Of a DNA stretch of 64,000 nucleotides, positions 1 to 64,000 are shown piece after piece. The position numbers and the translations under genes are program-made. This DNA is from Bradyrhizobium liaoningense (GTDB taxonomy: Bacteria > Pseudomonadota > Alphaproteobacteria > Rhizobiales > Xanthobacteraceae). The DNA lies in assembly GCF_018130785.1 (NCBI RefSeq), contig NZ_JAFCJT010000004.1:1-64000 (forward strand). The letters run 5' to 3'. The number at the start of each line of letters is the position of its first letter. The first letter of the stretch is position 1. The notes beneath the pieces were generated by a model, which worked only from the letters and a program-made list of their open reading frames with translations, was not told where the DNA came from and did no database searches.

Positions 1-74
1 TCAGGAGCCACCGTCAGAATCGATTTCTGCCAAAATCGCAATGCCTTACGAAAAGATCACATGCGATTCCCCTG

Positions 75-120
75 CCCTCCAGGGGAGGGTAAGAGAGAGT
101 GCCACACGGCACACTCTCTC
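75..120. repeat. CCCTCC palindrome and adjacent hairpin
   Basis: CCCTCC (75-80) pairs with GGAGGG (84-89). This is a short form of a palindromic repeat seen again at 37868-37907 and 42764-42798. Next to it, 93-120 forms a second hairpin with arms GAGAGAGTGCC and GGCACACTCTCTC, which carries a 2-nt bulge. Both lie just past the stop of the leftward cyclase gene, so they may act as its 3' end. There is no long T tract. Bases 1-74 hold no gene I can support. Confidence 0.4.
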
Positions 121-146
121 AATGGGAAACGACGCACGCGCGCCCC

Positions 147-1709
147 TCACGCCGGCTTCAGCGAGGCCAGCGCGTTTTCCAGCAGCGAGCGTACCCGTGC
201 GGCGTCGCCCGACTTCACCACGGCAGGGTCGAGATAGAGCTCGAGGCCGGGCGCGCGCTCGGTGATGACGCCGCTTCGCGCCGCCGCCGCGTCGTTGAGC
301 GCGTCGACCGAATAGGGAATGATTTCGCGGCTGATACCCTTCATCGTGATCGCGGGCAGCGCGTGCGCGCGGACGATGTCGCTGACCAGGGCAAAAGTCT
401 CGTAGCTGAGCACGATGCCGCCGGGCTCGGCGATCGATTGCAGGCGCGCGGCGAGGTTCGCTTCCGCACCGATGATGGTGTAGTCCATCCGGTCGCTGCT
501 GCCGAAATTGCCGACATTGCAATAGCCGGAATTGATGCCCATGCGCGAACGAAACGGCTGCTCGATGCCGGAGGCGCGCCATTTCGCATTGAGCTCGGCC
601 AAGCGCTGCTGCATGCGCCAGGCCATCTGGAGGCAGGCCTCGGCGTCCGCGCGATCCCCCTTGGTCTCGGGATCGCCGAAGAAGATCAGCATGGCGTCGC
701 CGATGAATTTGTCGATGGTGCCGCCATATTCATGGGCGATCGCCGACATCTCGGTGAAGTACTCGTTGAGCAGCTGGGTCAACTGCTCCGGCTGGAGCCG
801 CTCGGCCGTCGCGGTGAAATTCTGGATGTCGGAGAAGAAGATGGTGAGCTTCTTGCGCTCGGTGTGGATGGTGACGTCCTTCTGGCCCGAGAAGATGCTC
901 TTGTAGACTTGCGGCGGGATGTAGCGCGAGATCTTCATCGACAGCGATGCGAGGAAGTCATTGGCGGATTCGAGCTCCTTGTTCATGCCCTTGATGCGGC
1001 CGGCCTGGCGGCGCTGGAGCGAGAGGAACGACAGGCCGCAGCCCGCCGCGATCAGGAAATAGGCCAAGAGAAACTTGAACGAGAAGATGTTGGCGGCGAT
1101 CGGCTGGGCGATGATCACCTCCTGGATGCCGCGGACGTCTCCCACCTTCCAGTCCTTCTTCGGGCTCTCGGGGTGGCTGTTGTGGCAGCTGACGCAGGCC
1201 GGACCCATCGTGACGGGCGCGACCAGGCGGACCTTGTCGGAGAACAGCGAGGTCTCGGTCTCGACGATCTTCTGCTCGGGATCCCTGCGGAGCGCATCGA
1301 GCGCGTCCTTCTCGAACTTGTCGAGCTGGTGCGCGGCGCGGTTCTGGAACGGGAAATCCGAGACGAAGCGGTAGGTGATGTTCTCCTGCTGCGCGCCGAT
1401 CACCCGTCCGAGCTCCAGCGACAGCGTCGCCGGGATCGGGATCGCACCGGGGACGGATTCGTAATTGTGCACGACCCTGGTGGTGCCATCAGGGTTGGCC
1501 AGGATGCGGCCGACCACGTTGGACGCATAGTAGCTGCGCACGCTCGTGATCACTGAGTTGAGATCGGCGGCCTGCCGGCGCAGCGCGGTCTTGCTGAGCT
1601 CGGTCAGGTCCAGCCATACCGCGAGCGGCAAAGCGAGCAGGAGGAAGGCGATCACGGCTCCCGTGAGGATGCCGCTCTTGCGCTGTTCTTCGGAGATCTC
1701 TTGTTTCAC
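147..1709 (-). CDS. Membrane-bound class III adenylate/guanylate cyclase with c-type heme DUF3365-like sensor domain
   Basis: The 520-residue protein has a transmembrane helix at about 15-35, a periplasmic region with a C-x-x-C-H heme motif (C172, C175, H176), and a second helix at about 205-225. A cytoplasmic class III cyclase domain follows, with the metal-binding aspartates in FFSDIQNFT and FIGDAMLIFF. The order matches Tll0287-like/DUF3365 sensors fused to cyclases, so heme, redox or gas sensing that controls cAMP or cGMP synthesis is likely (inference). I chose the GTG start at 1709 because CGGAG lies 7 nt upstream; a TTG at 1742 is possible. The choice between ATP and GTP as substrate was not determined. 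Confidence 0.85.
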   Translation of the reverse strand: MKQEISEEQRKSGILTGAVIAFLLLALPLAVWLDLTELSKTALRRQAADLNSVITSVRSYYASNVVGRILANPDGTTRVVHNYESVPGAIPIPATLSLELGRVIGAQQENITYRFVSDFPFQNRAAHQLDKFEKDALDALRRDPEQKIVETETSLFSDKVRLVAPVTMGPACVSCHNSHPESPKKDWKVGDVRGIQEVIIAQPIAANIFSFKFLLAYFLIAAGCGLSFLSLQRRQAGRIKGMNKELESANDFLASLSMKISRYIPPQVYKSIFSGQKDVTIHTERKKLTIFFSDIQNFTATAERLQPEQLTQLLNEYFTEMSAIAHEYGGTIDKFIGDAMLIFFGDPETKGDRADAEACLQMAWRMQQRLAELNAKWRASGIEQPFRSRMGINSGYCNVGNFGSSDRMDYTIIGAEANLAARLQSIAEPGGIVLSYETFALVSDIVRAHALPAITMKGISREIIPYSVDALNDAAAARSGVITERAPGLELYLDPAVVKSGDAARVRSLLENALASLKPA

Positions 1710-1902
1710 ACTGTGGCTCCGTCGTGTGCGATATTGTCGCAAATCTCTGGAATTCGCGGCAAAGCATGCGACGGCACAGAGCCCGCAAATGCGGCGCCGC
1801 GCAACCCCATTTCATGGTGGTCGCAGCAAGTGGCTTTCCGTTTCATGACGAATGTTTAAGATCGGTATTAACCTGCATTCACTCCGCCGGGAGATCCTGC
1901 AT

Positions 1903-2994
1903 ATGACCGAGACCATCCGCATCAGGCGCTTCAATGCGCGCCCCGTGATCGTGCCGATGAATTTGCCGCTCCAGACCTCGACCGGCGCGGTCGCCAAGGC
2001 GCCGCTGGTGCTGATCGACTGCGAGACCGACCTGGGCGCGGTGGGACATGCCTATCTGTTCTCGATCACGCCGTCGGCCTTGAAGCCGCTGACGGCAATG
2101 GTCACGGAGATGTCGGAGCTGCTCGCCGGCGACGAGTTGCTGCCGTTCGAGATCGAGCGCAAACTGACCCGGCGCTTCACGCTGCTCGGCCTCGCCGGCC
2201 TGCAACGGCTGGCGCAATCCGGCATCGACATGGCGGCATGGGACGCGCTGGCGCGCAGCAGAGGCCTGCCGCTCGCGCGCCTGCTCGGTGGCGCGCCGAA
2301 GCCGGTCAGGGCCTACAATTCGAAGGGGCTCGGCATCATGCCTGTTGGCGCCGCGGTGGACGAGGCACACAAGCTGCTGGCCGAGGGTTTTCAGGCCGCC
2401 AAGATCCGCGTCGGCCGGCCGGATGCGCGCGACGATCTCGCCGTCGTGCGTGCGGTTCGCAAGGCCGTCGGCGATCAGGTCACGCTGATGTGCGACTACA
2501 ACCAGGCGCTGACCGTCACCGAAGCCATCCGCCGCGGCGAGATGCTCGACGACGAGGGGCTGACCTGGATCGAGGAGCCGATCCGCCACGACGACTATGC
2601 CGGCTGTGCCCGCATTGCCGATGCGCTCCGCACGCCGGTCCAGATCGGCGAGAATTTTGACAGCGCCTTCTCGATGCAATCAGCGCTGTCCGCGGAAGCC
2701 TGCGACTACGTGATGCCGGACGTCCAGCGCATCGGCGGCGTCACCGGCTGGCTCCGTGCCGCCGCGCTCGCGCACGCCGCCGGAATCGAGATGTCGACGC
2801 ATTTGTTCTCGGAGGTCAGCGCGCACCTGCTCTGCGTGACGCCGACCGCGCACTGGCTGGAATATGTCGACTGGGCCGACGCGGTGCTGGCGACGCGGCT
2901 GAAGATCAAGGACGGCTTTGCCCTGCCGGGCGAGGAGCCGGGCAACGGGATTGCATGGGACGAGGCGGCGGTCGCGAAATATCTCGTCGGATGA
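1903..2994 (+). CDS. Mandelate racemase/muconate lactonizing enzyme-like (enolase superfamily)
   Basis: The 363-residue protein has the full enolase-superfamily plan: an N-terminal capping domain, then a beta/alpha barrel. Metal ligands are D198, E224 and E250. The second catalytic base is the D273/H300 dyad, followed by E304 in STHLFSEVSAHLL, a stretch very close to Pseudomonas mandelate racemase. The first-base motif KxK reads K167-I-R169, so the lysine that acts on S-mandelate is arginine here. A dehydratase or another acid-sugar reaction is therefore as likely as racemisation (inference). The ATG at 1903 was chosen over 1852 because GGGAG lies about 8 nt upstream. Confidence 0.85.
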   Translation: MTETIRIRRFNARPVIVPMNLPLQTSTGAVAKAPLVLIDCETDLGAVGHAYLFSITPSALKPLTAMVTEMSELLAGDELLPFEIERKLTRRFTLLGLAGLQRLAQSGIDMAAWDALARSRGLPLARLLGGAPKPVRAYNSKGLGIMPVGAAVDEAHKLLAEGFQAAKIRVGRPDARDDLAVVRAVRKAVGDQVTLMCDYNQALTVTEAIRRGEMLDDEGLTWIEEPIRHDDYAGCARIADALRTPVQIGENFDSAFSMQSALSAEACDYVMPDVQRIGGVTGWLRAAALAHAAGIEMSTHLFSEVSAHLLCVTPTAHWLEYVDWADAVLATRLKIKDGFALPGEEPGNGIAWDEAAVAKYLVG

Positions 2995-3003
2995 GACCGC
3001 CTC

Positions 3004-3426
3004 TTACGACCGAACAGCGGCAATCATACTCAGCTCGACGGGAGCGCCCCGTGGCAGCTCGGCGACGCCGACAGACGTGCGCGTGTGACGACCGCGATCG
3101 CCCAAGCACTCGATCAGCCGGTCGGAGGCCCCATTCATGACTTGCGACTGCTGGGTAAATCCAGGTGCTGAAGCAATGTATCCAACGAGCTGCAGGACCT
3201 GGACGATCCTGTCCTCTCCGCCTGTTGCGTGGTTGATGGCCGAAATGCAGAGATCGGCGCAGAGAGCAGCGGCCTCCTGCGCGGCCGCGATATCGACATC
3301 TGCGCCGACCTTGCCCGCATACAGCAGGTCCTCACCGCGACGCGGCAGCTGACCACTGACATACGCAATTCCACCATGGATGATCACCGGCAAATAGTTG
3401 CCGCCGGGCTTGTTCACGCTGCTCAT
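3004..3426 (-). CDS. RidA/YjgF-family protein
   Basis: A 140-residue protein of the RidA (YjgF/YER057c/UK114) fold, beginning with the family pattern GNYLPVIIHGGIAYVSGQLP and ending in PVELSMIAAV. Members typically deaminate reactive enamine/imine intermediates or act in catabolic pathways. This one belongs to the longer subgroup with a conserved C-terminal 'SVGVAELPRGAPVEL' segment. The start is uncertain: ATG at 3426 has only a weak ribosome site, and a GTG at 3450 would add eight residues. It faces the racemase-like gene tail-to-tail with a 9-nt gap. Confidence 0.8.
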   Translation of the reverse strand: MSSVNKPGGNYLPVIIHGGIAYVSGQLPRRGEDLLYAGKVGADVDIAAAQEAAALCADLCISAINHATGGEDRIVQVLQLVGYIASAPGFTQQSQVMNGASDRLIECLGDRGRHTRTSVGVAELPRGAPVELSMIAAVRS

Positions 3427-3656
3427 CTCGGAAAGCTGCCTTTTCGTCACGTCTTGCGAAGCGACACGTTTCGCCGAACGCCGCAAATAGTATCTCACCA
3501 GGCTCATCGCCGTCATGGATGACCGGACAATGGCAGGCGGAGAGTCACGGATCAAGGCTGCAGAGCATTTGCATGCCGAAGGCGGTGCGCATCCAGCCAG
3601 ACAGGCCTCGCCACCGCGCATTGCGCAGCGGCGGCGGGCACGATAACGATGCCCCC

Positions 3657-4130
3657 ATGACCACATGGCGCCCGCATCCACACATCCGCGTCGTCGCGAT
3701 CGGCCTGCACTGGCGGGACGGGCGCCTGCTGGCGGCCGAGGTGCGCGACGATGCGGGGCGGATCAAGGGCGTCAGGCCGCTCGGCGGCGAGATCGAGTTC
3801 GGCGAGGGCTGGCGGACTGCGCTGGTACGCGAATTCAACGAAGAGCTCGGCATCGACATCACGATCATCGGCGAGCCGCTGGTGATGGAGAACATTTTTT
3901 TGCACGAGGGATCGACCGGGCACGAGGTGATGTTCATCGCGGAGATCGCGCTTCCGGACGGCGCGTTCAGCGGCCAGAACCGCATCGACTTCCGCGAGGA
4001 TAACGGCGAAGAGATCGTCGCACGCTGGTTCGATCTTGCGGAGCTCGACGTCGAGGGCGGACCGAGCCTTTATCCGAACGGGTTGAAGGATGTGCTGCTC
4101 CGGAGCAAGGTTTCTGCTCCGTCACCCTGA
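3657..4130 (+). CDS. Nudix hydrolase
   Basis: A 157-residue protein with a complete Nudix box: G-x5-E-x7-R-E-x2-E-E-x-G, seen as GEIEFGEGWRTALVREFNEE followed by LG. Nudix enzymes cleave nucleoside diphosphates linked to another moiety. The substrate cannot be told from sequence alone. The short N-terminal leader HPHIRVVAIGLHWRDGRLL is the usual first strand of the fold. The start at 3657 gives the typical family length; the frame is open upstream but no better start is visible. It stands alone, followed by a palindromic repeat at 4151. Confidence 0.88.
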   Translation: MTTWRPHPHIRVVAIGLHWRDGRLLAAEVRDDAGRIKGVRPLGGEIEFGEGWRTALVREFNEELGIDITIIGEPLVMENIFLHEGSTGHEVMFIAEIALPDGAFSGQNRIDFREDNGEEIVARWFDLAELDVEGGPSLYPNGLKDVLLRSKVSAPSP

Positions 4131-4150
4131 GGACGTCGCTGCCTGCACAT

Positions 4151-4230
4151 CGTCATTGCGAGCACAGCGAAGCAATCCAGACCGTCACCGTGGAACGATT
4201 CTGGATTACTTCGCTGCGCTCGCAATGACG
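4151..4230. repeat. Long imperfect palindrome, CGTCATTGCGAG family (copy 1)
   Basis: The outer arms read CGTCATTGCGAG and CTCGCAATGACG; inner arms AAGCAATCCAGA and TCTGGATTACTT can continue the stem. The same family recurs at 20642-20728 and 29419-29535, each time just past a stop codon. It is a dispersed extragenic palindrome of the kind common in Bradyrhizobium genomes. Confidence 0.85.
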
Positions 4231-4235
4231 GAGCA

Positions 4236-4478
4236 CTACCAAACCTCTGCGCCGGGGATCTTCTTTCGCACCGCCATGCGCTGGATCCAGATGCAACGAC
4301 GGACGGACCTGTTGGAACGGCCGACGGCGGATATCCCCTCGCCGGCCTGGAGCAGCGGCGCCACGTTCTCGCGCAGACTGCGGCAGCGCTGGAGCTCGGC
4401 CTGCCAGTCGATGATCGCCGCATTCGCGCATGACGCCATCAGCGCCAGCATCGCCATGGCAAGACAGCTCGCCCGCAT
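4236..4478 (-). CDS. Small putative secreted protein (80 aa)
   Basis: I do not recognise a family. The first 21 residues (MRASCLAMAMLALMASCANA, then A) look like a signal peptide with an A-N-A cleavage site. The mature part would be about 60 residues, basic, with two cysteines. AAGGGA lies 9 nt before the chosen ATG. The gene starts 15 nt after the stop of the ATC-hydrolase-like gene on the same strand, so the two may be cotranscribed. The short length and unknown family keep confidence low. Confidence 0.4.
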   Translation of the reverse strand: MRASCLAMAMLALMASCANAAIIDWQAELQRCRSLRENVAPLLQAGEGISAVGRSNRSVRRCIWIQRMAVRKKIPGAEVW

Positions 4479-4492
4479 CGTGTGCATTCCCT

Positions 4493-4966
4493 TCACTGTG
4501 ATCCCCCCGAAACGCGCCGGTAGCGGAAATTGCAATGATCGGCGCCCTGCATGATCGTCTGTGTGCGCGTGAGCCTGACGTCGGGGCCAAACCCTTCCGC
4601 GGTCGCAAAGTCCGCGGTGCAGACCAGGAGAAAGCCGAGCTCCGGCTCGCCCAGCTCCTTGTAGAACTCGGCATAGGCGCATCGCGTCACGTCGAACGCG
4701 AAGGCGTCTTCGGTCTGCGCGATCACGTCATAGGCGAGGGCATCGTCGCGGGCATAGGTCTTGAACGCCGACGACACAGCCTTGCCGAGATCGGTCTCGT
4801 TCTTCGCTTTCCAGAACTCCTCGCCGAAGCCGCGATAGAGATCGCCGAGCGCCTTGCGCACCATTGCGTTGGCGCGCGCCTCGCCGAGCTCGGCCCGCAA
4901 TGCCTTGACCAGCGGCACCAGCACCTGCGCCTGGATTTTTGCCTGCTCGATGACGGAAACGCTCAT
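4493..4966 (-). CDS. L-2-amino-thiazoline-4-carboxylic acid hydrolase-like protein
   Basis: The 157-residue protein resembles the ATC hydrolase family (PF14196): a helical N-terminal half (AKIQAQVLVPLVKALRAELG), a central DVTRCAYAEFYKELGEPELG and a C-terminal LVCTADFATAEGFGPDVRL followed by GADHCNFRYR. In Pseudomonas the enzyme opens a thiazoline ring on the way to cysteine, but most relatives have no proven substrate. The ATG at 4966 has GAGG 8-11 nt upstream. The family call is by remembered pattern; the function is inference. Confidence 0.7.
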   Translation of the reverse strand: MSVSVIEQAKIQAQVLVPLVKALRAELGEARANAMVRKALGDLYRGFGEEFWKAKNETDLGKAVSSAFKTYARDDALAYDVIAQTEDAFAFDVTRCAYAEFYKELGEPELGFLLVCTADFATAEGFGPDVRLTRTQTIMQGADHCNFRYRRVSGGSQ

Positions 4967-5414
4967 GGGCAGCCTCGCTCGTCTCTCGTTGCTGCGACTC
5001 TTTGGCCCTGTGACCTGGCACACATTTGCGACCATCTTAAGGTTGTATGATGGCCCAGCATAACCGAAGCCGGCCAGTCGCCCGACATCCATTTTGATGA
5101 TCTCATTTTCGAGCACGGAGACGGAAGCAATGCTTCGCTCAGTTCGCAGGGCTCGCCTATTTCCCGACCGCACATTTGCCCAAACCGCAAGTTGAAAATC
5201 ACGATCGTTTCACGCAGATCCGTTCGGTATCCGGCCCAGCCGACAACGTAGGGCCGATCGATGTTCGTAGTCGGCACGTGCGCATGAGCGCGCGTGAACG
5301 ATGTTGTCATGCCCGGCCTCGGATCGCGAGGCGCAATAGCGCAGGACTCACCTGCCCGGACAGCCGGCCCGGGGAAATGCCGGCATCGACAGTTGCAGCA
5401 TCGCGAGGATCACC
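4967..5414. other. Intergenic region between divergent genes
   Basis: This 448-bp stretch separates the leftward ATC-hydrolase-like gene from the rightward gene at 5415. Frames are open in places because of high GC, but I see no protein that looks real. No clear promoter, terminator or repeat could be picked out. Confidence 0.5.
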
Positions 5415-6713
5415 ATGGACGAGCCCAAACCACTCACCAGTGCATTCACCAAGACCGCGAATTTCTCCATCCACGAGGTCGACGAGGTGTTCAGAGACGC
5501 CGCGCAGCCCGCCGCGGGGGCCGCTGCCCGAGCTGCGCGTCCGCCGGTCACCTTGCCGCCCATCCTCGGTCCGCTGTCGGCCTTCACGGGCACCTTCACA
5601 GGACAGGGGTTCAATACGATCTTCCGGCCCGACAGCAAGATCACGCCGACGCCGATGCCGGGGCCGATCAACACCACTGACCCCGACGATAACGTGCTGG
5701 AGCTGAATCTCACCGACGAGACGATGTCATTCTCGAACAGTCTCGGCTCGATCCCCAATCGCGGCTCGCTGCAGCAGGCGGACGCATTCCTCAACGGCGT
5801 GCCGTATCTGCAGACCATCAACGACATCACCACGGGAACGCCCGTGGGCATTCACTTCGAACCCGGCATCTGGCTGGCGGTGCCCGCCACCACCATTCCG
5901 AACGAGCCGTTCACCGTTGCGCGCATGGCGTCGATCCCGCACGGCACGACGATCACTGCGCAAGGCACCGCGCTGGCTCCGGTCGCCGGCAAACCGACCA
6001 TCGCGGCGATCGACATCACCCCGTTCATCGGCGGCAATCCGGGCAACAAGATCACCTTCCAGAATCAGACCGCGGCCAACAAGACCACCCGCAGGCTACC
6101 TCAGGATCTGACCGCACTGATGGCCTCCGGCAAGCTGACCCAGGCCATGATCACCGACCCGAACACGGTGCTGCGCAACCAGATCGCGCATCAGACCATC
6201 ACGCAGACCATCGTCATCGAGACATCCACGAAGCCCGGCGCGCCGCTGTCCGGCGGTCCCTTGCCGGCCATCCCCTCGCCCGGTCCGCATCCCACCGCGC
6301 CGAGCTTCGCCGGCGGCACCGCGAACATCGCGTTCCTCCAGGGCTTGCCCGTTCCGCCGCCGGGCGGCAATGGCGCGAACGCCAACGCCTTCCAGATGGA
6401 CGCGGTGTTCTGGATCGAGACGGTGGTTTACGACATCGACGTGCCGGCCCTGCCGCCGGGAACGCCGCCGGTGATCCTGCAACCGCGCCAGAGGAGCAAC
6501 GTGCCGCTGGTTCCGAGCTTCGTCGCCGCGATCCCGTTCGTGCCCAACAAGGGATTCAAGGGCGGCCACGTCAAAGTGGCGACGACGCAGATCCAGTATT
6601 CACAGAAGGTCATGCTGGATTTCGCCGGCCTGACCTGGCCGCACGTCTCCGTCGCATCGCTCGTTCCGGCAGCGCCAGTGCCGATCCCGGACCGTCTGCT
6701 GCCGCTGACGTGA
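5415..6713 (+). CDS. Uncharacterised 432-aa protein, proline-rich, no signal peptide
   Basis: The family is not recognised with confidence. The start is well supported: AGGAT precedes the ATG by 6 nt. Residues about 55-75 (GPLSAFTGTFTGQGFNTIFRP) and the later GIHFEPGIWLAVPATTIPNE suggest a beta-rich, lipocalin- or nitrobindin-like barrel, and similar proteins are sometimes labelled heme-binding. Later segments are rich in P, G and T (PPGGNGANANAF; PALPPGTPPVILQP). There is no obvious membrane span or export signal. It stands alone, followed by an NTF2-like secreted protein. Treat any functional label as a guess. Confidence 0.8.
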   Translation: MDEPKPLTSAFTKTANFSIHEVDEVFRDAAQPAAGAAARAARPPVTLPPILGPLSAFTGTFTGQGFNTIFRPDSKITPTPMPGPINTTDPDDNVLELNLTDETMSFSNSLGSIPNRGSLQQADAFLNGVPYLQTINDITTGTPVGIHFEPGIWLAVPATTIPNEPFTVARMASIPHGTTITAQGTALAPVAGKPTIAAIDITPFIGGNPGNKITFQNQTAANKTTRRLPQDLTALMASGKLTQAMITDPNTVLRNQIAHQTITQTIVIETSTKPGAPLSGGPLPAIPSPGPHPTAPSFAGGTANIAFLQGLPVPPPGGNGANANAFQMDAVFWIETVVYDIDVPALPPGTPPVILQPRQRSNVPLVPSFVAAIPFVPNKGFKGGHVKVATTQIQYSQKVMLDFAGLTWPHVSVASLVPAAPVPIPDRLLPLT

Positions 6714-6875
6714 AGGGGCTGGCGCGGTGTGACGATGATGCGCGACGTCCGCGGCATCGGGACGTGGCCTGAACCAACGCATCCGTGATGCAACAGCGAC
6801 TGCTGCTCGCGCGATCCTGAAAAGCCGGCGAGACGGGCAATGGTATGATCATTGTCATCCAAAAGAGAGATGATC

Positions 6876-7400
6876 ATGCCCCCTTCCAAGATGTCTCGAG
6901 TCTCCATCAGGCGACGACCGTTTGCACGGCGCGGTCATGTTGCGGCAATCGCTGCAGCGCTGTTTCTCGCGGCGACCGCCTGGTCAGCCGGGCCGGCGCT
7001 GGCCGCGACAGATGATGCGGAGGCACGAGCCATCTTCGAAAAATTCATTGCCGCGCAAAATGCGCACAACGCGGACGATGTGAAGGCCATGCTGTGGAAT
7101 TCGCCCGGCACGCTGTTGTTTGCGCGAGGCATCGAAACCAGAGGCCGTGATGCGGTCGCGGACCACTTCAAGGGCTACTACGAGGGCACCTGGCACCTCG
7201 AACCCGACATGTCGAAATTCCACGTCGCCGTGATCTCGAACGAGGTCATGCAGGTCCTCGTTCCGATCGTCTTCACGCGTGGCCTTCCCGGCAAGCCACC
7301 CCAACAGAATACGTTTCTGATCAGCCAGACCTACGTGCGGGATGCGAACGGCTGGTCCGTCGCCTCCGTCCTGCCGGTCGCGAACACGGAACTGAAATAG
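6876..7400 (+). CDS. Secreted NTF2-like/SnoaL-type protein (DUF4440-like)
   Basis: The 174-residue protein has an arginine-rich N terminus followed by a hydrophobic stretch ending ALAATDDAEAR, probably a signal peptide of about 45 residues. The rest follows the NTF2-like cone fold: EARAIFEKFIAAQNAHNADDV, then GTLLFARGIETRGRDAVADHF and a C-terminal strand segment GWSVASVLP. Such proteins are often small-molecule binding or isomerase-like; the ligand is unknown. The ATG at 6876 sits 6 nt after AGAGAG; ATG at 6870 and TTG at 6852 are alternatives in frame. Confidence 0.75.
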   Translation: MPPSKMSRVSIRRRPFARRGHVAAIAAALFLAATAWSAGPALAATDDAEARAIFEKFIAAQNAHNADDVKAMLWNSPGTLLFARGIETRGRDAVADHFKGYYEGTWHLEPDMSKFHVAVISNEVMQVLVPIVFTRGLPGKPPQQNTFLISQTYVRDANGWSVASVLPVANTELK

Positions 7401-7601
7401 CCGCGATCGAGCATTGTCGGGGCGTGGCTCGCTGCAGCACCGGGACAAATCCCGGATTGCGCTTCGCTCCATGCGGGCGACACGCACGCTTCGCAACGAC
7501 GGATTGTTTGGCCCTGCCCGGCCGAAGCTCGCGGCGGCAGCCGGCCTGCGCCCGTTGGGCTCCGGCGCGGCATCCTTCTCTCGGCTACCGCGAGCGAAGG
7601 A

Positions 7602-7676
7602 TGGTGGGCACGACAGGGATCGAACCTGTGACCCCTACCATGTCAAGGTAGTGCTCTCCCGCTGAGCTACGTGCCC
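7602..7676 (-). tRNA. tRNA-Val (GAC)
   Basis: Read on the minus strand, this 75-nt gene has a 7-bp acceptor stem starting GGGCACG, a D arm with AGCTCAGCGGGAGAGC, an anticodon arm CTACC-TTGACAT-GGTAG giving anticodon GAC at 7642-7644, and a T arm with loop TTCGATC. The 3' CCA is encoded at 7602-7604. Confidence 0.97.
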
Positions 7677-7750
7677 TAGATGTCGTCTAGATCGGGTGGG
7701 GTCCCTATAACGGCTCAGGGGAGCCGGTGCAAGGACGGAAGGCGGCCGAT

Positions 7751-8110
7751 TTAGGCCGCCAGCATCTTGTTCACTTCGCTGACCAATTCGCGCAGGTGCA
7801 CGGGCTTGGACAGCACCTTGGCGTTCTTGGGGGCGTCCGAATCCGAGTTCAGGGCGACGGCTGCGAAGCCGGTGATGAACATGATCTTGATGTCGGGGTC
7901 GAGTTCCGAGGCCCGGCGGGCAAGCTCGATGCCGTCCATCTCCGGCATCACGATGTCGGTCAGCAGCATCTCGAACGGCTCTTCCCGGAGCCGCTGATAG
8001 GCGGCCATGCCGTTGTCATGGGACGAGACCTGAAAACCGGCGTTTTCCAGCGCCTTGACCAGGAAGCGGCGCATGTCGTTGTCGTCTTCGGCAAGCAGGA
8101 TTTTTGGCAT
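7751..8110 (-). CDS. cpdR: Single-domain response regulator CpdR
   Basis: A 119-residue receiver domain without an output domain. Phosphoacceptor D52 lies in LLTDIVMPEMDG, with acidic residues E8, D9 and D10 near the N terminus and the conserved lysine in VLSKPVHL. The stretches RLREEPFEMLLTDIVMPEMD and IKIMFITGFAAVALN match CpdR of Caulobacter and rhizobia. Unphosphorylated CpdR helps deliver substrates to ClpXP and controls cell-cycle proteolysis. The start at MPKILLAEDD is chosen by homology; its ribosome site is weak. It is divergent from the hutG-type gene. Confidence 0.9.
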   Translation of the reverse strand: MPKILLAEDDNDMRRFLVKALENAGFQVSSHDNGMAAYQRLREEPFEMLLTDIVMPEMDGIELARRASELDPDIKIMFITGFAAVALNSDSDAPKNAKVLSKPVHLRELVSEVNKMLAA

Positions 8111-8442
8111 GGCAGGAAACGTCAAATCCCCAGAGGATATCAGCAAAGGATATTAAGCCCGACAGAGGGTAAATTTGGGGTGAAAATCTTTACCCTGGGC
8201 TGGCAGCGCTGCCGGTCCCTTGTGAACCGGAACGCGGCACGAATCAATCGAGCCGTGCCGGCGCATCCCCGCTTCCCTGCCCGGACGGTTAAGACATGTT
8301 CCAGCGCCGATCACATCTTTTCGCTTGGCAGAATGGTTGCGATTCCAGACAATGAGGGCACATAAGAGCCGCTCCACCGGCCGAATCATTCGATCCGGGC
8401 CCATGCCGGATCCCGCGGCGCGAAGGGACGAAGCCTGAGAAG
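8111..8442. other. Intergenic region between cpdR and the formylglutamate amidohydrolase gene
   Basis: This divergent 332-bp region holds a sigma54-like element at 8326-8340 (listed separately). A near repeat of GGGTAAATTTGGGGTGAAAA followed by TCTTTACCC (8168-8195) gives a small inverted repeat TAAA/TTTA close to the cpdR start. Nothing else could be supported. Confidence 0.4.
8326..8340 (+). promoter_or_regulatory. Candidate sigma54 (RpoN) promoter
   Basis: TGGCAGAATGGTTGC matches the -24/-12 pattern TGGCAC-N5-TTGC at all but one position, and GG and GC are exactly 10 nt apart. It lies about 100 nt before the start of a gene in nitrogen catabolism, which fits RpoN control. No enhancer site was identified, so this is a candidate only. 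Confidence 0.4.
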
Positions 8443-9333
8443 ATGACCCGGTTTGACGGCGAGGTGTCGCCAGCGTTCGAGATCGTGGAGCCCGCGCAAT
8501 GGCGCGCGCCGGTTATCTTCAACTCGCCCCATTCCGGCTCGACCTATCCGGACGAATTCCTCGCAGCCTCCAGGATCGACCTGCCGCAACTGCGGCGGTC
8601 CGAAGATTCCTTCATGGACGAGCTGATCGGCCATTTGAGCGAGCGCGGCTTTCCGACCGTGCGGGTCAACTTTCCCCGCTCCTATGTGGACGTCAATCGC
8701 GAGCCCTATGAGCTCGATCCCCGCATGTTCACCGGCCGCCTGCCGAGCTTTGCCAATACCCGCTCGATGCGGGTCGCCGGCGGCCTCGGCACCATCCCGC
8801 GCGTGGTCGGCGACGGCCAGGAGATCTACCGCGACCGCATCCTGGTCGACGATGCGCTGGGGCGGATCGAGACGCTCTACAAGCCCTATCATCGCGCGCT
8901 GCGCCGGCTGATCAACAAGGTGCACCAGATGTTCGGCACCGTGGTGCTGGTCGACTGCCACTCGATGCCCTCGGTCGGCGTCAGCAGGGACGAGCCGCGA
9001 CGGCCGGACGTCGTAATCGGCGACCGCTACGGCACGAGCTGCACGCCGCTGCTGCCGGACAGGGTCGAGGAGACCATGACGGGGCTCGGCTATTCGATCG
9101 GCCGCAACAAGCCATATGCCGGCGGCTTCATCACCGAGCATTACGGCAACCCCGCGAGCGGGCTTCACGCAGTGCAGCTCGAGCTCAACCGCGCAATCTA
9201 CATGGATGAGCGGCGACGCGAGCGCGGTCCGCGCTTTGCGCAAGTGGCACACGACTTCGGCGTGCTCGCCGACGTGCTGGCGACCACGATCCCGTTCGGC
9301 GATCTCGGCCCGTTCCAGGCCGCGGCGGAATAG
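8443..9333 (+). CDS. hutG: N-formylglutamate amidohydrolase
   Basis: The 296-residue protein shows the family's SPHSG motif near residue 30, the EDSFMDELI segment, and the DCHSMP motif around residue 170, all parts of the zinc-dependent active site. The reaction releases formate and glutamate from N-formylglutamate, classically the last step of histidine use. No other hut gene is in view, so it may serve a more general role. The gene starts with GAGAAG 1 nt before the ATG and more purine-rich sequence upstream. A sigma54-like site lies in its leader. Confidence 0.88.
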   Translation: MTRFDGEVSPAFEIVEPAQWRAPVIFNSPHSGSTYPDEFLAASRIDLPQLRRSEDSFMDELIGHLSERGFPTVRVNFPRSYVDVNREPYELDPRMFTGRLPSFANTRSMRVAGGLGTIPRVVGDGQEIYRDRILVDDALGRIETLYKPYHRALRRLINKVHQMFGTVVLVDCHSMPSVGVSRDEPRRPDVVIGDRYGTSCTPLLPDRVEETMTGLGYSIGRNKPYAGGFITEHYGNPASGLHAVQLELNRAIYMDERRRERGPRFAQVAHDFGVLADVLATTIPFGDLGPFQAAAE

Positions 9334-9434
9334 GCGCGGCTTTTTCTTCTTCGGTTCTGTCGCGGGTGATTGGCGCGAACGCGGTTTCGCTTCGCAAGTT
9401 TGCGCGTGCCGAAGTGAAAACAGCGGCGGCAAGA

Positions 9435-9523
9435 AAAAAGGGCCGCTTCTGATGAAGAAGCGGCCCAAGTCTAGGGAGGAAACGCCCAAGGAGGGCAGCG
9501 GTAACGCAGAGCGCTACCGCACC
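9435..9523 (-). ncRNA. suhB-motif / alpha-r8 (MmgR-type) small RNA
   Basis: Read on the minus strand there are three hairpins: a 10-bp stem GCGGTAGCGC/GCGTTACCGC (9498-9520), a small GCCC/GGGC stem (9484-9496) and a strong terminator stem GGGCCGCTTC/GAAGCGGCCC (9440-9466) followed by a T run. Between the second and third sits the unpaired core TTTCCTCCCT (9473-9482), the conserved core I recall for the alpha-r8 family. A promoter fits: CTTGCA at 9553-9558 and CATATT at 9529-9534, 18 nt apart. The family lies beside suhB-type genes, as here. Such RNAs are thought to pair with ribosome sites of targets through the CCTCC core. Confidence 0.85.
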
Positions 9524-9858
9524 GCAACAATATGCGGCCGCGACGCACAAAGTGCAAGGGCTTTCGAGCCGTTTCCCATGCAATATGCACATGGCTCAGT
9601 TGCCTGTAGCGAAACCCAGATTCAGTTTCTTTGATAAGGAAATTCAATGGGTTGATAGCTGTTTGCATACGAACGAGGCATGTTCGGAACTAAGTTTTCA
9701 ACTCTGTGATCGATATTTGGCCAGCATATGACTGACACAGGGCAGCGGCTTCCGGCATCCAAAATACCAGGGAGCAAATGAACTCAGTGCTGCACGCGAG
9801 AGGCGAATTGAGCTAGGCAAAGAGAAGCTTCACCCGACTTTCGCTTCGAGGATACGCC
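9524..9858. promoter_or_regulatory. Divergent region between the sRNA and the hisN/suhB-type gene
   Basis: The part next to the sRNA carries its promoter (-35 CTTGCA at 9553-9558, -10 CATATT at 9529-9534, minus strand). The remaining 300 bases are less GC-rich than the genes around them and contain no protein I can support. A promoter for the rightward gene is expected here but could not be fixed. Confidence 0.5.
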
Positions 9859-10641
9859 GTGACGGTGATCGACTTTTCCGCCTTCATCGGTCGGCTCGCC
9901 ACCGCCTCCGGCGAAACCATCCTGCCGTTCTTCCGCACCTCGCTGTCGATCGACGACAAGAGCAAGACCAAGGATTTCGATCCGGTCACAGAGGCCGACC
10001 GCGCCGCGGAGGCGGTGATGCGGCGGCTGATCAAGGCCAGCTTCCCCCAGCACGGCATCGTCGGCGAGGAATTCGGCAACGAGCGCGAGGACGCCGATTA
10101 CGTCTGGGTGCTCGACCCCATCGACGGGACCAAATCCTTCATCGGCGGCTTTCCGATCTGGGGCACGCTGATCGCGCTGCTGCACAAGGGCGCCCCGGTC
10201 TACGGCATGATGCACCAGCCCTTCATCGGCGAGCGATTTTCCGGCGATAACGGCTCGGCCAACTACAAAGGCCCCTCAGGCGAGCGCCGGCTCCAGGTCC
10301 GCCGCTGCGCCTCGCTCTCGGAAGCGACGAGCTACACGACCAGCCCTCTGCTGATGAACGAGCGCGACCGCGCCATTTTCGGCCGCATCGAGAAGGGCGC
10401 GCGGCTGTCGCGCTATGGCGGCGATTGCTACTCCTATTGCATGCTGGCGGCCGGCCATGTCGATCTCGTGGTCGAGACCGAGCTGAAGCCTTACGACATC
10501 GCAGCCCTGATCCCGATCGTGACCGGCGCCGGCGGTGTCGTCACCACCTGGGAAGGCAAGCCGGCCCAGGGCGGCGGCCGCATCGTCGCGGCCGGCGATC
10601 CTCGCGTCCATGAAGAAGCACTGAAACTGCTCAACGGATAA
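9859..10641 (+). CDS. Inositol-monophosphatase-family phosphatase (HisN/SuhB type)
   Basis: A 260-residue enzyme with the metal-dependent phosphatase motifs GEE (69-71), DPIDGTKS (86-93) and a C-terminal segment GGDCYSYCMLAAGHVDLVVE plus YDIAALIPIVTGAGG. The DPIDGTKSFIGGFPIWGTLI pattern is closer to HisN, the histidinol-phosphatase of actinobacteria and alphaproteobacteria, than to true inositol monophosphatase, but substrate cannot be settled by eye. Translation starts at GTG with GAGGA about 6 nt upstream. It is divergent from the suhB-motif sRNA and is followed 18 nt later by a Bug-type protein. Confidence 0.85.
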   Translation: MTVIDFSAFIGRLATASGETILPFFRTSLSIDDKSKTKDFDPVTEADRAAEAVMRRLIKASFPQHGIVGEEFGNEREDADYVWVLDPIDGTKSFIGGFPIWGTLIALLHKGAPVYGMMHQPFIGERFSGDNGSANYKGPSGERRLQVRRCASLSEATSYTTSPLLMNERDRAIFGRIEKGARLSRYGGDCYSYCMLAAGHVDLVVETELKPYDIAALIPIVTGAGGVVTTWEGKPAQGGGRIVAAGDPRVHEEALKLLNG

Positions 10642-10659
10642 ACGTCCCAAGGAGCGCGC

Positions 10660-11640
10660 ATGAAAAGAGCCTGCATGAACAACTGGCCTAAGCTCCTCCT
10701 CACATTCCTGCTTCTGTTTCCCGCCCTCGCCTCCGCGCAGAATTTTCCCGCAAAACCAATCAAGCTGATCGTGCCGTTCCCGGCCGGTGGGCCCAACGAC
10801 ATCATTGCGCGGGTGATCGGCCAGCGCATGTCGGAGCTGTCGGGCCAGCCGGTGCTGATCGACAACCGGGGTGGCCAGGGCGGCGTGCTCGGCACCGACG
10901 CCGTCTCCAAGGCCACTCCTGACGGCTACACCATCGCGATCTCCTCAGCCGGCGCGCTCGCGATCAGCCCGAGCATGGAGAGGGTTGCCTACGACACCTC
11001 GAGCGACCTCACGCCGGTGACGCTGGTTGCGACCGTGCCGGAAATGCTTGTCGTCGCCACCAACGTCCCCGTAAAGGACATCGGCGAACTGATCGTGCTC
11101 GCCAAGGCACAGCCCGGAAAACTCAACTTCGCCTCCTCCGGCCCGGGCAGCCTGCCGCACCTCGCCGGCGAATTGTTCAAGCTGACGGCCAAGATCGACA
11201 TCGTGCACGTGCCCTATCGCGGCGCAGCTCCCGCGGTGAACGATCTCCTGGGCCAGCAGGTCCAGATGACGTTTCTCGACCTGCCGGTGCTGCTGCCGCA
11301 GGTCAAGGCAGGCGTCCTGCGGCCGATCGCGGTCGGCTCGGCCGAGCGCTCGCCGACCGCGCCTGATGTCCCGACCACCGCGGAAACAGGCTTTGCCGAC
11401 CTGCGCATCGAGAACTGGTACGGCATGGTCGCGCCAAAGGGCACGCCGAAGGAGATCGTCGCCGCGCTGCATGGTCTGGCAACGAAGGCGATGGCGGATC
11501 CGGCGGTGAAGGAGAAGCTCGCCGCGCAAGGCGCAACGTTGATCGGCGATGAGCCGGAGCATTTTCGCCAGTTCATCGCGGATGAGACCGCGAAATGGGC
11601 CAAGGTGATCAAGGACGCCGGCGTCGAAACGGCGAAGTAG
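10660..11640 (+). CDS. Bug-family tripartite tricarboxylate transporter substrate-binding protein
   Basis: A 326-residue periplasmic protein with a signal peptide (about 1-27, ending ALASAQ). The mature part begins NFPAKPIKLIVPFPAGGPND and has the family landmarks IIARVIGQRMSELSG, VPYRGAAPAVNDLLGQQVQ and a C-terminal FRQFIADETAKWAKVIKDAG. These proteins bind carboxylates or other small organic molecules for TctAB-type transporters. No membrane partners are nearby, which is common in orphan Bug proteins. AAGGAG precedes the ATG at good spacing. It may be cotranscribed with the phosphatase gene upstream. Confidence 0.9.
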   Translation: MKRACMNNWPKLLLTFLLLFPALASAQNFPAKPIKLIVPFPAGGPNDIIARVIGQRMSELSGQPVLIDNRGGQGGVLGTDAVSKATPDGYTIAISSAGALAISPSMERVAYDTSSDLTPVTLVATVPEMLVVATNVPVKDIGELIVLAKAQPGKLNFASSGPGSLPHLAGELFKLTAKIDIVHVPYRGAAPAVNDLLGQQVQMTFLDLPVLLPQVKAGVLRPIAVGSAERSPTAPDVPTTAETGFADLRIENWYGMVAPKGTPKEIVAALHGLATKAMADPAVKEKLAAQGATLIGDEPEHFRQFIADETAKWAKVIKDAGVETAK

Positions 11641-11830
11641 CGGCAGCCTTGTTCCCGAAGTGAATTGATCCGGATCTCGCCTGTTTTGCCCGAGGGGTAA
11701 CACAAGGAATTGCCGCGGGTCGGCGTAACCGCGCAATCACGGCCCTGTGTCGCACACCGCCGCCTTCGCAGTCTGGCGCCGCAATGTCTGGCATGCCAAT
11801 GTAATTGCGCCAAACCCGCGGGAGGTCAGC

Positions 11831-12625
11831 ATGCGGACAATGATACTGGGAGCATTTTGCGCCATCGCAATGGTCACCAGCGCAAACGCCGCGATCAAGG
11901 AGGAGCCGGTCACGTATACCGACGGCGAGACCACAATGAAGGGCTTCGTCGTGTACGACGACGCCAGCCAGGCCAAGCGCCCCGGAATCGTGATGGTGCA
12001 TGAATGGTGGGGCATCACCAATCACATCCATAACGAGGCACGGAAGTTCGCGGAGCAGGGTTACACGACCTTCATTGCCGACATGTATGGCGACGCCAAG
12101 ACCGCCGACAACCCGAAGGACGCCGGCGCGATCTCGGGTGCGGTGATGAAGAACCCGGCGGTCATGGAGTCACGCTTCAAGGCCGCGCGAGACCAACTTG
12201 CCAAACAGGCTTCGGTCAATCCCCAGCAGATCGGCGCCGTTGGTTACTGCTTCGGCGGCGCGGTGGTTTTGAACATGGCGCGTGCCGGCGCCGACCTCGC
12301 CGCCGTTGCGGGCTTTCACGCATCGCTTGGTCTCAATACGCCTGCACCAGGGCCGGGAACCGTCAAGGCAAAAATCCTGATCCTGAACGGCGCGGACGAC
12401 CCCTTCGTGAAGCGCGAGCAATACGATGCGCTCAAGAAGGATTTCGACGCCGCCAAGGCCGATTATCGGATCGTCGAATATCCGGGCGCTGTGCACGCCT
12501 TCACGAACCCCGAAGCGACCGAGCTCGGCAAGAAGTTCAACCTGCCACTCAAATACGACGCCAAGGCGGATCAGGAAGCCAAGGCCGAGGCAAACAAGTT
12601 TTTCGCCGCCGACCTCAAAAAGTAG
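11831..12625 (+). CDS. Secreted dienelactone hydrolase-family protein
   Basis: The 264-residue alpha/beta hydrolase has a signal peptide ending SANAA and then the DLH plan: HEWWG near residue 60, the nucleophile motif GYCFGG with a catalytic cysteine, an aspartate in LNGADDPFV and a histidine in YPGAVHAF. DLH proteins cleave cyclic esters. A periplasmic location suggests a role other than classical chlorocatechol breakdown. GGGAGGTCAGC directly before the ATG is a strong ribosome site and fixes the start. A clear terminator follows at 12630. Confidence 0.88.
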   Translation: MRTMILGAFCAIAMVTSANAAIKEEPVTYTDGETTMKGFVVYDDASQAKRPGIVMVHEWWGITNHIHNEARKFAEQGYTTFIADMYGDAKTADNPKDAGAISGAVMKNPAVMESRFKAARDQLAKQASVNPQQIGAVGYCFGGAVVLNMARAGADLAAVAGFHASLGLNTPAPGPGTVKAKILILNGADDPFVKREQYDALKKDFDAAKADYRIVEYPGAVHAFTNPEATELGKKFNLPLKYDAKADQEAKAEANKFFAADLKK

Positions 12626-12629
12626 ACAG

Positions 12630-12656
12630 AAAAGGCCACCTTTTGGGTGGCCTTTT
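12630..12656 (+). terminator. Rho-independent terminator
   Basis: Stem GGCCACC/GGTGGCC with flanking AAAA and TTTT tracts, 5 nt after the dienelactone hydrolase stop. The A and T tracts on both sides make it usable from either strand, so it may also end the leftward LysR gene at 12703. Confidence 0.85.
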
Positions 12657-12702
12657 CGAGCCTTGGCGAGCTGCGTCGTCCCGAGACCTTCAAGATCGTG
12701 TC

Positions 12703-13596
12703 TCACCTCTGAACTTCGGCACGCAAATAGTCCACCAATTGCTTGGCGGGGCGCGGCAATGATTTGAAGCTGCGCGCGCAGATCGTCAATCTTCGATTGG
12801 CCCAGCCGTCGCGGATCCGGATGGCCACGATCGGCATCGATCTCGCGCAGCGCCTCGCCGCGGTTTCCGGAACAACGGCAACCCCGACGTCGGCGGCGAC
12901 CATCTGGCAGATCGCGTCGAAATCGCGCAGGCGGGCGCGAACGCGGAGGCGGGCACCGAGCTTCGCCGCATGCCGGGAGATGTGGACCTGCAACGCAGTC
13001 GACGCCGTAAGCCCGACGAAATCGCGTTCGGTCACCTCCTGGAAGTCGATCTGGCGACGACTGCCGAGGTCGCTTCTGCGCGCGGCCACCAGCATCAGCC
13101 GGTCCTCGCTGAACAGAAATCGTTCGACGCTGTCGGGCAGCGCGTGCTCCGCCGCGAAGCCGATATCCGCAGCGCCGCTGACAATCGCGGCGGCGATGTC
13201 AGCGCTCTCGCGCTCCTCGACGTCGACATTGATATCGGGATGCTCGCGCAGGAACGCCGCGAGCGCCCGCGGCAGGTGCTCCGAGAGCCCCGACGTGTTG
13301 GCAAGCAGCAGCACGCTCGCCCGCACACCGCTGGCATAGGCGGCGAGATCGCCTTGCAAGGCCTCGACATTATGGATGACGATGCGGGCGTGGTCGAGCA
13401 GGCTTTCTCCGGCGGCCGTCAGCTCGATGCCGCGGCGCCCGCGCTTGAGCAGGGCAACGCGGAGTGCATCCTCCAATCCCTTGATGCGCGCGCTGGCCGA
13501 AGCCAGTGCCAAATGCGACCGCTCCGCACCGCGCGTGATGCTGCGCTGGTCGGCGACCGCGATGAAGAGCTGGAGGTCGACGAGGTCGAAGCGCAT
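12703..13596 (-). CDS. LysR-family transcriptional regulator
   Basis: The 297-residue protein has an N-terminal winged helix-turn-helix (DLQLFIAVADQRSITRGAER, then ASARIKGLEDALRVALLKR) and a C-terminal two-lobe effector domain. It is transcribed away from a TauE/SafE exporter gene with 91 bp between the starts, the usual arrangement for a LysR protein that controls its neighbour. An inverted repeat in that gap is a possible binding site. GAGGAGAT lies about 6 nt before the ATG. The effector is unknown. Confidence 0.9.
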   Translation of the reverse strand: MRFDLVDLQLFIAVADQRSITRGAERSHLALASASARIKGLEDALRVALLKRGRRGIELTAAGESLLDHARIVIHNVEALQGDLAAYASGVRASVLLLANTSGLSEHLPRALAAFLREHPDINVDVEERESADIAAAIVSGAADIGFAAEHALPDSVERFLFSEDRLMLVAARRSDLGSRRQIDFQEVTERDFVGLTASTALQVHISRHAAKLGARLRVRARLRDFDAICQMVAADVGVAVVPETAARRCARSMPIVAIRIRDGWANRRLTICARSFKSLPRPAKQLVDYLRAEVQR

Positions 13597-13647
13597 GGCG
13601 GGATCTCCTCAGCCTCCGTCATGGACGAAGGCTGTCTCCGTAACCTC

Positions 13648-13681
13648 CAGATTGTGCCGGTGCGCAGCTTCGGTCAATCTG
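13648..13681. promoter_or_regulatory. Inverted repeat, candidate LysR operator
   Basis: CAGATTG (13648-13654) and CAATCTG (13675-13681) form 7-bp arms separated by 20 bp in the gap between the divergent LysR and exporter genes. The spacing is longer than the usual T-N11-A box, so this is tentative. Confidence 0.3.
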
Positions 13682-13687
13682 CAAGAT

Positions 13688-14440
13688 ATGATCGACCCGC
13701 TCCTCATCCTCATCGCCGCCGTCTTCCTGATCGCCGGATTCGTCAAGGGCGTGGTCGGGCTCGGCCTGCCGACCGTGTCCATGGGCCTGCTCGCGGTGAG
13801 CATGGCACCCAGCCGCGCGATCGCCATCGTGATCGTGCCCGCCATCGTCACCAATATCTGGCAGACCTTCGCCGGCCCGCACTTGCGCGACATCCTGAGG
13901 CGGCTATGGCCGCTGATGATCGGCACCGTGATCGGGTGCTGGCTCAATGCCGGCGCGCTGACCGGTCCCCATGCCCGTTACGGCACGATCGTGCTCGGAA
14001 TCCTGCTCGTGATCTACGCGATCATCGGGCTCAGCAAATTCAAGTTCCACGTCGCGCCTCGAAACGAGAAATGGGTCGGCGGCGTGGTCGGCGTCGTCAC
14101 CGGTGTGATCTCTGCCTCGACCGGCGTGCAGGTGATCCCCTCGATGCCGTTCATGCAGGCTATCGGCATGGAGAAGGACGAGTTGGTGCAGGCGCTCGGC
14201 GTGTTCTTCACGACGGCCACCCTGGCGCTCGCCTTCAACCTGACCGCCGGCGGATTGCTGACGCCAGCCAATGCCGTGCCGGGCGCGGTGGGCATGGCCA
14301 TGGCCTTTGCCGGCATGTTCGTCGGCCAGTCGGTGCGGGCGCGGATGCCGGCGGAAGCGTTTCGCCGCTGGTTCCTGATCGCGATGATCCTGCTCGGCCT
14401 CTATCTCGCCGGCAGCGCGCTGCTGAAGGAATTCGCCTGA
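13688..14440 (+). CDS. TauE/SafE-family (DUF81) exporter
   Basis: A 250-residue integral membrane protein with about eight hydrophobic helices. The opening IDPLLILIAAVFLIAGFVKG followed by VVGLGLP is the family signature, and the second half repeats it with GVVTGVISASTGVQVIPSMP. TauE/SafE proteins export sulfoacetate, sulfite or other organic anions. The substrate here is unknown and is most likely that sensed by the divergent LysR protein. The ATG at 13688 follows GCAAGAT. The gene ends 3 nt before the stop of the convergent GFA gene. Confidence 0.88.
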   Translation: MIDPLLILIAAVFLIAGFVKGVVGLGLPTVSMGLLAVSMAPSRAIAIVIVPAIVTNIWQTFAGPHLRDILRRLWPLMIGTVIGCWLNAGALTGPHARYGTIVLGILLVIYAIIGLSKFKFHVAPRNEKWVGGVVGVVTGVISASTGVQVIPSMPFMQAIGMEKDELVQALGVFFTTATLALAFNLTAGGLLTPANAVPGAVGMAMAFAGMFVGQSVRARMPAEAFRRWFLIAMILLGLYLAGSALLKEFA

Positions 14441-14443
14441 AGC

Positions 14444-14854
14444 TCAGGAGTTCGGCCCGTAGCCCGGCACCCATGTCTCGTGCTGGGGCAGATCGTCCTG
14501 GATCGTCCACCACGGCGCGCGCGACGAGGTGAAGACGTGCAGGCGAGGCCTGACGTCCGGATCGTCATCGAGCAGGCCGGCCGGAATGCTGACGGTCGGC
14601 AGATAGCTCGCCTTGCCCGGCGTCAGGCAGCCGCAGGTCTTGCAGCGATGGCGGAAACTCCCCGGCGCGGATTCGTAAGCCACCGTCATGTCCTCGCCCG
14701 CGACGAAGCGAAACTTGTCGGCATCGACATGGGCGTAGGTGGCGAAGGCGGCACCGGTCAGCTTGCGGCAATTGGCGCAATGACAATGCGTCAGCGCGCG
14801 CACCTGATCGACCTCGAAACGCACGGTACCGCACAGACAACTTCCACGAACCAT
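14444..14854 (-). CDS. GFA family (CENP-V/GFA domain) protein
   Basis: A 136-residue zinc-binding protein with the pattern GSCLCGTVRFEV, HCHCANCRKLTG and RHRCKTCGCLT, giving the cysteine pairs of the glutathione-dependent formaldehyde-activating fold. Many members have no proven link to formaldehyde; S-glutathionyl substrates are a general suggestion. GGGGGAGGTTTCG directly before ATG fixes the start. It lies between TauE/SafE (convergent) and a LysE exporter (same strand). Confidence 0.88.
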   Translation of the reverse strand: MVRGSCLCGTVRFEVDQVRALTHCHCANCRKLTGAAFATYAHVDADKFRFVAGEDMTVAYESAPGSFRHRCKTCGCLTPGKASYLPTVSIPAGLLDDDPDVRPRLHVFTSSRAPWWTIQDDLPQHETWVPGYGPNS

Positions 14855-14921
14855 CGAAACCTCCCCCGCGCGGCCTCTATCGGGCCGACTGCGTGCTTCA
14901 ACCATCGTTCGTTCGACCGAG

Positions 14922-15554
14922 TTACCGCGTCTCCAGCATGGCGACGCGGATGCCGAGATAGATGAAGAGGCCGCCGAGGGCGCGGTTGACCCAGGCGATC
15001 GCGCCTTCGGAGCTCCGCAAGCGATGGGCGGCCCTTGCCGCGAACGCCGCCAGCACCAGGCACCAGAGCGTTCCCGTAAAGATGAAGATCAGGCCGAGGG
15101 TCAGGAAGGCGAGCGGCTTGTGCGATGAATCGGCTGCGACGAATTGCGGCAGGAAGGCCAGGAAGAACAGCGCGACCTTGGGATTGAGCGCGTTGGTAAA
15201 GACGCCCTGGAGGAAGACCCGCCGCAGCGAGCTCCGCACGGGCTCGTCGATGACTGCGGCCAGCGCCGGGCGCGACCATAGCATCTGAAGTCCTGTCACG
15301 ACGAGATAGGCCGCGCCGACCAGCTTCAGGATCGAGAAGGCGGTCGATGAGGCCATCAGCAGGGCCGAAAGGCCGATTGCCGCGCCCGCGACGTGGAAAA
15401 AGCAGCCAAAACTGATGCCGAGCGCGGCCGCGGCACCGCCCCGCCAGCCCATCTGCATGCTGCGGCCGATCACGTAGACCGAGTCCGGGCCGGGCGTGAT
15501 GTTGAGCAATATGCCCGACAGGATGAAGAGCCAGATCTCGTGAATGCCCAGCAT
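14922..15554 (-). CDS. LysE/RhtB-family amino acid exporter
   Basis: A 210-residue protein with about six transmembrane helices. The N-terminal IWLFILSGILLNITPGPDSV is the LysE/RhtB signature, and FTNALNPKVALFFLAFLPQF is the second conserved block. The family exports amino acids or homoserine-lactone-like compounds. The substrate cannot be read from sequence. It may share a transcript with the GFA gene 67 nt downstream. Confidence 0.9.
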   Translation of the reverse strand: MLGIHEIWLFILSGILLNITPGPDSVYVIGRSMQMGWRGGAAAALGISFGCFFHVAGAAIGLSALLMASSTAFSILKLVGAAYLVVTGLQMLWSRPALAAVIDEPVRSSLRRVFLQGVFTNALNPKVALFFLAFLPQFVAADSSHKPLAFLTLGLIFIFTGTLWCLVLAAFAARAAHRLRSSEGAIAWVNRALGGLFIYLGIRVAMLETR

Positions 15555-15767
15555 GTGAGGTGCCCCCGTCAGCCTTGAAAGGCGGCTTATTCGGTTCGGC
15601 CGCCGCCGTCCACCGCCAGGATTGCAGGGAAATTACCTCAAATTTGCAATGCGGATCATGCTTTCGCTTGGCCTTATCTGCTCTATAAAGGCAGGGTTCT
15701 TGGAAATGCGGGATTCGAGGCGACTGCCACGCCGTGGCCGGTCATCGATCCCTTGGAGCTCCGGATT

Positions 15768-17564
15768 ATGGAAAGACGTCTGGCCGCCATCGTCTGCGCC
15801 GATGTCGCCGGCTATTCGCGCATGATGGGCAGCGACGAGGCCGGCACCCATGCCGCCTTCAAGGCCCATCGCAGCGCGATCCATCCCATCATCCTCAACC
15901 ATGGCGGCCGCGTCGTCAAAAACACCGGCGACGGCTTCCTGCTGGAGTTCGCGAGCATCGTCGGCGCCGCCGAGGCTGCGATCGCGATGCAGACGCTGAT
16001 GGCGGAGCGCAACCACCACCTGCCTGCCGAGCGCGCCATGCAGTTTCGCCTCGGCATCCACATGGGCGACGTCATCGCCGACGAGGACGAGGTATTCGGG
16101 GACGATGTCAACATTGCCGTCCGCCTCGAATCGGTGGCGAGCCCCGGCGGCTTCGCCATCTCGGCCAAGGCCTACCGGGAGGCGAGCAAGCACCTGACCG
16201 TGCTGCTGGTCGATGCCGGCAACCATCGCTTCAAGAACATCAAGGATGCGGTCGGGGTCTGGACCTGGACGCCCGAGGGCGCACCGGCGCTCGCGCCCGA
16301 GCTCCGGGAGGCGTCGGCGCTGTCGCAGCAGTACCGCACAGCGATCGTCGGCGTGCTGCCCTTCGCCAATCTCAGCGACGCCCAGGACGAATATTTCTCC
16401 GACGGCCTCACCGAGGATCTGATCCACGCGCTGTCGCTGCAATCCTTCTATCGCGTGCTGAGCCGCAACTCGACCTTCGCTTTCAAGGGCAAGAACACCA
16501 GCACCCGCCTGATCGCGCGCGAGATCGATGCCACCTATTTGATCCAGGGTTCGGTGCGGCGCGCCGGAGCCAAGATCCGCGTCACCGCCGAACTGGTCGC
16601 GCCGGAGACGGGCGAGCAACTCTGGACCGGGCGCTACGACCGCGACATCGGCGACCTGTTCGCGATGCAGGACGAGATCACCACCAATCTGTCCGCCGCC
16701 ATCGCCACCGAGATCGTCCGGGCAGAGGCCTCGGCGCCGGCGCGGCTCTCCACCGACGTGACCGCCTGGGACCGCTTCCTCAAGGGGCTGTCGCACTACT
16801 ACCGGCAGACCAAGGAGGACCTGGCCACCGCGATCGACCTGTTCCGGGAGGCCATCAGGCTCGACCCCAAACTGTCGATCGCGCACGCCTATCTTGCCAC
16901 GATCCAGATCCAGAGCATCCAGTTCGGGTGGGTCAAGGGCACGCGCGAGATGTGGGCCGAGGCGATGGACCTCGCCGAGACCAGCGTCCGGCTCGACCCG
17001 CGCTCCTCCTTCGCGTTCTCGATCCTGTCCTGGGCCCATGCCATGGAGGGGCACTACGAGGCCGCGATGGATGCCGCCAAACGCGCGGTCGCACTCAATC
17101 CCTACGACATGGGCGCGCGCGGCGTGCTCGGCATCTGCCACTTCGTCGTCGGCGAGCACCGCGAGGCGATCGAGCTGTTCTCGATGGCCGCGCAGCGCGA
17201 CAACAGCGACCCGCGCTACCAATGGGCCGCGCTGAACGCCTTCAGCCATTATCTGCTGGGGCAATACGACGCGACCCTGTCCTGGGCCCGCGAGCAGCTC
17301 TACATCAACCCGAACCACATGCAGGCGCTGGCGATCCGTGCCGCGGCGCTGGCACAGTCGGGCCGCGACGGCGAGGCGACCGAGGCCGTCGGCGTGCTCA
17401 TGCGCAACTACCCGACCCTGAATGTCGATCGTCATTTGCGCAATTTCCACTGGAAGCGGCCCGAAGACCTCGCCCATTACCGCGAGGGCCTTCTGAACGC
17501 GGGCGTGCCGCTCGGCAAGCTGACCCTGGTGCAAAGCGACGTCAAACGCGCGGCCGAGTCCTGA
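15768..17564 (+). CDS. Adenylate cyclase with TolB-like and TPR domains
   Basis: The 598-residue protein has a class III cyclase domain at about 1-165 with metal-binding D12 (IVCADVAGYSRMM) and D55 (VKNTGDGFLLEF). A TolB/FlgO-like domain follows at about 190-320 (IVGVLPFANLSDAQDEYFSD; YLIQGSVRRAGAKIRVTAEL). The rest is tetratricopeptide repeats. No membrane helix is visible, so it is probably cytoplasmic. Rhizobia hold many such multi-domain cyclases, and the TPR part is thought to receive protein signals. The ATG at 15768 has GGAG 10 nt upstream; a TTG at 15753 is less likely. Confidence 0.88.
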   Translation: MERRLAAIVCADVAGYSRMMGSDEAGTHAAFKAHRSAIHPIILNHGGRVVKNTGDGFLLEFASIVGAAEAAIAMQTLMAERNHHLPAERAMQFRLGIHMGDVIADEDEVFGDDVNIAVRLESVASPGGFAISAKAYREASKHLTVLLVDAGNHRFKNIKDAVGVWTWTPEGAPALAPELREASALSQQYRTAIVGVLPFANLSDAQDEYFSDGLTEDLIHALSLQSFYRVLSRNSTFAFKGKNTSTRLIAREIDATYLIQGSVRRAGAKIRVTAELVAPETGEQLWTGRYDRDIGDLFAMQDEITTNLSAAIATEIVRAEASAPARLSTDVTAWDRFLKGLSHYYRQTKEDLATAIDLFREAIRLDPKLSIAHAYLATIQIQSIQFGWVKGTREMWAEAMDLAETSVRLDPRSSFAFSILSWAHAMEGHYEAAMDAAKRAVALNPYDMGARGVLGICHFVVGEHREAIELFSMAAQRDNSDPRYQWAALNAFSHYLLGQYDATLSWAREQLYINPNHMQALAIRAAALAQSGRDGEATEAVGVLMRNYPTLNVDRHLRNFHWKRPEDLAHYREGLLNAGVPLGKLTLVQSDVKRAAES

Positions 17565-17753
17565 CAGACCGGCCTTCTCGGTCCCTACGCAGTGCCTTGG
17601 GACCTCGCGCCGGCTTTTATTGACAGGACAGTGAATTCGGCCACACTTCATTACACGCTGAAGTAGTATAGGTTGCTGTCGGTTTGTTAGGACTTTCCGC
17701 GCTCTATCGGCGCGTCTTCATTTCACGATTCGCTGTTTTCAGGATTTTGGGCC

Positions 17754-20561
17754 ATGAACGACCCCGCCTCGAAGCCTCCCTTCGATCCCTCGATCCAGGT
17801 CTCGCCAAACAATCCTTGCCCCTTCCTGCGCGGCCTCGTCGGCGAAGGCTTCGTCGACGGCGGCACCGTCCCGCTGCGGACGCTGTCGCAGACCATCGCA
17901 AATGCAAGCGGCGAGTCCGGGCTGAAGAAGACCTCGGCCCGCATCCAGGTCCGCGGCGTCGCGCTGATCGCCAACGGCGCCTGTCACATCCTGCAGAGCA
18001 TCTTCTGGGGCGCGCAGCTCAATGGCTTGCGCGGCGGCCCGCTCGACAAGCTCGGTGCCGGCTCGCGCATCCTCAGCGTCGACGGGCACGTCAACGAGGA
18101 CGAGATCGCGCGGCTCGCCAGCTTCGGAGGCACCTATGACGATCCCGATGGCGGCACAGAGACCGGGCTCAACGCCTCGCAAATCCAGACCTTCATGAAG
18201 GACAACCTCAAGCGCGCCGGCAAGCAAGCGCGCTGGTACTACCCGATCCTGATGAAGTTCGAATGGCCGATCCTGCTCAAGATCATGGGCAAGGGTCAGG
18301 GTGATGACCGCTATCTCAGCGTGGCCGAGGTGAGGACATTGTTCAACGAGCGCAAATTCCCTGACAGGATCACCCAGCGAGTGGTCAGCCAGCCGGTCAC
18401 CCCGCCCTCGCTGATCTTGCGCGCTGCCGGCGGACTCGTCGCCGCGCTCCTCGTCTTTGGCATCGTGGCGCTGCGCTTTCCGGATCAGTTCCAGCCGATG
18501 CTGCCCGGCATCCTCGGTGACCTGGTGGCGCCGCCATTGCCGAAGCTCGTCGAACCCCGGGCCGCATACTGGCTCGAGCAAAACTGGGCGCTGGAGGACC
18601 GGCACTGGTTTCATCACGCCAGCCAGGGCACCGCGACCTTCCCGGTGCCGTATAGCTGGTTCATGGCGCTCGAGCAGCCGCGGCTTCATTTCTTCGCCAA
18701 GCCCGGGATGCTGCATGACAGCGACCATCTGCAGCGCTTCGGCTTCATCCCCAGCCCACAGACGATCAACACCGACGACGCCACGCTGCGCCGGTTCGGC
18801 TATGCCAACGTCTACGACAAGACGAAGCCGGTGCCGGCGCGGCTTTGGGATCCGCCCGTTAACTGGGGCACCCAGGCTGAAAACGTCGACGGCCTGCCCG
18901 TCGGCTTTGCGCGCATGACCGGCGTACCCGATCCTACGACCGGCCAGGTCGGCGAGGACCGGATCGGCCTGACCTGCGCCGCCTGCCACACCGGCCAGAT
19001 CCACTACAAGGGCATCGACATCCGTTTCGACGGCGGCCCGGCGATGACCGACCTGAGGAAGCTCGAGGTCACGACGGGTTTGTCGATCGCCTACACGCTC
19101 CTCGTGCCGGGTCGCTTTACGCGCTTCGCCGACCGTGTGCTCGGCGCCTCCGCCAGTGATGCGGATCGCGATGCGCTGAAGCAGAAGCTGCGCGCGATCA
19201 GCACATTCCTGATCGACTGGGAGAAGACCTACGCGAAAACCATCGACGGCAAGACGAGGTTCAACGAGAAGACGAAGCGGGAAGAGAAGCAGCAGGACAC
19301 GGAGGAAGGATACGGCCGTCTCGACGCGCTCAACCGCATCGGCAATCAGGTCTTCGCCCAGGACATGACGCTCAGCGGCCTCAGCGGCTTCGAAAAGAAT
19401 CTGCATGCCAAGGACGCGCCGGTCAGCTTCCCGCCGATCTGGACCGTGCCCTGGCTCAAATTCGCGCAATATGACGCTTCCATCGAACAACCGCTGATCC
19501 GCAACGCCGGCGAAGCGCTGGGCGTGACGGCGCTGCTCAATCTGTCCGACAATACCCCCAAGGACACGCTGTTCCGCTCGTCGATGGATATCAAGAATCT
19601 GAACTGGATCGAGGATCTGCTGAAGGGGTCGGCGCCCTATCCGAAAAAGCAGTTCTCCGGACTGACATCGCCGAAATGGCCGTCGGACATCTTCGGCGAC
19701 AATGCCTGGAAGATCGATGGTGAGCGCGTCAAGAGCGGCCGCAAGCTCTACGCGCAGATCTGCGTCGAATGCCATCTCGGGCCGGTCAACGATCCCGTGT
19801 TCGACACCGAGTTTCCGGACCAGAGCATCTGGTCCTCGTCGCGCTGGGAGACCATCGGCAACGACAAATTCCTGAACGAGGTCCAGAAAAGCGTCAAAGG
19901 CATGGGCACCGATCCCGCTCAGGCCAGCGTGCTGGAGACGCGGACGGTTCAGGTCCCGGGCTTTCTCAAGCTCGATCCCACGCAGAATCTCAATGCCTGG
20001 TGGAGTTGCAATCTGCCGGCCATCTCCTCGACCGACATGCCGTACTCGCTCGGGCTGATGGTGCTCGTCGACATCGTCAGCCGCAAGGCGATGGACGATG
20101 CGAAGATCGACCCGAAGGTTCAGCAGGCCTGGTGGGGTGAGCGCAAGAACTGCCCGAATCCCGGTCCGCAGCCGCCCGAGGCGAAGGAGCCGCGGCCCTG
20201 GTATCGCGCGCGCCCGCTCAACGGCGTCTGGGCCACCGCGCCTTACCTGCACAACGGATCGGTGCCCTCGCTCTACTGGATGCTGAGCCCCGCGGCCGAG
20301 CGCCCCAAATCGTTCTGCATGGGTGGTGGTCGCGACTACGATCCGAAGCAGGTCGGCTTCGCGGTCGTCGACGGCGAGAGCTGCAAGACCGGGCAGTCGC
20401 GCTTCTCGACGCGCGCGTCTGATGGCACCGACACCTTCGGCAACAGCAATGCCGGCCACTCGTTCGATGGCACGCCAGGCCCCGGCAAGGACGGCACCAT
20501 CGGCCGCGTGCTCAAGGAGCAAGAGCGCTACGACCTGATCGAGTATCTGAAGACGCTGTGA
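17754..20561 (+). CDS. Membrane-anchored dihaem cytochrome c peroxidase-like protein with extra N-terminal domain
   Basis: The 935-residue protein has no N-terminal signal. Residues 1-215 form a soluble domain with a PCPFLRGLVGEGF motif at 21-33 and SVDGHVNEDEI at 108-118, which recall the PCP and EHD motifs of heme-thiolate peroxidases. A single helix at about 221-240 follows, then a large periplasmic part with two c-type heme sites (C408-x-x-C411-H412 and C670-x-x-C673-H674). The final third (PLNGVWATAPYLHNGSVPSL) is typical of dihaem cytochrome c peroxidase-like proteins. Electron transfer to a peroxide or organic substrate at the outer membrane face is likely. The start at 17754 gives the full N-terminal domain. 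Confidence 0.85.
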   Translation: MNDPASKPPFDPSIQVSPNNPCPFLRGLVGEGFVDGGTVPLRTLSQTIANASGESGLKKTSARIQVRGVALIANGACHILQSIFWGAQLNGLRGGPLDKLGAGSRILSVDGHVNEDEIARLASFGGTYDDPDGGTETGLNASQIQTFMKDNLKRAGKQARWYYPILMKFEWPILLKIMGKGQGDDRYLSVAEVRTLFNERKFPDRITQRVVSQPVTPPSLILRAAGGLVAALLVFGIVALRFPDQFQPMLPGILGDLVAPPLPKLVEPRAAYWLEQNWALEDRHWFHHASQGTATFPVPYSWFMALEQPRLHFFAKPGMLHDSDHLQRFGFIPSPQTINTDDATLRRFGYANVYDKTKPVPARLWDPPVNWGTQAENVDGLPVGFARMTGVPDPTTGQVGEDRIGLTCAACHTGQIHYKGIDIRFDGGPAMTDLRKLEVTTGLSIAYTLLVPGRFTRFADRVLGASASDADRDALKQKLRAISTFLIDWEKTYAKTIDGKTRFNEKTKREEKQQDTEEGYGRLDALNRIGNQVFAQDMTLSGLSGFEKNLHAKDAPVSFPPIWTVPWLKFAQYDASIEQPLIRNAGEALGVTALLNLSDNTPKDTLFRSSMDIKNLNWIEDLLKGSAPYPKKQFSGLTSPKWPSDIFGDNAWKIDGERVKSGRKLYAQICVECHLGPVNDPVFDTEFPDQSIWSSSRWETIGNDKFLNEVQKSVKGMGTDPAQASVLETRTVQVPGFLKLDPTQNLNAWWSCNLPAISSTDMPYSLGLMVLVDIVSRKAMDDAKIDPKVQQAWWGERKNCPNPGPQPPEAKEPRPWYRARPLNGVWATAPYLHNGSVPSLYWMLSPAAERPKSFCMGGGRDYDPKQVGFAVVDGESCKTGQSRFSTRASDGTDTFGNSNAGHSFDGTPGPGKDGTIGRVLKEQERYDLIEYLKTL

Positions 20562-20641
20562 GCTGCCTTCACCTCTCCCCGCTCTTGTCCGCCGGGCTTC
20601 AGCGAAGGCGGATGCGGGGCGAGGCCGGAATGCATCGACAC

Positions 20642-20728
20642 CGTCATTGCGAGCGCAACGAAGCAATCCAGAATCTTTCCGCGGAAACAGTCTGGATTGC
20701 TTCGTCGCAAGGGCTCCTCGCAATGACG
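20642..20728. repeat. Long palindrome, CGTCATTGCGAG family (copy 2)
   Basis: Arms CGTCATTGCGAG and CTCGCAATGACG enclose a second stem with GAAGCAATCCAGA and TCTGGATTGCTTC. It lies between the dihaem protein gene and the convergent hydrolase gene, where it may fold in both transcripts. Confidence 0.88.
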
Positions 20729-20738
20729 GAGAATGCCG

Positions 20739-21686
20739 CTATTTGAACAGCGGCGTGCCCGGCACGAAAGCGTCGAAGGCGGCCCAGAACTGGGAGCGGT
20801 AGCGGTCCTGCTCCTGGAGGATCTCGTGCTTGGCGCCGGCGATCACGAGATGGGAGCCGGCGCGCAGATGATAGGCGAACTCCTCGATCGCCGCGGTCGA
20901 GACCACGGTGTCGCTGGAGGCCGCCAGCATCAGGATCGGCTGGCGGATCTCGGAGGGGTAGTTCATGCCCTTGAAGGTGTTCATCGCGCGGAAAGCGGTA
21001 TCGGCCCAGGCGACCGTCGGTGACGCGAGCCCGAGCGTCGGATCCTCCTCCAGGATCGCGGCATTGCGGGCGTAGCGCACGGGATCGCTGGTCAGCGGAT
21101 TGTTGATGAAGGGATTGAGCCCGGTGATGTGGTCGTTGCCGCCGGGGACATAACGGCCGCCCATGCCGAGCAGACGCATCGTCCTCAGAAGAGTCCGCGC
21201 CGGCAACGAGGTGGCACGGCCCGGCAGGTCGATCATCGGCGCCGACAGCACCATGCGGTCGAACCAGCGCTTGCCTGCATGCGCCACCCGCAGCATCACC
21301 GTGCCGCCCATGGAGTGCGCGAGCGCGAAGAAGGGCGGCGGACAATCCGGCAGCACCACCTGCTGCACGAAGGTCTCGACGTCGATCTCGAAATCGGAGA
21401 AGTCGCGCACATAGCCCTTGCGCGGATCGCGCAGGCGGCGCGAGGAGTGACCCTGCCCGCGCCAGTCGATCATCGCCACCGCAAAGCCGCGGTCGCGCAG
21501 ATCTCGCACGGTCTCGAAATATTTCTCGATCTGCTCGCTGCGTCCGGTGAAGACGCACACCGTGCCCTTGCGGTTCGCCGGCGGCGCCCAGCGCGCAAAG
21601 CGCAACTCGGCGCCATCGGGAGTCTTGATGGTGCCGCTGACGACGTCTTCGGGAACGGGATTGGACGGAATCGAGACCAGCGTCAT
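20739..21686 (-). CDS. Alpha/beta hydrolase, lysophospholipase type
   Basis: A 315-residue serine hydrolase of the monoglyceride lipase/PldB group (Hydrolase_4). It shows GTVCVFTGRSEQIEKYFETV, AMIDWRGQGHSSR, the nucleophile elbow AHSMGG, and later LAASSDTVVS and a histidine in AGAKHEILQE. It probably cleaves lysophospholipids or monoacylglycerols in the cytoplasm, since there is no signal peptide. The start at 21686 lacks a clear ribosome site, but the protein length fits the family. Confidence 0.87.
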   Translation of the reverse strand: MTLVSIPSNPVPEDVVSGTIKTPDGAELRFARWAPPANRKGTVCVFTGRSEQIEKYFETVRDLRDRGFAVAMIDWRGQGHSSRRLRDPRKGYVRDFSDFEIDVETFVQQVVLPDCPPPFFALAHSMGGTVMLRVAHAGKRWFDRMVLSAPMIDLPGRATSLPARTLLRTMRLLGMGGRYVPGGNDHITGLNPFINNPLTSDPVRYARNAAILEEDPTLGLASPTVAWADTAFRAMNTFKGMNYPSEIRQPILMLAASSDTVVSTAAIEEFAYHLRAGSHLVIAGAKHEILQEQDRYRSQFWAAFDAFVPGTPLFK

Positions 21687-21760
21687 GATTGGAGGTGCTT
21701 GGGCGCGAAGTGCTGCAAATCAAGGGACGGGAGCGCCGAAAAGGCGCGAGTTGCCGCCCT

Positions 21761-21788
21761 CTTGAACGCCGTTCCCCTGAACCCATAT
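21761..21788 (+). promoter_or_regulatory. RpoH (sigma32)-type promoter
   Basis: CTTGAAC at 21761-21767 and CCCATAT at 21782-21788 are 14 nt apart, close to the sigma32 consensus CTTGAAA-N13-15-CCCATNT. Transcription would start near 21796 and give a leader of about 110 nt before the small heat-shock gene. Confidence 0.7.
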
Positions 21789-21795
21789 CACCATG

Positions 21796-21906
21796 GTGCA
21801 GGCCGCTACCAGTGTTTCGGAACCGGAACATCAGGCTGCACACAGACTAAAGCCCGGCCCGATTGGCGGGCGGGTTACCAACAGTCGCTCAATGGAGGAC
21901 TTGACC
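21796..21906 (+). promoter_or_regulatory. ROSE-type RNA thermometer
   Basis: The end of the leader has TCGCT (21885-21889) matching the ROSE signature UYGCU, followed by a short loop and GGAGGA (21894-21899). CTC of the first pairs with GAG of the Shine-Dalgarno, with a G-G opposition next to it, as in known ROSE hairpins. A strong upstream stem lies at 21850-21875 (GCCCG/CGGGC with flanks). Such elements block ribosome entry at normal temperature and open with heat. Confidence 0.75.
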
Positions 21907-22368
21907 ATGCGTAGTTACGATCTCACCCCCTTCTATCGTTCCACCGTCGGCTTCGACCGCCTCTTCAACCTGCTCGACCAGGCCGGTTCGGACGGCAGCC
22001 CCGGTTATCCCCCCTACAACATCGAGCGCACCGGCGAGAACGCCTACCGCATCACCGTGGCGGTCTCGGGCTTCGCCAAGGACGAGCTCTCCATCGTCGC
22101 GAAGGAAAACACGCTGACGATCAAGGGCGAGAAAGTCGCCAACGAGAACTCGAAGTCCGAAGTGCTCTACCGCGGCATCGCCGCGCGTGCCTTCGAGCGC
22201 GCCTTCCAGCTTGCCGACTTCGTGCAGGTGAAGGACGCCTCGCTCGAGAACGGGCTGCTTCACGTCGACCTCGTGCGCGAGATTCCCGAAGCCAAGAAGC
22301 CGCGCCAGATCGCCATCAACTCCAGCGCGCCGAAGGCGCAGGTGATCGAGAGCTCGGTCGCCGCCTAA
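21907..22368 (+). CDS. Hsp20-family small heat-shock protein
   Basis: The 153-residue protein has a short N-terminal arm (YDLTPFYRSTVGFDRLFNLL), an alpha-crystallin domain at about 35-130 (YNIERTGENAYRITVAVSGF; NGLLHVDLVREIPE) and a flexible tail. It is a class A rhizobial sHsp similar to IbpA/HspA, an ATP-independent holdase that binds unfolding proteins. The start at 21907 places the GGAGG inside the ROSE hairpin at 8-nt spacing. Regulation by both an RpoH promoter and an RNA thermometer is inferred from the leader. A terminator follows at 22394. Confidence 0.93.
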   Translation: MRSYDLTPFYRSTVGFDRLFNLLDQAGSDGSPGYPPYNIERTGENAYRITVAVSGFAKDELSIVAKENTLTIKGEKVANENSKSEVLYRGIAARAFERAFQLADFVQVKDASLENGLLHVDLVREIPEAKKPRQIAINSSAPKAQVIESSVAA

Positions 22369-22393
22369 GCGCGTCGATAGCCGCCAAGTTGCG

Positions 22394-22423
22394 AAAACGC
22401 CCCGGTGCCCCGGGGCGTTTTTT
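22394..22423 (+). terminator. Rho-independent terminator
   Basis: Stem ACGCCCCGG/CCGGGGCGT with a TGCC loop and a run of six T, 25 nt after the small heat-shock gene. Confidence 0.92.
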
Positions 22424-22518
22424 CGTTTTGCATCGCATCACAGAACGGTGAGGACACGTAACGCCGCGACGACGCGCTCCGTCCTTTGGGCATCGAAGCC
22501 AAAACAATACGGAGAACG

Positions 22519-23292
22519 ATGATGTCACTTTGGCGCAGCCTTTTCGTCGCCGCGAGCCTGCTGGCGGCCCCCATCAGCCTTGCTCACGCGCAGACACCGC
22601 AGACGGTGAAAGCGAAGAACGTCGTGCTGGTGCATGGCGCCTGGGCCGACGGCTCGAGCTGGTCGGAGGTGATCCCGATCCTCCAGGCCGCAGGGCTGCA
22701 CGTGACTGCCGTGCAAAATCCGCTGTCGTCGCTTGCGGATTCCGTCGAGGCGACCAGGCGCGCGCTGGCTGAACAGGATGGTCCGACCGTGCTGGTCGCG
22801 CATTCCTGGGGCGGCACCGTGATCAGCCAGGTCGGCAACGACCCGAAGGTCACCGGCCTCGTCTACGTCGCCGCCCGCGCGCCCGATGCAAACGAAGACT
22901 TCGTCGCGCTGTCGAAGCAATTTCCGGCAGGCCCGGCCCGCGCCGGCATCGTCGAGCACGACGGCTACACAAAGCTCTCGGAAGACGCCTTCCTGAAGTA
23001 TTTTGCCAACGGCGTGAAGCCGGAGCAGGCGAAGGAGCTCTACGCCGTGCAGTGGCCGACGGCCGCCTCGATTTTCGCCGGCCGTACCACGGAAGCGGCA
23101 TGGCACGCCAAGCCGAGCTGGTACGCGGTGTCGAAGAACGACTACACCATCAATCCCGATTTCGAACGCTTCCTCGCCAAGCGCATGAACGCAACCACGA
23201 TCGAGCTCGACGCCGGCCACCTCTCGCTGGTGTCGCATCCGAAGGACGTTGCGAATTTGATCCTGGAAGCCGCGGGGTATGCACGGAGCTGA
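22519..23292 (+). CDS. Secreted alpha/beta hydrolase
   Basis: A 257-residue protein with a signal peptide ending SLAHAQT. The mature part begins with NVVLVHGAWADGSSW, then shows the nucleophile elbow VAHSWGG and a catalytic histidine in LDAGHLSLVSHP. This matches the periplasmic branch of the salicylate esterase/hydroxynitrile-lyase-like group, in which the first histidine and HGAW form the oxyanion region. The substrate is unknown. ACGGAGAACG precedes the ATG pair at 22519/22522. A terminator follows directly. Confidence 0.87.
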   Translation: MMSLWRSLFVAASLLAAPISLAHAQTPQTVKAKNVVLVHGAWADGSSWSEVIPILQAAGLHVTAVQNPLSSLADSVEATRRALAEQDGPTVLVAHSWGGTVISQVGNDPKVTGLVYVAARAPDANEDFVALSKQFPAGPARAGIVEHDGYTKLSEDAFLKYFANGVKPEQAKELYAVQWPTAASIFAGRTTEAAWHAKPSWYAVSKNDYTINPDFERFLAKRMNATTIELDAGHLSLVSHPKDVANLILEAAGYARS

Positions 23293-23307
23293 CCGGCGAT
23301 CACGTTG

Positions 23308-23340
23308 AAAAAGGCGCCTGAACCGCTCAGGCGCCTTTTT
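23308..23340 (+). terminator. Rho-independent terminator
   Basis: Stem AAAGGCGCCTGA/TCAGGCGCCTTT with an ACCGC loop and a T tract, 16 nt after the hydrolase stop. A-tracts on the other side would let it work for the convergent gene too. Confidence 0.9.
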
Positions 23341-23408
23341 GTTTTGCTCAGGTCTCTCCCCGATGTCGTCCCTGCGTTCGCGGGGACGACAGTCAAACCA
23401 GCAACGCG

Positions 23409-24182
23409 CTAATCCAGCCCCTGTGCCGCCGGCATCTCCTGCGTCGGCATGATTGTCGCCGCCGGCTTGGCCTGGCCGACGGTTGGAGCGGCGGTTTGCG
23501 GGGCGGCTTCAGCGGGCTTTGCCTGCACGGCAGCGGTCTGCTGGGTGGGCTGTGCCTGCGGCGCTTGTGCCTGCTGCGCGGCTGGCACGGCCGGCTTGGC
23601 GGCGGCGACAGGCGCTTCGCCACGGGGCGGGGCGGCCTTGGGCAGCGGCACGGTGCGGCTGGCGACATGCGGGATCGGGGCCGGCGGACGCGGCGGGCCG
23701 CCGCGGACCATGGTCGGCGGCGGCAGCGCGCTTTGGGGGCGGTAAGGTGCAACCGTCGGCACCTCATAGCTGGGCGCCATGCCGTAGGCGTCGGCGGCAG
23801 GCATGAAGCGCAGAATTCTCCCGTCACGGGCATCGATCACGAGGCGGCCGTCGTCGCCGCGGTGGTCGATCACAGCGATGGTATAGACATTGCCGCGCAG
23901 GCGCGGGATGCCGAGCGGCGAGAAGCCGTTCTCGCGCAGCACCGCGTAAACCTCCGTCGACGGCAGCAGCACCGGCGCCGGGCCGCGCTCTTCGTAGCCA
24001 TAGCCGTAGCCATAACGCGGCGGCGGTGGCGGCGCGGCTTCCAACGGCGCATAGGGGCCGTCGAAATCCGACACCGCGATCATGGCCCCGCCCGCGGGAA
24101 CTTGTGCAAAAACCTGCGTTGATGCTGCGGTCGCAGCCAGCGCCAGCGTGGCAGCGGCCACACATCCTGTGAAAAACTTCAT
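23409..24182 (-). CDS. Secreted Pro/Ala-rich protein with PepSY-like segment
   Basis: The 257-residue protein has a signal peptide ending QVFAQVPAG. Residues about 75-130 (VYAVLRENGFSPLGIPRLRG, then RLVIDARDGRILRF) look like a PepSY-type fold. The C-terminal half is a low-complexity run of P, A, Q and K, probably disordered and perhaps spanning or binding peptidoglycan. The family is otherwise unrecognised. AGGAG lies 9 nt before the ATG. It is transcribed away from gltB. Confidence 0.78.
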   Translation of the reverse strand: MKFFTGCVAAATLALAATAASTQVFAQVPAGGAMIAVSDFDGPYAPLEAAPPPPPRYGYGYGYEERGPAPVLLPSTEVYAVLRENGFSPLGIPRLRGNVYTIAVIDHRGDDGRLVIDARDGRILRFMPAADAYGMAPSYEVPTVAPYRPQSALPPPTMVRGGPPRPPAPIPHVASRTVPLPKAAPPRGEAPVAAAKPAVPAAQQAQAPQAQPTQQTAAVQAKPAEAAPQTAAPTVGQAKPAATIMPTQEMPAAQGLD

Positions 24183-24671
24183 GGTCGACACGCTCCTGTC
24201 AGGCCCCGAATACCTCGCGCTCTTTCGCTTCTTGCGGCGTGGCGCGCCTTTCGAAGGGCTGATCCGAAGCTTCATTCGGGATTTCGGCGTCGGCAGGGCC
24301 GGATCAGGGCGCGTTTGCTTCAAAACCGGGGCCGCGTGTCATGCGGAAAGCGCTGATTGACACTCTGGGAATCGGGACTTCCGCGCGCTTGTGTGCTAGA
24401 CAAAAATTTGGCAAGGTGATGGTTAGGACAGGAAAGCTGTCTCAATTTTGCTTGCGGTTCCGGCACAGGGATTGCAGCGAAAGCTGGTGCTTTCGAGCGC
24501 CAGGAAGGTACCAGGCAAAGCCGTTCTCGGGGACGTAGAACGCCTAGGCCTGAATTTAAGAAAATGCGGCTCGCAGCGGACGAGCGGTGACCCAGAGGCG
24601 GGTGCCGCGGAACGCCCAAGGTGCGCCGAAGATGGCGGTGAGGCAGCTTGCCGCATGGAGAGGACGGAACC
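24183..24671. other. Regulatory gap upstream of gltB
   Basis: This 489-bp divergent region must hold promoters for gltB and for the leftward secreted protein. A perfect TTGACA lies at 24357-24362, but the hexamer 17 nt later (TCCGCG) is poor. No sigma54 element could be confirmed. No gene is supported here. Confidence 0.4.
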
Positions 24672-29405
<4,734 letters not shown>

Positions 29406-29418
29406 CAATATCAGCGCC

Positions 29419-29535
29419 CGTCATTGCGAGCGTAGCGAAGCAATCCAGACTTTCTCCTCAGTAACAGACTGGATTGCTTCGTCGCTACAGTGCAAAATTG
29501 CCTCGCAATTTTGTCACGAGCTCCTCGCAATGACG
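29419..29535. repeat. Long palindrome, CGTCATTGCGAG family with nested hairpin (copy 3)
   Basis: It shares the outer arms of copies 1 and 2 but carries about 30 extra bases with a nested palindrome CAAAATTGC/GCAATTTTG (29493-29501 and 29505-29513). It lies in the gltB-gltD gap, so it would be transcribed within the operon and may affect the ratio of the two subunits. Confidence 0.88.
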
Positions 29536-29581
29536 GTTGAAGAAGCAACAAACGAATTAAGCGGCAGGGACTTCGGGTTTA

Positions 29582-31033
<1,452 letters not shown>

Positions 31034-31117
31034 GCGGACTCCGCAAATAGACCTAGAAGCCACGTTTCTAGTCCGGTTCCTCGATCGGATCAGGAGCTCG
31101 CTTCGGGCCACTTCTCT

Positions 31118-31146
31118 CTGAAATTGCTAGATCAACTGCCTACAAT
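31118..31146 (+). promoter_or_regulatory. Sigma70-like promoter for the tRNA-like RNA
   Basis: CTGAAA (31118-31123) and TACAAT (31141-31146) are 17 nt apart. Transcription would start near 31153, about 10 nt before the first base of the tRNA-like gene, which is normal for a tRNA promoter. Confidence 0.5.
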
Positions 31147-31162
31147 TTGTCATATTGAGTTT

Positions 31163-31257
31163 GGGCCTGTCGTCTAGCGGCAGGACACCGAGTTTTATCG
31201 TAGCCTTTCGCGCTGCTTCTCATTCTCGGGACAAAGGTTCGAATCCTTTCAGGCTCG
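31163..31257 (+). ncRNA. tRNA-Glu-like RNA with extended anticodon arm
   Basis: A cloverleaf is clear. The acceptor stem GGGCCTG/CAGGCTC has one G-U pair, the D arm is GTCT/GGAC, and the T arm AAAGG-TTCGAAT-CCTTT is intact. The anticodon stem CCGAG/CTCGG encloses 32 nt instead of 7. Inside is a second stem GTAGC/GCTGC (31200-31204 and 31212-31216) with a 7-nt loop CTTTCGC, which places TTC at anticodon positions after U33. U11-A24, U13-G22 and a short variable loop lacking base 47 are tRNA-Glu identity features. No CCA is encoded. I infer a tRNA-Glu mimic, not a normal decoding tRNA. Confidence 0.7.
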
Positions 31258-31258
31258 T

Positions 31259-32227
31259 ATGTTCACACTCTCTCGGACGCCCACCTTCCGCGACTTCCAG
31301 CGCAGATTGGGCAACTGCACCTTTCACATCAACGCCGCATATGTCGGCCTCGAATGGATAGCGCGCGGGCAGGGCAAACCCGACGATTTGCGCATTAATT
31401 GGGACGTTCCCAAAAAACCCAGAGAGGCGGTCGACCAAGCGCGTCAGCTAATCCATTCAGCAATGCTTGGGCATGTACATGATGCCTTAGATTCCTATTT
31501 GCGGCAGGTGGCAGATGTTCCTTGGACACACCTTTCGTCTAATCAGCGCGACATTCTTCGGAAATCAATCACTCGACCTGGCAAAGGGGCTTATTCGATC
31601 GCAGATCGTTTTACGGAGTTGAAGCTCGAGTTAACTGACAAAGCCCAATTGGTCGATTTCGAACTAATGAGAGTGTTGGTTGCCTGGCGAAATCAGCACG
31701 TTCATGAAGGGCTAAACGAAGCTGGCGAGTTTCGTTTGCCGGACGGCGCTGAGAACGTTCTCATCGCCGAGAAGGAGATGCTAGCCAAGCGGTACGGCGG
31801 ATTCGATCCCGGGATTCTCTTCGGTCATTTCGTCCAACGGGCTGCACCGAAACGGAAGGAAATTATCGCCCTTGTATCAGCAAGCCAAAATTACGTTCGG
31901 GCTGCGGATGGCGTGCTCCTTCAGCGATCCATCACTCGGAAAGAAGATCTGGAGAGCATCGCCCGTACGACGATCAAAGAGGCTCTATGCCGTAGCACTT
32001 ATGCTGAAATCAAGAAACTTTGGGGCAAAGATACGACGGCACGAATGCGTCGATTGAAGGCTATCTTGGAAGCGGGCGGTTTTGTTTCACCTGGACCTGA
32101 AAGAGACACCCCTCTCTCATCGGCCATATCCCTCTCTACCGAGTTCATCGAAAGGTTCGCTGGCCGCCCAGTCCAGCAAGCCATCGAGATTCTTAACTCG
32201 GTGGAATCGGCAAATGTCGCTAGGTAA
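31259..32227 (+). CDS. HEPN-motif protein of the RT cassette
   Basis: The 322-residue protein is not from a family I can name. It is largely helical, and around residue 144 it has VAWRNQHVHEG, which fits the HEPN RNase motif R-N-x3-H (R144, H149). An upstream region with LIHSAMLGHVHDALDSYLRQ is also typical of HEPN bundles. Many HEPN proteins cut RNA, including tRNA anticodon loops. The ATG lies 1 nt after the tRNA-like RNA and has no Shine-Dalgarno, so the message may be nearly leaderless after tRNA 3' processing. The next gene starts 6 nt after its stop. Composition is lower in GC than the flanks. Confidence 0.75.
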   Translation: MFTLSRTPTFRDFQRRLGNCTFHINAAYVGLEWIARGQGKPDDLRINWDVPKKPREAVDQARQLIHSAMLGHVHDALDSYLRQVADVPWTHLSSNQRDILRKSITRPGKGAYSIADRFTELKLELTDKAQLVDFELMRVLVAWRNQHVHEGLNEAGEFRLPDGAENVLIAEKEMLAKRYGGFDPGILFGHFVQRAAPKRKEIIALVSASQNYVRAADGVLLQRSITRKEDLESIARTTIKEALCRSTYAEIKKLWGKDTTARMRRLKAILEAGGFVSPGPERDTPLSSAISLSTEFIERFAGRPVQQAIEILNSVESANVAR

Positions 32228-32233
32228 ATTGAA

Positions 32234-33166
32234 ATGGCGGATCTTAAATCTGGCGAGCCATTCGGGCTCGACAACTCCTTTATCGCGACCATCGACTGGA
32301 ACTTGGCTCTCCGCCGAGCGATATACGACATGCGCTCAGATTTTATATTCGCACCCCACCTAAGATTTATTTGCGGAAGGGCCGGCAAAGAGGTCGTAGA
32401 CCAACTCAAGTCTGACCTAAAATCAGGAACCTTTAGCCCGAGCGTTCCGATCACAATAGATGTGCCAAAATCTCACTGCATGCGAGTTCTTGTGCCCTCT
32501 CGACGTGGCGGGCCGCCATTCTCGCGCCCGGGCAGCATTTTGCTCCCGCCTGATCGCATTTTCTATCAGGCATTGGCCGATCGGGCTGCTCCCATTATTG
32601 AATCGAAAACTGATAAGCGCCGCTCATTTAGCCATTGGCTCGCCGAAGGCGACAGTGAAAGCATGTTCCAACCAACGAGAGCGTGCTGGAGCCGCCTGCA
32701 AAGATCTCTTGCCAAACACGCAAAATCGAAAAGCTTGCAGTACATTTTAAAGATAGACGTCGCCAATTTCTTTGGCTCACTGAATCAACATACCATGATC
32801 AATATTCTGAGCGACGCCGGCTATCCCAAGTCTCTTTCAAGCCGACTAGAGGCACTTCTAACGAGCTACACGGGTGAGCGCAGCTCTCGTGGAATTCTGC
32901 AAGGCATGTATCCATCTGATCTGCTTGGAAATCACTATATGGCGCCGATCGACGAATTCTTGGATGAATATGGGACGCCATCCGCCCGGTATGTGGATGA
33001 CATTTACATTTTCGTTGAAAGTGTCGATGCAGCAGACAAGCTACTTCGTATATTAATACCGTACCTGCGAGGGTACGACTTAGCACTAAACGAAGCTAAA
33101 TCGGTCATCATGCCCAAAGCTTCGCTTCTGACAGAGGAGCCAGACTTGGAGGCTCTTATTTTCTAA
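32234..33166 (+). CDS. Reverse transcriptase (defence-type, retron/Abi/DRT-like)
   Basis: The 310-residue frame has the RT palm motifs in order: an N-terminal block with LLPPDRIFYQALAD (about 103-116), motif A LQYILKIDVANFFGSL with D175, motif B RGILQGMYPSDLLGN with Q223, motif C ARYVDDIYIF with D255 and D256, and motif D/E YDLALNEAKSVI. There is no group II intron maturase region. The style of motif B (QG-x3-SDLL-N) is seen in Abi and DRT reverse transcriptases. It follows the HEPN gene by 6 nt. The frame ends at a TAA at 33164, but coding sense continues in the +1 frame. Confidence 0.88.
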   Translation: MADLKSGEPFGLDNSFIATIDWNLALRRAIYDMRSDFIFAPHLRFICGRAGKEVVDQLKSDLKSGTFSPSVPITIDVPKSHCMRVLVPSRRGGPPFSRPGSILLPPDRIFYQALADRAAPIIESKTDKRRSFSHWLAEGDSESMFQPTRACWSRLQRSLAKHAKSKSLQYILKIDVANFFGSLNQHTMINILSDAGYPKSLSSRLEALLTSYTGERSSRGILQGMYPSDLLGNHYMAPIDEFLDEYGTPSARYVDDIYIFVESVDAADKLLRILIPYLRGYDLALNEAKSVIMPKASLLTEEPDLEALIF

Positions 33167-33881
33167 TGCCGTCGAAGAAATATCGAAACAAGTTGATGAT
33201 ACCGATTTTAGTGCCGACTATGGATTTCAGTCGGAATGGAATGATGAAGAGGACGAAGCAGACCAAGATCAAAAAGAGGAATTGGAATTAGAGGCAACTA
33301 AGATTCTCTTCGACTCGCTCTCCGATTACCCAGGCCAAGAGGAGAACATTGAAAGATTTTGCTTGCCGCTATTCTCAAAGGCAGCCTCGGACTACGCTAT
33401 AGCTCACGTCCTTGATGCGTTTAAGAAACGGCCTTCAATGTCGCAAATATATGCGTCGTATCTCGCGAAATTCCTGGAGAAGACGGGCGTGAGCGAATTG
33501 CTTACAGAGTTGCTCGCAGACGCATCCCTTACGGATTGGCAAAAAATGTGGGTGCTAGCGGCACTCATGCAGCGCCGCCCCTTTAAAGACACTTCCATCA
33601 AGACATCTTTGAGACTTCTAAGAGATGCCACGCATCACGATGCCTTGCGAGCGATCGCCGCCATTTATGTTGGAAGATTTGGCGATCACGCCCGTCGAAA
33701 GGATCTTTTTGCAATATACCCGTCGGTGTCATCCTATATACAAGCTGCCATTTATTTCTCGTCCAGAAGTTGGCCGCCGGTTGAGCGCTCGAACGCCAAA
33801 GCCAGTTGGGGAGCTCATGGTCCGTTGAACACTCTTCTCACTACAGCAATGGCTAAGCCTATAAAGAAGCCATCTCTATAG
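33159..33881 (+). CDS. C-terminal helical part of the RT, in the +1 frame
   Basis: Frame 0 is open from 33132, overlaps the RT frame by 35 nt and reads FSNAVEEISKQVDDTDFSAD onward, through an acidic linker to an all-helical domain of about 200 residues. It has no good start codon: TTG at 33282 is the first candidate and lies mid-linker. Skipping the A at 33158 joins it to the RT as EAL-FSNAVEEI. So the RT is probably one protein of about 550 residues, broken by a one-base insertion or read through by +1 frameshifting. Helical tails like this occur in Abi/DRT reverse transcriptases. Confidence 0.6.
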   Translation, partial: FSNAVEEISKQVDDTDFSADYGFQSEWNDEEDEADQDQKEELELEATKILFDSLSDYPGQEENIERFCLPLFSKAASDYAIAHVLDAFKKRPSMSQIYASYLAKFLEKTGVSELLTELLADASLTDWQKMWVLAALMQRRPFKDTSIKTSLRLLRDATHHDALRAIAAIYVGRFGDHARRKDLFAIYPSVSSYIQAAIYFSSRSWPPVERSNAKASWGAHGPLNTLLTTAMAKPIKKPSL

Positions 33882-33907
33882 ATCCACGTCGATCGGTCAC
33901 CGCCAAC

Positions 33908-35650
33908 TTAATTCTGCAACCTCACCCCCAGCATCACAACCGTCCCCTGCGAACTCGAGCCCGCCTGGTTCGAATCAAGGATGTCGTGGCGCAGTGTGCC
34001 CTTGATCCAGATGTTGCGGTTGAGCTTGTAGATCAGATTGCCTTCGAGCGAGTAGGTTTTGTCGTTGCGGCCCTGGTTCTGGTAATCGTAGGTGCCGTAG
34101 GTGAACCTGCCGACTGCGGTGAGCCAGCGGCGGAAGTCGTGATCGACCTCGACCCCGTAGGTGTGCACCAGCACGCCGGAGGAGCCGGGGACCGTGGTCT
34201 CGGCGATCTGCGTGTCGGTGGCGAATTTCACCGTGGTGAGGCCGCTCGCGTTCCAGATCAGCGAGCCCGAGGTGAGGAAGCCCGCGAGCTGGCTGAGGCG
34301 CGGGTCGACGTAATTGCGCGCGGAATAGCCGACCGAGATCTCGCCGATGAGGATGCGCGAGAACTCGAAGGACGAGCCGACCTTCGCGTAGCCGCCGTTC
34401 GAATCGCGGAAGTAGCCGTTGCGGTCGGCGGCCTGGTCGTGCACGCGGGTGTCGCCCTCGATCTCGACGAACGGCTTCAGGCCCGGCTTCAGGTCGTAGG
34501 AGAAGCGGCCGACGCCGCCATACTGGTTGAAGTCGCGATCGCCGTTGCTGAAGGTCGAGCCATCGGTGAGCTTGGAATCGGTGTAGGCGATGCGATCCAC
34601 CGTGGCGCCGGCTGCGACCTGGAAGCGATTAAAAGTCTGGTCGAAGCCGAGCGTGGTGCCGTAGGCGGCGTAAACCGGATATTTCTGCAGGCCGGCCTGC
34701 ACGTTCGGGCTGCCGGGATTGTCGGTGGCGATCCGCAGGCGGAGCTGCGAGGTCAGCTTGAAATCGCGGTCGACGTCGAGGCGGCCGTCGACATGGCCGG
34801 TGAAATCGGGGCGGTCGATCTCGACCGGCGACGGCGAGGCGAAGCCGTCGATCGTCGCCGGCATGTTGTTGGTGTAGCCGGAGAACGAGCCGCGCAGATC
34901 GGCGACCAGCGCGTGGCGCTCCCAGTCGGACATCACGAGAAGATCGGGCGCGACGACATAGGCCGGCGAGCCGACCGGCTTGTTCAGGCGCGCCGGATTG
35001 GTGTCGTAGCCGGCGGAGAGCTCGAGCCCGCCCTTGATCAGGAAGCTGCCGGCATAGTCGCCGACCGCGCCGAACGCGTCGTCATCGACCTTGAGGCGGC
35101 GGCGCAGCGGCTGGCCCGGCACGTTGCCGGCCATCGCCGGGGCGACCGGTGTCTTGTGCGCGGTCTCGGACGGCGGCGGCGCGATGCGCGGCGGGCCAAG
35201 CGTCCTGTCCGGCGTTGCCGGCGGCACCGGCGAGCCCGGTCCGACCGGACGCTTCGGCTTCGGCTGCCCGGGATAGAGCTTGGGCTGCTGCCGCTTGCGG
35301 TTGAGCGAGTCGTAGCCGGAGGCGTTGGCGCCGTTGGCCGCCGGCAGGCCGTAGGTCGGGACCTGACCGACGCGCGAGGTCGCCGGCGCCTGCTGGCGCT
35401 TGCGCGGATCGGCATTGGGATCGGGCAGCGCCGGGAGCGCATCCGAGGGTGCCTGCGGCACGCCCGCCGTGCGGCGCGTCGGCAGCGTGTCGGGCGCGGC
35501 AAAGCCGCCGCGGTTGGGATTGAACAGGTCGGGCGTGAGGCTCTGGGCAGCCGCCGGCGCGCTTTGCAGGGCGGTCAGCGCAAGGCACGGCAAAGTCGCG
35601 CGCAGGAAATGCCCGCGTTTGCTCCGGCTCGTGCCTGGAGGCGCCCCCAC
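33908..35650 (-). CDS. Outer membrane beta-barrel protein
   Basis: The 580-residue protein has a signal peptide ending APAAAQ, a long Pro-rich linker to about residue 185, and then a beta-barrel with alternating strands (FLIKGGLELSAGYDTNP; FRRWLTAVGRFTYGTYDYQN) that ends in VVMLGVRLQN. It fits the OmpL/'outer membrane beta-barrel' family of rhizobia, whose role is unknown. GTG is the start, with GGAG about 12 nt upstream. It lies next to kdsD on the opposite strand, consistent with an envelope role. Confidence 0.82.
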   Translation of the reverse strand: MGAPPGTSRSKRGHFLRATLPCLALTALQSAPAAAQSLTPDLFNPNRGGFAAPDTLPTRRTAGVPQAPSDALPALPDPNADPRKRQQAPATSRVGQVPTYGLPAANGANASGYDSLNRKRQQPKLYPGQPKPKRPVGPGSPVPPATPDRTLGPPRIAPPPSETAHKTPVAPAMAGNVPGQPLRRRLKVDDDAFGAVGDYAGSFLIKGGLELSAGYDTNPARLNKPVGSPAYVVAPDLLVMSDWERHALVADLRGSFSGYTNNMPATIDGFASPSPVEIDRPDFTGHVDGRLDVDRDFKLTSQLRLRIATDNPGSPNVQAGLQKYPVYAAYGTTLGFDQTFNRFQVAAGATVDRIAYTDSKLTDGSTFSNGDRDFNQYGGVGRFSYDLKPGLKPFVEIEGDTRVHDQAADRNGYFRDSNGGYAKVGSSFEFSRILIGEISVGYSARNYVDPRLSQLAGFLTSGSLIWNASGLTTVKFATDTQIAETTVPGSSGVLVHTYGVEVDHDFRRWLTAVGRFTYGTYDYQNQGRNDKTYSLEGNLIYKLNRNIWIKGTLRHDILDSNQAGSSSQGTVVMLGVRLQN

Positions 35651-35842
35651 GATGTAAGAACTCCAACGAAATCAGAGACTTCCATGATGACCTCCACCGG
35701 TTGGCGGGAACCATCGTTAATGGAGTTAAAACAATTATGGTTAATGACCGGTTGAGGGCTTTGGCGGCCGCGTCGCCTCTCCCGCTCGGGCATGCTAAGC
35801 AGGCGCCAACGGGCGAGCGCCCCTCCTCCCTGGACCCCAGAC

Positions 35843-36850
35843 ATGCCGAGCTCGAAACCGCTGATGACCCAATCATCCGGCCCCATCCCCGATAGCGTCG
35901 AATCCGCACTCCGCACGCTGGAGACGGAGAGCGGCGGCATCAATGCGCTCGCCGCCGCGCTACGCGGTCCGCTGGGCGCCACCTTCGCCAAGGCGGTCGA
36001 CCTGATCCGCAACGCCAAGGGCCGCGTCATCGTCACCGGGCTCGGCAAATCGGGCCACATGGCGCGCAAGATCGCGGCGACGCTGGCCTCGACCGGCACG
36101 CCGGCCTTCTTCGTCCACACCGCGGAAGCCGCCCATGGCGACCTCGGCATGATCACCGCCGACGACGTCATCATGGCGCTGTCCTGGTCCGGCGAGCAGC
36201 CGGAGATGAAGACCCTCGTGAACTATTCGGCGCGCTTCGCGATCCCGATGATCGCGGTGACCTCGAACGCCACGTCCTCGCTGGGACAGGCCGCCGACAT
36301 CGTGATCGAGCTGCCGAAGGCGCGCGAGGCCTGCCCGCACAATCTGGCACCGACCACCTCGACGATGATGCAGGTCGCGATCGGCGATGCCATCGCGATC
36401 GCGCTGCTCGAAGGCCGCGGCTTCACCGCGCTGGAGTTCGCGCATTTCCACCCCGGCGGCAAGCTGGGCGCGATGCTGAAATTCGTCCGCGACTACATGC
36501 GCACGGGCGCGGAGATCCCGCTCAAGCCGCTCGGCACCAAGATGTCGGACGCGGTGATGGAGATGTCCGCCAAGGGCCTCGGGTGCGTCTGCATCGTCGA
36601 CGATGCCGGCGGCATCGCGGGCATCATCACCGACGGCGATCTGCGCCGCCACATGCGGCCGGATCTCCTGACGGCGTCCGTCGACGACATCATGACGAGA
36701 CAGCCGAAGACCGTGCCGCCCTCGATGCTCGCCACCGAGATGATCGAGGTGCTGAACACACGCAAGATCACGACGCTGGTCGTGACCGAAGCGGACAAGG
36801 TGGTGGGCATCGTGCACCTGCACGATCTGCTGCGGGCGGGCGTCGCGTAA
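35843..36850 (+). CDS. kdsD: D-arabinose 5-phosphate isomerase, KpsF/GutQ family
   Basis: The 335-residue protein has an SIS domain at about 35-195 (VIVTGLGKSGHMARKIAATL; ALSWSGEQPEMK; AHGDLGM) and two CBS repeats in the last 130 residues (CIVDDAGGIAGIITDGDLRR; TTLVVTEADKVVGIVHLHDL). It converts ribulose 5-phosphate to arabinose 5-phosphate for KDO synthesis and lipopolysaccharide. The start is uncertain: ATG at 35843 or 35864 both lack strong ribosome sites. Confidence 0.92.
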   Translation: MPSSKPLMTQSSGPIPDSVESALRTLETESGGINALAAALRGPLGATFAKAVDLIRNAKGRVIVTGLGKSGHMARKIAATLASTGTPAFFVHTAEAAHGDLGMITADDVIMALSWSGEQPEMKTLVNYSARFAIPMIAVTSNATSSLGQAADIVIELPKAREACPHNLAPTTSTMMQVAIGDAIAIALLEGRGFTALEFAHFHPGGKLGAMLKFVRDYMRTGAEIPLKPLGTKMSDAVMEMSAKGLGCVCIVDDAGGIAGIITDGDLRRHMRPDLLTASVDDIMTRQPKTVPPSMLATEMIEVLNTRKITTLVVTEADKVVGIVHLHDLLRAGVA

Positions 36851-36872
36851 GGCGCACGGTCTTTCCTCTCGT

Positions 36873-36909
36873 CATTCCGGGGCGCGCCACTTGGCGCGAG
36901 CCCGGAATG
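36873..36909. repeat. ATTCCGGG palindromic repeat (copy 1)
   Basis: ATTCCGGG and CCCGGAAT enclose GCGCGCC/GGCGCGA. The same family occurs in a larger form at 59865-59990. It sits between kdsD and the convergent carboxymuconolactone decarboxylase-like gene, where it could act as a two-way end of transcription. Confidence 0.85.
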
Positions 36910-36913
36910 GCAG

Positions 36914-37465
36914 CTACGTCGGAAACCGCGCAGCCTTCTCCTCCAGCGGCAGTCGCAGCCCGTTCGCCAGATACGACACCGTGCGGTAGAAGCCGCACAG
37001 CAGCATGATCTCCAGGATCTGCCCCTCGTCGTAATGCACCGACAGCGCGGCGAACTCGGCATCGTCAAGCGTCGCGCGGTGATGCAGCGCGTCCACGGCC
37101 GCGATCAGCGCCTGCTCGGCCGGCGACCAGCACGGCGACGTGGCATCGCCCAGCACAGTAGTGCGTACTTCCTCCTCGGTGAGCTTCGCCGGTCCGGCAA
37201 AGACCGCGACATGCACCCCCCATTCATATTCGCAACCGTTCAGCGCGCAGGTCCGGTCGATGACGATCTCGCGCTGGCGCAGGGAGAGTGGACCCGGATC
37301 AAGAAGCCCGCCGGCGCGGAACTTGTCCCAGGCGCGCGCGTGGCCCGCCATCACCCGGAACAGCACCAGCGGCGGCGCGCCGCGCATGATGCGGTCGAAT
37401 TGCGCCTGGATATCCGGGGGATAAGGCTGATCGAGCGGGGCGATGCGCGGCGTGGCCTGAGACAT
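36914..37465 (-). CDS. Carboxymuconolactone decarboxylase (AhpD-like) family protein
   Basis: A 183-residue helical protein of the AhpD-like fold. It has the CMD pattern LSLRQREIVIDRTCALNGCE, then YEWGVHVAVFAGPAKLTEEE, with a cysteine pair and histidine in the position of the AhpD redox centre. Such proteins act in peroxide defence or in decarboxylation. It is divergent from an HxlR regulator with two matching operator palindromes between them, so it is the likely target. Confidence 0.85.
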   Translation of the reverse strand: MSQATPRIAPLDQPYPPDIQAQFDRIMRGAPPLVLFRVMAGHARAWDKFRAGGLLDPGPLSLRQREIVIDRTCALNGCEYEWGVHVAVFAGPAKLTEEEVRTTVLGDATSPCWSPAEQALIAAVDALHHRATLDDAEFAALSVHYDEGQILEIMLLCGFYRTVSYLANGLRLPLEEKAARFPT

Positions 37466-37479
37466 GGGCCGTCTCCGTT

Positions 37480-37518
37480 GCTACATTTATCGTAGCAGTA
37501 CGCTACATTATCTGTAGC
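37480..37518. promoter_or_regulatory. Twin palindromic operators
   Basis: GCTACATTTATCGTAGC (37480-37496) and GCTACATTATCTGTAGC (37502-37518) are two near-identical 17-bp palindromes, 22 bp centre to centre, or two helical turns. They lie between the HxlR and AhpD-like genes and are best read as HxlR binding sites. Confidence 0.75.
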
Positions 37519-37538
37519 AACACGCAAGAGGGGCTGAC

Positions 37539-37859
37539 ATGGCGAAACAGGCCGCATCGGGGAACGTCCGCGGCTCGCGCACCGGGCGGCCGATCATGGC
37601 GCTGCTCGATTTGCTGGGCCGGCGCTGGAGCTTGCGGATCCTGTGGGAATTGCGCGAGGAGCCCCTCACCTCCCGCGCGCTGCGCACCGCCTGCGACGAA
37701 GCCTCGCCGACGGTGCTGCAGGCGCGGCTGACGGAGTTGCGCGAGGCCGGGTTCGTCGAGCTGGGCGACGGCGGAGGTTACGGGCTGACAACGCTGGGGC
37801 GGGAGCTGTGCGAGACGTTCATGCCGCTGCACCGCTTTGCGGAGAGGTGGAGGAGGTAG
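37539..37859 (+). CDS. HxlR-family transcriptional regulator
   Basis: A 106-residue winged-helix protein with the HxlR signature: LLDLLGRRWSLRILWELREE, then LTSRALRTACDEASPTVLQA and a C-terminal YGLTTLGRELCETFMPLHRF. There is no conserved N-terminal cysteine like that of YodB. AGAGGGG precedes the ATG. It likely represses itself and the divergent AhpD-like gene through the twin operators. Redox or reactive-carbonyl signals are typical inducers of this family (inference). Confidence 0.9.
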   Translation: MAKQAASGNVRGSRTGRPIMALLDLLGRRWSLRILWELREEPLTSRALRTACDEASPTVLQARLTELREAGFVELGDGGGYGLTTLGRELCETFMPLHRFAERWRR

Positions 37860-37867
37860 GGCGCTTG

Positions 37868-37907
37868 CTTACCCTCCCCCTCCAGGGACCCTCCAGGGGA
37901 GGGTAAG
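37868..37907. repeat. CTTACCCTCCCC palindromic repeat (copy 2)
   Basis: CTTACCCTCCCC and GGGGAGGGTAAG are perfect 12-bp arms around CTCCAGGGACCCTCCA. It lies between the HxlR gene and the convergent NfeD gene. Confidence 0.88.
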
Positions 37908-37913
37908 AAGCAG

Positions 37914-38357
37914 CTACGTCGCCGCCACAGTCAGGTTCGCACCGTCCACCTGCACCACCTTCACCTTCGTTCCCGCCGGCGTGTCGGGGCCGGCGACGCG
38001 CCAGATCGTGTCGCCGATACGGACCGTGCCGTTGCCGTCGATGATCGGCTTCTCCAGCGTGAACTCGCGGCCGAGCAATGCCTCGCTTCGCTTGTTGAGG
38101 AAGGGGCTGGTGCTTGCGTCCAGCTTCGGCCGCGCAAGCCGGCGCCACACCGGTACGGCGGCCGCTGCGAAGATTGCGAACATCACGAGCTGGATCTGCC
38201 ACGACACGGCGACAGCAAAGGAGATCAGGCCGACCAGCAACGCGGCGAGCCCGAGCCAGAACAGGAATACGCCCGGCGCCAGCACCTCCAGCGCCATCAG
38301 GATGAAGCCGAAGATCAGCCAGTTCCAGGTGCCGAGCGATACGAACATGTCGGTCAT
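37914..38357 (-). CDS. NfeD-family membrane protein (short, OB-fold type)
   Basis: The 147-residue protein has two or three membrane helices in the first 70 residues (NWLIFGFILMALEVLAPGVF; LFWLGLAALLVGLISF) and a C-terminal OB-fold (IDGNGTVRIGDTIWRVAGPD). This is the NfeD1b type, without the ClpP-like protease domain. NfeD proteins work with SPFH/stomatin partners, and here such a gene lies 54 nt upstream on the same strand. They may shape membrane domains. Confidence 0.88.
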   Translation of the reverse strand: MTDMFVSLGTWNWLIFGFILMALEVLAPGVFLFWLGLAALLVGLISFAVAVSWQIQLVMFAIFAAAAVPVWRRLARPKLDASTSPFLNKRSEALLGREFTLEKPIIDGNGTVRIGDTIWRVAGPDTPAGTKVKVVQVDGANLTVAAT

Positions 38358-38376
38358 GACACGACCTCTTTATATT

Positions 38377-38407
38377 GGCGCATGCACTTATTGGAAGCGC
38401 ATGCGCC
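38377..38407 (-). other. Hairpin in the SPFH-NfeD spacer
   Basis: GGCGCATGC (38377-38385) and GCATGCGCC (38399-38407) form a 9-bp stem with a 13-nt loop just after the SPFH stop. It lacks a T tract and may adjust expression of nfeD relative to the SPFH gene. Confidence 0.5.
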
Positions 38408-38411
38408 TTGA

Positions 38412-39416
38412 TTACCCTTGCCGCGGCGGCACCGCCGGCGGCGTACTGCCAGTGGTCGGCACCGAGCCGCCGCGGCGGGCGGCAGCGACCGCGGACGCAG
38501 CGCTTTCGCCGAACGTTGCCTTGGCAATCTCGCCGATGCCGGCGAGCGAGCCCAGCATGCTCATCGCCTCGACCGGAAGCATGATGACCTTCTGGTTCGG
38601 CGAGTCGGCCAGTTGCCCGAACGCCTTGATATACTTGTCGGCGATGAAATAGTTCAGCGCGGCGACATCACCCTTGGAAATCGCTTCGCTGACCATCTGG
38701 GTTGCCTTGGCCTCGGCCTCCGCGGAACGTTCGCGCGCTTCGGCATCGCGGAACGCAGCTTCCCTGCGGCCTTCGGCCTGGAGGATCTGGCCCTGCTTGG
38801 CGCCCTCGGCGCGCAGGATCTCGGACTGGCGCTGGCCTTCGGCGGCCAGAATGTCGGCGCGCTTGACGCGCTCGGCCTTCATCTGCCGGCCCATGGCTTC
38901 GACGAGGTCGGCGGGCGGCACGATGTCCTTGATCTCGATGCGGTTGACCTTGACGCCCCAGGGCGAGACGGCGGCATCGACGACGCGCAGCAGGCGCTCG
39001 TTGATCTCGTCGCGATGCGACAGCACCTGGTCGAGATCCATCGAGCCCATCACCGAGCGGATGTTGGTCATGGTCAGGACCGTTATCGCCTGGTTGAGGT
39101 TGGCGACCTCGTAGCTTGCCTTCGCGGCGTCGAACACCTGATAGAAGGCGACGCCGTCCACCGTCACGGTGGCGTTGTCCTTGGTGATCACCTCCTGCTC
39201 GGGGATGTCGATCACCTGCTCCATCATGTTGATCTTGCGCCCGACGCGATCGAAATAGGGGACGATCAGATTGAGCCCCGGGCTCAGCGTCTGGGTGTAC
39301 TTGCCGAACCGTTCGATGGTCCAGTCATAGCCCTGCGGCACCGTCTTCACGCCGGCAACCAGCGTGACGATGACGAGCAACACCAGAACAATCGCGAAAA
39401 CATCGAAACCGCTCAT
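38412..39416 (-). CDS. SPFH/band 7 (stomatin/QmcA-like) protein
   Basis: The 334-residue protein has one N-terminal membrane helix ([20 protein letters not shown]), the SPFH domain ([36 protein letters not shown]) to about 190, then a long coiled coil rich in A, E, R and Q ([20 protein letters not shown]). It is of the QmcA/stomatin type, which forms oligomeric membrane microdomains and interacts with membrane proteases. It pairs with NfeD downstream. Confidence 0.93.
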
Positions 39417-39602
39417 ATTTCCTCCAAGGCAGGAAAAGCCCTTTCCCGCGCTGTCATTGGTCGGGATCGCAACCCTACCGGTTCAGCGGTCACGATTCAC
39501 GTCGGTTTGTCGCGATAATTTCGCAAGGAGAACGGCAGATGTATTTATTTGGCCCGGCCGGAGTCCGGCCATTGAAAAACGACGGCGACTCACCATCGGT
39601 CG

Positions 39603-40130
39603 CTAGTTGGACCAGCCGAAATTGACCGGCTTCAGCCTGGCGAGCTCGGGGCGCTCCTTTCGCAGCTTCGCCAGTTGACCGGCCGTCGGCCTTGTCTCGA
39701 AATTGCGTTGCTGTCCCGGAAAGACGGTCGCCACATAGTACAGTCCAGACGAGGTGATATCGATCTTGGGCGTGTGCACCGGCACGAATCCCATCGAAGC
39801 ACCATTCGGCAGATAGGTGCCCGGGCGTCCCGTCGTGGTGTAGTTTTGCAGCTCGAGCCCGGTCGTTCCGACAGCGACGGGAATGGCGACGAACCCGTCC
39901 GGAGCGAGGCTGATCCCACGCGCATTGATCGCGGGAAACCCGCTGTGAACGAACTGAAGATAGTTGATCGTCTCGCTGCCGCCGTTTCCGACCAGCACGA
40001 TGGCCGCATCGCTCTTGACGGCACCGCCAGCCCGCACCGCCTCGGGATACATGGTCGACGCAACGTCCCCGGTCGTGTTGCAGCCGGCGAGTCCGCAAGC
40101 CGCGACGACGATAAGCACCCATCCGCGCAT
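39603..40130 (-). CDS. Putative lipoprotein, family unknown
   Basis: The 175-residue protein starts MRGWVLIVVAACGLAGCNTT, with a lipobox LAGC that would anchor C17 to the membrane. The rest is beta-rich (AAIVLVGNGGSETINYLQFV; DGFVAIPVAVGTTGLELQNY) and resembles the small DUF2846-like lipoproteins, but I cannot confirm a family. The frame is open nine codons further upstream; the ATG at 40130 gives the best signal sequence. Confidence 0.75.
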   Translation of the reverse strand: MRGWVLIVVAACGLAGCNTTGDVASTMYPEAVRAGGAVKSDAAIVLVGNGGSETINYLQFVHSGFPAINARGISLAPDGFVAIPVAVGTTGLELQNYTTTGRPGTYLPNGASMGFVPVHTPKIDITSSGLYYVATVFPGQQRNFETRPTAGQLAKLRKERPELARLKPVNFGWSN

Positions 40131-40248
40131 TGGCCTGGATCCGCCCCTTGATGCCACCCGCCGCGATCACCCGATCGCGGCATGCTCCCCGCCACGACTA
40201 TGCCAGAACATGCCGGGCTGCTCCAGAAGCAGAGTAGCGGGGACGCGG

Positions 40249-41238
40249 CTATTCAACCACGGAGTTGGCGATCGCCAGCAGCGACGGTGAGATCACGAGA
40301 TCAAGCGCCCTCGCCGTCTTCAGATTGATCGCGAGCTCGAACTTGGTGGGGTTCTGGACCGGGAGGTCGGACGCCTGCGCGCCCCTCAGGATGCGATCGA
40401 CATAGTTGGCGGCGCGGCGGAGCTGCTCGGCACTGTCGGTACTGTAGGACATCAGCCCGCCCTCGTCGACGAAGGTGCGGCTCCAGAACACGGCGGGGAC
40501 CCGCGCCTCGGCGATCGCCGCCAACAGATGCGCGCGGTTGGCCATGGTGAAGAAGTCCGGGAGGATGAGCAGGCCGCCGTCTTTCCGCGAAGCCAGCGCC
40601 GCGATCGAGCCAGCGTCGTGAACTGGTGCTGCCTCGACCATCACGTGAAGCGCCCGTGCGGCGTCCTCGATCGTGCGCAGCATGAGGGGCGCGAACGGCG
40701 CGGTGGCGGGATTGTAGACGACGGAGACGCGGGACACCTTTGGCGTGACCTGCGTCAGCATCTCCAGCCATTTGCCGGCCAGCGGGCCGTCGTAATCGGT
40801 GAAGCCGGTGATGTTGCCGCCGGGGTGGGCAAGGTTTTTGACAAAGCCCTGGCTGACGGGATCGGTGACGACGGCGAACACGATCGGGATCGTCGTGGTG
40901 CGCTGGCGCAGCTCTTCCACCGAGGGCGTGCCGATCGCGAGCAGGATGTCCGGCTTGAGCGCCACGAGTTCGTCGGCGAGCCGCGCGATGCGTGCCCGGT
41001 CGCCGGCGCCGCTGCGCCAATCGATACTGAGGTTGTCGTGCTCCTTCCAGCCATGGGCGGCGAGCGCCTCGACCAGGATGGTGCTGCGCGTCTGCCCGAT
41101 CGCGTCATCCGCGGCCGTGACCGAGAGCACGCCGAGCCGCCGCGTCGCGTTCGGCTGCTGCGCCAGCACTGAGGCCGGCAGCGCGGCGATCGTCCCAAGA
41201 AGCGCCAAAGTCTCGCGGCGATTCATGGGACACGCCAT
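40249..41238 (-). CDS. ABC-type substrate-binding protein (PF04392 type)
   Basis: The 329-residue protein begins MNRRETLALLGTIAALPASV from an internal ATG at 41226, a Tat-like or Sec signal ending LAQQPNA. The mature part follows the ABC_sub_bind family: RRLGVLSVTAADD, RIARLADELVALKPDILLAI, HPGGNITGFTDYDGPLAGKW. These orphan proteins are very common in Bradyrhizobium and have no assigned ligand. The start overlaps the hemH stop (TGATG), so the two genes are translationally coupled. Confidence 0.85.
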   Translation of the reverse strand: MACPMNRRETLALLGTIAALPASVLAQQPNATRRLGVLSVTAADDAIGQTRSTILVEALAAHGWKEHDNLSIDWRSGAGDRARIARLADELVALKPDILLAIGTPSVEELRQRTTTIPIVFAVVTDPVSQGFVKNLAHPGGNITGFTDYDGPLAGKWLEMLTQVTPKVSRVSVVYNPATAPFAPLMLRTIEDAARALHVMVEAAPVHDAGSIAALASRKDGGLLILPDFFTMANRAHLLAAIAEARVPAVFWSRTFVDEGGLMSYSTDSAEQLRRAANYVDRILRGAQASDLPVQNPTKFELAINLKTARALDLVISPSLLAIANSVVE

Positions 41239-42275
41239 CAGATCCAGCCCTGAAGCTCGCGCAGCACGAGGGTGCGGATCACGTCCATGCCGGGCTCACT
41301 GTCGTTGAGGCAGGGGATCGCGGAAAACTGCTCGCCGCCATTATGCCTGAAGATCTCGGCATTCTCCTGCGCGATCTCCTCCAGGGTCTCCAGGCAGTCG
41401 GCGGCGAAGCCGGGCGTCACCACCGCGATGCGGCGCACGCCTTCCTTGGCGAGCCGCTCCATGGTCTTGTCGGTATAGGGCTGGAGCCACTCGTCATTGC
41501 CGAAGCGGGACTGGAAGGTCAGCAGCAGTTTTGTCTCGTCCATGCCGAGCCGGCGGCGCAGCGCTTCCGTCGTGGCGACGCAGTGGGCCTGATAGGGATC
41601 GCCCTTGTCGACATAGGATTTCGGCATGCCGTGGAAGGAGGCGACGATCAGCTCCGGCGTGAACGGCAGCGTCGCCAGATGCGTCTCGATCGAGACGGCG
41701 AGCGCTTCGATATAGGTATCGTCCTCGTAATAAGGCGGCGTCACCCGCAGCGTCGGCTGGTTACGCAAGCGGGCGAGCACGCGGAACACTTCGTCGCAGA
41801 CCGTCGCCGAGGTCGAGGCGGAGTATTGCGGATAGAGCGGCACAGCGAGGATGCGGTCGCACCCCTTCGCGATCAGTGCGTCGATGCCCGACTGGATCGA
41901 GGGATTGCCGTAGCGCATCGCCCAGTCGACGACGACGTGGTCGCGGTCCGACAGTGCCGCCGCAAGCTTGTCGCTCTGGGAACGCGTGATGGTCTTCAGC
42001 GGCGACTCGTTCCGCTCGTTGTTCCAGATCTTCCGGTAGTCCAGCGCCTTGGTGCGGGGACGGCTGCGCAGGATGATGCCGTTGAGCACGAGCTGCCAGA
42101 CCAGCCCCTGGTCCTCGATGACGCGGGCGTCCGAGAGGAACTCCTTGAGATAGACCCGCACGCCGGGTGCATCGGCCGTATCGGGCGTGCCGAGATTGAC
42201 CAGGAGCACGCCGACGCGCCGCAGGCTGGACCGGACGGTGGGCTTCGGTGCAGCGATGGGAGCAATTGTCGTCAT
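41238..42275 (-). CDS. hemH: Ferrochelatase
   Basis: The 345-residue enzyme inserts Fe2+ into protoporphyrin IX in the last step of heme synthesis. The conserved blocks are VGVLLVNLGTPDTADAPGVR, the active-site histidine in IVASFHGMPKSYVDKGDPY, and the acidic face GFAADCLETLEEIAQENAEIF. No [2Fe-2S] C-terminal extension is present. ATG at 42275 is chosen over an upstream TTG at 42311. It overlaps the start of the following binding-protein gene by one base. Confidence 0.95.
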   Translation of the reverse strand: MTTIAPIAAPKPTVRSSLRRVGVLLVNLGTPDTADAPGVRVYLKEFLSDARVIEDQGLVWQLVLNGIILRSRPRTKALDYRKIWNNERNESPLKTITRSQSDKLAAALSDRDHVVVDWAMRYGNPSIQSGIDALIAKGCDRILAVPLYPQYSASTSATVCDEVFRVLARLRNQPTLRVTPPYYEDDTYIEALAVSIETHLATLPFTPELIVASFHGMPKSYVDKGDPYQAHCVATTEALRRRLGMDETKLLLTFQSRFGNDEWLQPYTDKTMERLAKEGVRRIAVVTPGFAADCLETLEEIAQENAEIFRHNGGEQFSAIPCLNDSEPGMDVIRTLVLRELQGWI

Positions 42276-42357
42276 GATCAGTTGCGTCGCGCGTTGCTCC
42301 GAACTTGTCAAGATGAGCTCGATTTCGCTAGGGTCGTACCCCAGCGGGGAGGGGCTG

Positions 42358-42756
42358 ATGACACTCGCGGAATGCTGCGTCCTTGGAGCGCTGCTGCTTT
42401 ATCTGGCGACGATCGTCTCGGTCAAATGGACGCGGTTTCGCACGTTCGACAATTCCCGGCCGCGCGACCCCGCCTTCTTCGAGGATGCGCTGGCGCAGCG
42501 CGCGCTCGGTGCCCACCAGAATGGCATCGAGACCTTTCCGTTCTTCGCCTTCGCGGTGTTGCTTGCCGAATTCCGGGATTCGCCGCAGCGGCTGATCGAC
42601 GAGCTCGCCGTGCTGTTCCTGATCGTGCGGATCGCCTACGTGCTGACCTATCTCGGCAACCGCCCGACGCTGCGCTCGATCCTCTGGAGCGTCGGTTTTA
42701 CGATCAATCTCGGCATCTTCTTCATGCCGGCGCTGAAGCGGTTCTTGCCGGTGTGA
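42358..42756 (+). CDS. MAPEG-family membrane protein
   Basis: A 132-residue protein with four membrane helices and the MAPEG pattern FFEDALAQRALGAHQNGIET and AYVLTYLGNRPTLRSILWSV. Family members conjugate glutathione or reduce peroxides in membranes; bacterial ones are mostly untested. GGGGAGGGGCTG lies directly before the ATG at 42358, so an upstream ATG at 42313 is unlikely. It is divergent from hemH. Confidence 0.88.
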   Translation: MTLAECCVLGALLLYLATIVSVKWTRFRTFDNSRPRDPAFFEDALAQRALGAHQNGIETFPFFAFAVLLAEFRDSPQRLIDELAVLFLIVRIAYVLTYLGNRPTLRSILWSVGFTINLGIFFMPALKRFLPV

Positions 42757-42763
42757 GTTTCTG

Positions 42764-42798
42764 ACCCTCCCCTGGAGGGGCCCTGGAGGGGGAGGGTG
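42764..42798. repeat. ACCCTCCCC palindromic repeat (copy 3)
   Basis: ACCCTCCCCTGGAGGG followed by GCCCTGGAGGGGGAGGGT: outer arms ACCCTCCCC and GGGGAGGGT. It lies between MAPEG and the convergent NicO-type gene, again at the meeting point of two 3' ends. Confidence 0.85.
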
Positions 42799-42806
42799 AA
42801 GGAAGA

Positions 42807-43943
42807 CTAGAAACACATCGTCCGTTCGGCGGCGATGTAGCCGAACAGCAGGCCGGCGCCGAACAGCAGCACGAGGGCGGCGGCGCCGAACTCGATGCCG
42901 CGCATGAACAGCGCGCCGCCGCCATCGCGCCCGGCGCTGAGGCGGGCGGCGATGTCCTTGGCGGACACGGCGACAACCGCAATGGCGGCAACCGTGATCG
43001 CGGTGCCGAGCCCCATCAGGAAGGTCGCGGCGATGCCGGCCCAGAACAGGCCTTGGGCGAGCGCGAACACCAGCACCAGGATCGCGCCCGAGCAGGGACG
43101 GATGCCGACGGTCAGGATCGCAGCAAAGCCGCGCCGCCAGCCGCCGGGGCCGGCAAGCTCGCTCGGCGTGGGGCCGTGGGAATGGCCGCAATGCTCGTCA
43201 TGGACGTGGTCGTGTCCGTGGTGGTTATGGGCGTGCGCGTGGTCGTGACCGTGATCGTGGTGATGATGATCGTGGCCATGATGATCATGCGCATCATGAT
43301 GATGGTGATGGCCGTGATTATGGTCGTGCGGCACGCCGGCGATCGCCGGCACCGGCTGGGCCGCCTGAAGCGCGCGGATGAAAATGCGGCCCTTGACCCA
43401 GACCAGGCGCAGGCCGAACAGCGCGATCAGGCCGTAGCTCGCGATCTCGATCGCGCCTTCCGCCTTGCACATGGTCTTGGCGGTCGCATTCAGCACCCAG
43501 GCCGAGATGCCGACGATCAGGATCGCCACCAGCGACTGCATCAGCGCCGAGGCAAACGACAGCGCGATGCCGCGCCGCGCGGTCTCGCGGTTGGCGACGA
43601 GATAGGAGGCGATCACCGCCTTGCCGTGGCCGGGGCCGGCGGCATGGAAAATCCCATAGGCAAACGAGATGAAGAGCAGCGTCCACACCGCCGAGCCGTC
43701 GGATTTGGCGGCGCGGATGGTCGCCGACATCTGGCGATAGAATTCCGACTGCTTTGCCAGGAGCCAGCCAATGACGCCGCTGGCCTCGGGCTCCGCTGCC
43801 TGCGCCGGGCGTGGTGCGCCGAACGGATTTTGCGCGAGGAGATCGTGAAGCGCGGCGTCCGCCACGTTCACAACAAGGAGCACGGCCGCACAGGCCAGAA
43901 GCCCGCGCACAAGCGGGGAATGAAGACGACCGATCAAGGGCAA
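42807..43943 (-). CDS. NicO-family nickel/cobalt (or zinc) exporter with His-rich loop
   Basis: A 378-residue protein of the RcnA/NicO type with about six helices. The first block (ISFAYGIFHAAGPGHGKAVI) and the second (FAAILTVGIRPCSGAILVLV) are the family motifs. Between them, residues about 210-265, is a dense histidine/aspartate loop that would bind metal ions. It overlaps the DUF1007 gene by 10 nt; that pair is a conserved unit. The metal is not certain. Confidence 0.92.
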   Translation of the reverse strand: MPLIGRLHSPLVRGLLACAAVLLVVNVADAALHDLLAQNPFGAPRPAQAAEPEASGVIGWLLAKQSEFYRQMSATIRAAKSDGSAVWTLLFISFAYGIFHAAGPGHGKAVIASYLVANRETARRGIALSFASALMQSLVAILIVGISAWVLNATAKTMCKAEGAIEIASYGLIALFGLRLVWVKGRIFIRALQAAQPVPAIAGVPHDHNHGHHHHHDAHDHHGHDHHHHDHGHDHAHAHNHHGHDHVHDEHCGHSHGPTPSELAGPGGWRRGFAAILTVGIRPCSGAILVLVFALAQGLFWAGIAATFLMGLGTAITVAAIAVVAVSAKDIAARLSAGRDGGGALFMRGIEFGAAALVLLFGAGLLFGYIAAERTMCF

Positions 43944-44572
43944 TCCACCGTAACCTTGTTGGCGAACATCAAACCAAAATTCGAGTTCTCGCCGTTCATG
44001 AAGGTCTGCTCGTTGAGCTTCTGGGCGCTCGCGGTGCCGTCGCTCGGGCGCTCCAGCTTCATCTGGCAGCCGGCGGGCGCACCGACCAGCTTGACCGGGT
44101 TGTCCTTGGCCATCTGGAAGTCGATGAAGAAGGAACGGTCGAACACTTCGAGCACCAGCTGCTTGGGCTTGACCGGGTTCTTCAGCGGCAGCGTGAAGTG
44201 CAGGGTCAGCACCGTGTCCTTGTAGTCGAGGAAGTAATCGACCGGCTCGTTAAAACGCTCCTTCTTGCCGTCGGCTCGCGCGAAGGTGAAGTAGGCGTAT
44301 TCCTTCAGCGACTCGACGTTGGTCTGTGCCAGCGGCCCGAGCTCGTCGCGCGTATAGGCCCCCTTGGTCTTGCTCTCGAGCCCCTGCACCGCATAGGCCG
44401 AGAACATGTCGTCAAAGGTCCAGGCGTGGCGCACGCCGGTGATGGTGCCGTCCGCGGCATAGAGCAGCTCGCTGGTCGCAGTGATCCAGACATGCGGATG
44501 CGCCCTCGCCGCGCCCGCTGCGAACGTCATCGCAGCGGCGAGCAGCAGGCCGAACAGGGCACGCATGCCCAT
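43934..44572 (-). CDS. DUF1007 family periplasmic protein
   Basis: The 212-residue protein has a signal peptide ending AARAHPHVW; the mature N terminus HPHVWI is the family mark and may bind metal. Later blocks include GVRHAWTFDDMFSAYAVQGL and LTLHFTLPLKNPVKPKQLVL. DUF1007 proteins occur with NicO exporters, as here. The start overlaps the stop of the M3 peptidase gene by one base (TGATG), so all three may form one transcript. Confidence 0.9.
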   Translation of the reverse strand: MGMRALFGLLLAAAMTFAAGAARAHPHVWITATSELLYAADGTITGVRHAWTFDDMFSAYAVQGLESKTKGAYTRDELGPLAQTNVESLKEYAYFTFARADGKKERFNEPVDYFLDYKDTVLTLHFTLPLKNPVKPKQLVLEVFDRSFFIDFQMAKDNPVKLVGAPAGCQMKLERPSDGTASAQKLNEQTFMNGENSNFGLMFANKVTVDCP

Positions 44573-46653
44573 CAGGCCGCCTTCGCGTCGTCGAGCAGGC
44601 CGCGCCGGCGGAGCAGCGCGTCGGGCTCCGGCGGGCGGCCGCGGAACGCCTCGTAGGCGGCTTCCGGATCGACCGATCCGCCCGAGGAGTAGATGTCGTC
44701 GTGCAGGCGCTTGGCGACCTCAGGATCGAAGATGTTGCCGGCCTCCTCGAACGCGCCAAAGGCGTCGGCGTCCATCACCTCCGACCACATGTAGCTGTAG
44801 TAACCAGATGCATAGTGGTCGCCGGAGAAGATGTGGCCGAACTGGGTCGGCCGGTGGCGCAGCGAGATCTCCTCGGGCATGCCGATCTTCTCCAGCTCCT
44901 TCTTCTCGAAGGCGCGGACATCCTGCGCGGCAGAAGCCGGCTGGGTGTGGAATTCGAGATCGACCAGTGCCGAGGAGACGAACTCGACCGTGGCAAAGCC
45001 CTGGTTGAACTTTCGCGCGGCGAGGAAGCGCTGGAGCAGATCGTCCGGCAGCGGCTCGCCGGTCTGGTAGTGGCGGGCGAACTGCTGCAGCACCTCGGGC
45101 CGCTCCTGCCAGTGCTCGTAGAGCTGGGACGGCAGCTCGACGAAGTCGGTGAACACCGAGGTCCCCGACAGCGACGGGTAGGTCACGTTGGAGAGCATGC
45201 CGTGCAGGCCGTGGCCGAACTCGTGGAACAGGGTCCGGGCATCGTCGGGCGAGAGCAGCGAGGGCTCGCCGTTCGCACCCTTGGCGAAGTTGCAGACATT
45301 GATGACGAGCGGCGCGATCTCGCCGTCGAGCTTCTGCTGGTCGCGCAGCGAGGTCATCCAGGCGCCGGAGCGCTTCGACGGCCGGGCGTAGTAGTCGCCG
45401 TAGAACAGCGCCTTGTGCTTGCCGTCCGGCCCCTTCACCTCCCAGACCCGGACATCCGGGTGCCAGGTCGGCACGTCCTTGCGCTCCTCGAAGGTGATGC
45501 CGAACAGGCGGGTGGCGCAGTCGAAGGCGGCGGCGATCATGTGGTCGAGCGTGAGGTACGGCTTGATCGCGGAATCGTCGAAATTGGCGCGCTGGAGGCG
45601 GAGCTTTTCGGCATAGAAGCGCCAGTCCCAGGGCGCGAGCTTGAAATTGCTGCCCTCTTCCGTGATCAGCGCCTGCATCTCGTCGCGGTCGGCGAGCGCG
45701 CGCGCCCGCGCCGGCTTCCAGACCCGCTCCAGCAGGCCGCGCACCGCATCCGGCGTCTTGGCCATGGAATCCTCGAGCCGGTAGGCGGCGAAGGTCGGAT
45801 AGCCCAGAAGCTTGGCGCTCTCCTCCCGCAGCTTCAGGATCTCGACGATGGTGCCGTTGTTGTCGTTGGCATTGCCGTTGTCGCCACGCGCCGTGAAGGC
45901 CTTGTAGACCTTCTCGCGCAGGTCGCGCCTGGCCGAGCTCTTCAGGAACGGCTCGGTCGAGGAGCGCGACAGCGTGACGATGGCCTTGCCTTCCATGCCG
46001 CGCTCTTCTGCCGCAGCCTTGGCGGCGGCAACGAAGCTCTCGGGCAGGCCCTGGCGGTCGGCCTCCCCCAACTCCATGAACCACTCCTGCTCGTCGCCGA
46101 GCAGATGATGGCTGAAGCTGGTGCCAAGTTGCGCGAGCTTCTCGTTGATCTCCGCCATCCGCGTCTTGGCATCCTCGGAGAGGCCGGCGCCGGAGCGGTG
46201 GAAGCGGGTGTAGGTGCGCTCCAGCAGGCGGAGCTGCTCGGGCGAAAGACCAAGACTGGCGCGGTTCTCGTGCAAATGGGCGATGCGACCAAACAGCACG
46301 GCGTTCATCATGATCGGATTCCAGTGCCGCGCCATCCGCAAGGAGACCTCCTTGTCGATCTCCAGGATGGCCGGGTTGGAATGCGCCGAGACGAGGTCGT
46401 AGAAGACCGCCGCGACCTTGCTGAGGAGCTTGCCCGAGCGCTCCAGCGCCGTGATGGTGTTGGCGAAGTCGGCGGCCGCCGGATCGTTGGTGATCGCCGC
46501 GATCTCGGCGGAGTGATCGGCGAAGGCCTGCTCGAAGGCCGGAAGGAAGTGCTCCGGCTTGAGCTCGTCGAAGGGCGGGGTCGCAAACGGCGTCACCCAG
46601 GCCTTCAGCAGCGGGTTGGTCTCGGGGGCCGTGGTTTGGCGGGGTTCTGACAT
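44572..46653 (-). CDS. M3-family metallopeptidase (oligopeptidase A/Dcp type)
   Basis: A 693-residue cytoplasmic zinc peptidase with the thermolysin-like motif HEFGH at 477-481 (TLFHEFGHGLHGML). The N-terminal helical region (NPLLKAWVTPFATPPFDELK) and the C-terminal GHIFSGDHYASGYYSYMWSE are typical of PrlC/Dcp. It degrades short peptides. No signal peptide is seen, which favours an oligopeptidase A-like role. It begins a run with DUF1007 and NicO. Confidence 0.93.
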   Translation of the reverse strand: MSEPRQTTAPETNPLLKAWVTPFATPPFDELKPEHFLPAFEQAFADHSAEIAAITNDPAAADFANTITALERSGKLLSKVAAVFYDLVSAHSNPAILEIDKEVSLRMARHWNPIMMNAVLFGRIAHLHENRASLGLSPEQLRLLERTYTRFHRSGAGLSEDAKTRMAEINEKLAQLGTSFSHHLLGDEQEWFMELGEADRQGLPESFVAAAKAAAEERGMEGKAIVTLSRSSTEPFLKSSARRDLREKVYKAFTARGDNGNANDNNGTIVEILKLREESAKLLGYPTFAAYRLEDSMAKTPDAVRGLLERVWKPARARALADRDEMQALITEEGSNFKLAPWDWRFYAEKLRLQRANFDDSAIKPYLTLDHMIAAAFDCATRLFGITFEERKDVPTWHPDVRVWEVKGPDGKHKALFYGDYYARPSKRSGAWMTSLRDQQKLDGEIAPLVINVCNFAKGANGEPSLLSPDDARTLFHEFGHGLHGMLSNVTYPSLSGTSVFTDFVELPSQLYEHWQERPEVLQQFARHYQTGEPLPDDLLQRFLAARKFNQGFATVEFVSSALVDLEFHTQPASAAQDVRAFEKKELEKIGMPEEISLRHRPTQFGHIFSGDHYASGYYSYMWSEVMDADAFGAFEEAGNIFDPEVAKRLHDDIYSSGGSVDPEAAYEAFRGRPPEPDALLRRRGLLDDAKAA

Positions 46654-46791
46654 CGCAAGTCCCGGTTTTTGTGGCTCGATTGTTGGGGTCAGCTATAGCA
46701 CGCGATGGGGCTTTTTTGGGCCATTTGCCCTTGCTCCCGGCCGCCTTTTCGGGGAGATTGCGGCCCTCGAAGACTAGGGACTCCTGAGCTC

Positions 46792-47046
46792 ATGAACGCG
46801 CCTGCCTCCTCTTCCCGTCAGATCGTCTGGCCGAGCGTCATCACTGTCATCAGCGCCGCCATCCTGATCGGCGCCGAAGTGTTCGGCGCCGCGTTCGCCG
46901 GCGGTTGGGCGCTCGCGATCCTGTTCGGGCTCGGCGATCAGGGCACGCACATCCTCCAGGCTGTGCTGTTCGCGCTCGGCGTGCTCGTGATGACCGCGTT
47001 CATCCGCGCGGCTCAGCGCGTCGAGCCGTTCACGAAGCGCCGCTGA
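46792..47046 (+). CDS. Small membrane protein of unknown function (84 aa)
   Basis: It has two hydrophobic helices (VWPSVITVISAAILIGAEVF; HILQAVLFALGVLVMTAFIR) with a short loop and a basic tail FTKRR. The family is not recognised. It lies between the M3 peptidase (divergent) and the polyamine leader. The ribosome site is weak, but the hydropathy pattern and coherent length support a real gene. Confidence 0.6.
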   Translation: MNAPASSSRQIVWPSVITVISAAILIGAEVFGAAFAGGWALAILFGLGDQGTHILQAVLFALGVLVMTAFIRAAQRVEPFTKRR

Positions 47047-47170
47047 CGCTTCCTCGCGCGCGGGAGACGCGCGCGCTCTGAAAACTTAACGCACGTTCAT
47101 CTTCCGCGTCGCTCGCGCAACACCGCGCAAGCAGATGTTAGGCAATTCTGTTCTCAGCCTAAAAAAATTC

Positions 47171-47199
47171 TTGCGAACCAGAGTCAAAACGCTTATTTG
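47171..47199 (+). promoter_or_regulatory. Candidate promoter of the speF-type leader
   Basis: TTGCGA (47171-47176) and TATTTG (47194-47199) are 17 nt apart. Transcription would begin near 47206 and give a leader of about 510 nt. The -10 is imperfect. Confidence 0.35.
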
Positions 47200-47205
47200 C
47201 GGACT

Positions 47206-47718
47206 TGCCCAATTTCGCACGTGCCTGTGGTCGTGTGTCAGTCGGTAGGTATCCGGACAAGAGGCCGGACAGCCGCCAAGGGGTGAAGAAGCCGAGGGGC
47301 TCTTCGGAAGTGCGGAAGTCGAAAGACCGAAAGGTCGGACGAGGAAGCAAACCCGGAGCGTCCAGCATCTCTCTCAAAGAGATGCCATGTCGAAGGTGAC
47401 TTCACTTTTTGCAACCGTGACTGGCAGCCGGAGGCGAACCGGCGCACCCCGCTCTCAACGGGGGACGCGACTTAAAGCAACGACGGATCGGGCTTTTTTG
47501 GTCTCTACCGGCGGTCCAACGCCGGCGCGGGCTACTGAAAAGGCTTGTCCTTCATTGCCAGGTGTGCGGGCGGGAACAATCCCAACCAATCCACGGCAGC
47601 ACAGTCTGGTTTGAGTCTTTGGCTCGTCGCGCCTCCATCGCGCGATCTGGCCGGAGCGCTCTTATCCGACGTCATTTTTTGAACGGATCCCCGTCGCTGG
47701 GCCGTTTGGGAGAGTGCT
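47206..47718 (+). promoter_or_regulatory. speF-motif leader RNA (putative riboregulator)
   Basis: A long leader with no protein of its own lies before an ornithine/lysine decarboxylase gene, where the alphaproteobacterial speF RNA motif is known. Hairpins visible: GCATCTCT/AGAGATGC (47365-47385), CCCCG/CGGGG (47447-47463) and CCGGCG/CGCCGG (47508-47525), with a T-rich run GGGCTTTTTTGG (47490-47501). The first two hairpins share the loop bases CTCTCAA. Bases 47047-47205 hold only the likely promoter. The motif call is from memory of its place and style, not a covariance match. Confidence 0.65.
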
Positions 47719-48861
47719 ATGACCGACCGTATCCAGGAATTCCTGCGCAACCGCCGCAAGGATGGCCTCGACACCGAGCCGTGCCTCGTCGTCGACCTCG
47801 AGGTCGTGCGCGACAATTACCAGACCTTCGCCAAGGCGCTGCCCGACAGCCGCGTGTTCTACGCCGTCAAGGCGAACCCGGCGCCGGAAGTGCTGGCGCT
47901 GCTCGCCTCCATGGGCTCCTGCTTCGACACCGCGACGGTCGCCGAGATCGAGATGGCGCTGGCCGCGGGTGCCACGCCCGACCGCATCTCCTTCGGCAAC
48001 ACGATCAAGAAGGAGCGCGACATCGCGCGCGCCTTCGCGCTCGGCATCCGGCTTTTCGCCGTGGATTGCGCCGCCGAGGTCGAGAAAATCGCCCGTGCCG
48101 CTCCCGGCGCGAAGGTGTTCTGCCGCATCCTCTATGACTGCGCCGGCGCCGAGTGGCCGCTGTCGCGCAAGTTCGGCTGCGACCCGGAGATGGCCGTCGA
48201 GGTGCTCGACGTTGCCAAGCGCCTGGGCCTGGAGCCGTGCGGCATCTCCTTCCATGTCGGCTCGCAGCAGCGCAAGGTGAAGGCGTGGGACCGTGCGCTG
48301 GCGATGGCCTCGCAGGTATTCCGCGACTGCGCCGAGCGCGGCATCAACCTGACCATGGTCAACATGGGCGGCGGCTTCCCGACCAAGTACCTGAAGGACG
48401 TGCCGCCGGTCGTGACCTACGGCCGCTCGATCTTCCGCGCGCTACGCAAGCACTTCGGCAACCAGATTCCGGAGACCATCATCGAGCCGGGCCGCGGCAT
48501 GGTGGGCAACGCCGGCATCATCGAATCCGAAGTCGTGCTCATCTCGAAGAAGAGCGACGATGACGAGGTGCGCTGGGTCTATCTCGACATCGGCAAGTTC
48601 GGCGGTCTCGCCGAGACGATGGACGAGTCGATCCGTTACGCCATCCGCACCCCGCATGACGGCGCGGACATGACGCCGTGCGTGCTCGCGGGCCCGACCT
48701 GCGACAGCGCCGACGTGCTGTACGAGAAGACCCCGTATCCGCTTCCCGTCACGCTCGAGATCGGCGACAAGCTGCTGATCGAGGGCACCGGGGCCTATAC
48801 GTCGACCTACTCGTCGGTGGCGTTCAACGGCATCCCGCCGCTGAAGACCTATCACATCTAA
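47719..48861 (+). CDS. Ornithine/lysine decarboxylase, type III PLP fold
   Basis: A 380-residue enzyme of the alanine-racemase-like decarboxylase group. PLP lysine lies in VFYAVKANPAPEVL, the HVGSQQ and GGGFPTKY blocks bind phosphate, and the active-site CDSADVLYE supplies the cysteine of the second subunit. It makes putrescine (or cadaverine). Homospermidine synthase encoded 1.3 kb downstream uses putrescine, so ornithine is the likely substrate. GGGAGAGTGCT precedes the ATG. A speF-type leader suggests control by a polyamine-related signal. Confidence 0.93.
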   Translation: MTDRIQEFLRNRRKDGLDTEPCLVVDLEVVRDNYQTFAKALPDSRVFYAVKANPAPEVLALLASMGSCFDTATVAEIEMALAAGATPDRISFGNTIKKERDIARAFALGIRLFAVDCAAEVEKIARAAPGAKVFCRILYDCAGAEWPLSRKFGCDPEMAVEVLDVAKRLGLEPCGISFHVGSQQRKVKAWDRALAMASQVFRDCAERGINLTMVNMGGGFPTKYLKDVPPVVTYGRSIFRALRKHFGNQIPETIIEPGRGMVGNAGIIESEVVLISKKSDDDEVRWVYLDIGKFGGLAETMDESIRYAIRTPHDGADMTPCVLAGPTCDSADVLYEKTPYPLPVTLEIGDKLLIEGTGAYTSTYSSVAFNGIPPLKTYHI

Positions 48862-48893
48862 GCAGCCTCTCTTTTCCGAGGCCTGACGAACCC

Positions 48894-48914
48894 GGGAGCC
48901 GGCTTGCCGGCTCC
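48894..48914 (+). terminator. Hairpin after the decarboxylase gene
   Basis: GGAGCCGGC/GCCGGCTCC is a perfect 9-bp stem with a TT loop, 32 nt past the decarboxylase stop. Only two T follow, so it may be a weak terminator or an RNA stability element. Confidence 0.5.
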
Positions 48915-48994
48915 TTACCCATCATTTCGATTTCTGACGACGTCTTGGACAGGCGCGCTTCTCGCGCGCCGGTTCAAGCGGGGACTGACGCGCC

Positions 48995-49582
48995 ATGACT
49001 GCTTTTCGGAAGCCACAAGTCGCCCTCACTTCGAAAGCCGTTCCGTTCGCGATCCGTGCGGAACGTGCTGCCGACGTCGCCGCCCGTGAAGCGCTGCTGG
49101 ATGCCTGCTTTGGCGAAAACCGCCATGACCGCACCTGCCAGCGCCTGCGCGACGGACGTGCACCTGCCGCAGGCCTTGCCCTGTCGGCTGTGCGCGAGGG
49201 GACACTCGTGGGAACCGTGCGGCTGTGGCACGTCAGCGCCGGAGGCAGACCCGCTCTGGTCCTCGGACCGCTGGCGGTGGACCCTGCCTTTCGCGAGCTC
49301 GGGATCGGCGCCGCGCTGATGCATCAAGCGCTGGCCGCCGCCCGGGCGCGCGGGCATGCCGCCGTGATCCTGCTCGGCGATGCCCCCTATTATGCCCGCT
49401 TCGGCTTCTCGCCCGACAAGACCGGCGGGCTGTCGCTGCCCGGCCCGTTCGAGCGCGATCGCCTGCTGGCGATCGAGTTCACCGACGGCGCGCTCGATGG
49501 CGCCACCGGGATGATCGTCCCGACCGGCGCGGCCCTGCCCAAACGGAGGGTAGTTCGCGCCCTCGAGGCGCACGCGGCTTAA
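48995..49582 (+). CDS. GNAT-family N-acetyltransferase (YhbS-like)
   Basis: The 195-residue protein has the acetyl-CoA site VLGPLAVDPAFRELGIGAAL and the block VILLGDAPYYARFGFSPDKT, typical of YhbS-like GNATs. Placed between ornithine decarboxylase and homospermidine synthase, a polyamine-acetylating role is attractive but is inference. It starts with ATG at 48995 and ends before a 140-nt gap. Confidence 0.85.
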   Translation: MTAFRKPQVALTSKAVPFAIRAERAADVAAREALLDACFGENRHDRTCQRLRDGRAPAAGLALSAVREGTLVGTVRLWHVSAGGRPALVLGPLAVDPAFRELGIGAALMHQALAAARARGHAAVILLGDAPYYARFGFSPDKTGGLSLPGPFERDRLLAIEFTDGALDGATGMIVPTGAALPKRRVVRALEAHAA

Positions 49583-49723
49583 GGGATTGCCATGATGGCG
49601 ACGACTGAAGCCGCGTTAAGCGGCAACGCCCGGCCGTGCCTGCGCTGACCCTTTGGGGTTGCGCGAGCCCCAGAAACGCCCTTTAACCCCCACAAAATTC
49701 CCCCTTCAGTCGAGGCCGAACCC

Positions 49724-50113
49724 ATGTCCCGTCGCCTGATCTCCACCGGCTCTCCCCTCGAGAAGACCGTCGGCTACAGCCGCGCCGTGATCGACGGTGA
49801 GTTCGCCTTCGTCGCCGGAACCACCGGCTATGACTACACGACGATGACGATGCCGGCCGATGTCACGAGCCAGTCACGCAACTGCTTCAAGACCATCGAA
49901 GCCGCCCTGAAGGAGGGCGGATTCGAGATGGCCGATATCGTCCGTGCGACCTACTACGTCACCGACGCCAGCACCATCGATGCCCACTTCGCCGTCTGCG
50001 GCGAGGTTCTCGGTGACATCAGGCCTGCTGCGACACTGCTGGTCGTTAGCGCCCTCGCCAAGCCCGAGATGAAGGTCGAGATCGAAGTCACCGCCAAGCG
50101 CCGCAGCGCCTGA
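49724..50113 (+). CDS. RidA-family protein of the polyamine locus
   Basis: A 129-residue RidA protein with SRAVIDGEFAFVAGTTGYDY and a C-terminal ATLLVVSALAKPEMKVEIEV. Homospermidine synthase works through imine intermediates, so a RidA deaminase next to it could clear released imines (inference). GAGG lies 8 nt before the ATG. The gap to the synthase gene is 48 nt. Confidence 0.88.
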   Translation: MSRRLISTGSPLEKTVGYSRAVIDGEFAFVAGTTGYDYTTMTMPADVTSQSRNCFKTIEAALKEGGFEMADIVRATYYVTDASTIDAHFAVCGEVLGDIRPAATLLVVSALAKPEMKVEIEVTAKRRSA

Positions 50114-50161
50114 TCCATCCCTCACCCACTGTTCGCCAGCACTTTCCGGAGAAACCATCCC

Positions 50162-51604
50162 ATGAGCCCCGCCTCGCAGATCTACGCGAAGATCACCGGT
50201 CCCATCGTCATGGTCGGCTTCGGCTCCATCGGCAAAGGCACGCTGCCGATGATCGAGCGGCATCTCGATTACGACAAGTCGCGCATCACCGTGATCGACC
50301 CCAAGGACGAGGGCCGCAAGGCGCATTGCGAGAAGCAGAATGTGCGCTTCATCCAGAAGGCCGTGACCAGGGACAATTATCGCGAGTTGCTGACCCCGCT
50401 GCTCACCGAAGGCGGCGGCCAGGGCTTTTGCGTCAACCTCTCGGTCGATACCGGCTCGACCGACATCATGGAGCTCTGCAACGAGCTCGGCGCTCTCTAT
50501 ATCGACACCGTCAACGAGCCCTGGCTCGGCTTCTACTTCGATGCGTCGAAGGGCCCGGAAGCGCGCTCCAACTACGCCCTGCGCGAAGTGACGCTGGCCG
50601 CCAAGAAGGCGCGCCCCGCGGGCTCGACGACGGCCGTCTCCTGCTGCGGCGCCAATCCCGGCATGGTCTCCTTCTTCGTCAAGCAGGCGCTGCTCAACGT
50701 CGCGGCCGATCTGAAGCTCAACGCCCCCAAGCCGAAGACCAAGGCCGAATGGGCGGACCTGATGCGGCAGGCCGGGATCAAGGGCATCCACATCGCCGAA
50801 CGCGACACCCAGCGCTCCAAGACGCCGAAAGAGCCTGACGTCTTCGTCAACACCTGGTCGGTGGAAGGTTTCCTGTCGGAAGGCGTGCAGCCGTCCGAAC
50901 TCGGCTGGGGCACCCATGAAAAATGGATGCCGGAGAATGCGCATACCCACGAAGCCGGCTGCGGCGCCGCCATCTATCTGATGCAGCCCGGCGCCAACAC
51001 GCGCGTGCGCACCTGGTGCCCGACCCGCGGCGCGCAATATGGCTTCCTCGTCACCCACAACGAGTCGATCTCGATCTCCGATTACTTCACGGTGCGTGAC
51101 GCATCGGGCACGGCGGTCTACCGGCCGACCTGCCACTATGCCTATCATCCGGCTGACGATGCCGTGCTGTCGCTGCATGAAATGTTCGGCCGCGCCGCGA
51201 AGATGCAGGAGAAGCACCACATCCTCGATGAGAACGAGATCGTCGACGGCATCGACGAACTCGGCGTGCTGCTGTTCGGCCACGACAACAATGCCTATTG
51301 GTACGGCTCGCAGCTCTCCATCGAGGAGACCCGCAAGCTCGCGCCCTACCAGAACGCCACTGGCCTGCAGGTGACCTCCGCCGTACTCGGCGGCATGGTG
51401 TGGGCGCTGGAAAATCCGAACGAAGGCATCGTCGAAGCCGACGAGATGGATTTCGATCGCCTGCTGGAAATCCAGCTGCCCTATCTCGGCCCGGTGAAGG
51501 GTTTCTACACTGACTGGACGCCGCTGACGGATCGTCCGGGACTGTTCCCGGAAGACATCGACACGAGCGATCCTTGGCAGTTCCGGAATATTCTGGTGCG
51601 GTGA
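50162..51604 (+). CDS. hss: Homospermidine synthase
   Basis: A 480-residue NAD-dependent enzyme that transfers an aminobutyl group to putrescine to make sym-homospermidine, a major rhizobial polyamine. It has a Rossmann motif GFGSIGKG near residue 20, the CCGANPGMVSFFVKQALLNV block and the C-terminal EADEMDFDRLLEIQLPYLGP. It is the last gene of the polyamine group. A GGAG lies 11 nt upstream of the ATG. Confidence 0.95.
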   Translation: MSPASQIYAKITGPIVMVGFGSIGKGTLPMIERHLDYDKSRITVIDPKDEGRKAHCEKQNVRFIQKAVTRDNYRELLTPLLTEGGGQGFCVNLSVDTGSTDIMELCNELGALYIDTVNEPWLGFYFDASKGPEARSNYALREVTLAAKKARPAGSTTAVSCCGANPGMVSFFVKQALLNVAADLKLNAPKPKTKAEWADLMRQAGIKGIHIAERDTQRSKTPKEPDVFVNTWSVEGFLSEGVQPSELGWGTHEKWMPENAHTHEAGCGAAIYLMQPGANTRVRTWCPTRGAQYGFLVTHNESISISDYFTVRDASGTAVYRPTCHYAYHPADDAVLSLHEMFGRAAKMQEKHHILDENEIVDGIDELGVLLFGHDNNAYWYGSQLSIEETRKLAPYQNATGLQVTSAVLGGMVWALENPNEGIVEADEMDFDRLLEIQLPYLGPVKGFYTDWTPLTDRPGLFPEDIDTSDPWQFRNILVR

Positions 51605-51669
51605 GGAGCGCACCACGCCCGATCGATCATGATGCCCGGCCTCGCGCCGGGCATTTTCTTTTTCGCGAC

Positions 51670-52410
51670 TTACTTCGCCATGTAGTCGAACGCGACGCTG
51701 CCGAGCCCCAGCGTCAAATCCGCCTTGAAATGCAGCGCCGAGACCACTTCGCGCACCGGCAGGCGGGCGACGTCGCAGAGCGCGTGGGGAAACAGCCCGA
51801 GTGCGGCGGGACCGGTCCAGGCTTCCTTCAGCGTGATGTCCTCGAGATGAAAGCGAACCAGCTCGCAGATCCGCGGGCTGCCGTCGACATGCGGGATGAT
51901 CTTCAGGATGAAGTTCGGCGACGCCATCGACTTCAGCACCGTGTCGTGATCGACCTTGCGGTGCTTGTAGCCCATTGTCGCGGAGGCGCAGAGCACTGAG
52001 CCGTAATGCAGCGAGCCGACCAGCGCGTCGCTCTCGACCTCGATCTTCGGCCGCGCAAGCTTCTTCGGAAAGCCCCACAGTTCGCGACCGCCGGCGATCG
52101 GTCCCTCGTCGTCCAGATACATCGCGTGGGTGTAGGCCCCCTCCTCGCCCTTGAGGCGGACCGGGATCACCTGCCCGGTTTCGGTGTAGTCGCCAAATCC
52201 GGTCGAGTCGGGCATGCGGATGAATTCGTATTTCACCACCGGCTCCGCCACCTCAAGCGGCTCCGGCACGATGCTGGCGAGGGCTTCGGGATCGGTCCTG
52301 TAGGTGATGACGAAATATTCGCGGTCGAAGAAGCGATATGGCCCGGGCGGGAATGACGGATTGGTGAGCGGCATCGAATAAGCGGTGCGGCGGACGTCTT
52401 CGATCTTCAT
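51670..52410 (-). CDS. adc: Acetoacetate decarboxylase
   Basis: A 246-residue protein with the Schiff-base lysine in the [14 protein letters not shown] motif and a preceding glutamate in [12 protein letters not shown], both needed for decarboxylation of acetoacetate to acetone and CO2. Related proteins of the superfamily act on other beta-keto acids. The start at [14 protein letters not shown] is chosen by homology; an ATG 12 nt upstream is possible. It faces the homospermidine synthase gene tail-to-tail. Confidence 0.92.
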
Positions 52411-52504
52411 GGGAGGCCCCATCTGTCGTTGGCGCGACAGATTATGGAACGGGCCGGCCGCCGAGGCGAGATCAAATGCGCGTCACAATACGCCGGCCGC
52501 CGGG

Positions 52505-52837
52505 CTACTTCTCCTTGATCGGCGGCGCGATCTTCTCCGCGGGCGCCGCCGGAAGTGCCGGCTTGGTCGCCGCACCCTGCGTCTGCGGATCGGGGCGCGC
52601 GGGCTCGGGGGCCGGCGTGGTCGGCCGGTCGCCACCGGGCTTGGCCTGCGCGGGCGTCTTGTCCTGATCGTTGGACGGCGTGCCCTGAAGCGGCGGCGTC
52701 GCCTGCGCCGTCTGCATCCGGCTCTCGGCGCGGATTTGTGCCAGCGATAGGCCTGAGACCACGACACCTGCCGCAAACAGCGAACAGGCAATCATCAGGT
52801 CGAGCTTCAGTCTGCGCTTGTCATTTGGGCCGGGCAT
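52505..52837 (-). CDS. Small single-span protein with Pro-rich tail, function unknown
   Basis: The 110-residue protein has a basic N terminus (MPGPNDKRRLKLDL), one membrane helix (MIACSLFAAGVVVSGLSL) and a low-complexity tail rich in P, A, K and Q. No family is recognised. The tail looks disordered. Starts at 52867 or 52837 are possible; the latter gives a compact N terminus. Confidence 0.6.
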   Translation of the reverse strand: MPGPNDKRRLKLDLMIACSLFAAGVVVSGLSLAQIRAESRMQTAQATPPLQGTPSNDQDKTPAQAKPGGDRPTTPAPEPARPDPQTQGAATKPALPAAPAEKIAPPIKEK

Positions 52838-52938
52838 GTCGATCACCGCCTTTATCCGCGGGATCAACGAACTTGCCCGACTGCAGTTCCGTGGCGGACG
52901 AGGCGGGAACCGTGCCTTCGCGCGCCAAAACGCCGCGC

Positions 52939-53655
52939 TCAGTCGGAGGTGCTGACTTCCCAGGTGGCGTGGCGCACGCCCGGCAGGTGCTGGAGATCGG
53001 TCGCCACCGCGTTCAGCTCGTTCGGATCGACTGCGGTCGCAACCAGCTTTGCGACGACCTCGAGAATGTCATCCCCGATCTCAACCACGTCGATATCAGC
53101 CACCGGATATTTCGCAGCCTCCAGTTTTTCAACGAGCCGGTCGCGCATGTCGGGCAGGGCGTCGGCCGCGACGGCGAGCTTGAAGTAGTAGGTCGCCTCG
53201 GAGGCCTTCTCGTTCAGCGGAATGCGGTTGATGGCGTTGACCAGCGGCCGCAGCATGGTGTTGCCGGCGATGACGAACACGGTCAACGCGGCCGCCTGCG
53301 CGACCATGTCGGCGCCGGCACAGGAGCCGACGGCGGCGGAGGCCCACAACGTCGCGGCCGTGTTGAGCCCGCGGACGTCCATGCCCTGCTTCATGATGAC
53401 GCCGGCGCCGAGGAAGCCGATGCCTGAGACGACATAGGAGATCACGCGGACCGCGCCATCGGCGCCGGTCAGGTGCATGGCGAGATCGACGAACGCGGCA
53501 GCACCGACCGCGACCAGCACATTGGTGCGCAGGCCCGCGGTGCGCTGGCGGTACTGCCGCTCTGCCCCGATCAGCGTGCCCAGCACGAAGGCCGTGAACA
53601 GGCTGACCAGCGTGTCTGCGAAATCAGCAATCTGGAAGGTCGTCAGAAACCGCAT
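52939..53655 (-). CDS. MgtC/SapB-family membrane protein
   Basis: A 238-residue protein with about four helices. The blocks LGTLIGAERQYRQRTAGLRT and YVVSGIGFLGAGVIMKQGMD are the MgtC signature, followed by LNTAATLWASAAVGSCAGAD. A soluble ACT-like domain ends the protein. The family is linked to magnesium limitation and virulence, and many bacterial copies have unknown roles. It lies 30 nt after the WD40 gene on the same strand. Confidence 0.9.
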   Translation of the reverse strand: MRFLTTFQIADFADTLVSLFTAFVLGTLIGAERQYRQRTAGLRTNVLVAVGAAAFVDLAMHLTGADGAVRVISYVVSGIGFLGAGVIMKQGMDVRGLNTAATLWASAAVGSCAGADMVAQAAALTVFVIAGNTMLRPLVNAINRIPLNEKASEATYYFKLAVAADALPDMRDRLVEKLEAAKYPVADIDVVEIGDDILEVVAKLVATAVDPNELNAVATDLQHLPGVRHATWEVSTSD

Positions 53656-53685
53656 GGCCCCCTATACGGTCAGAACGATGACAGA

Positions 53686-54705
53686 TTAAAGCTCCAGCAG
53701 ACCGCCGTCCCCATTTTCATCCGCGAAGGCCAGCAGCGTGCCCTTGGCGTTCCAGGCGATCGCGGCCACGGGCGGCGTGCCGTTGCGGCGGACCAGGATC
53801 TCGGCGCCGTCTTCCAACCGCACCATCAGGACCGTGCCGTCGCTGTAGCCGGCGGCGAGGATGTCGTTCTTCGGATGGCAGGCGACGACGGACACGCGCG
53901 CCTGGAGCGGCGCGAGCATCGCGGGCTCCTTGCCCATCGGGCCGTCCTTGCTGGCGAACGGCCAGATGATCACGGTGTCGGCGCCGGAGGTCGCGAGCCC
54001 CTTGCCGCCGGCGCTCCAGGACATCGAGCGGACGCGGCCGGGATAGCCGGTCATGCGCATGTGCCTGTTGTCGGCAAGCCGCCAGCCATGCAGCGCCGCC
54101 TCGTGCATCGTGGTGACCAGGAATTTGTTGTCCGGGCTGAAGGTGACGCCGAGATGCGAGCCGGCCCAAGGCAGGAATTCGGCTGAGCCTTCCATGTTGG
54201 GAAACCACAGCGTCGCGCCGTTGTAATGGGCGATCGCGAGCCGCAGGCCCTTCGGCGCGAATGCAAGACCGCCGACGGTCGAGGGCACCTCGAGCGATTT
54301 CTCCTCGGCCTTGCCGCTCTTGACGGTCGCCGTCTTGCCGGCCGACCAGGCGAAGGCGCCGTCCGGATGCAGCGCCACCGCGTCGATCCAGCGCCGCTTC
54401 GGGTCGGTGGCGAGCAGCGTGACCTCGCCCTTGGCGTCGAGCGCGACGACCTTGCCGTCGTCGCCGCCCATGATGAGGCGCTTGCCATCGGAGGCGGTCG
54501 AGAGAATGCCGCCGCTGTGCACGGCGACTGTCGTGATCTCGCCCTTGGCGTCGACGAGCGCGACGTTCTCCTCGCCGCCGACGAAGGCCGCGCGGGGCCC
54601 AAGGAAATACACCGAGGTCACGCCCATACCGAGCGCAACAGGCTTGACGCGATCGGTGACGGAGACGATCGAGGCGGAATCGGGGGCCGGCGTAAACTCT
54701 TTCAT
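53686..54705 (-). CDS. WD40-repeat beta-propeller protein of the zinc operon
   Basis: A 339-residue protein with about seven WD40-like repeats (SAGGKGLATSGADTVIIWPF; NAKGTLLAFADENGDGGLLE). No signal peptide is seen, so it is cytoplasmic, unlike the periplasmic AztD chaperone. Its start overlaps the CobW-type gene stop (TGATG), so the two are translationally coupled. A role as scaffold for zinc transfer is inference. Confidence 0.88.
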   Translation of the reverse strand: MKEFTPAPDSASIVSVTDRVKPVALGMGVTSVYFLGPRAAFVGGEENVALVDAKGEITTVAVHSGGILSTASDGKRLIMGGDDGKVVALDAKGEVTLLATDPKRRWIDAVALHPDGAFAWSAGKTATVKSGKAEEKSLEVPSTVGGLAFAPKGLRLAIAHYNGATLWFPNMEGSAEFLPWAGSHLGVTFSPDNKFLVTTMHEAALHGWRLADNRHMRMTGYPGRVRSMSWSAGGKGLATSGADTVIIWPFASKDGPMGKEPAMLAPLQARVSVVACHPKNDILAAGYSDGTVLMVRLEDGAEILVRRNGTPPVAAIAWNAKGTLLAFADENGDGGLLEL

Positions 54706-55760
54706 CACGAGACGATGCAGCTCTCAAAACCCTCGCGAATGGCCTTTTCCGGCAATTCGCGGCCAATGAAGACGAGGCGGCTCTCGCGCGGCTCGCCGTC
54801 CTTCCATTTCCGCTGGTGGTTGCCCTCCAGCATCATGTGGACGCCCTGGAAGACATAGCGGTCATCATCGTCGTGGAAGGCAAGGATGCCCTTGGAGCGC
54901 AGGATCTTGCCGCCCTCGACCTGCACCAGGTTCTGGAGCCAGGGCATGAACACGTTGGGATCGAGCGGCTTGTCGGTCTTCAGCGAGAGCGACTGCATGT
55001 CCTCGTCGTGATAGTGCTTCAGGCCGTGGCCATGGTGATGGTGGTCGTGGCCGTGATGGTGATGATGATCATGGTCGTGGTCGTGGTCGTGGTCATGATC
55101 GTCGGCCTCCAGGAAGTCAGGCTCGATGTCGAGGATGCGGTCGAGGTCGAAGGCGCCGCGATCGAGCACGTCGGCCAGCGCAACCGAGCAGCGCTCGGTG
55201 CGGTGGAGCTTGGCATAGGGGTTGATGCCGCGGATGCGGGCCTCGACCTCGGCAAGCTCCGGCTTGGTGACGAGATCGGTCTTGTTCAGCACGATGACGT
55301 CGGCGAACGCGATCTGGTTCTTGGCCTCGGGCGCGTCCTTGAGCCGATCGGACAGCCATTTGGCGTCGGCGACCGTGACGACAGCATCGAGCCGCGCGTT
55401 CTTCTGCACGTCCTCGTCGACGAAGAAGGTCTGGGCGACGGGCGCGGGATCGGCAAGGCCGGTGGTCTCGACGATGATGGCGTCGAACTTGCCCTTGCGC
55501 TTCATCAGGCCGTCCATGATGCGCACGAGGTCGCCGCGCACGGTGCAGCAGATACAGCCATTGTTCATCTCGAACACTTCCTCATCGGCACCGATGATGA
55601 GGTCGTTGTCGATGCCGATCTCACCGAATTCGTTGACGATGACGGCGTATTTCTTGCCGTGGTTTTCCGACAGGATGCGGTTGAGCAGCGTGGTCTTGCC
55701 GGCTCCGAGATAGCCGGTCAGCACGGTCACGGGAATTTTGGGGGAGGTCACTTCAGACAT
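54705..55760 (-). CDS. CobW/COG0523-family GTPase (zinc chaperone type)
   Basis: The 351-residue G3E GTPase has Walker A GYLGAGKTTLLNRIL, the metal motif GCICCTVRGD, a NKTD guanine motif, and a His/Asp-rich stretch at about 219-245. COG0523 proteins deliver or insert Zn2+ (ZigA/ZngA type) and are often under Zur. Here it follows a zinc ABC transporter and a Zur-like box lies upstream of the operon. GGAG lies 6 nt before the ATG. Confidence 0.93.
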   Translation of the reverse strand: MSEVTSPKIPVTVLTGYLGAGKTTLLNRILSENHGKKYAVIVNEFGEIGIDNDLIIGADEEVFEMNNGCICCTVRGDLVRIMDGLMKRKGKFDAIIVETTGLADPAPVAQTFFVDEDVQKNARLDAVVTVADAKWLSDRLKDAPEAKNQIAFADVIVLNKTDLVTKPELAEVEARIRGINPYAKLHRTERCSVALADVLDRGAFDLDRILDIEPDFLEADDHDHDHDHDHDHHHHHGHDHHHHGHGLKHYHDEDMQSLSLKTDKPLDPNVFMPWLQNLVQVEGGKILRSKGILAFHDDDDRYVFQGVHMMLEGNHQRKWKDGEPRESRLVFIGRELPEKAIREGFESCIVS

Positions 55761-55814
55761 AACAACTCCAGGTCGGGCTTTTCCGCGCGACGCACGGCGG
55801 GGTGGCCCCCTGCC

Positions 55815-56678
55815 CTAGTGGTCAAGCGCGCTGGTCAGGGCCTTTATATTGTGCCTGACCATATCAATGTAAGTGGGTGCAGGCCCCTTTTCGCCGGTCA
55901 AACCGTCCGAAATCAGGGTCCCGCCGACTTTTGAGCCGGTCTCCGCCGCGATCCGGCGGATCAGCCGGTCATCGCTGATATTTTCCAGGAAAACAGCCGG
56001 GATTTTCTGGGCCTTGATCTGGCCGATGATGGCGGCGATGTCCCGCGCGCTGGGCTCGGTCTCCGTGGAGACGCCCAAGGGGGCCACGAACTGGACGCCG
56101 TATTCGGCGGCGAAATAGCCGAAGGCGTCGTGGGTGGAGATCACCTTGCGCCGGCCCAGTGGGATTTTGGCAACGGCGTCCCGCACCTCGCGGTCGAGCC
56201 CTTCGAGCTTGTCCAGATAGGCCTTCGCCTGGGCGCGGAAGAACTCCGCGTCGTCAGGGTCGGCCGCGGCCAGCGCATTGGCGATGTCGCTCACGTAGAT
56301 CTTGGCGTTGGGGACGGACTGCCAGGCATGCGGATCCGCGGACGAGCCGAGCTTGAGCGGTGCGATGCCGGCACTCGCGGTGACCACCTGCGCCTTGCTT
56401 GCTGCGGACTGCACCAGACGCGGCAGCCAGCCCTCCAGCCCGAGCCCGTTGACGATGACGAGTTTTGCCTCCGCGATCCGCTTCGCATCGCCCGGCGCCG
56501 GCGTATAGACGTGAACGTCGCTGTCGGCGCCAACCAGCGTCGTCAGATTGATGCGGTCGCCGCCGACATTGCGGACGAAATCGGCGAGGATCGAGAAGCT
56601 GGCGACGACATTGAGCCGCTCCGCGGCGTGCAGCGGCGAGGCGATCAGCAGCAAGGCAGAGAGCAGCAGGAAGCGCAT
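55815..56678 (-). CDS. znuA: Zinc/manganese ABC transporter substrate-binding protein
   Basis: The 287-residue periplasmic cluster A-I protein has a signal peptide ending SPLHAAERLN. Metal-site residues are in DVHVYTPAPGDAKRI, DPHAWQSVPNA, ISTHDAFGYFAAEYG and a late aspartate. It lacks the His-rich loop of classical ZnuA and so resembles AztC or manganese-binding forms. ATG at 56678 has GGAGG at 7 nt, which makes it a better start than the GTG at 56684. Confidence 0.88.
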   Translation of the reverse strand: MRFLLLSALLLIASPLHAAERLNVVASFSILADFVRNVGGDRINLTTLVGADSDVHVYTPAPGDAKRIAEAKLVIVNGLGLEGWLPRLVQSAASKAQVVTASAGIAPLKLGSSADPHAWQSVPNAKIYVSDIANALAAADPDDAEFFRAQAKAYLDKLEGLDREVRDAVAKIPLGRRKVISTHDAFGYFAAEYGVQFVAPLGVSTETEPSARDIAAIIGQIKAQKIPAVFLENISDDRLIRRIAAETGSKVGGTLISDGLTGEKGPAPTYIDMVRHNIKALTSALDH

Positions 56679-56680
56679 CG

Positions 56681-57550
56681 TCACGCCTCCAGATGCCGGC
56701 CAGGAAACATTTGCCTGACGAGGCCGCCGACGCGGCCGAACAGGACGGAGACGATGTAGAGCACCGTCGCCACCAGAATGATCGCGGGGCCCGAGGGCAC
56801 GCGGGTCTGGAACGACAGCACGAGGCCTGCATAGCCCGAGAGCGCGGCGGCAACGACCGCGATGCAGATCATGACGGTGAGATCGCGCGACCAGAACCGG
56901 GCAATGCCGGCCGGCAGGATCATCAGGCCCACCGCCAGCAACGTGCCAAGCGCCTGAAAGCCGTTGACGAGATTGATCACGACGAGCGCGAGGAAGGCGA
57001 GATGCGCGGGGCCACCGGCGCGGCTGACGGTACGCAGGAACAGCGGATCGACACTCTCGATCACCAGCGGGCGGTAGATCACGGCGAGCACGAGCAGCGT
57101 GACCGTGGCGTTGAAGGCGACCACCAGCAGCGTCTGGTCGTCCATGGCGAGAATGTTGCCGAACAGCACGTGCAAGAGGTCGATGTTGGTGCCGTTGATC
57201 GAGACGATGGTCACACCAAGCGCCAGAGACGCCAGATAGAAGGTCGCAAGCGAGGCGTCCTCCTTCAGCCCGGTCGAACGCGCGACGAGGCCGGCGAGGA
57301 TCGCGACGGCAAAGCCTGCAATCAGGCCGCCGGCGGTCATCGCAAACAGATTGAGGCCGGAGAGCAGGAATCCGACCGCCGCGCCGGGCAGGATCGCATG
57401 CGCCATTGCGTCGCCGACGAGGCTCATCCGGCGCAGCATCAGGAACACGCCGATCGGCGCGCCCGCCAGCGACAGCGCGATCACGGCGGCGAGCGCCCGC
57501 CGCATGAACTCGAATTCGGTGAACGGACCGATCAGCGCGTCATAGACCAT
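56681..57550 (-). CDS. znuB: Zinc/manganese ABC transporter permease
   Basis: A 289-residue ABC-3 family permease with about eight helices. Blocks RRMSLVGDAMAHAILPGAAV and FQALGTLLAVGLMILPAGIA are typical. It overlaps the binding-protein gene by 4 nt or less and follows the ATPase gene by 6 nt, so the three genes form one transporter. Confidence 0.93.
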   Translation of the reverse strand: MVYDALIGPFTEFEFMRRALAAVIALSLAGAPIGVFLMLRRMSLVGDAMAHAILPGAAVGFLLSGLNLFAMTAGGLIAGFAVAILAGLVARSTGLKEDASLATFYLASLALGVTIVSINGTNIDLLHVLFGNILAMDDQTLLVVAFNATVTLLVLAVIYRPLVIESVDPLFLRTVSRAGGPAHLAFLALVVINLVNGFQALGTLLAVGLMILPAGIARFWSRDLTVMICIAVVAAALSGYAGLVLSFQTRVPSGPAIILVATVLYIVSVLFGRVGGLVRQMFPGRHLEA

Positions 57551-57556
57551 CGGATA

Positions 57557-58315
57557 TCAAGCCGCCCGCGAGCCGATGTCGTCGGCGGCGCAGGCGGCAG
57601 CGCTGTCGTCAAAAGCCTCGCACATCCGCATCGCGACCATCAGGTTTTCCGGCGTCAGCACCTCCGCCGTCGGTCCCCAGGCCACGGGGCCGCGCGCCAA
57701 CACCAGCGTTTCGGTGAAATGGTTGCGCACCATCTCCATGTCGTGCAGCGCCGCCAGCACGGTGCGGCCCTCGCCGTGCCAGTGCTTCACCAGCGCGAGC
57801 AGATCGGCCGTGGTCTTGCTGTCGATGGCGTTGAAGGGCTCGTCCAGCACGATCAGCCTCGCATTCTGGAGCAGCACGCGCGCGAACAATATGCGCTGCA
57901 TCTGCCCGCCCGAGAGCGTGCCGATCGGACGGTTCTCGAAGCCATTGAGACCGACGGACGCGATCGCGCGGAGGATTTTTTCGCGCGCCGCCTTGCCGAT
58001 GCCGCCGAACAGGCCGGCATCGCGCCACAGCCCGGTGCCGACGAAGTCGAACACCGAGATCGGGAAGCTGCGGTCGATCTCCGCGCTCTGTGGCAGATAG
58101 GCAATATCGCGGGAGTCGAGCCCGCCGAGATGGATGCTGCCGTCGAGCGGCCTGACGATGCCAACGATGCCGCGCAACAGCGTCGACTTGCCGGCACCGT
58201 TGGGGCCGATCACGGCGACCAGCGCGCCGGCGGCGACCTCGCCGTTGAGATGATGCACGGCCGGGTGGCGGTCATAGCCGAGCGTGACGTTGTGAAAGTG
58301 CAGCGCCGCCGCCAT
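57557..58315 (-). CDS. znuC: Zinc/manganese ABC transporter ATP-binding protein
   Basis: A 252-residue ATPase with Walker A IGPNGAGKSTLLRG, Q-loop AYLPQSAEIDRSFP, signature GTLSGGQMQRILFAR and Walker B LIVLDEPFNAID. It couples ATP to metal uptake through the downstream permease. GAGG lies about 6 nt before ATG 58315; GTG 58321 overlaps the stop of the His-rich gene. Confidence 0.94.
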   Translation of the reverse strand: MAAALHFHNVTLGYDRHPAVHHLNGEVAAGALVAVIGPNGAGKSTLLRGIVGIVRPLDGSIHLGGLDSRDIAYLPQSAEIDRSFPISVFDFVGTGLWRDAGLFGGIGKAAREKILRAIASVGLNGFENRPIGTLSGGQMQRILFARVLLQNARLIVLDEPFNAIDSKTTADLLALVKHWHGEGRTVLAALHDMEMVRNHFTETLVLARGPVAWGPTAEVLTPENLMVAMRMCEAFDDSAAACAADDIGSRAA

Positions 58316-58317
58316 GG

Positions 58318-58566
58318 TCACCTCATCGCCAGCAAGACCACGCCCCAGAGCACGGCACAGACGGCAAGCGCGGCCGCGAGGCGGCCGGCCAAGGTCATGC
58401 GCAGGATCGACCAGGGCGCGTCCTGGGCCGGATGGGGCGAGGCCGCATCATGGACATGGGCGTGGGTGTGGTCGTGCCCATGCGAATGCCCGTGGTCGTG
58501 CGCATGACCATGGGAATGGCCATGAACGTGGTCGTGGTGATGGGCGTGGGACGCGGCGGGGACCAT
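58318..58566 (-). CDS. Small His-rich single-span membrane protein
   Basis: The 82-residue protein has a histidine/aspartate-rich N-terminal half (about 18 His in the first 40 residues) and one C-terminal helix (LAAALAVCAVLWGVVLLAM). It is the first gene of the zinc operon and directly follows the Zur-like box. It likely binds zinc, either as a store or as a gate to the transporter (inference). The family is not named. Confidence 0.75.
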   Translation of the reverse strand: MVPAASHAHHHDHVHGHSHGHAHDHGHSHGHDHTHAHVHDAASPHPAQDAPWSILRMTLAGRLAAALAVCAVLWGVVLLAMR

Positions 58567-58572
58567 GCCGAG

Positions 58573-58593
58573 GACGTTATATTATAACATTAC
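58573..58593. promoter_or_regulatory. Zur-type operator
   Basis: GACGTTATATTATAACATTAC has the core palindrome GTTATA-T-TATAAC, extended to an AT-rich box like the rhizobial Zur consensus. It ends 6 nt before the start codon of the His-rich gene and overlaps the probable -10, so zinc-bound Zur would shut the whole operon. Confidence 0.75.
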
Positions 58594-58610
58594 TCCTGTC
58601 CACGCCGGGC

Positions 58611-59111
58611 TCAGGGCTTGCCGATCACCATCGCGATGGCGGCGGCGACGAAGGGGAACGGCACCGAGACGGCGCAGCGGAACCAGACGAACCGGGCCGG
58701 CATGAACGGTATTTCCCACAAAATCACGCGCTGGAAGGCAAACAGGGCCCAGGCGACGACATAGGCGACCACCTGCGGCACCCCGCCGCCCGACTTCAAC
58801 GCCACCGTGCCGATGGAAAAGCCGATCACGGGCCCGCCGGGGGTGGCGGCGCCGGCGACCACGGCGGTTGCGACCCCAAGCCAGCCGCTGTCCGGGCCGA
58901 GCCAGCCGGTGATCACCTCCTGCGGGATGATGGCGGCGATGTAGCCGGAGCCGATCACACCGAGCGCGATCCGCGGCACGATGTTGATGAAGTCCATCGA
59001 GCCTTCGCGCAGCGAGGCCTTGAACACCGGAGGGCCACGGCGGAAGGCGATCAGGCCGACGCCGAACACCGAGCCCCACAGCAGGATGTCGATGAGAAGC
59101 GCTGCGCTCAA
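58611..59111 (-). CDS. Half-size permease, YraQ/DUF318-like (second of pair)
   Basis: The 166-residue membrane protein has about four helices. Motifs PQEVITGWLGPDSGWLGVAT and AATPGGPVIGFSIG resemble those of the neighbouring permease and of YraQ/ArsP-like transporters. The TTG start at 59111 overlaps the upstream stop (TTGA). A longer frame upstream has no good start. The substrate is unknown; closeness to the zinc operon hints at metal or metalloid export. Confidence 0.75.
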   Translation of the reverse strand: MSAALLIDILLWGSVFGVGLIAFRRGPPVFKASLREGSMDFINIVPRIALGVIGSGYIAAIIPQEVITGWLGPDSGWLGVATAVVAGAATPGGPVIGFSIGTVALKSGGGVPQVVAYVVAWALFAFQRVILWEIPFMPARFVWFRCAVSVPFPFVAAAIAMVIGKP

Positions 59112-59719
59112 TTCTCGTCGTCCCTCGCCGCCGACTGCGGATAGACCCGGACATAGACGAAGCGGCCGAGCGCGCCGGCGAGCACCGGGAGCGGCAGCGA
59201 GATCAGGATCCGCCACAGCGTGAAATCGGTGCCCATGATCGGGATTTCCCAGGCGACCGCCCGGCCGTAGCCGATCAGGGTCCAGCTCACGACCATGGCG
59301 ATGGTGGCGCCGAAATCGGCGCCGACCGCGAGCAGCGCGCTCGCCACCGGATAGGCGGTGAAGGGGCCGCCCGGCAGGATCGCGCCGAAGGCGGTGCCGA
59401 TCAAAAGGCCCATCAGGCCGGATTTCGGCCCGAGCGAGCGCGAGACTTTTTCGTGCGGCAGGATTTCGGAGATGAAGGCCCCGAGCAGGCAGCCGGCGAG
59501 TACGCGCGGCAGGATGCCGCCGAACAGCGAGAGGTCGTGCGTGAGAATCTCCAGGACGCCATCGGTGCCGTCACGTCGCCAGACGAGACCCGCGCTCACC
59601 GCCACCAGCGCCGCGATGATGATGGTCGACCAGCCGATCGGCTTGCGCACGCGCCCCGGCCGCGGCTCGGACTCCGCGTCCTCGGCAGGCGCCGGATTGT
59701 TCGGGGAAGGTTCTGACAA
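59108..59719 (-). CDS. Half-size permease, YraQ/DUF318-like (first of pair)
   Basis: A 203-residue protein with a Pro/Glu-rich cytoplasmic start (SEPSPNNPAPAEDAESEPRP) and about five helices. Motifs LGPKSGLMGLLIGTAFGAIL and PGGPFTAYPVASALL align with those of the next gene, so the two are sister halves. TTG at 59719 is the best start in view. They are translationally coupled by a 4-nt overlap and probably form a heterodimer. Confidence 0.7.
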   Translation of the reverse strand: MSEPSPNNPAPAEDAESEPRPGRVRKPIGWSTIIIAALVAVSAGLVWRRDGTDGVLEILTHDLSLFGGILPRVLAGCLLGAFISEILPHEKVSRSLGPKSGLMGLLIGTAFGAILPGGPFTAYPVASALLAVGADFGATIAMVVSWTLIGYGRAVAWEIPIMGTDFTLWRILISLPLPVLAGALGRFVYVRVYPQSAARDDEN

Positions 59720-59832
59720 CGGCTCGGTCGGATCGAGGGTGATGCCCGTTCTGATTACGGGCGGCGTCCACGCGATGCAAACGGTACGATCACAGGCCGA
59801 TGTGCGCACTGCGCAGGGCAATTCCGCACAGC

Positions 59833-59864
59833 AAAAAGGCGACCGTGTGAGCGGCCGCCTTTTT
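59833..59864. terminator. Bidirectional rho-independent terminator
   Basis: AAAAAGGCG and CGCCTTTTT form a 9-bp stem with A and T tracts on either side. Downstream of sodB on the minus strand, past a palindromic repeat, it is the likely end of the sodB transcript. Confidence 0.75.
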
Positions 59865-59990
59865 GTCATTCCGGGGCGCGCGAAGCGCGAGCCCGGAATC
59901 CATTTGTCCACGCGGACTGACGCCCGATGGATTCTCTGATGCGCAATTGCGCATCATAGCTCGGCGCTGACGCGCCGCCCCGGAATGACG
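59865..59990. repeat. GTCATTCCGGGGCG palindromic repeat (copy 2, long form)
   Basis: The outer arms are GTCATTCCGGGGCG and CGCCCCGGAATGAC. Within, a second palindrome ATGCGCAATTGCGCAT (59939-59954) is seen. The family is shared with 36873-36909, which carries only a short hairpin form. Confidence 0.88.
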
Positions 59991-60000
59991 GAGTAAAATC

Positions 60001-60597
60001 TCAGACCTTGTTGAACAGGGACTCGACGTATTCCCAGTTCACGAGGTTCTCGACGAACGCCTTCAGATAATCCGGACGGCGGTTGCGATAGTCGATGTAG
60101 TAGGAGTGCTCCCAGACGTCCACGCCGAGGATCGGGGTGGCGCCGTGGACCAGCGGATTCTCGCCGTTCGGGGTCTTGGCGATCTCGAGCTTGCCGTTCT
60201 TGACCTGGAGCCAGGCCCAGCCGGAGCCGAACTGGCCGACGCCGGCCGCCTGGAAGTCGGCCTTGAACTTTTCGAAGCCGCCGAGGTCCTCGTTGATCTT
60301 CTTTTCGAGCTTGCCGGGCAGCTTGGTGCCGCCGCCGTTGGGCTTCATCCAGCTCCAGAAGTGGATGTGGTTATAGTGCTGGCCGGCATTGTTGAACACG
60401 GCCGGATTCTTACCGAACGAGCCCTTGACGATCTCCTCAAGGGACTTGCCTTCCCATTCGGTGCCCTTAAGCGCGTTGTTGCCGTTGGTGACGTAGGCCT
60501 GATGATGCTTGTCGTGGTGGAATTCCAGCGTCTCCTTCGACATGAACTGGCCGAGGGCGTCATAGGCGTAAGGGAGTGGGGGCAGCGTGAATGTCAT
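60001..60597 (-). CDS. sodB: Superoxide dismutase (Fe/Mn)
   Basis: A 198-residue dismutase with metal ligands in EFHHDKHHQAYV, AGQHYNHIHFWSWM and LGVDVWEHSYYIDY. It converts superoxide to oxygen and peroxide. Residues GQFGSGWAWL and the context favour the iron type, though Fe and Mn forms are hard to separate by eye. No signal peptide is present, so it is cytoplasmic. Confidence 0.95.
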   Translation of the reverse strand: MTFTLPPLPYAYDALGQFMSKETLEFHHDKHHQAYVTNGNNALKGTEWEGKSLEEIVKGSFGKNPAVFNNAGQHYNHIHFWSWMKPNGGGTKLPGKLEKKINEDLGGFEKFKADFQAAGVGQFGSGWAWLQVKNGKLEIAKTPNGENPLVHGATPILGVDVWEHSYYIDYRNRRPDYLKAFVENLVNWEYVESLFNKV

Positions 60598-60840
60598 GGG
60601 TTGTTGTCCGCAACTGATGGGGAACGAGGCTTAACGGTCACCCCTTATAGAAGGTTCCGCGGCCGTTAAATACCGCCAATTTGCGAAAACGCGTGATGGG
60701 GACCCTTGGCCGGATTGCATAAAATCGTCGCAGCACGCGCCGGTCCGTCAACCGCGCGGTTCGCAGTAAAATATCATTGCGTTTGAAGTGCTTATGACAG
60801 AACGAATGCGCCACGGAGCGGAGCTACGAAGGACGAAGCC

Positions 60841-61368
60841 ATGAGCATCGAGATCGACATCCTGAACGGCGACGCCTCGTGGCCGATCGCGGAGCCGCTG
60901 CATCAGGCGGTCTGGGGACCACACATCGTCGCAGATAAGCCCTGGGCTCGCGTCAAATGGGCCAATGCCGACCTGCGCGTGCTGATCGAGACGCCCGAGG
61001 ACGGCCTCGTCTGCCATGTCGGCGTCTACTTCCGCACCGTCACCTGGAACGGGCAGAAGGTCCATGTCGGCGGCATCGGCGGGGTCTGCACGCGCGAGGA
61101 CCGGCGCGGCCGCGGTTATGCGACCGTGGCGATCGACGCAGCCGTGCACACCATGCGCGCCAACGAGGCGGTCCGCTTCGCACTGCTGTTCTGCGAGCCA
61201 CACAATTTTGCGTTCTACGAGACCCGCAGCTGGCTGCCCTTCAAGGGCGAGGTCTATTGCGAGCAGCCGGATGGGCGGATCCGCTTCGACCACATGGCGC
61301 CGTACGTCTTCAACATCGTCCGCGCCCCGACGCTTGGCACCATCGACCTATGCGGCCTGCCCTGGTGA
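60841..61368 (+). CDS. GNAT-family acetyltransferase, AAC(2')-like
   Basis: The 175-residue protein has the acetyl-CoA motif GVCTREDRRGRGYATVAIDA and the segment FYETRSWLPFKGEVYCEQPD. The order of blocks is like aminoglycoside 2'-N-acetyltransferases (WARVKWANADLRVL; KVHVGGIGG). Resistance activity is not implied. The ATG at 60841 follows CGAAGGACGAAGCC. Confidence 0.8.
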   Translation: MSIEIDILNGDASWPIAEPLHQAVWGPHIVADKPWARVKWANADLRVLIETPEDGLVCHVGVYFRTVTWNGQKVHVGGIGGVCTREDRRGRGYATVAIDAAVHTMRANEAVRFALLFCEPHNFAFYETRSWLPFKGEVYCEQPDGRIRFDHMAPYVFNIVRAPTLGTIDLCGLPW

Positions 61369-61451
61369 GCCCTGCGTGAGGGGAGGACTGGCGCGAAGCT
61401 GCTGCGCCCTATAAAATGTCGGTCATCATCCAATATTCCGCCCGGTGAGAC

Positions 61452-62837
61452 ATGACGATCGACGCCTCCGCAGACGCCGCGCCGCCGCGTGCCCCGGTAG
61501 CCTCCCCAATCGCCAGTCTGCTGACGGCGCCGATCCTGCCGACACTGTTGCGGCTGGCGATCCCCAACATGATCGCCATGGTCGGAAGCACGCTGGTTGC
61601 GATTGCGGAGACATCCTATATCGGCCGGCTCGGCACCATTCCGCTCGCGGCGATCGCGCTGGTGTTTCCGTTCGCGATGCTGACGCAGATGATGAGCGCG
61701 GGCGCGATGGGCGGCGGCGTCTCGTCTGCGATCAGCCGCGCGCTCGGCGCAGGGGATCGTGACCGCGCCGCGACGCTGGCGCTGCATGCCACCATGATCG
61801 GCCTCTGCGGCGGACTATTCTTCACGGTGATGATGCTCGCTTTCGGCCGCAGCTTCTTCACGCTGCTCGGCGGACGCGAGCGCGTGCTCGATGAGGCCAG
61901 CGGCTATTCGCAAATGCTGTTCTCCGGCGCGGTCGCGATCTGGCTCGTCAACACGCTGGCCTCGGTGATCCGCGGCACCGGCGACATGCGCCTGCCTTCG
62001 ATGATTCTGATCGGGACGAGCGCGCTCCAGATCGCGCTCGGCGGCACGCTGGGACTCGGCCTGTTCGGCGTGAAGCAATTCGGCATGCCGGGTGTCGCCG
62101 CCGGCCAGTTGATCGCATTCAGCTGCGCGGCGATCTTCTTCCTCTGGTATCTCCTGTCCGGCCGCAGCCGGCTGCCGCTGAATTTCCGCGCCTTCCATTT
62201 CGAGCGCGCGATGTTCCTGGATATCCTCAAGGTCGGCGCGGTGGCCTGCCTGTCGCCGCTCCAGACCGTGCTCACGATTCTGATCTTCACAAAAATCCTC
62301 GCGACCTTCGGCACCGAGATGCTGGCCGGCTACGGCATCGGCTCGCGGCTGGAATTCCTGCTGATCCCGATCACCTTCGCCTTCGGCATCGCCTCGGTGC
62401 CGATGGTCGGCATGGCGATGGGCGCCGGACACGTGAAGCGCGCACGGCGTGTCGCCTGGACCGCGGCGGCTGCTTCGGGACTCACCGTCGGCCTGATCGG
62501 CCTCGTCATCGCGCTCGATCCCGCCTTGTGGGTGTCGCTCTTCACCGGAGATCCCGGCGTCACCGCGGCGGCGCACAGCTATTTCCACTGGGCGGGTCCG
62601 GCCTTCGTGTTCTTCGGCATGGGCGTGTCGCTGTACTTCTCCTCGCAAGGCGCGGCACGCGTCGGCGGTCCGGTGCTCGCCTCCACGGCGCGACTTCTGA
62701 TCGTCGCGATCGGCGGCATCGGCCTGATGATGGCGCAGGCGCCGGCCTGGACCTTGTTCGCACTGATCGGCGGCGCCATGGTCGTGTTCGGGCTTTCGAC
62801 CGCAGCCTCGGTCGCCTTCGTCCGCTGGGGCAAATAA
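61452..62837 (+). CDS. MATE-family multidrug efflux transporter
   Basis: A 461-residue protein with 12 helices in two repeated bundles. LLRLAIPNMIAMVGSTLVAI and AETSYIGRLGTIPLAAIAL form the first conserved block, and FGIASVPMVGMAMGAGHVKR the second. MATE proteins export cationic compounds with Na+ or H+. It follows the GNAT gene by 83 nt. Confidence 0.93.
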   Translation: MTIDASADAAPPRAPVASPIASLLTAPILPTLLRLAIPNMIAMVGSTLVAIAETSYIGRLGTIPLAAIALVFPFAMLTQMMSAGAMGGGVSSAISRALGAGDRDRAATLALHATMIGLCGGLFFTVMMLAFGRSFFTLLGGRERVLDEASGYSQMLFSGAVAIWLVNTLASVIRGTGDMRLPSMILIGTSALQIALGGTLGLGLFGVKQFGMPGVAAGQLIAFSCAAIFFLWYLLSGRSRLPLNFRAFHFERAMFLDILKVGAVACLSPLQTVLTILIFTKILATFGTEMLAGYGIGSRLEFLLIPITFAFGIASVPMVGMAMGAGHVKRARRVAWTAAAASGLTVGLIGLVIALDPALWVSLFTGDPGVTAAAHSYFHWAGPAFVFFGMGVSLYFSSQGAARVGGPVLASTARLLIVAIGGIGLMMAQAPAWTLFALIGGAMVVFGLSTAASVAFVRWGK

Positions 62838-62928
62838 GCGCAGGCAATACGCGCAGGAATGTGATTCCATCCAGCGTTGCACTATCCTGCTAGGCTGCTA
62901 TGGAGGCGCTCCACTTCGGGGCCTCTCC

Positions 62929-63363
62929 ATGACTTCCAGATTCGCTGTTCTCATCGTCCTCCTGGCTGCGCTGCTTGGCGCGACGGCCGCCCACGCGCAG
63001 AGCGCCGACGGGACCTGGCTCACCCAGGCCGGCGATGCGCGCGTCAAGATCAGCAAATGCAGCGGCGGCATCTGCGGCCATATCGTCTGGTTGCGGGAGC
63101 CCTATGACACCGCAACTGGCCAGCCTGCAACCGACAGCAAGAACCCCAATCCCGCGCTCGCCAAACGCGCGATGATCGGCCTGCCGCTGTTCAGCGGCAT
63201 GGAGCCCTCAGGGCCGAACAAATGGTCGGGCCAGATCTACAATGCCGACGACGGCGGCACCTATGCGAGCAGCGTCACCATGACAGGCGCGGACGCGCTG
63301 CGGGTCGAAGGCTGCGTCGGCGCGCTCTGCGGCGGCGAGACCTGGACGCGCGCGGGACGCTAG
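62929..63363 (+). CDS. DUF2147 domain-containing secreted protein
   Basis: The 144-residue protein has a signal peptide ending ATAAHAQSAD. The mature protein has the DUF2147 pattern DGTWLTQAGDARVKISKCSG and MIGLPLFSGMEPSGPNKWSG, with YNADDGGTYASSVTMTGADA near the end. It is a beta-barrel-like fold of unknown role in the periplasm. The gene ends 4 nt before the stop of the convergent DUF3095 gene. Confidence 0.9.
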   Translation: MTSRFAVLIVLLAALLGATAAHAQSADGTWLTQAGDARVKISKCSGGICGHIVWLREPYDTATGQPATDSKNPNPALAKRAMIGLPLFSGMEPSGPNKWSGQIYNADDGGTYASSVTMTGADALRVEGCVGALCGGETWTRAGR

Positions 63364-63367
63364 CAGC

Positions 63368-64000
63368 TCACGCCATCATCGCCTTCAGCGCTGTGGCCGC
63401 CGAGGCATAACCGCCCCGCGCGCCATCGATGAAATGGACGTGGTCGCTACGCAGGGCCGATGGCGTGAAACAGGTCATCATCGCGGCGTCCTGCTGGTAG
63501 AGGCCGTAGCGCACGATGCCGTCGCGCGCCGCAGCCGCGAGCCGGTCGCTCAGCGCGCGCTCGAGCTGCGGTGTGCAGTCGAGGATCATGCGCAGGCCGT
63601 CATCGTATTTGCGAAAGTCTGAATTCTCGACCACCTGGCGCTTGTAGACGTTTGGCACGAAGCCGCCGACCTTGAGGTCGAAACGCATGATCAGATAGAC
63701 GAACAGCGTGTAGGCCAGCACGCGGGCGCGGCGCGCGACAAGCGGACCGCCGCGTTTGGTGCGGGCTTCAAAGTCCAGCCCCTGCGGCGGCCATTTCAGT
63801 GGCGGCCCCTGCGGCGGCACTGGGCGGCCGCCATCCGGACTGCGCTCCACGAGATGGATGATGTCCTCGATCACCCTGCGGAAGGCATGCGGATCGGCAC
63901 CACGCGCCGGCATCACCAGCAGCGACAGGATCAGGCCGCGCGCAGCCGGAATCACCTCGAATCGGCAGGACAGGCCGGACAGATCGGGCTGCGTGCCCGC
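63368..64000 (-). CDS. DUF3095 domain-containing protein, truncated at the window edge
   Basis: The visible C-terminal part of about 210 residues reads TQPDLSGLSCRFEVIPAARG at the edge, then YTLFVYLIMRFDLKVGGFVP and SDHVHFIDGARGGYASAATA near the end. This matches DUF3095 proteins, which are related to class III cyclases and are of unknown function. The frame continues past the end of the window, so the start is not seen. Confidence 0.85.
   Translation of the reverse strand, partial: AGTQPDLSGLSCRFEVIPAARGLILSLLVMPARGADPHAFRRVIEDIIHLVERSPDGGRPVPPQGPPLKWPPQGLDFEARTKRGGPLVARRARVLAYTLFVYLIMRFDLKVGGFVPNVYKRQVVENSDFRKYDDGLRMILDCTPQLERALSDRLAAAARDGIVRYGLYQQDAAMMTCFTPSALRSDHVHFIDGARGGYASAATALKAMMA

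Follow-up and report, generated by a model that had tools for sequence, protein, structure and literature searches.

A tRNA-like RNA with an enlarged anticodon arm is encoded directly ahead of a HEPN-family gene and suggests an undescribed RNA-plus-toxin module

Introduction

The leader of thrS is a tRNA-mimic operator that heads an mRNA whose product may bind tRNA. In HepT toxins, the tyrosine two residues past the motif histidine is the modified residue. AbiF is related to the origin of Cas13; by the excerpted text of PMC12373285, it is a HEPN toxin that is neutralised by a non-coding RNA lying just ahead of the AbiF gene. Excerpts of two further papers describe HepT as an RNase blocked by its MntA partner (PMC10790787) and place a modified tyrosine near the RNase site of HepT (PMC10003545). 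A literature search that covered few subscription papers, and preprints only as PMC copies, found no published description of a tRNA-like RNA paired with a HEPN gene; in the excerpted text of the CoCoNuT paper, tRNA-like RNA is mentioned in other senses (PMC11090510).

Here we analyse a 64,000-nucleotide stretch of Bradyrhizobium liaoningense DNA (the window: contig NZ_JAFCJT010000004.1, positions 1 to 64,000). The original prediction, made from the letters of this DNA, was a tRNA-Glu-like RNA with a doubled anticodon arm. It missed the partner gene, ORF1, which is the key to the finding.

Results

The window RNA is a cloverleaf with an enlarged anticodon arm

The tRNA-like RNA extends from the acceptor stem to N73 (31163..31257, + strand). 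The Rfam tRNA model (RF00005) matches it end to end with the same coordinates (43.3 bits, E 7.1e-6), and ARAGORN calls it a tRNA-Asp of 97 nt; neither program reports it as a tmRNA, and both call a tRNA only. It has a 7-bp acceptor stem (31163-31169/31250-31256), a D arm (31172-31186), a 3-nt variable region (31230-31232), a T arm (31233-31249) and G31257 as N73, after which CCA is not encoded. All four stems of a cloverleaf (acceptor, D, anticodon and T) are thus present by the Rfam match, and the stems of the relatives covary. The anticodon arm is enlarged (31188..31229, + strand). A 5-bp outer stem, CCGAG (31188-31192) with CTCGG (31225-31229), covaries in relatives and encloses a 32-nt insert, instead of the 7-nt loop with the anticodon at 34-36 of a decoding tRNA. 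Inside the insert folds a second 5-bp stem-loop, GTAGC-CTTTCGC-GCTGC (31200..31216, + strand), with its stem at 31200-31204 and 31212-31216 and the 7-nt loop CTTTCGC; it shows two-sided changes in six type-B relatives (see below) and also reads as terminator-like, at chance level. The sequence parse and the Rfam score thus confirm the predicted cloverleaf whose anticodon stem surrounds 32 nt and an inner stem, and U11-A24, U13-G22, G1-C72 and the 3-nt variable region are all there. The prediction that such an RNA is unlikely to serve as a normal ribosomal tRNA was also right.

Among the 45 Rfam tRNA matches of the genome, the window RNA has the lowest score and is the sole one longer than 90 nt. 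Ordinary tRNA-Glu genes with UUC and CUC anticodons are present in the host, and the window RNA is therefore extra; a search for its nearest host tRNA gave no single close one. R2 and R3, two covariance models built from family RNAs, score the window RNA at 39.6 and 39.8 bits and ordinary host tRNAs at about 20-54 bits. The models do not separate the two, so the argument for the window RNA is one of anatomy and position. Its fold energy alone is only mildly better than that of shuffles (z -1.51; 15 of 200 shuffles equally good). Chance is excluded via homologues, not via energy, because a like RNA is kept in the same place in nearly all loci of the family, as described in the next section. Tandem RNA repeats were sought in 30900-34000 and none were found. 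Elsewhere in the window, 9426-9503 matches the suhB/mmgR sRNA and 47506-47663 the speF leader, both above the Rfam cut-offs.

The RNA is paired with a HEPN-type gene across loci

ORF1 (31259..32227, + strand) encodes a HEPN-family protein of 322 aa, a predicted ribonuclease, and its start codon lies 1 base after N73. The ORF1 family comprises 28 distinct loci: the window, L079-L085, L087-L095, L097, L098, L100, L101, L102/L103, L104, L106-L108, L249 and L250, all but the window found by protein searches. Contigs L086, L096, L105, L109 and L244 repeat L079, L081, L098, L101 and L098, respectively, and each such locus enters the count a single time; L102 and L103, which have one RNA between them, were taken as one locus. 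Each of the first three relatives, found by protein alone (22-28% identity), has a tRNA match directly upstream. Over the whole set, an enlarged-arm tRNA-like RNA lies directly upstream and on the same strand in 26 of the 28 distinct loci. The pairing of the tRNA-like RNA with a HEPN-type gene is well supported.

The Rfam tRNA cut-off is exceeded by 19 of the 26 RNAs, and the other seven were recognised by their anatomy and by R2/R3, models that find relatives but ordinary tRNAs too. Among these seven, the L104 RNA scores 26.3 bits with the Rfam tRNA model, below the cut-off; the RNAs of L083, L084 and L089 gave no match in a search at the cut-off; and those of L100, L106 and L249 are unreported even at E up to 1. 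L084 and L089 are among the sequences from which R2 and R3 were built, and L083, L100, L104, L106 and L249 are not. The two loci found last, L249 and L250, amount to a small blind test: an RNA lies beside L249 and none beside L250.

By R2/R3 and anatomy, L088 and L250 encode a HEPN-family protein without an upstream tRNA-like RNA. The two form one clade with full support in the protein tree, and no common sequence was seen when a shared upstream element was sought in this pair. The RNA-less clade may use another control. L088 has a tyrosine two residues past the motif histidine and L250 does not.

Two loci have an unusual layout. On the 5.4-kb L102/L103 contig, a single tRNA-like RNA is followed by two tandem HEPN paralogues. 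On a Pseudoalteromonas plasmid (L104:4989-5790) the HEPN ORF is split over two frames and the tRNA-like RNA is still there; L104 was excluded from protein comparisons because of this split. The protein tree holds 28 proteins, with L102 and L103 entered separately and L104 left out.

We compared the conservation of the RNA with that of the ORF DNA over 24 loci. Among the 47 pairs whose protein identity is >0.38, the RNA is the better conserved of the two in 46; these pairs depend on one another, and constraint is to be expected of any tRNA-like fold. Over the same 24 loci, distances between RNAs are correlated with those between proteins (Mantel r 0.43, reached by none of 5000 permutations; Spearman 0.26).

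Two RNA types keep the fold through two-sided changes

A stem-parsing script was applied to 25 RNAs; the L249 RNA, outside this set, was parsed by eye and with R2/R3. All 25 carry an insert of 19-38 nt in the anticodon stem. The outer anticodon stem pairs at 5 of 5 positions in 22 of them and at 4 of 5 in three, counts that lean high since the script takes the best-pairing stem; in L079, L093 and L098 its stem lies one or two bases away from that of the other parse. A 7-nt loop never occurs, so the decayed tRNA named as the alternative in the original prediction, which would have a normal loop in homologues, fails.

The RNAs divide into two types, and this division matches the split of the protein tree into two sides. 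Type A RNAs are mostly CGAUUA...AAA (12 aligned RNAs, plus the similar L104, L107 and L108). Type B RNAs have CUUUAU/A, a hairpin and a UCAGA-like stretch, and their divergent members are the window, L083, L100, L106 and L249. In the 12 type-A RNAs, 93.2% of cells are paired and 13 of 21 pairs show two-sided changes; one T-stem pair is unpaired in 8 of the 12. In six type-B RNAs, 99.4% of cells are paired and 12 of 26 pairs show two-sided changes, including three of the five inner-stem pairs. For both types, none of 500 shuffles matched the cells paired, the two-sided changes or the covariation score; further pair types, one of the five covariation measures, was reached by 62 (type A) and 60 (type B) of 500 shuffles. 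Homologues with co-varying pairs in the inner stem, proposed as a check on the prediction, were thus found among type B RNAs. As a kept feature the inner stem holds for that type, whereas in type A, which has no constant inner stem, it is absent, weak or different.

The inner loops argue against a decoding role. The other 24 parsed RNAs all differ from the window in inner-loop sequence, and mostly in length too; loop sequences are alike within clades and different between clades. No anticodon is common to the 25 RNAs and UUC is not conserved: the UUC inner loop, from which a tRNA-Glu displaying UUC had been proposed, occurs in the window copy alone. Nor did the proposed Glu identity extend to the family, since the Glu-like D arm is common to some relatives only and others are Gly-like (GTGT) or generic (GCTC). 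CCA is encoded directly past N73 in 10 of 25 RNAs. ARAGORN, run on 24 module loci (two of them duplicates), labelled the RNA Ile, Asn or unknown in 12 and overlooked it in other loci.

ORF1 has a HEPN motif and a predicted HEPN fold

No clear family emerged for ORF1 when it was searched against Pfam, PADLOC, NCBIfam and the sequences of the PDB. We aligned 23 family proteins, which are 16-25% identical to ORF1. None of the 23 departs from W143, R144, N145 and H149 (window numbering), and the family thus carries the R-x4-6-H motif of HEPN proteins; R-polar-x-x-x-H is described as the signature of HEPN RNases in the excerpted text of PMC12373285. The Pfam family HEPN_RiboL-PSP touches two of the 23 rows (E 5.5e-4 at best), stays below its cut-off for L107 and L101, and does not match the window protein. 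At E up to 1 the 23 rows match 13 Pfam families, of which Abi_2 is not one; PADLOC matches none of the rows, and the ToxN profile has no match in the family.

The AF2 model of the window protein has a pLDDT of 84.5. Foldseek found nothing for it under E 0.001, and VIA returned weak mixed rows in which a number of HEPN proteins occur (Z: Roquin ROQ 5.4, Csm6 4.9, HepS 4.5, Las1 4.3 and the unrelated LGN 6.0). The model of a type-A relative, L092, has a pLDDT of 91.1, and its best VIA matches are HEPN toxins: 6m6u_H (Z 10.7, rmsd 3.1 Å over 127 residues), 5yep_C (10.4), 7ae6_A (10.2), 6m6w_B (9.6) and 7ae8_A (9.2). These five rows are HepT/HEPN toxins aligned over 127-144 residues with rmsd 3.1-4.4; further rows are Csm6 (7.0), another HEPN toxin (6.9) and an unrelated row, also at 6.9. 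In VIA, chance alone can bring helical models up to about Z 13, but every one of the five rows above Z 9 is a HEPN toxin, and this and the conserved motif argue for a predicted HEPN fold in the family, as read from the model of this relative. The solved AbiF structure is in neither VIA list (window and L092 models), an absence that is uninformative. The window protein sits on a long branch (2.77) in the protein tree. Because of this branch, the lack of a clear fold match for its own model and the split of the neighbouring reverse transcriptase gene, the window copy may be decaying.

Promoter and start codons

A sigma-70-like promoter, CTGAAA-17-TACAAT (31118..31146, + strand), precedes the RNA. 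It is the sole promoter-like site in 30950-34000, where shuffles average 2.5, and is weak evidence alone. The best-scoring -10-like hexamer stops 5-11 nt short of the RNA in 18 of 25 loci (16 nt in the window). The promoter signal is modest: 15 of 25 loci reach p <0.1 against mononucleotide shuffles, with a median of 0.08. No terminator-like site was found between the window RNA and ORF1.

In one clade (L079, L080, L087, L089, L091, L092, L094 and L095), an in-frame ATG or TTG lies inside the insert in 8 of 8 members, and the frame reads through the T arm. An SD-like stretch (AGAGGA, AAAGGA, AAGGGG or GGGA) precedes this in-loop start by 4-9 nt, and several members have a further in-frame start candidate elsewhere. 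Members of the other clades have their start codon downstream of the RNA, and several loci show an SD-like stretch ahead of that start (scored by eye).

The window copy is an acquired insert

The promoter-like site, the tRNA-like RNA, the HEPN gene and an RT gene lie in an acquired insert of 2.86 kb between gltD and the next gene (31037..33899, + strand, ends approximate). The gene order is gltD, tRNA-like RNA, 1 base, ORF1, 6 bp, UG20 RT. The gltD end has matching DNA in each of 60 same-genus genomes, the source genome among them, and the insert is absent from 11 of 11 same-genus loci. In 10 of these 11 non-self loci about 170-195 bp lie between the flanks (window ~31036 and 33900); the 11th, L113, has a different insert of about 1.28 kb at the same site. 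No tRNA match was found at the site downstream of gltD in any of the 11 relatives lacking the module, and the window RNA therefore arrived with the cargo. The L113 insert (L113:1834-3111) contains a 362-aa ORF without a clear Pfam family, and the site appears to be an insertion hot spot.

The RT gene next to ORF1 is a candidate defence RT of the UG20 group and lies outside the conserved pair. Its N-terminal part (32234..33166, + strand) matches PADLOC RT_UG20 (PDLC03758, E 3.9e-131) with one TAA inside the match. The rest (33141..33881, + strand) covers profile positions 278-511 in a second frame. The gene is thus split in the window, and is a single open frame in the relatives L031 and L032. 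We also considered the RT as the partner of the RNA and rejected it. All five UG20 relatives lack such an RNA and lack ORF1, over 1.5 kb of upstream DNA for L031 and L032 and 5 kb for L061-L063, and no RT relative was found in the DNA around 27 other module loci (two of them duplicates).

The module is rare and scattered

In the class sample, 4 of 289 genomes have a member of the ORF1 family; in the phylum sample the count is 4 of 398 and in the family sample 3 of 296, with the source genome included each time, and these samples may overlap. In the class of genome G719 the count is 1 of 369, namely G719 itself. The module is thus rare and scattered. Named hosts are mostly Alphaproteobacteria, with Gallionella, Shewanella, Chlorobium and Pseudoalteromonas in addition, and two copies are on plasmid records. 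Mesorhizobium (L095), Sphingorhabdus (L084) and Hoeflea are among the hosts.

Scans of IMG/VR for A1, A5 or A6 yielded three distinct module copies besides L098; phage records searched with two queries contained no module. RNAs lacking the gene were sought in IMG/VR by two pattern scans, which returned at least 120 stretches and 6 stretches, the 16-base type-A pattern matching mostly by chance. Checked with R3, 80 of the at least 120 stretches and all 6 of the others gave one real match, the L098 contig again, and one weak match, L192 (21.5 bits).

Defence genes lie near some module copies: Ppl in L083, a type II restriction enzyme in L089 and the UG20 RT in the window. When 10 neighbour proteins were scanned singly against PADLOC, seven had no match and one a weak match only. 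On a Sinorhizobium plasmid (L082:5426-8804), an ApeA-like HEPN defence gene and a RES-domain gene lie downstream of the module. The MNT antitoxin was not among the best 25 of the 84 Pfam families of 96 neighbour proteins.

Discussion

Taken together, these results suggest that the tRNA-like RNA and the HEPN gene form an undescribed RNA-plus-toxin module and not a broken tRNA. Our working model, to which we assign a probability of roughly 0.45, is that a tRNA-shaped RNA keeps a HEPN ribonuclease toxin in check, with a logic like that of AbiF. The RNA and the HEPN gene would be transcribed together, probably from a promoter just ahead of the RNA, and host tRNA-processing enzymes would free the RNA from the transcript. 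As a tRNA mimic with a remodelled anticodon arm, the RNA would bind the HEPN protein and hold it inactive. If the RNA were lost or altered, for example when a phage stops host transcription or attacks tRNAs, the nuclease would be released and would cut cellular RNA, which may amount to a role in defence. HepT-type toxins act on tRNA ends, and a tRNA mimic would thus be a natural inhibitor.

A more ambitious form of this model, possible in our view but doubtful, makes the tRNA mimic both the antitoxin and the gate of the toxin mRNA, and RNA-controlled toxins would thereby gain a new class. Before HEPN translation or in competition with it, the cloverleaf would fold and be matured by the tRNA-processing machinery, the start lying in the RNA (one clade) or just past it, and phage-disturbed tRNA metabolism could directly tip the balance towards the toxin. 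The start codons also bear on a simpler scheme, in which the HEPN protein, with tRNAs as its substrates or ligands, binds the tRNA mimic that heads its own mRNA and represses its own translation, as a cis-acting operator with no trans RNA. The in-loop starts make this rival a serious one: all eight members of one clade have an SD-like stretch and an in-frame ATG or TTG in the enlarged loop, and with the window start only 1 nt past the RNA, translation there must be affected by how the RNA folds or is processed. On the other hand, the encoded CCA in 10 of 25 RNAs and the intact features of elbow and acceptor suggest that the 3' end is matured, a step for which an operator has no need, and the other clades start after the RNA, several behind an SD-like stretch. 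We consider a purely cis-acting role rather unlikely. Cas13 also joins HEPN domains to an RNA, and the sensing logic of anticodon nucleases is a parallel. The RNA could accordingly be a cofactor that the HEPN protein needs, a guide, or a decoy tRNA whose cleavage or modification by a phage switches the HEPN protein on. The sequence of the enlarged loop varies between clades, as a sensing or sensed part might; however, there is no repeat array, and the loops of close relatives are alike where a guide would vary freely, which leaves such an activating role improbable.

Three further explanations fit the comparison poorly. Other defence RTs use non-coding RNAs, and the 6 bp between ORF1 and the UG20 RT place the RNA and the RT in the same apparent operon in the window; the RNA as primer or template partner of the RT is nevertheless largely refuted, and very improbable, since, in the DNA covered, RNA and ORF1 are missing from the five UG20 relatives and the RT from the surroundings of 27 other module loci (two of them duplicates). 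tRNA genes are common insertion sites and the neighbouring RT is split, as might be expected around an ordinary decayed tRNA or an attachment-site remnant. Yet the RNA is kept in 26 loci from several proteobacterial classes and Chlorobium, its stems are held by two-sided changes, and the empty site has no tRNA in any of the 11 relatives, so that decay is refuted as far as comparison can do so and scarcely credible. Least probable of all is a working decoding tRNA, of Glu or of frameshift/suppressor type: the Glu-like D arm and acceptor features of the window copy would suit it, but the 25 parsed RNAs never have a 7-nt loop and share no anticodon, and normal tRNA-Glu genes exist in the host.

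Should the inhibitory model be correct, this would be a HEPN module with a full tRNA mimic as its partner RNA. With AbiF there would then be two cases, apparently independent, in which a small RNA and a HEPN nuclease go together. It would allow the origin of RNA-bound HEPN toxins, and tRNA metabolism as an infection sensor, to be tested. AbiF is the proposed root of Cas13. Annotators may file RNAs of this kind as odd tRNAs.

How does the module compare with known systems? Like thrS-type operators, it has a tRNA-like fold at the head of an mRNA, but its RNA is a complete cloverleaf, with CCA in 10 of 25, ahead of a nuclease-like protein. It shares with tmRNA (SsrA) a tRNA-like body and a translated frame, which in one clade starts at the anticodon-loop position; unlike tmRNA, it keeps a full D arm and anticodon stem, and the frame encodes a separate protein. 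Type III toxin-antitoxin systems (ToxIN, AbiQ, CptIN and TenpIN) likewise have an RNA gene ahead of a ribonuclease-like gene, whereas the module has no tandem repeats, no ToxN match and no terminator-like site separating the RNA from the HEPN gene, and its RNA fold is another. With type VII HepT-MntA it shares the predicted HEPN fold (L092 model, Z 10.7-9.2 over 127-144 residues). The protein of the ORF1 family is, however, larger, with extra helices, its conserved neighbour is an RNA, and a tyrosine two residues past the motif histidine is present in only one of 23 family rows (L088).

The closest parallel is with AbiF and the abiF RNA (RCd22; Rfam RF03085). There too, by the excerpted text of PMC12373285, a non-coding RNA lies directly ahead of a HEPN protein with R-N-x-x-x-H, in a mobile and defence-linked setting. 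RF03085 is not among the Rfam matches of the window or the module loci at the thresholds used. The ORF1 family matches neither Abi_2 nor any PADLOC model, and the module RNA is a tRNA cloverleaf and not the motif repeats of abiF. The best reading is thus that the RNA fold and the protein family are both new relative to AbiF.
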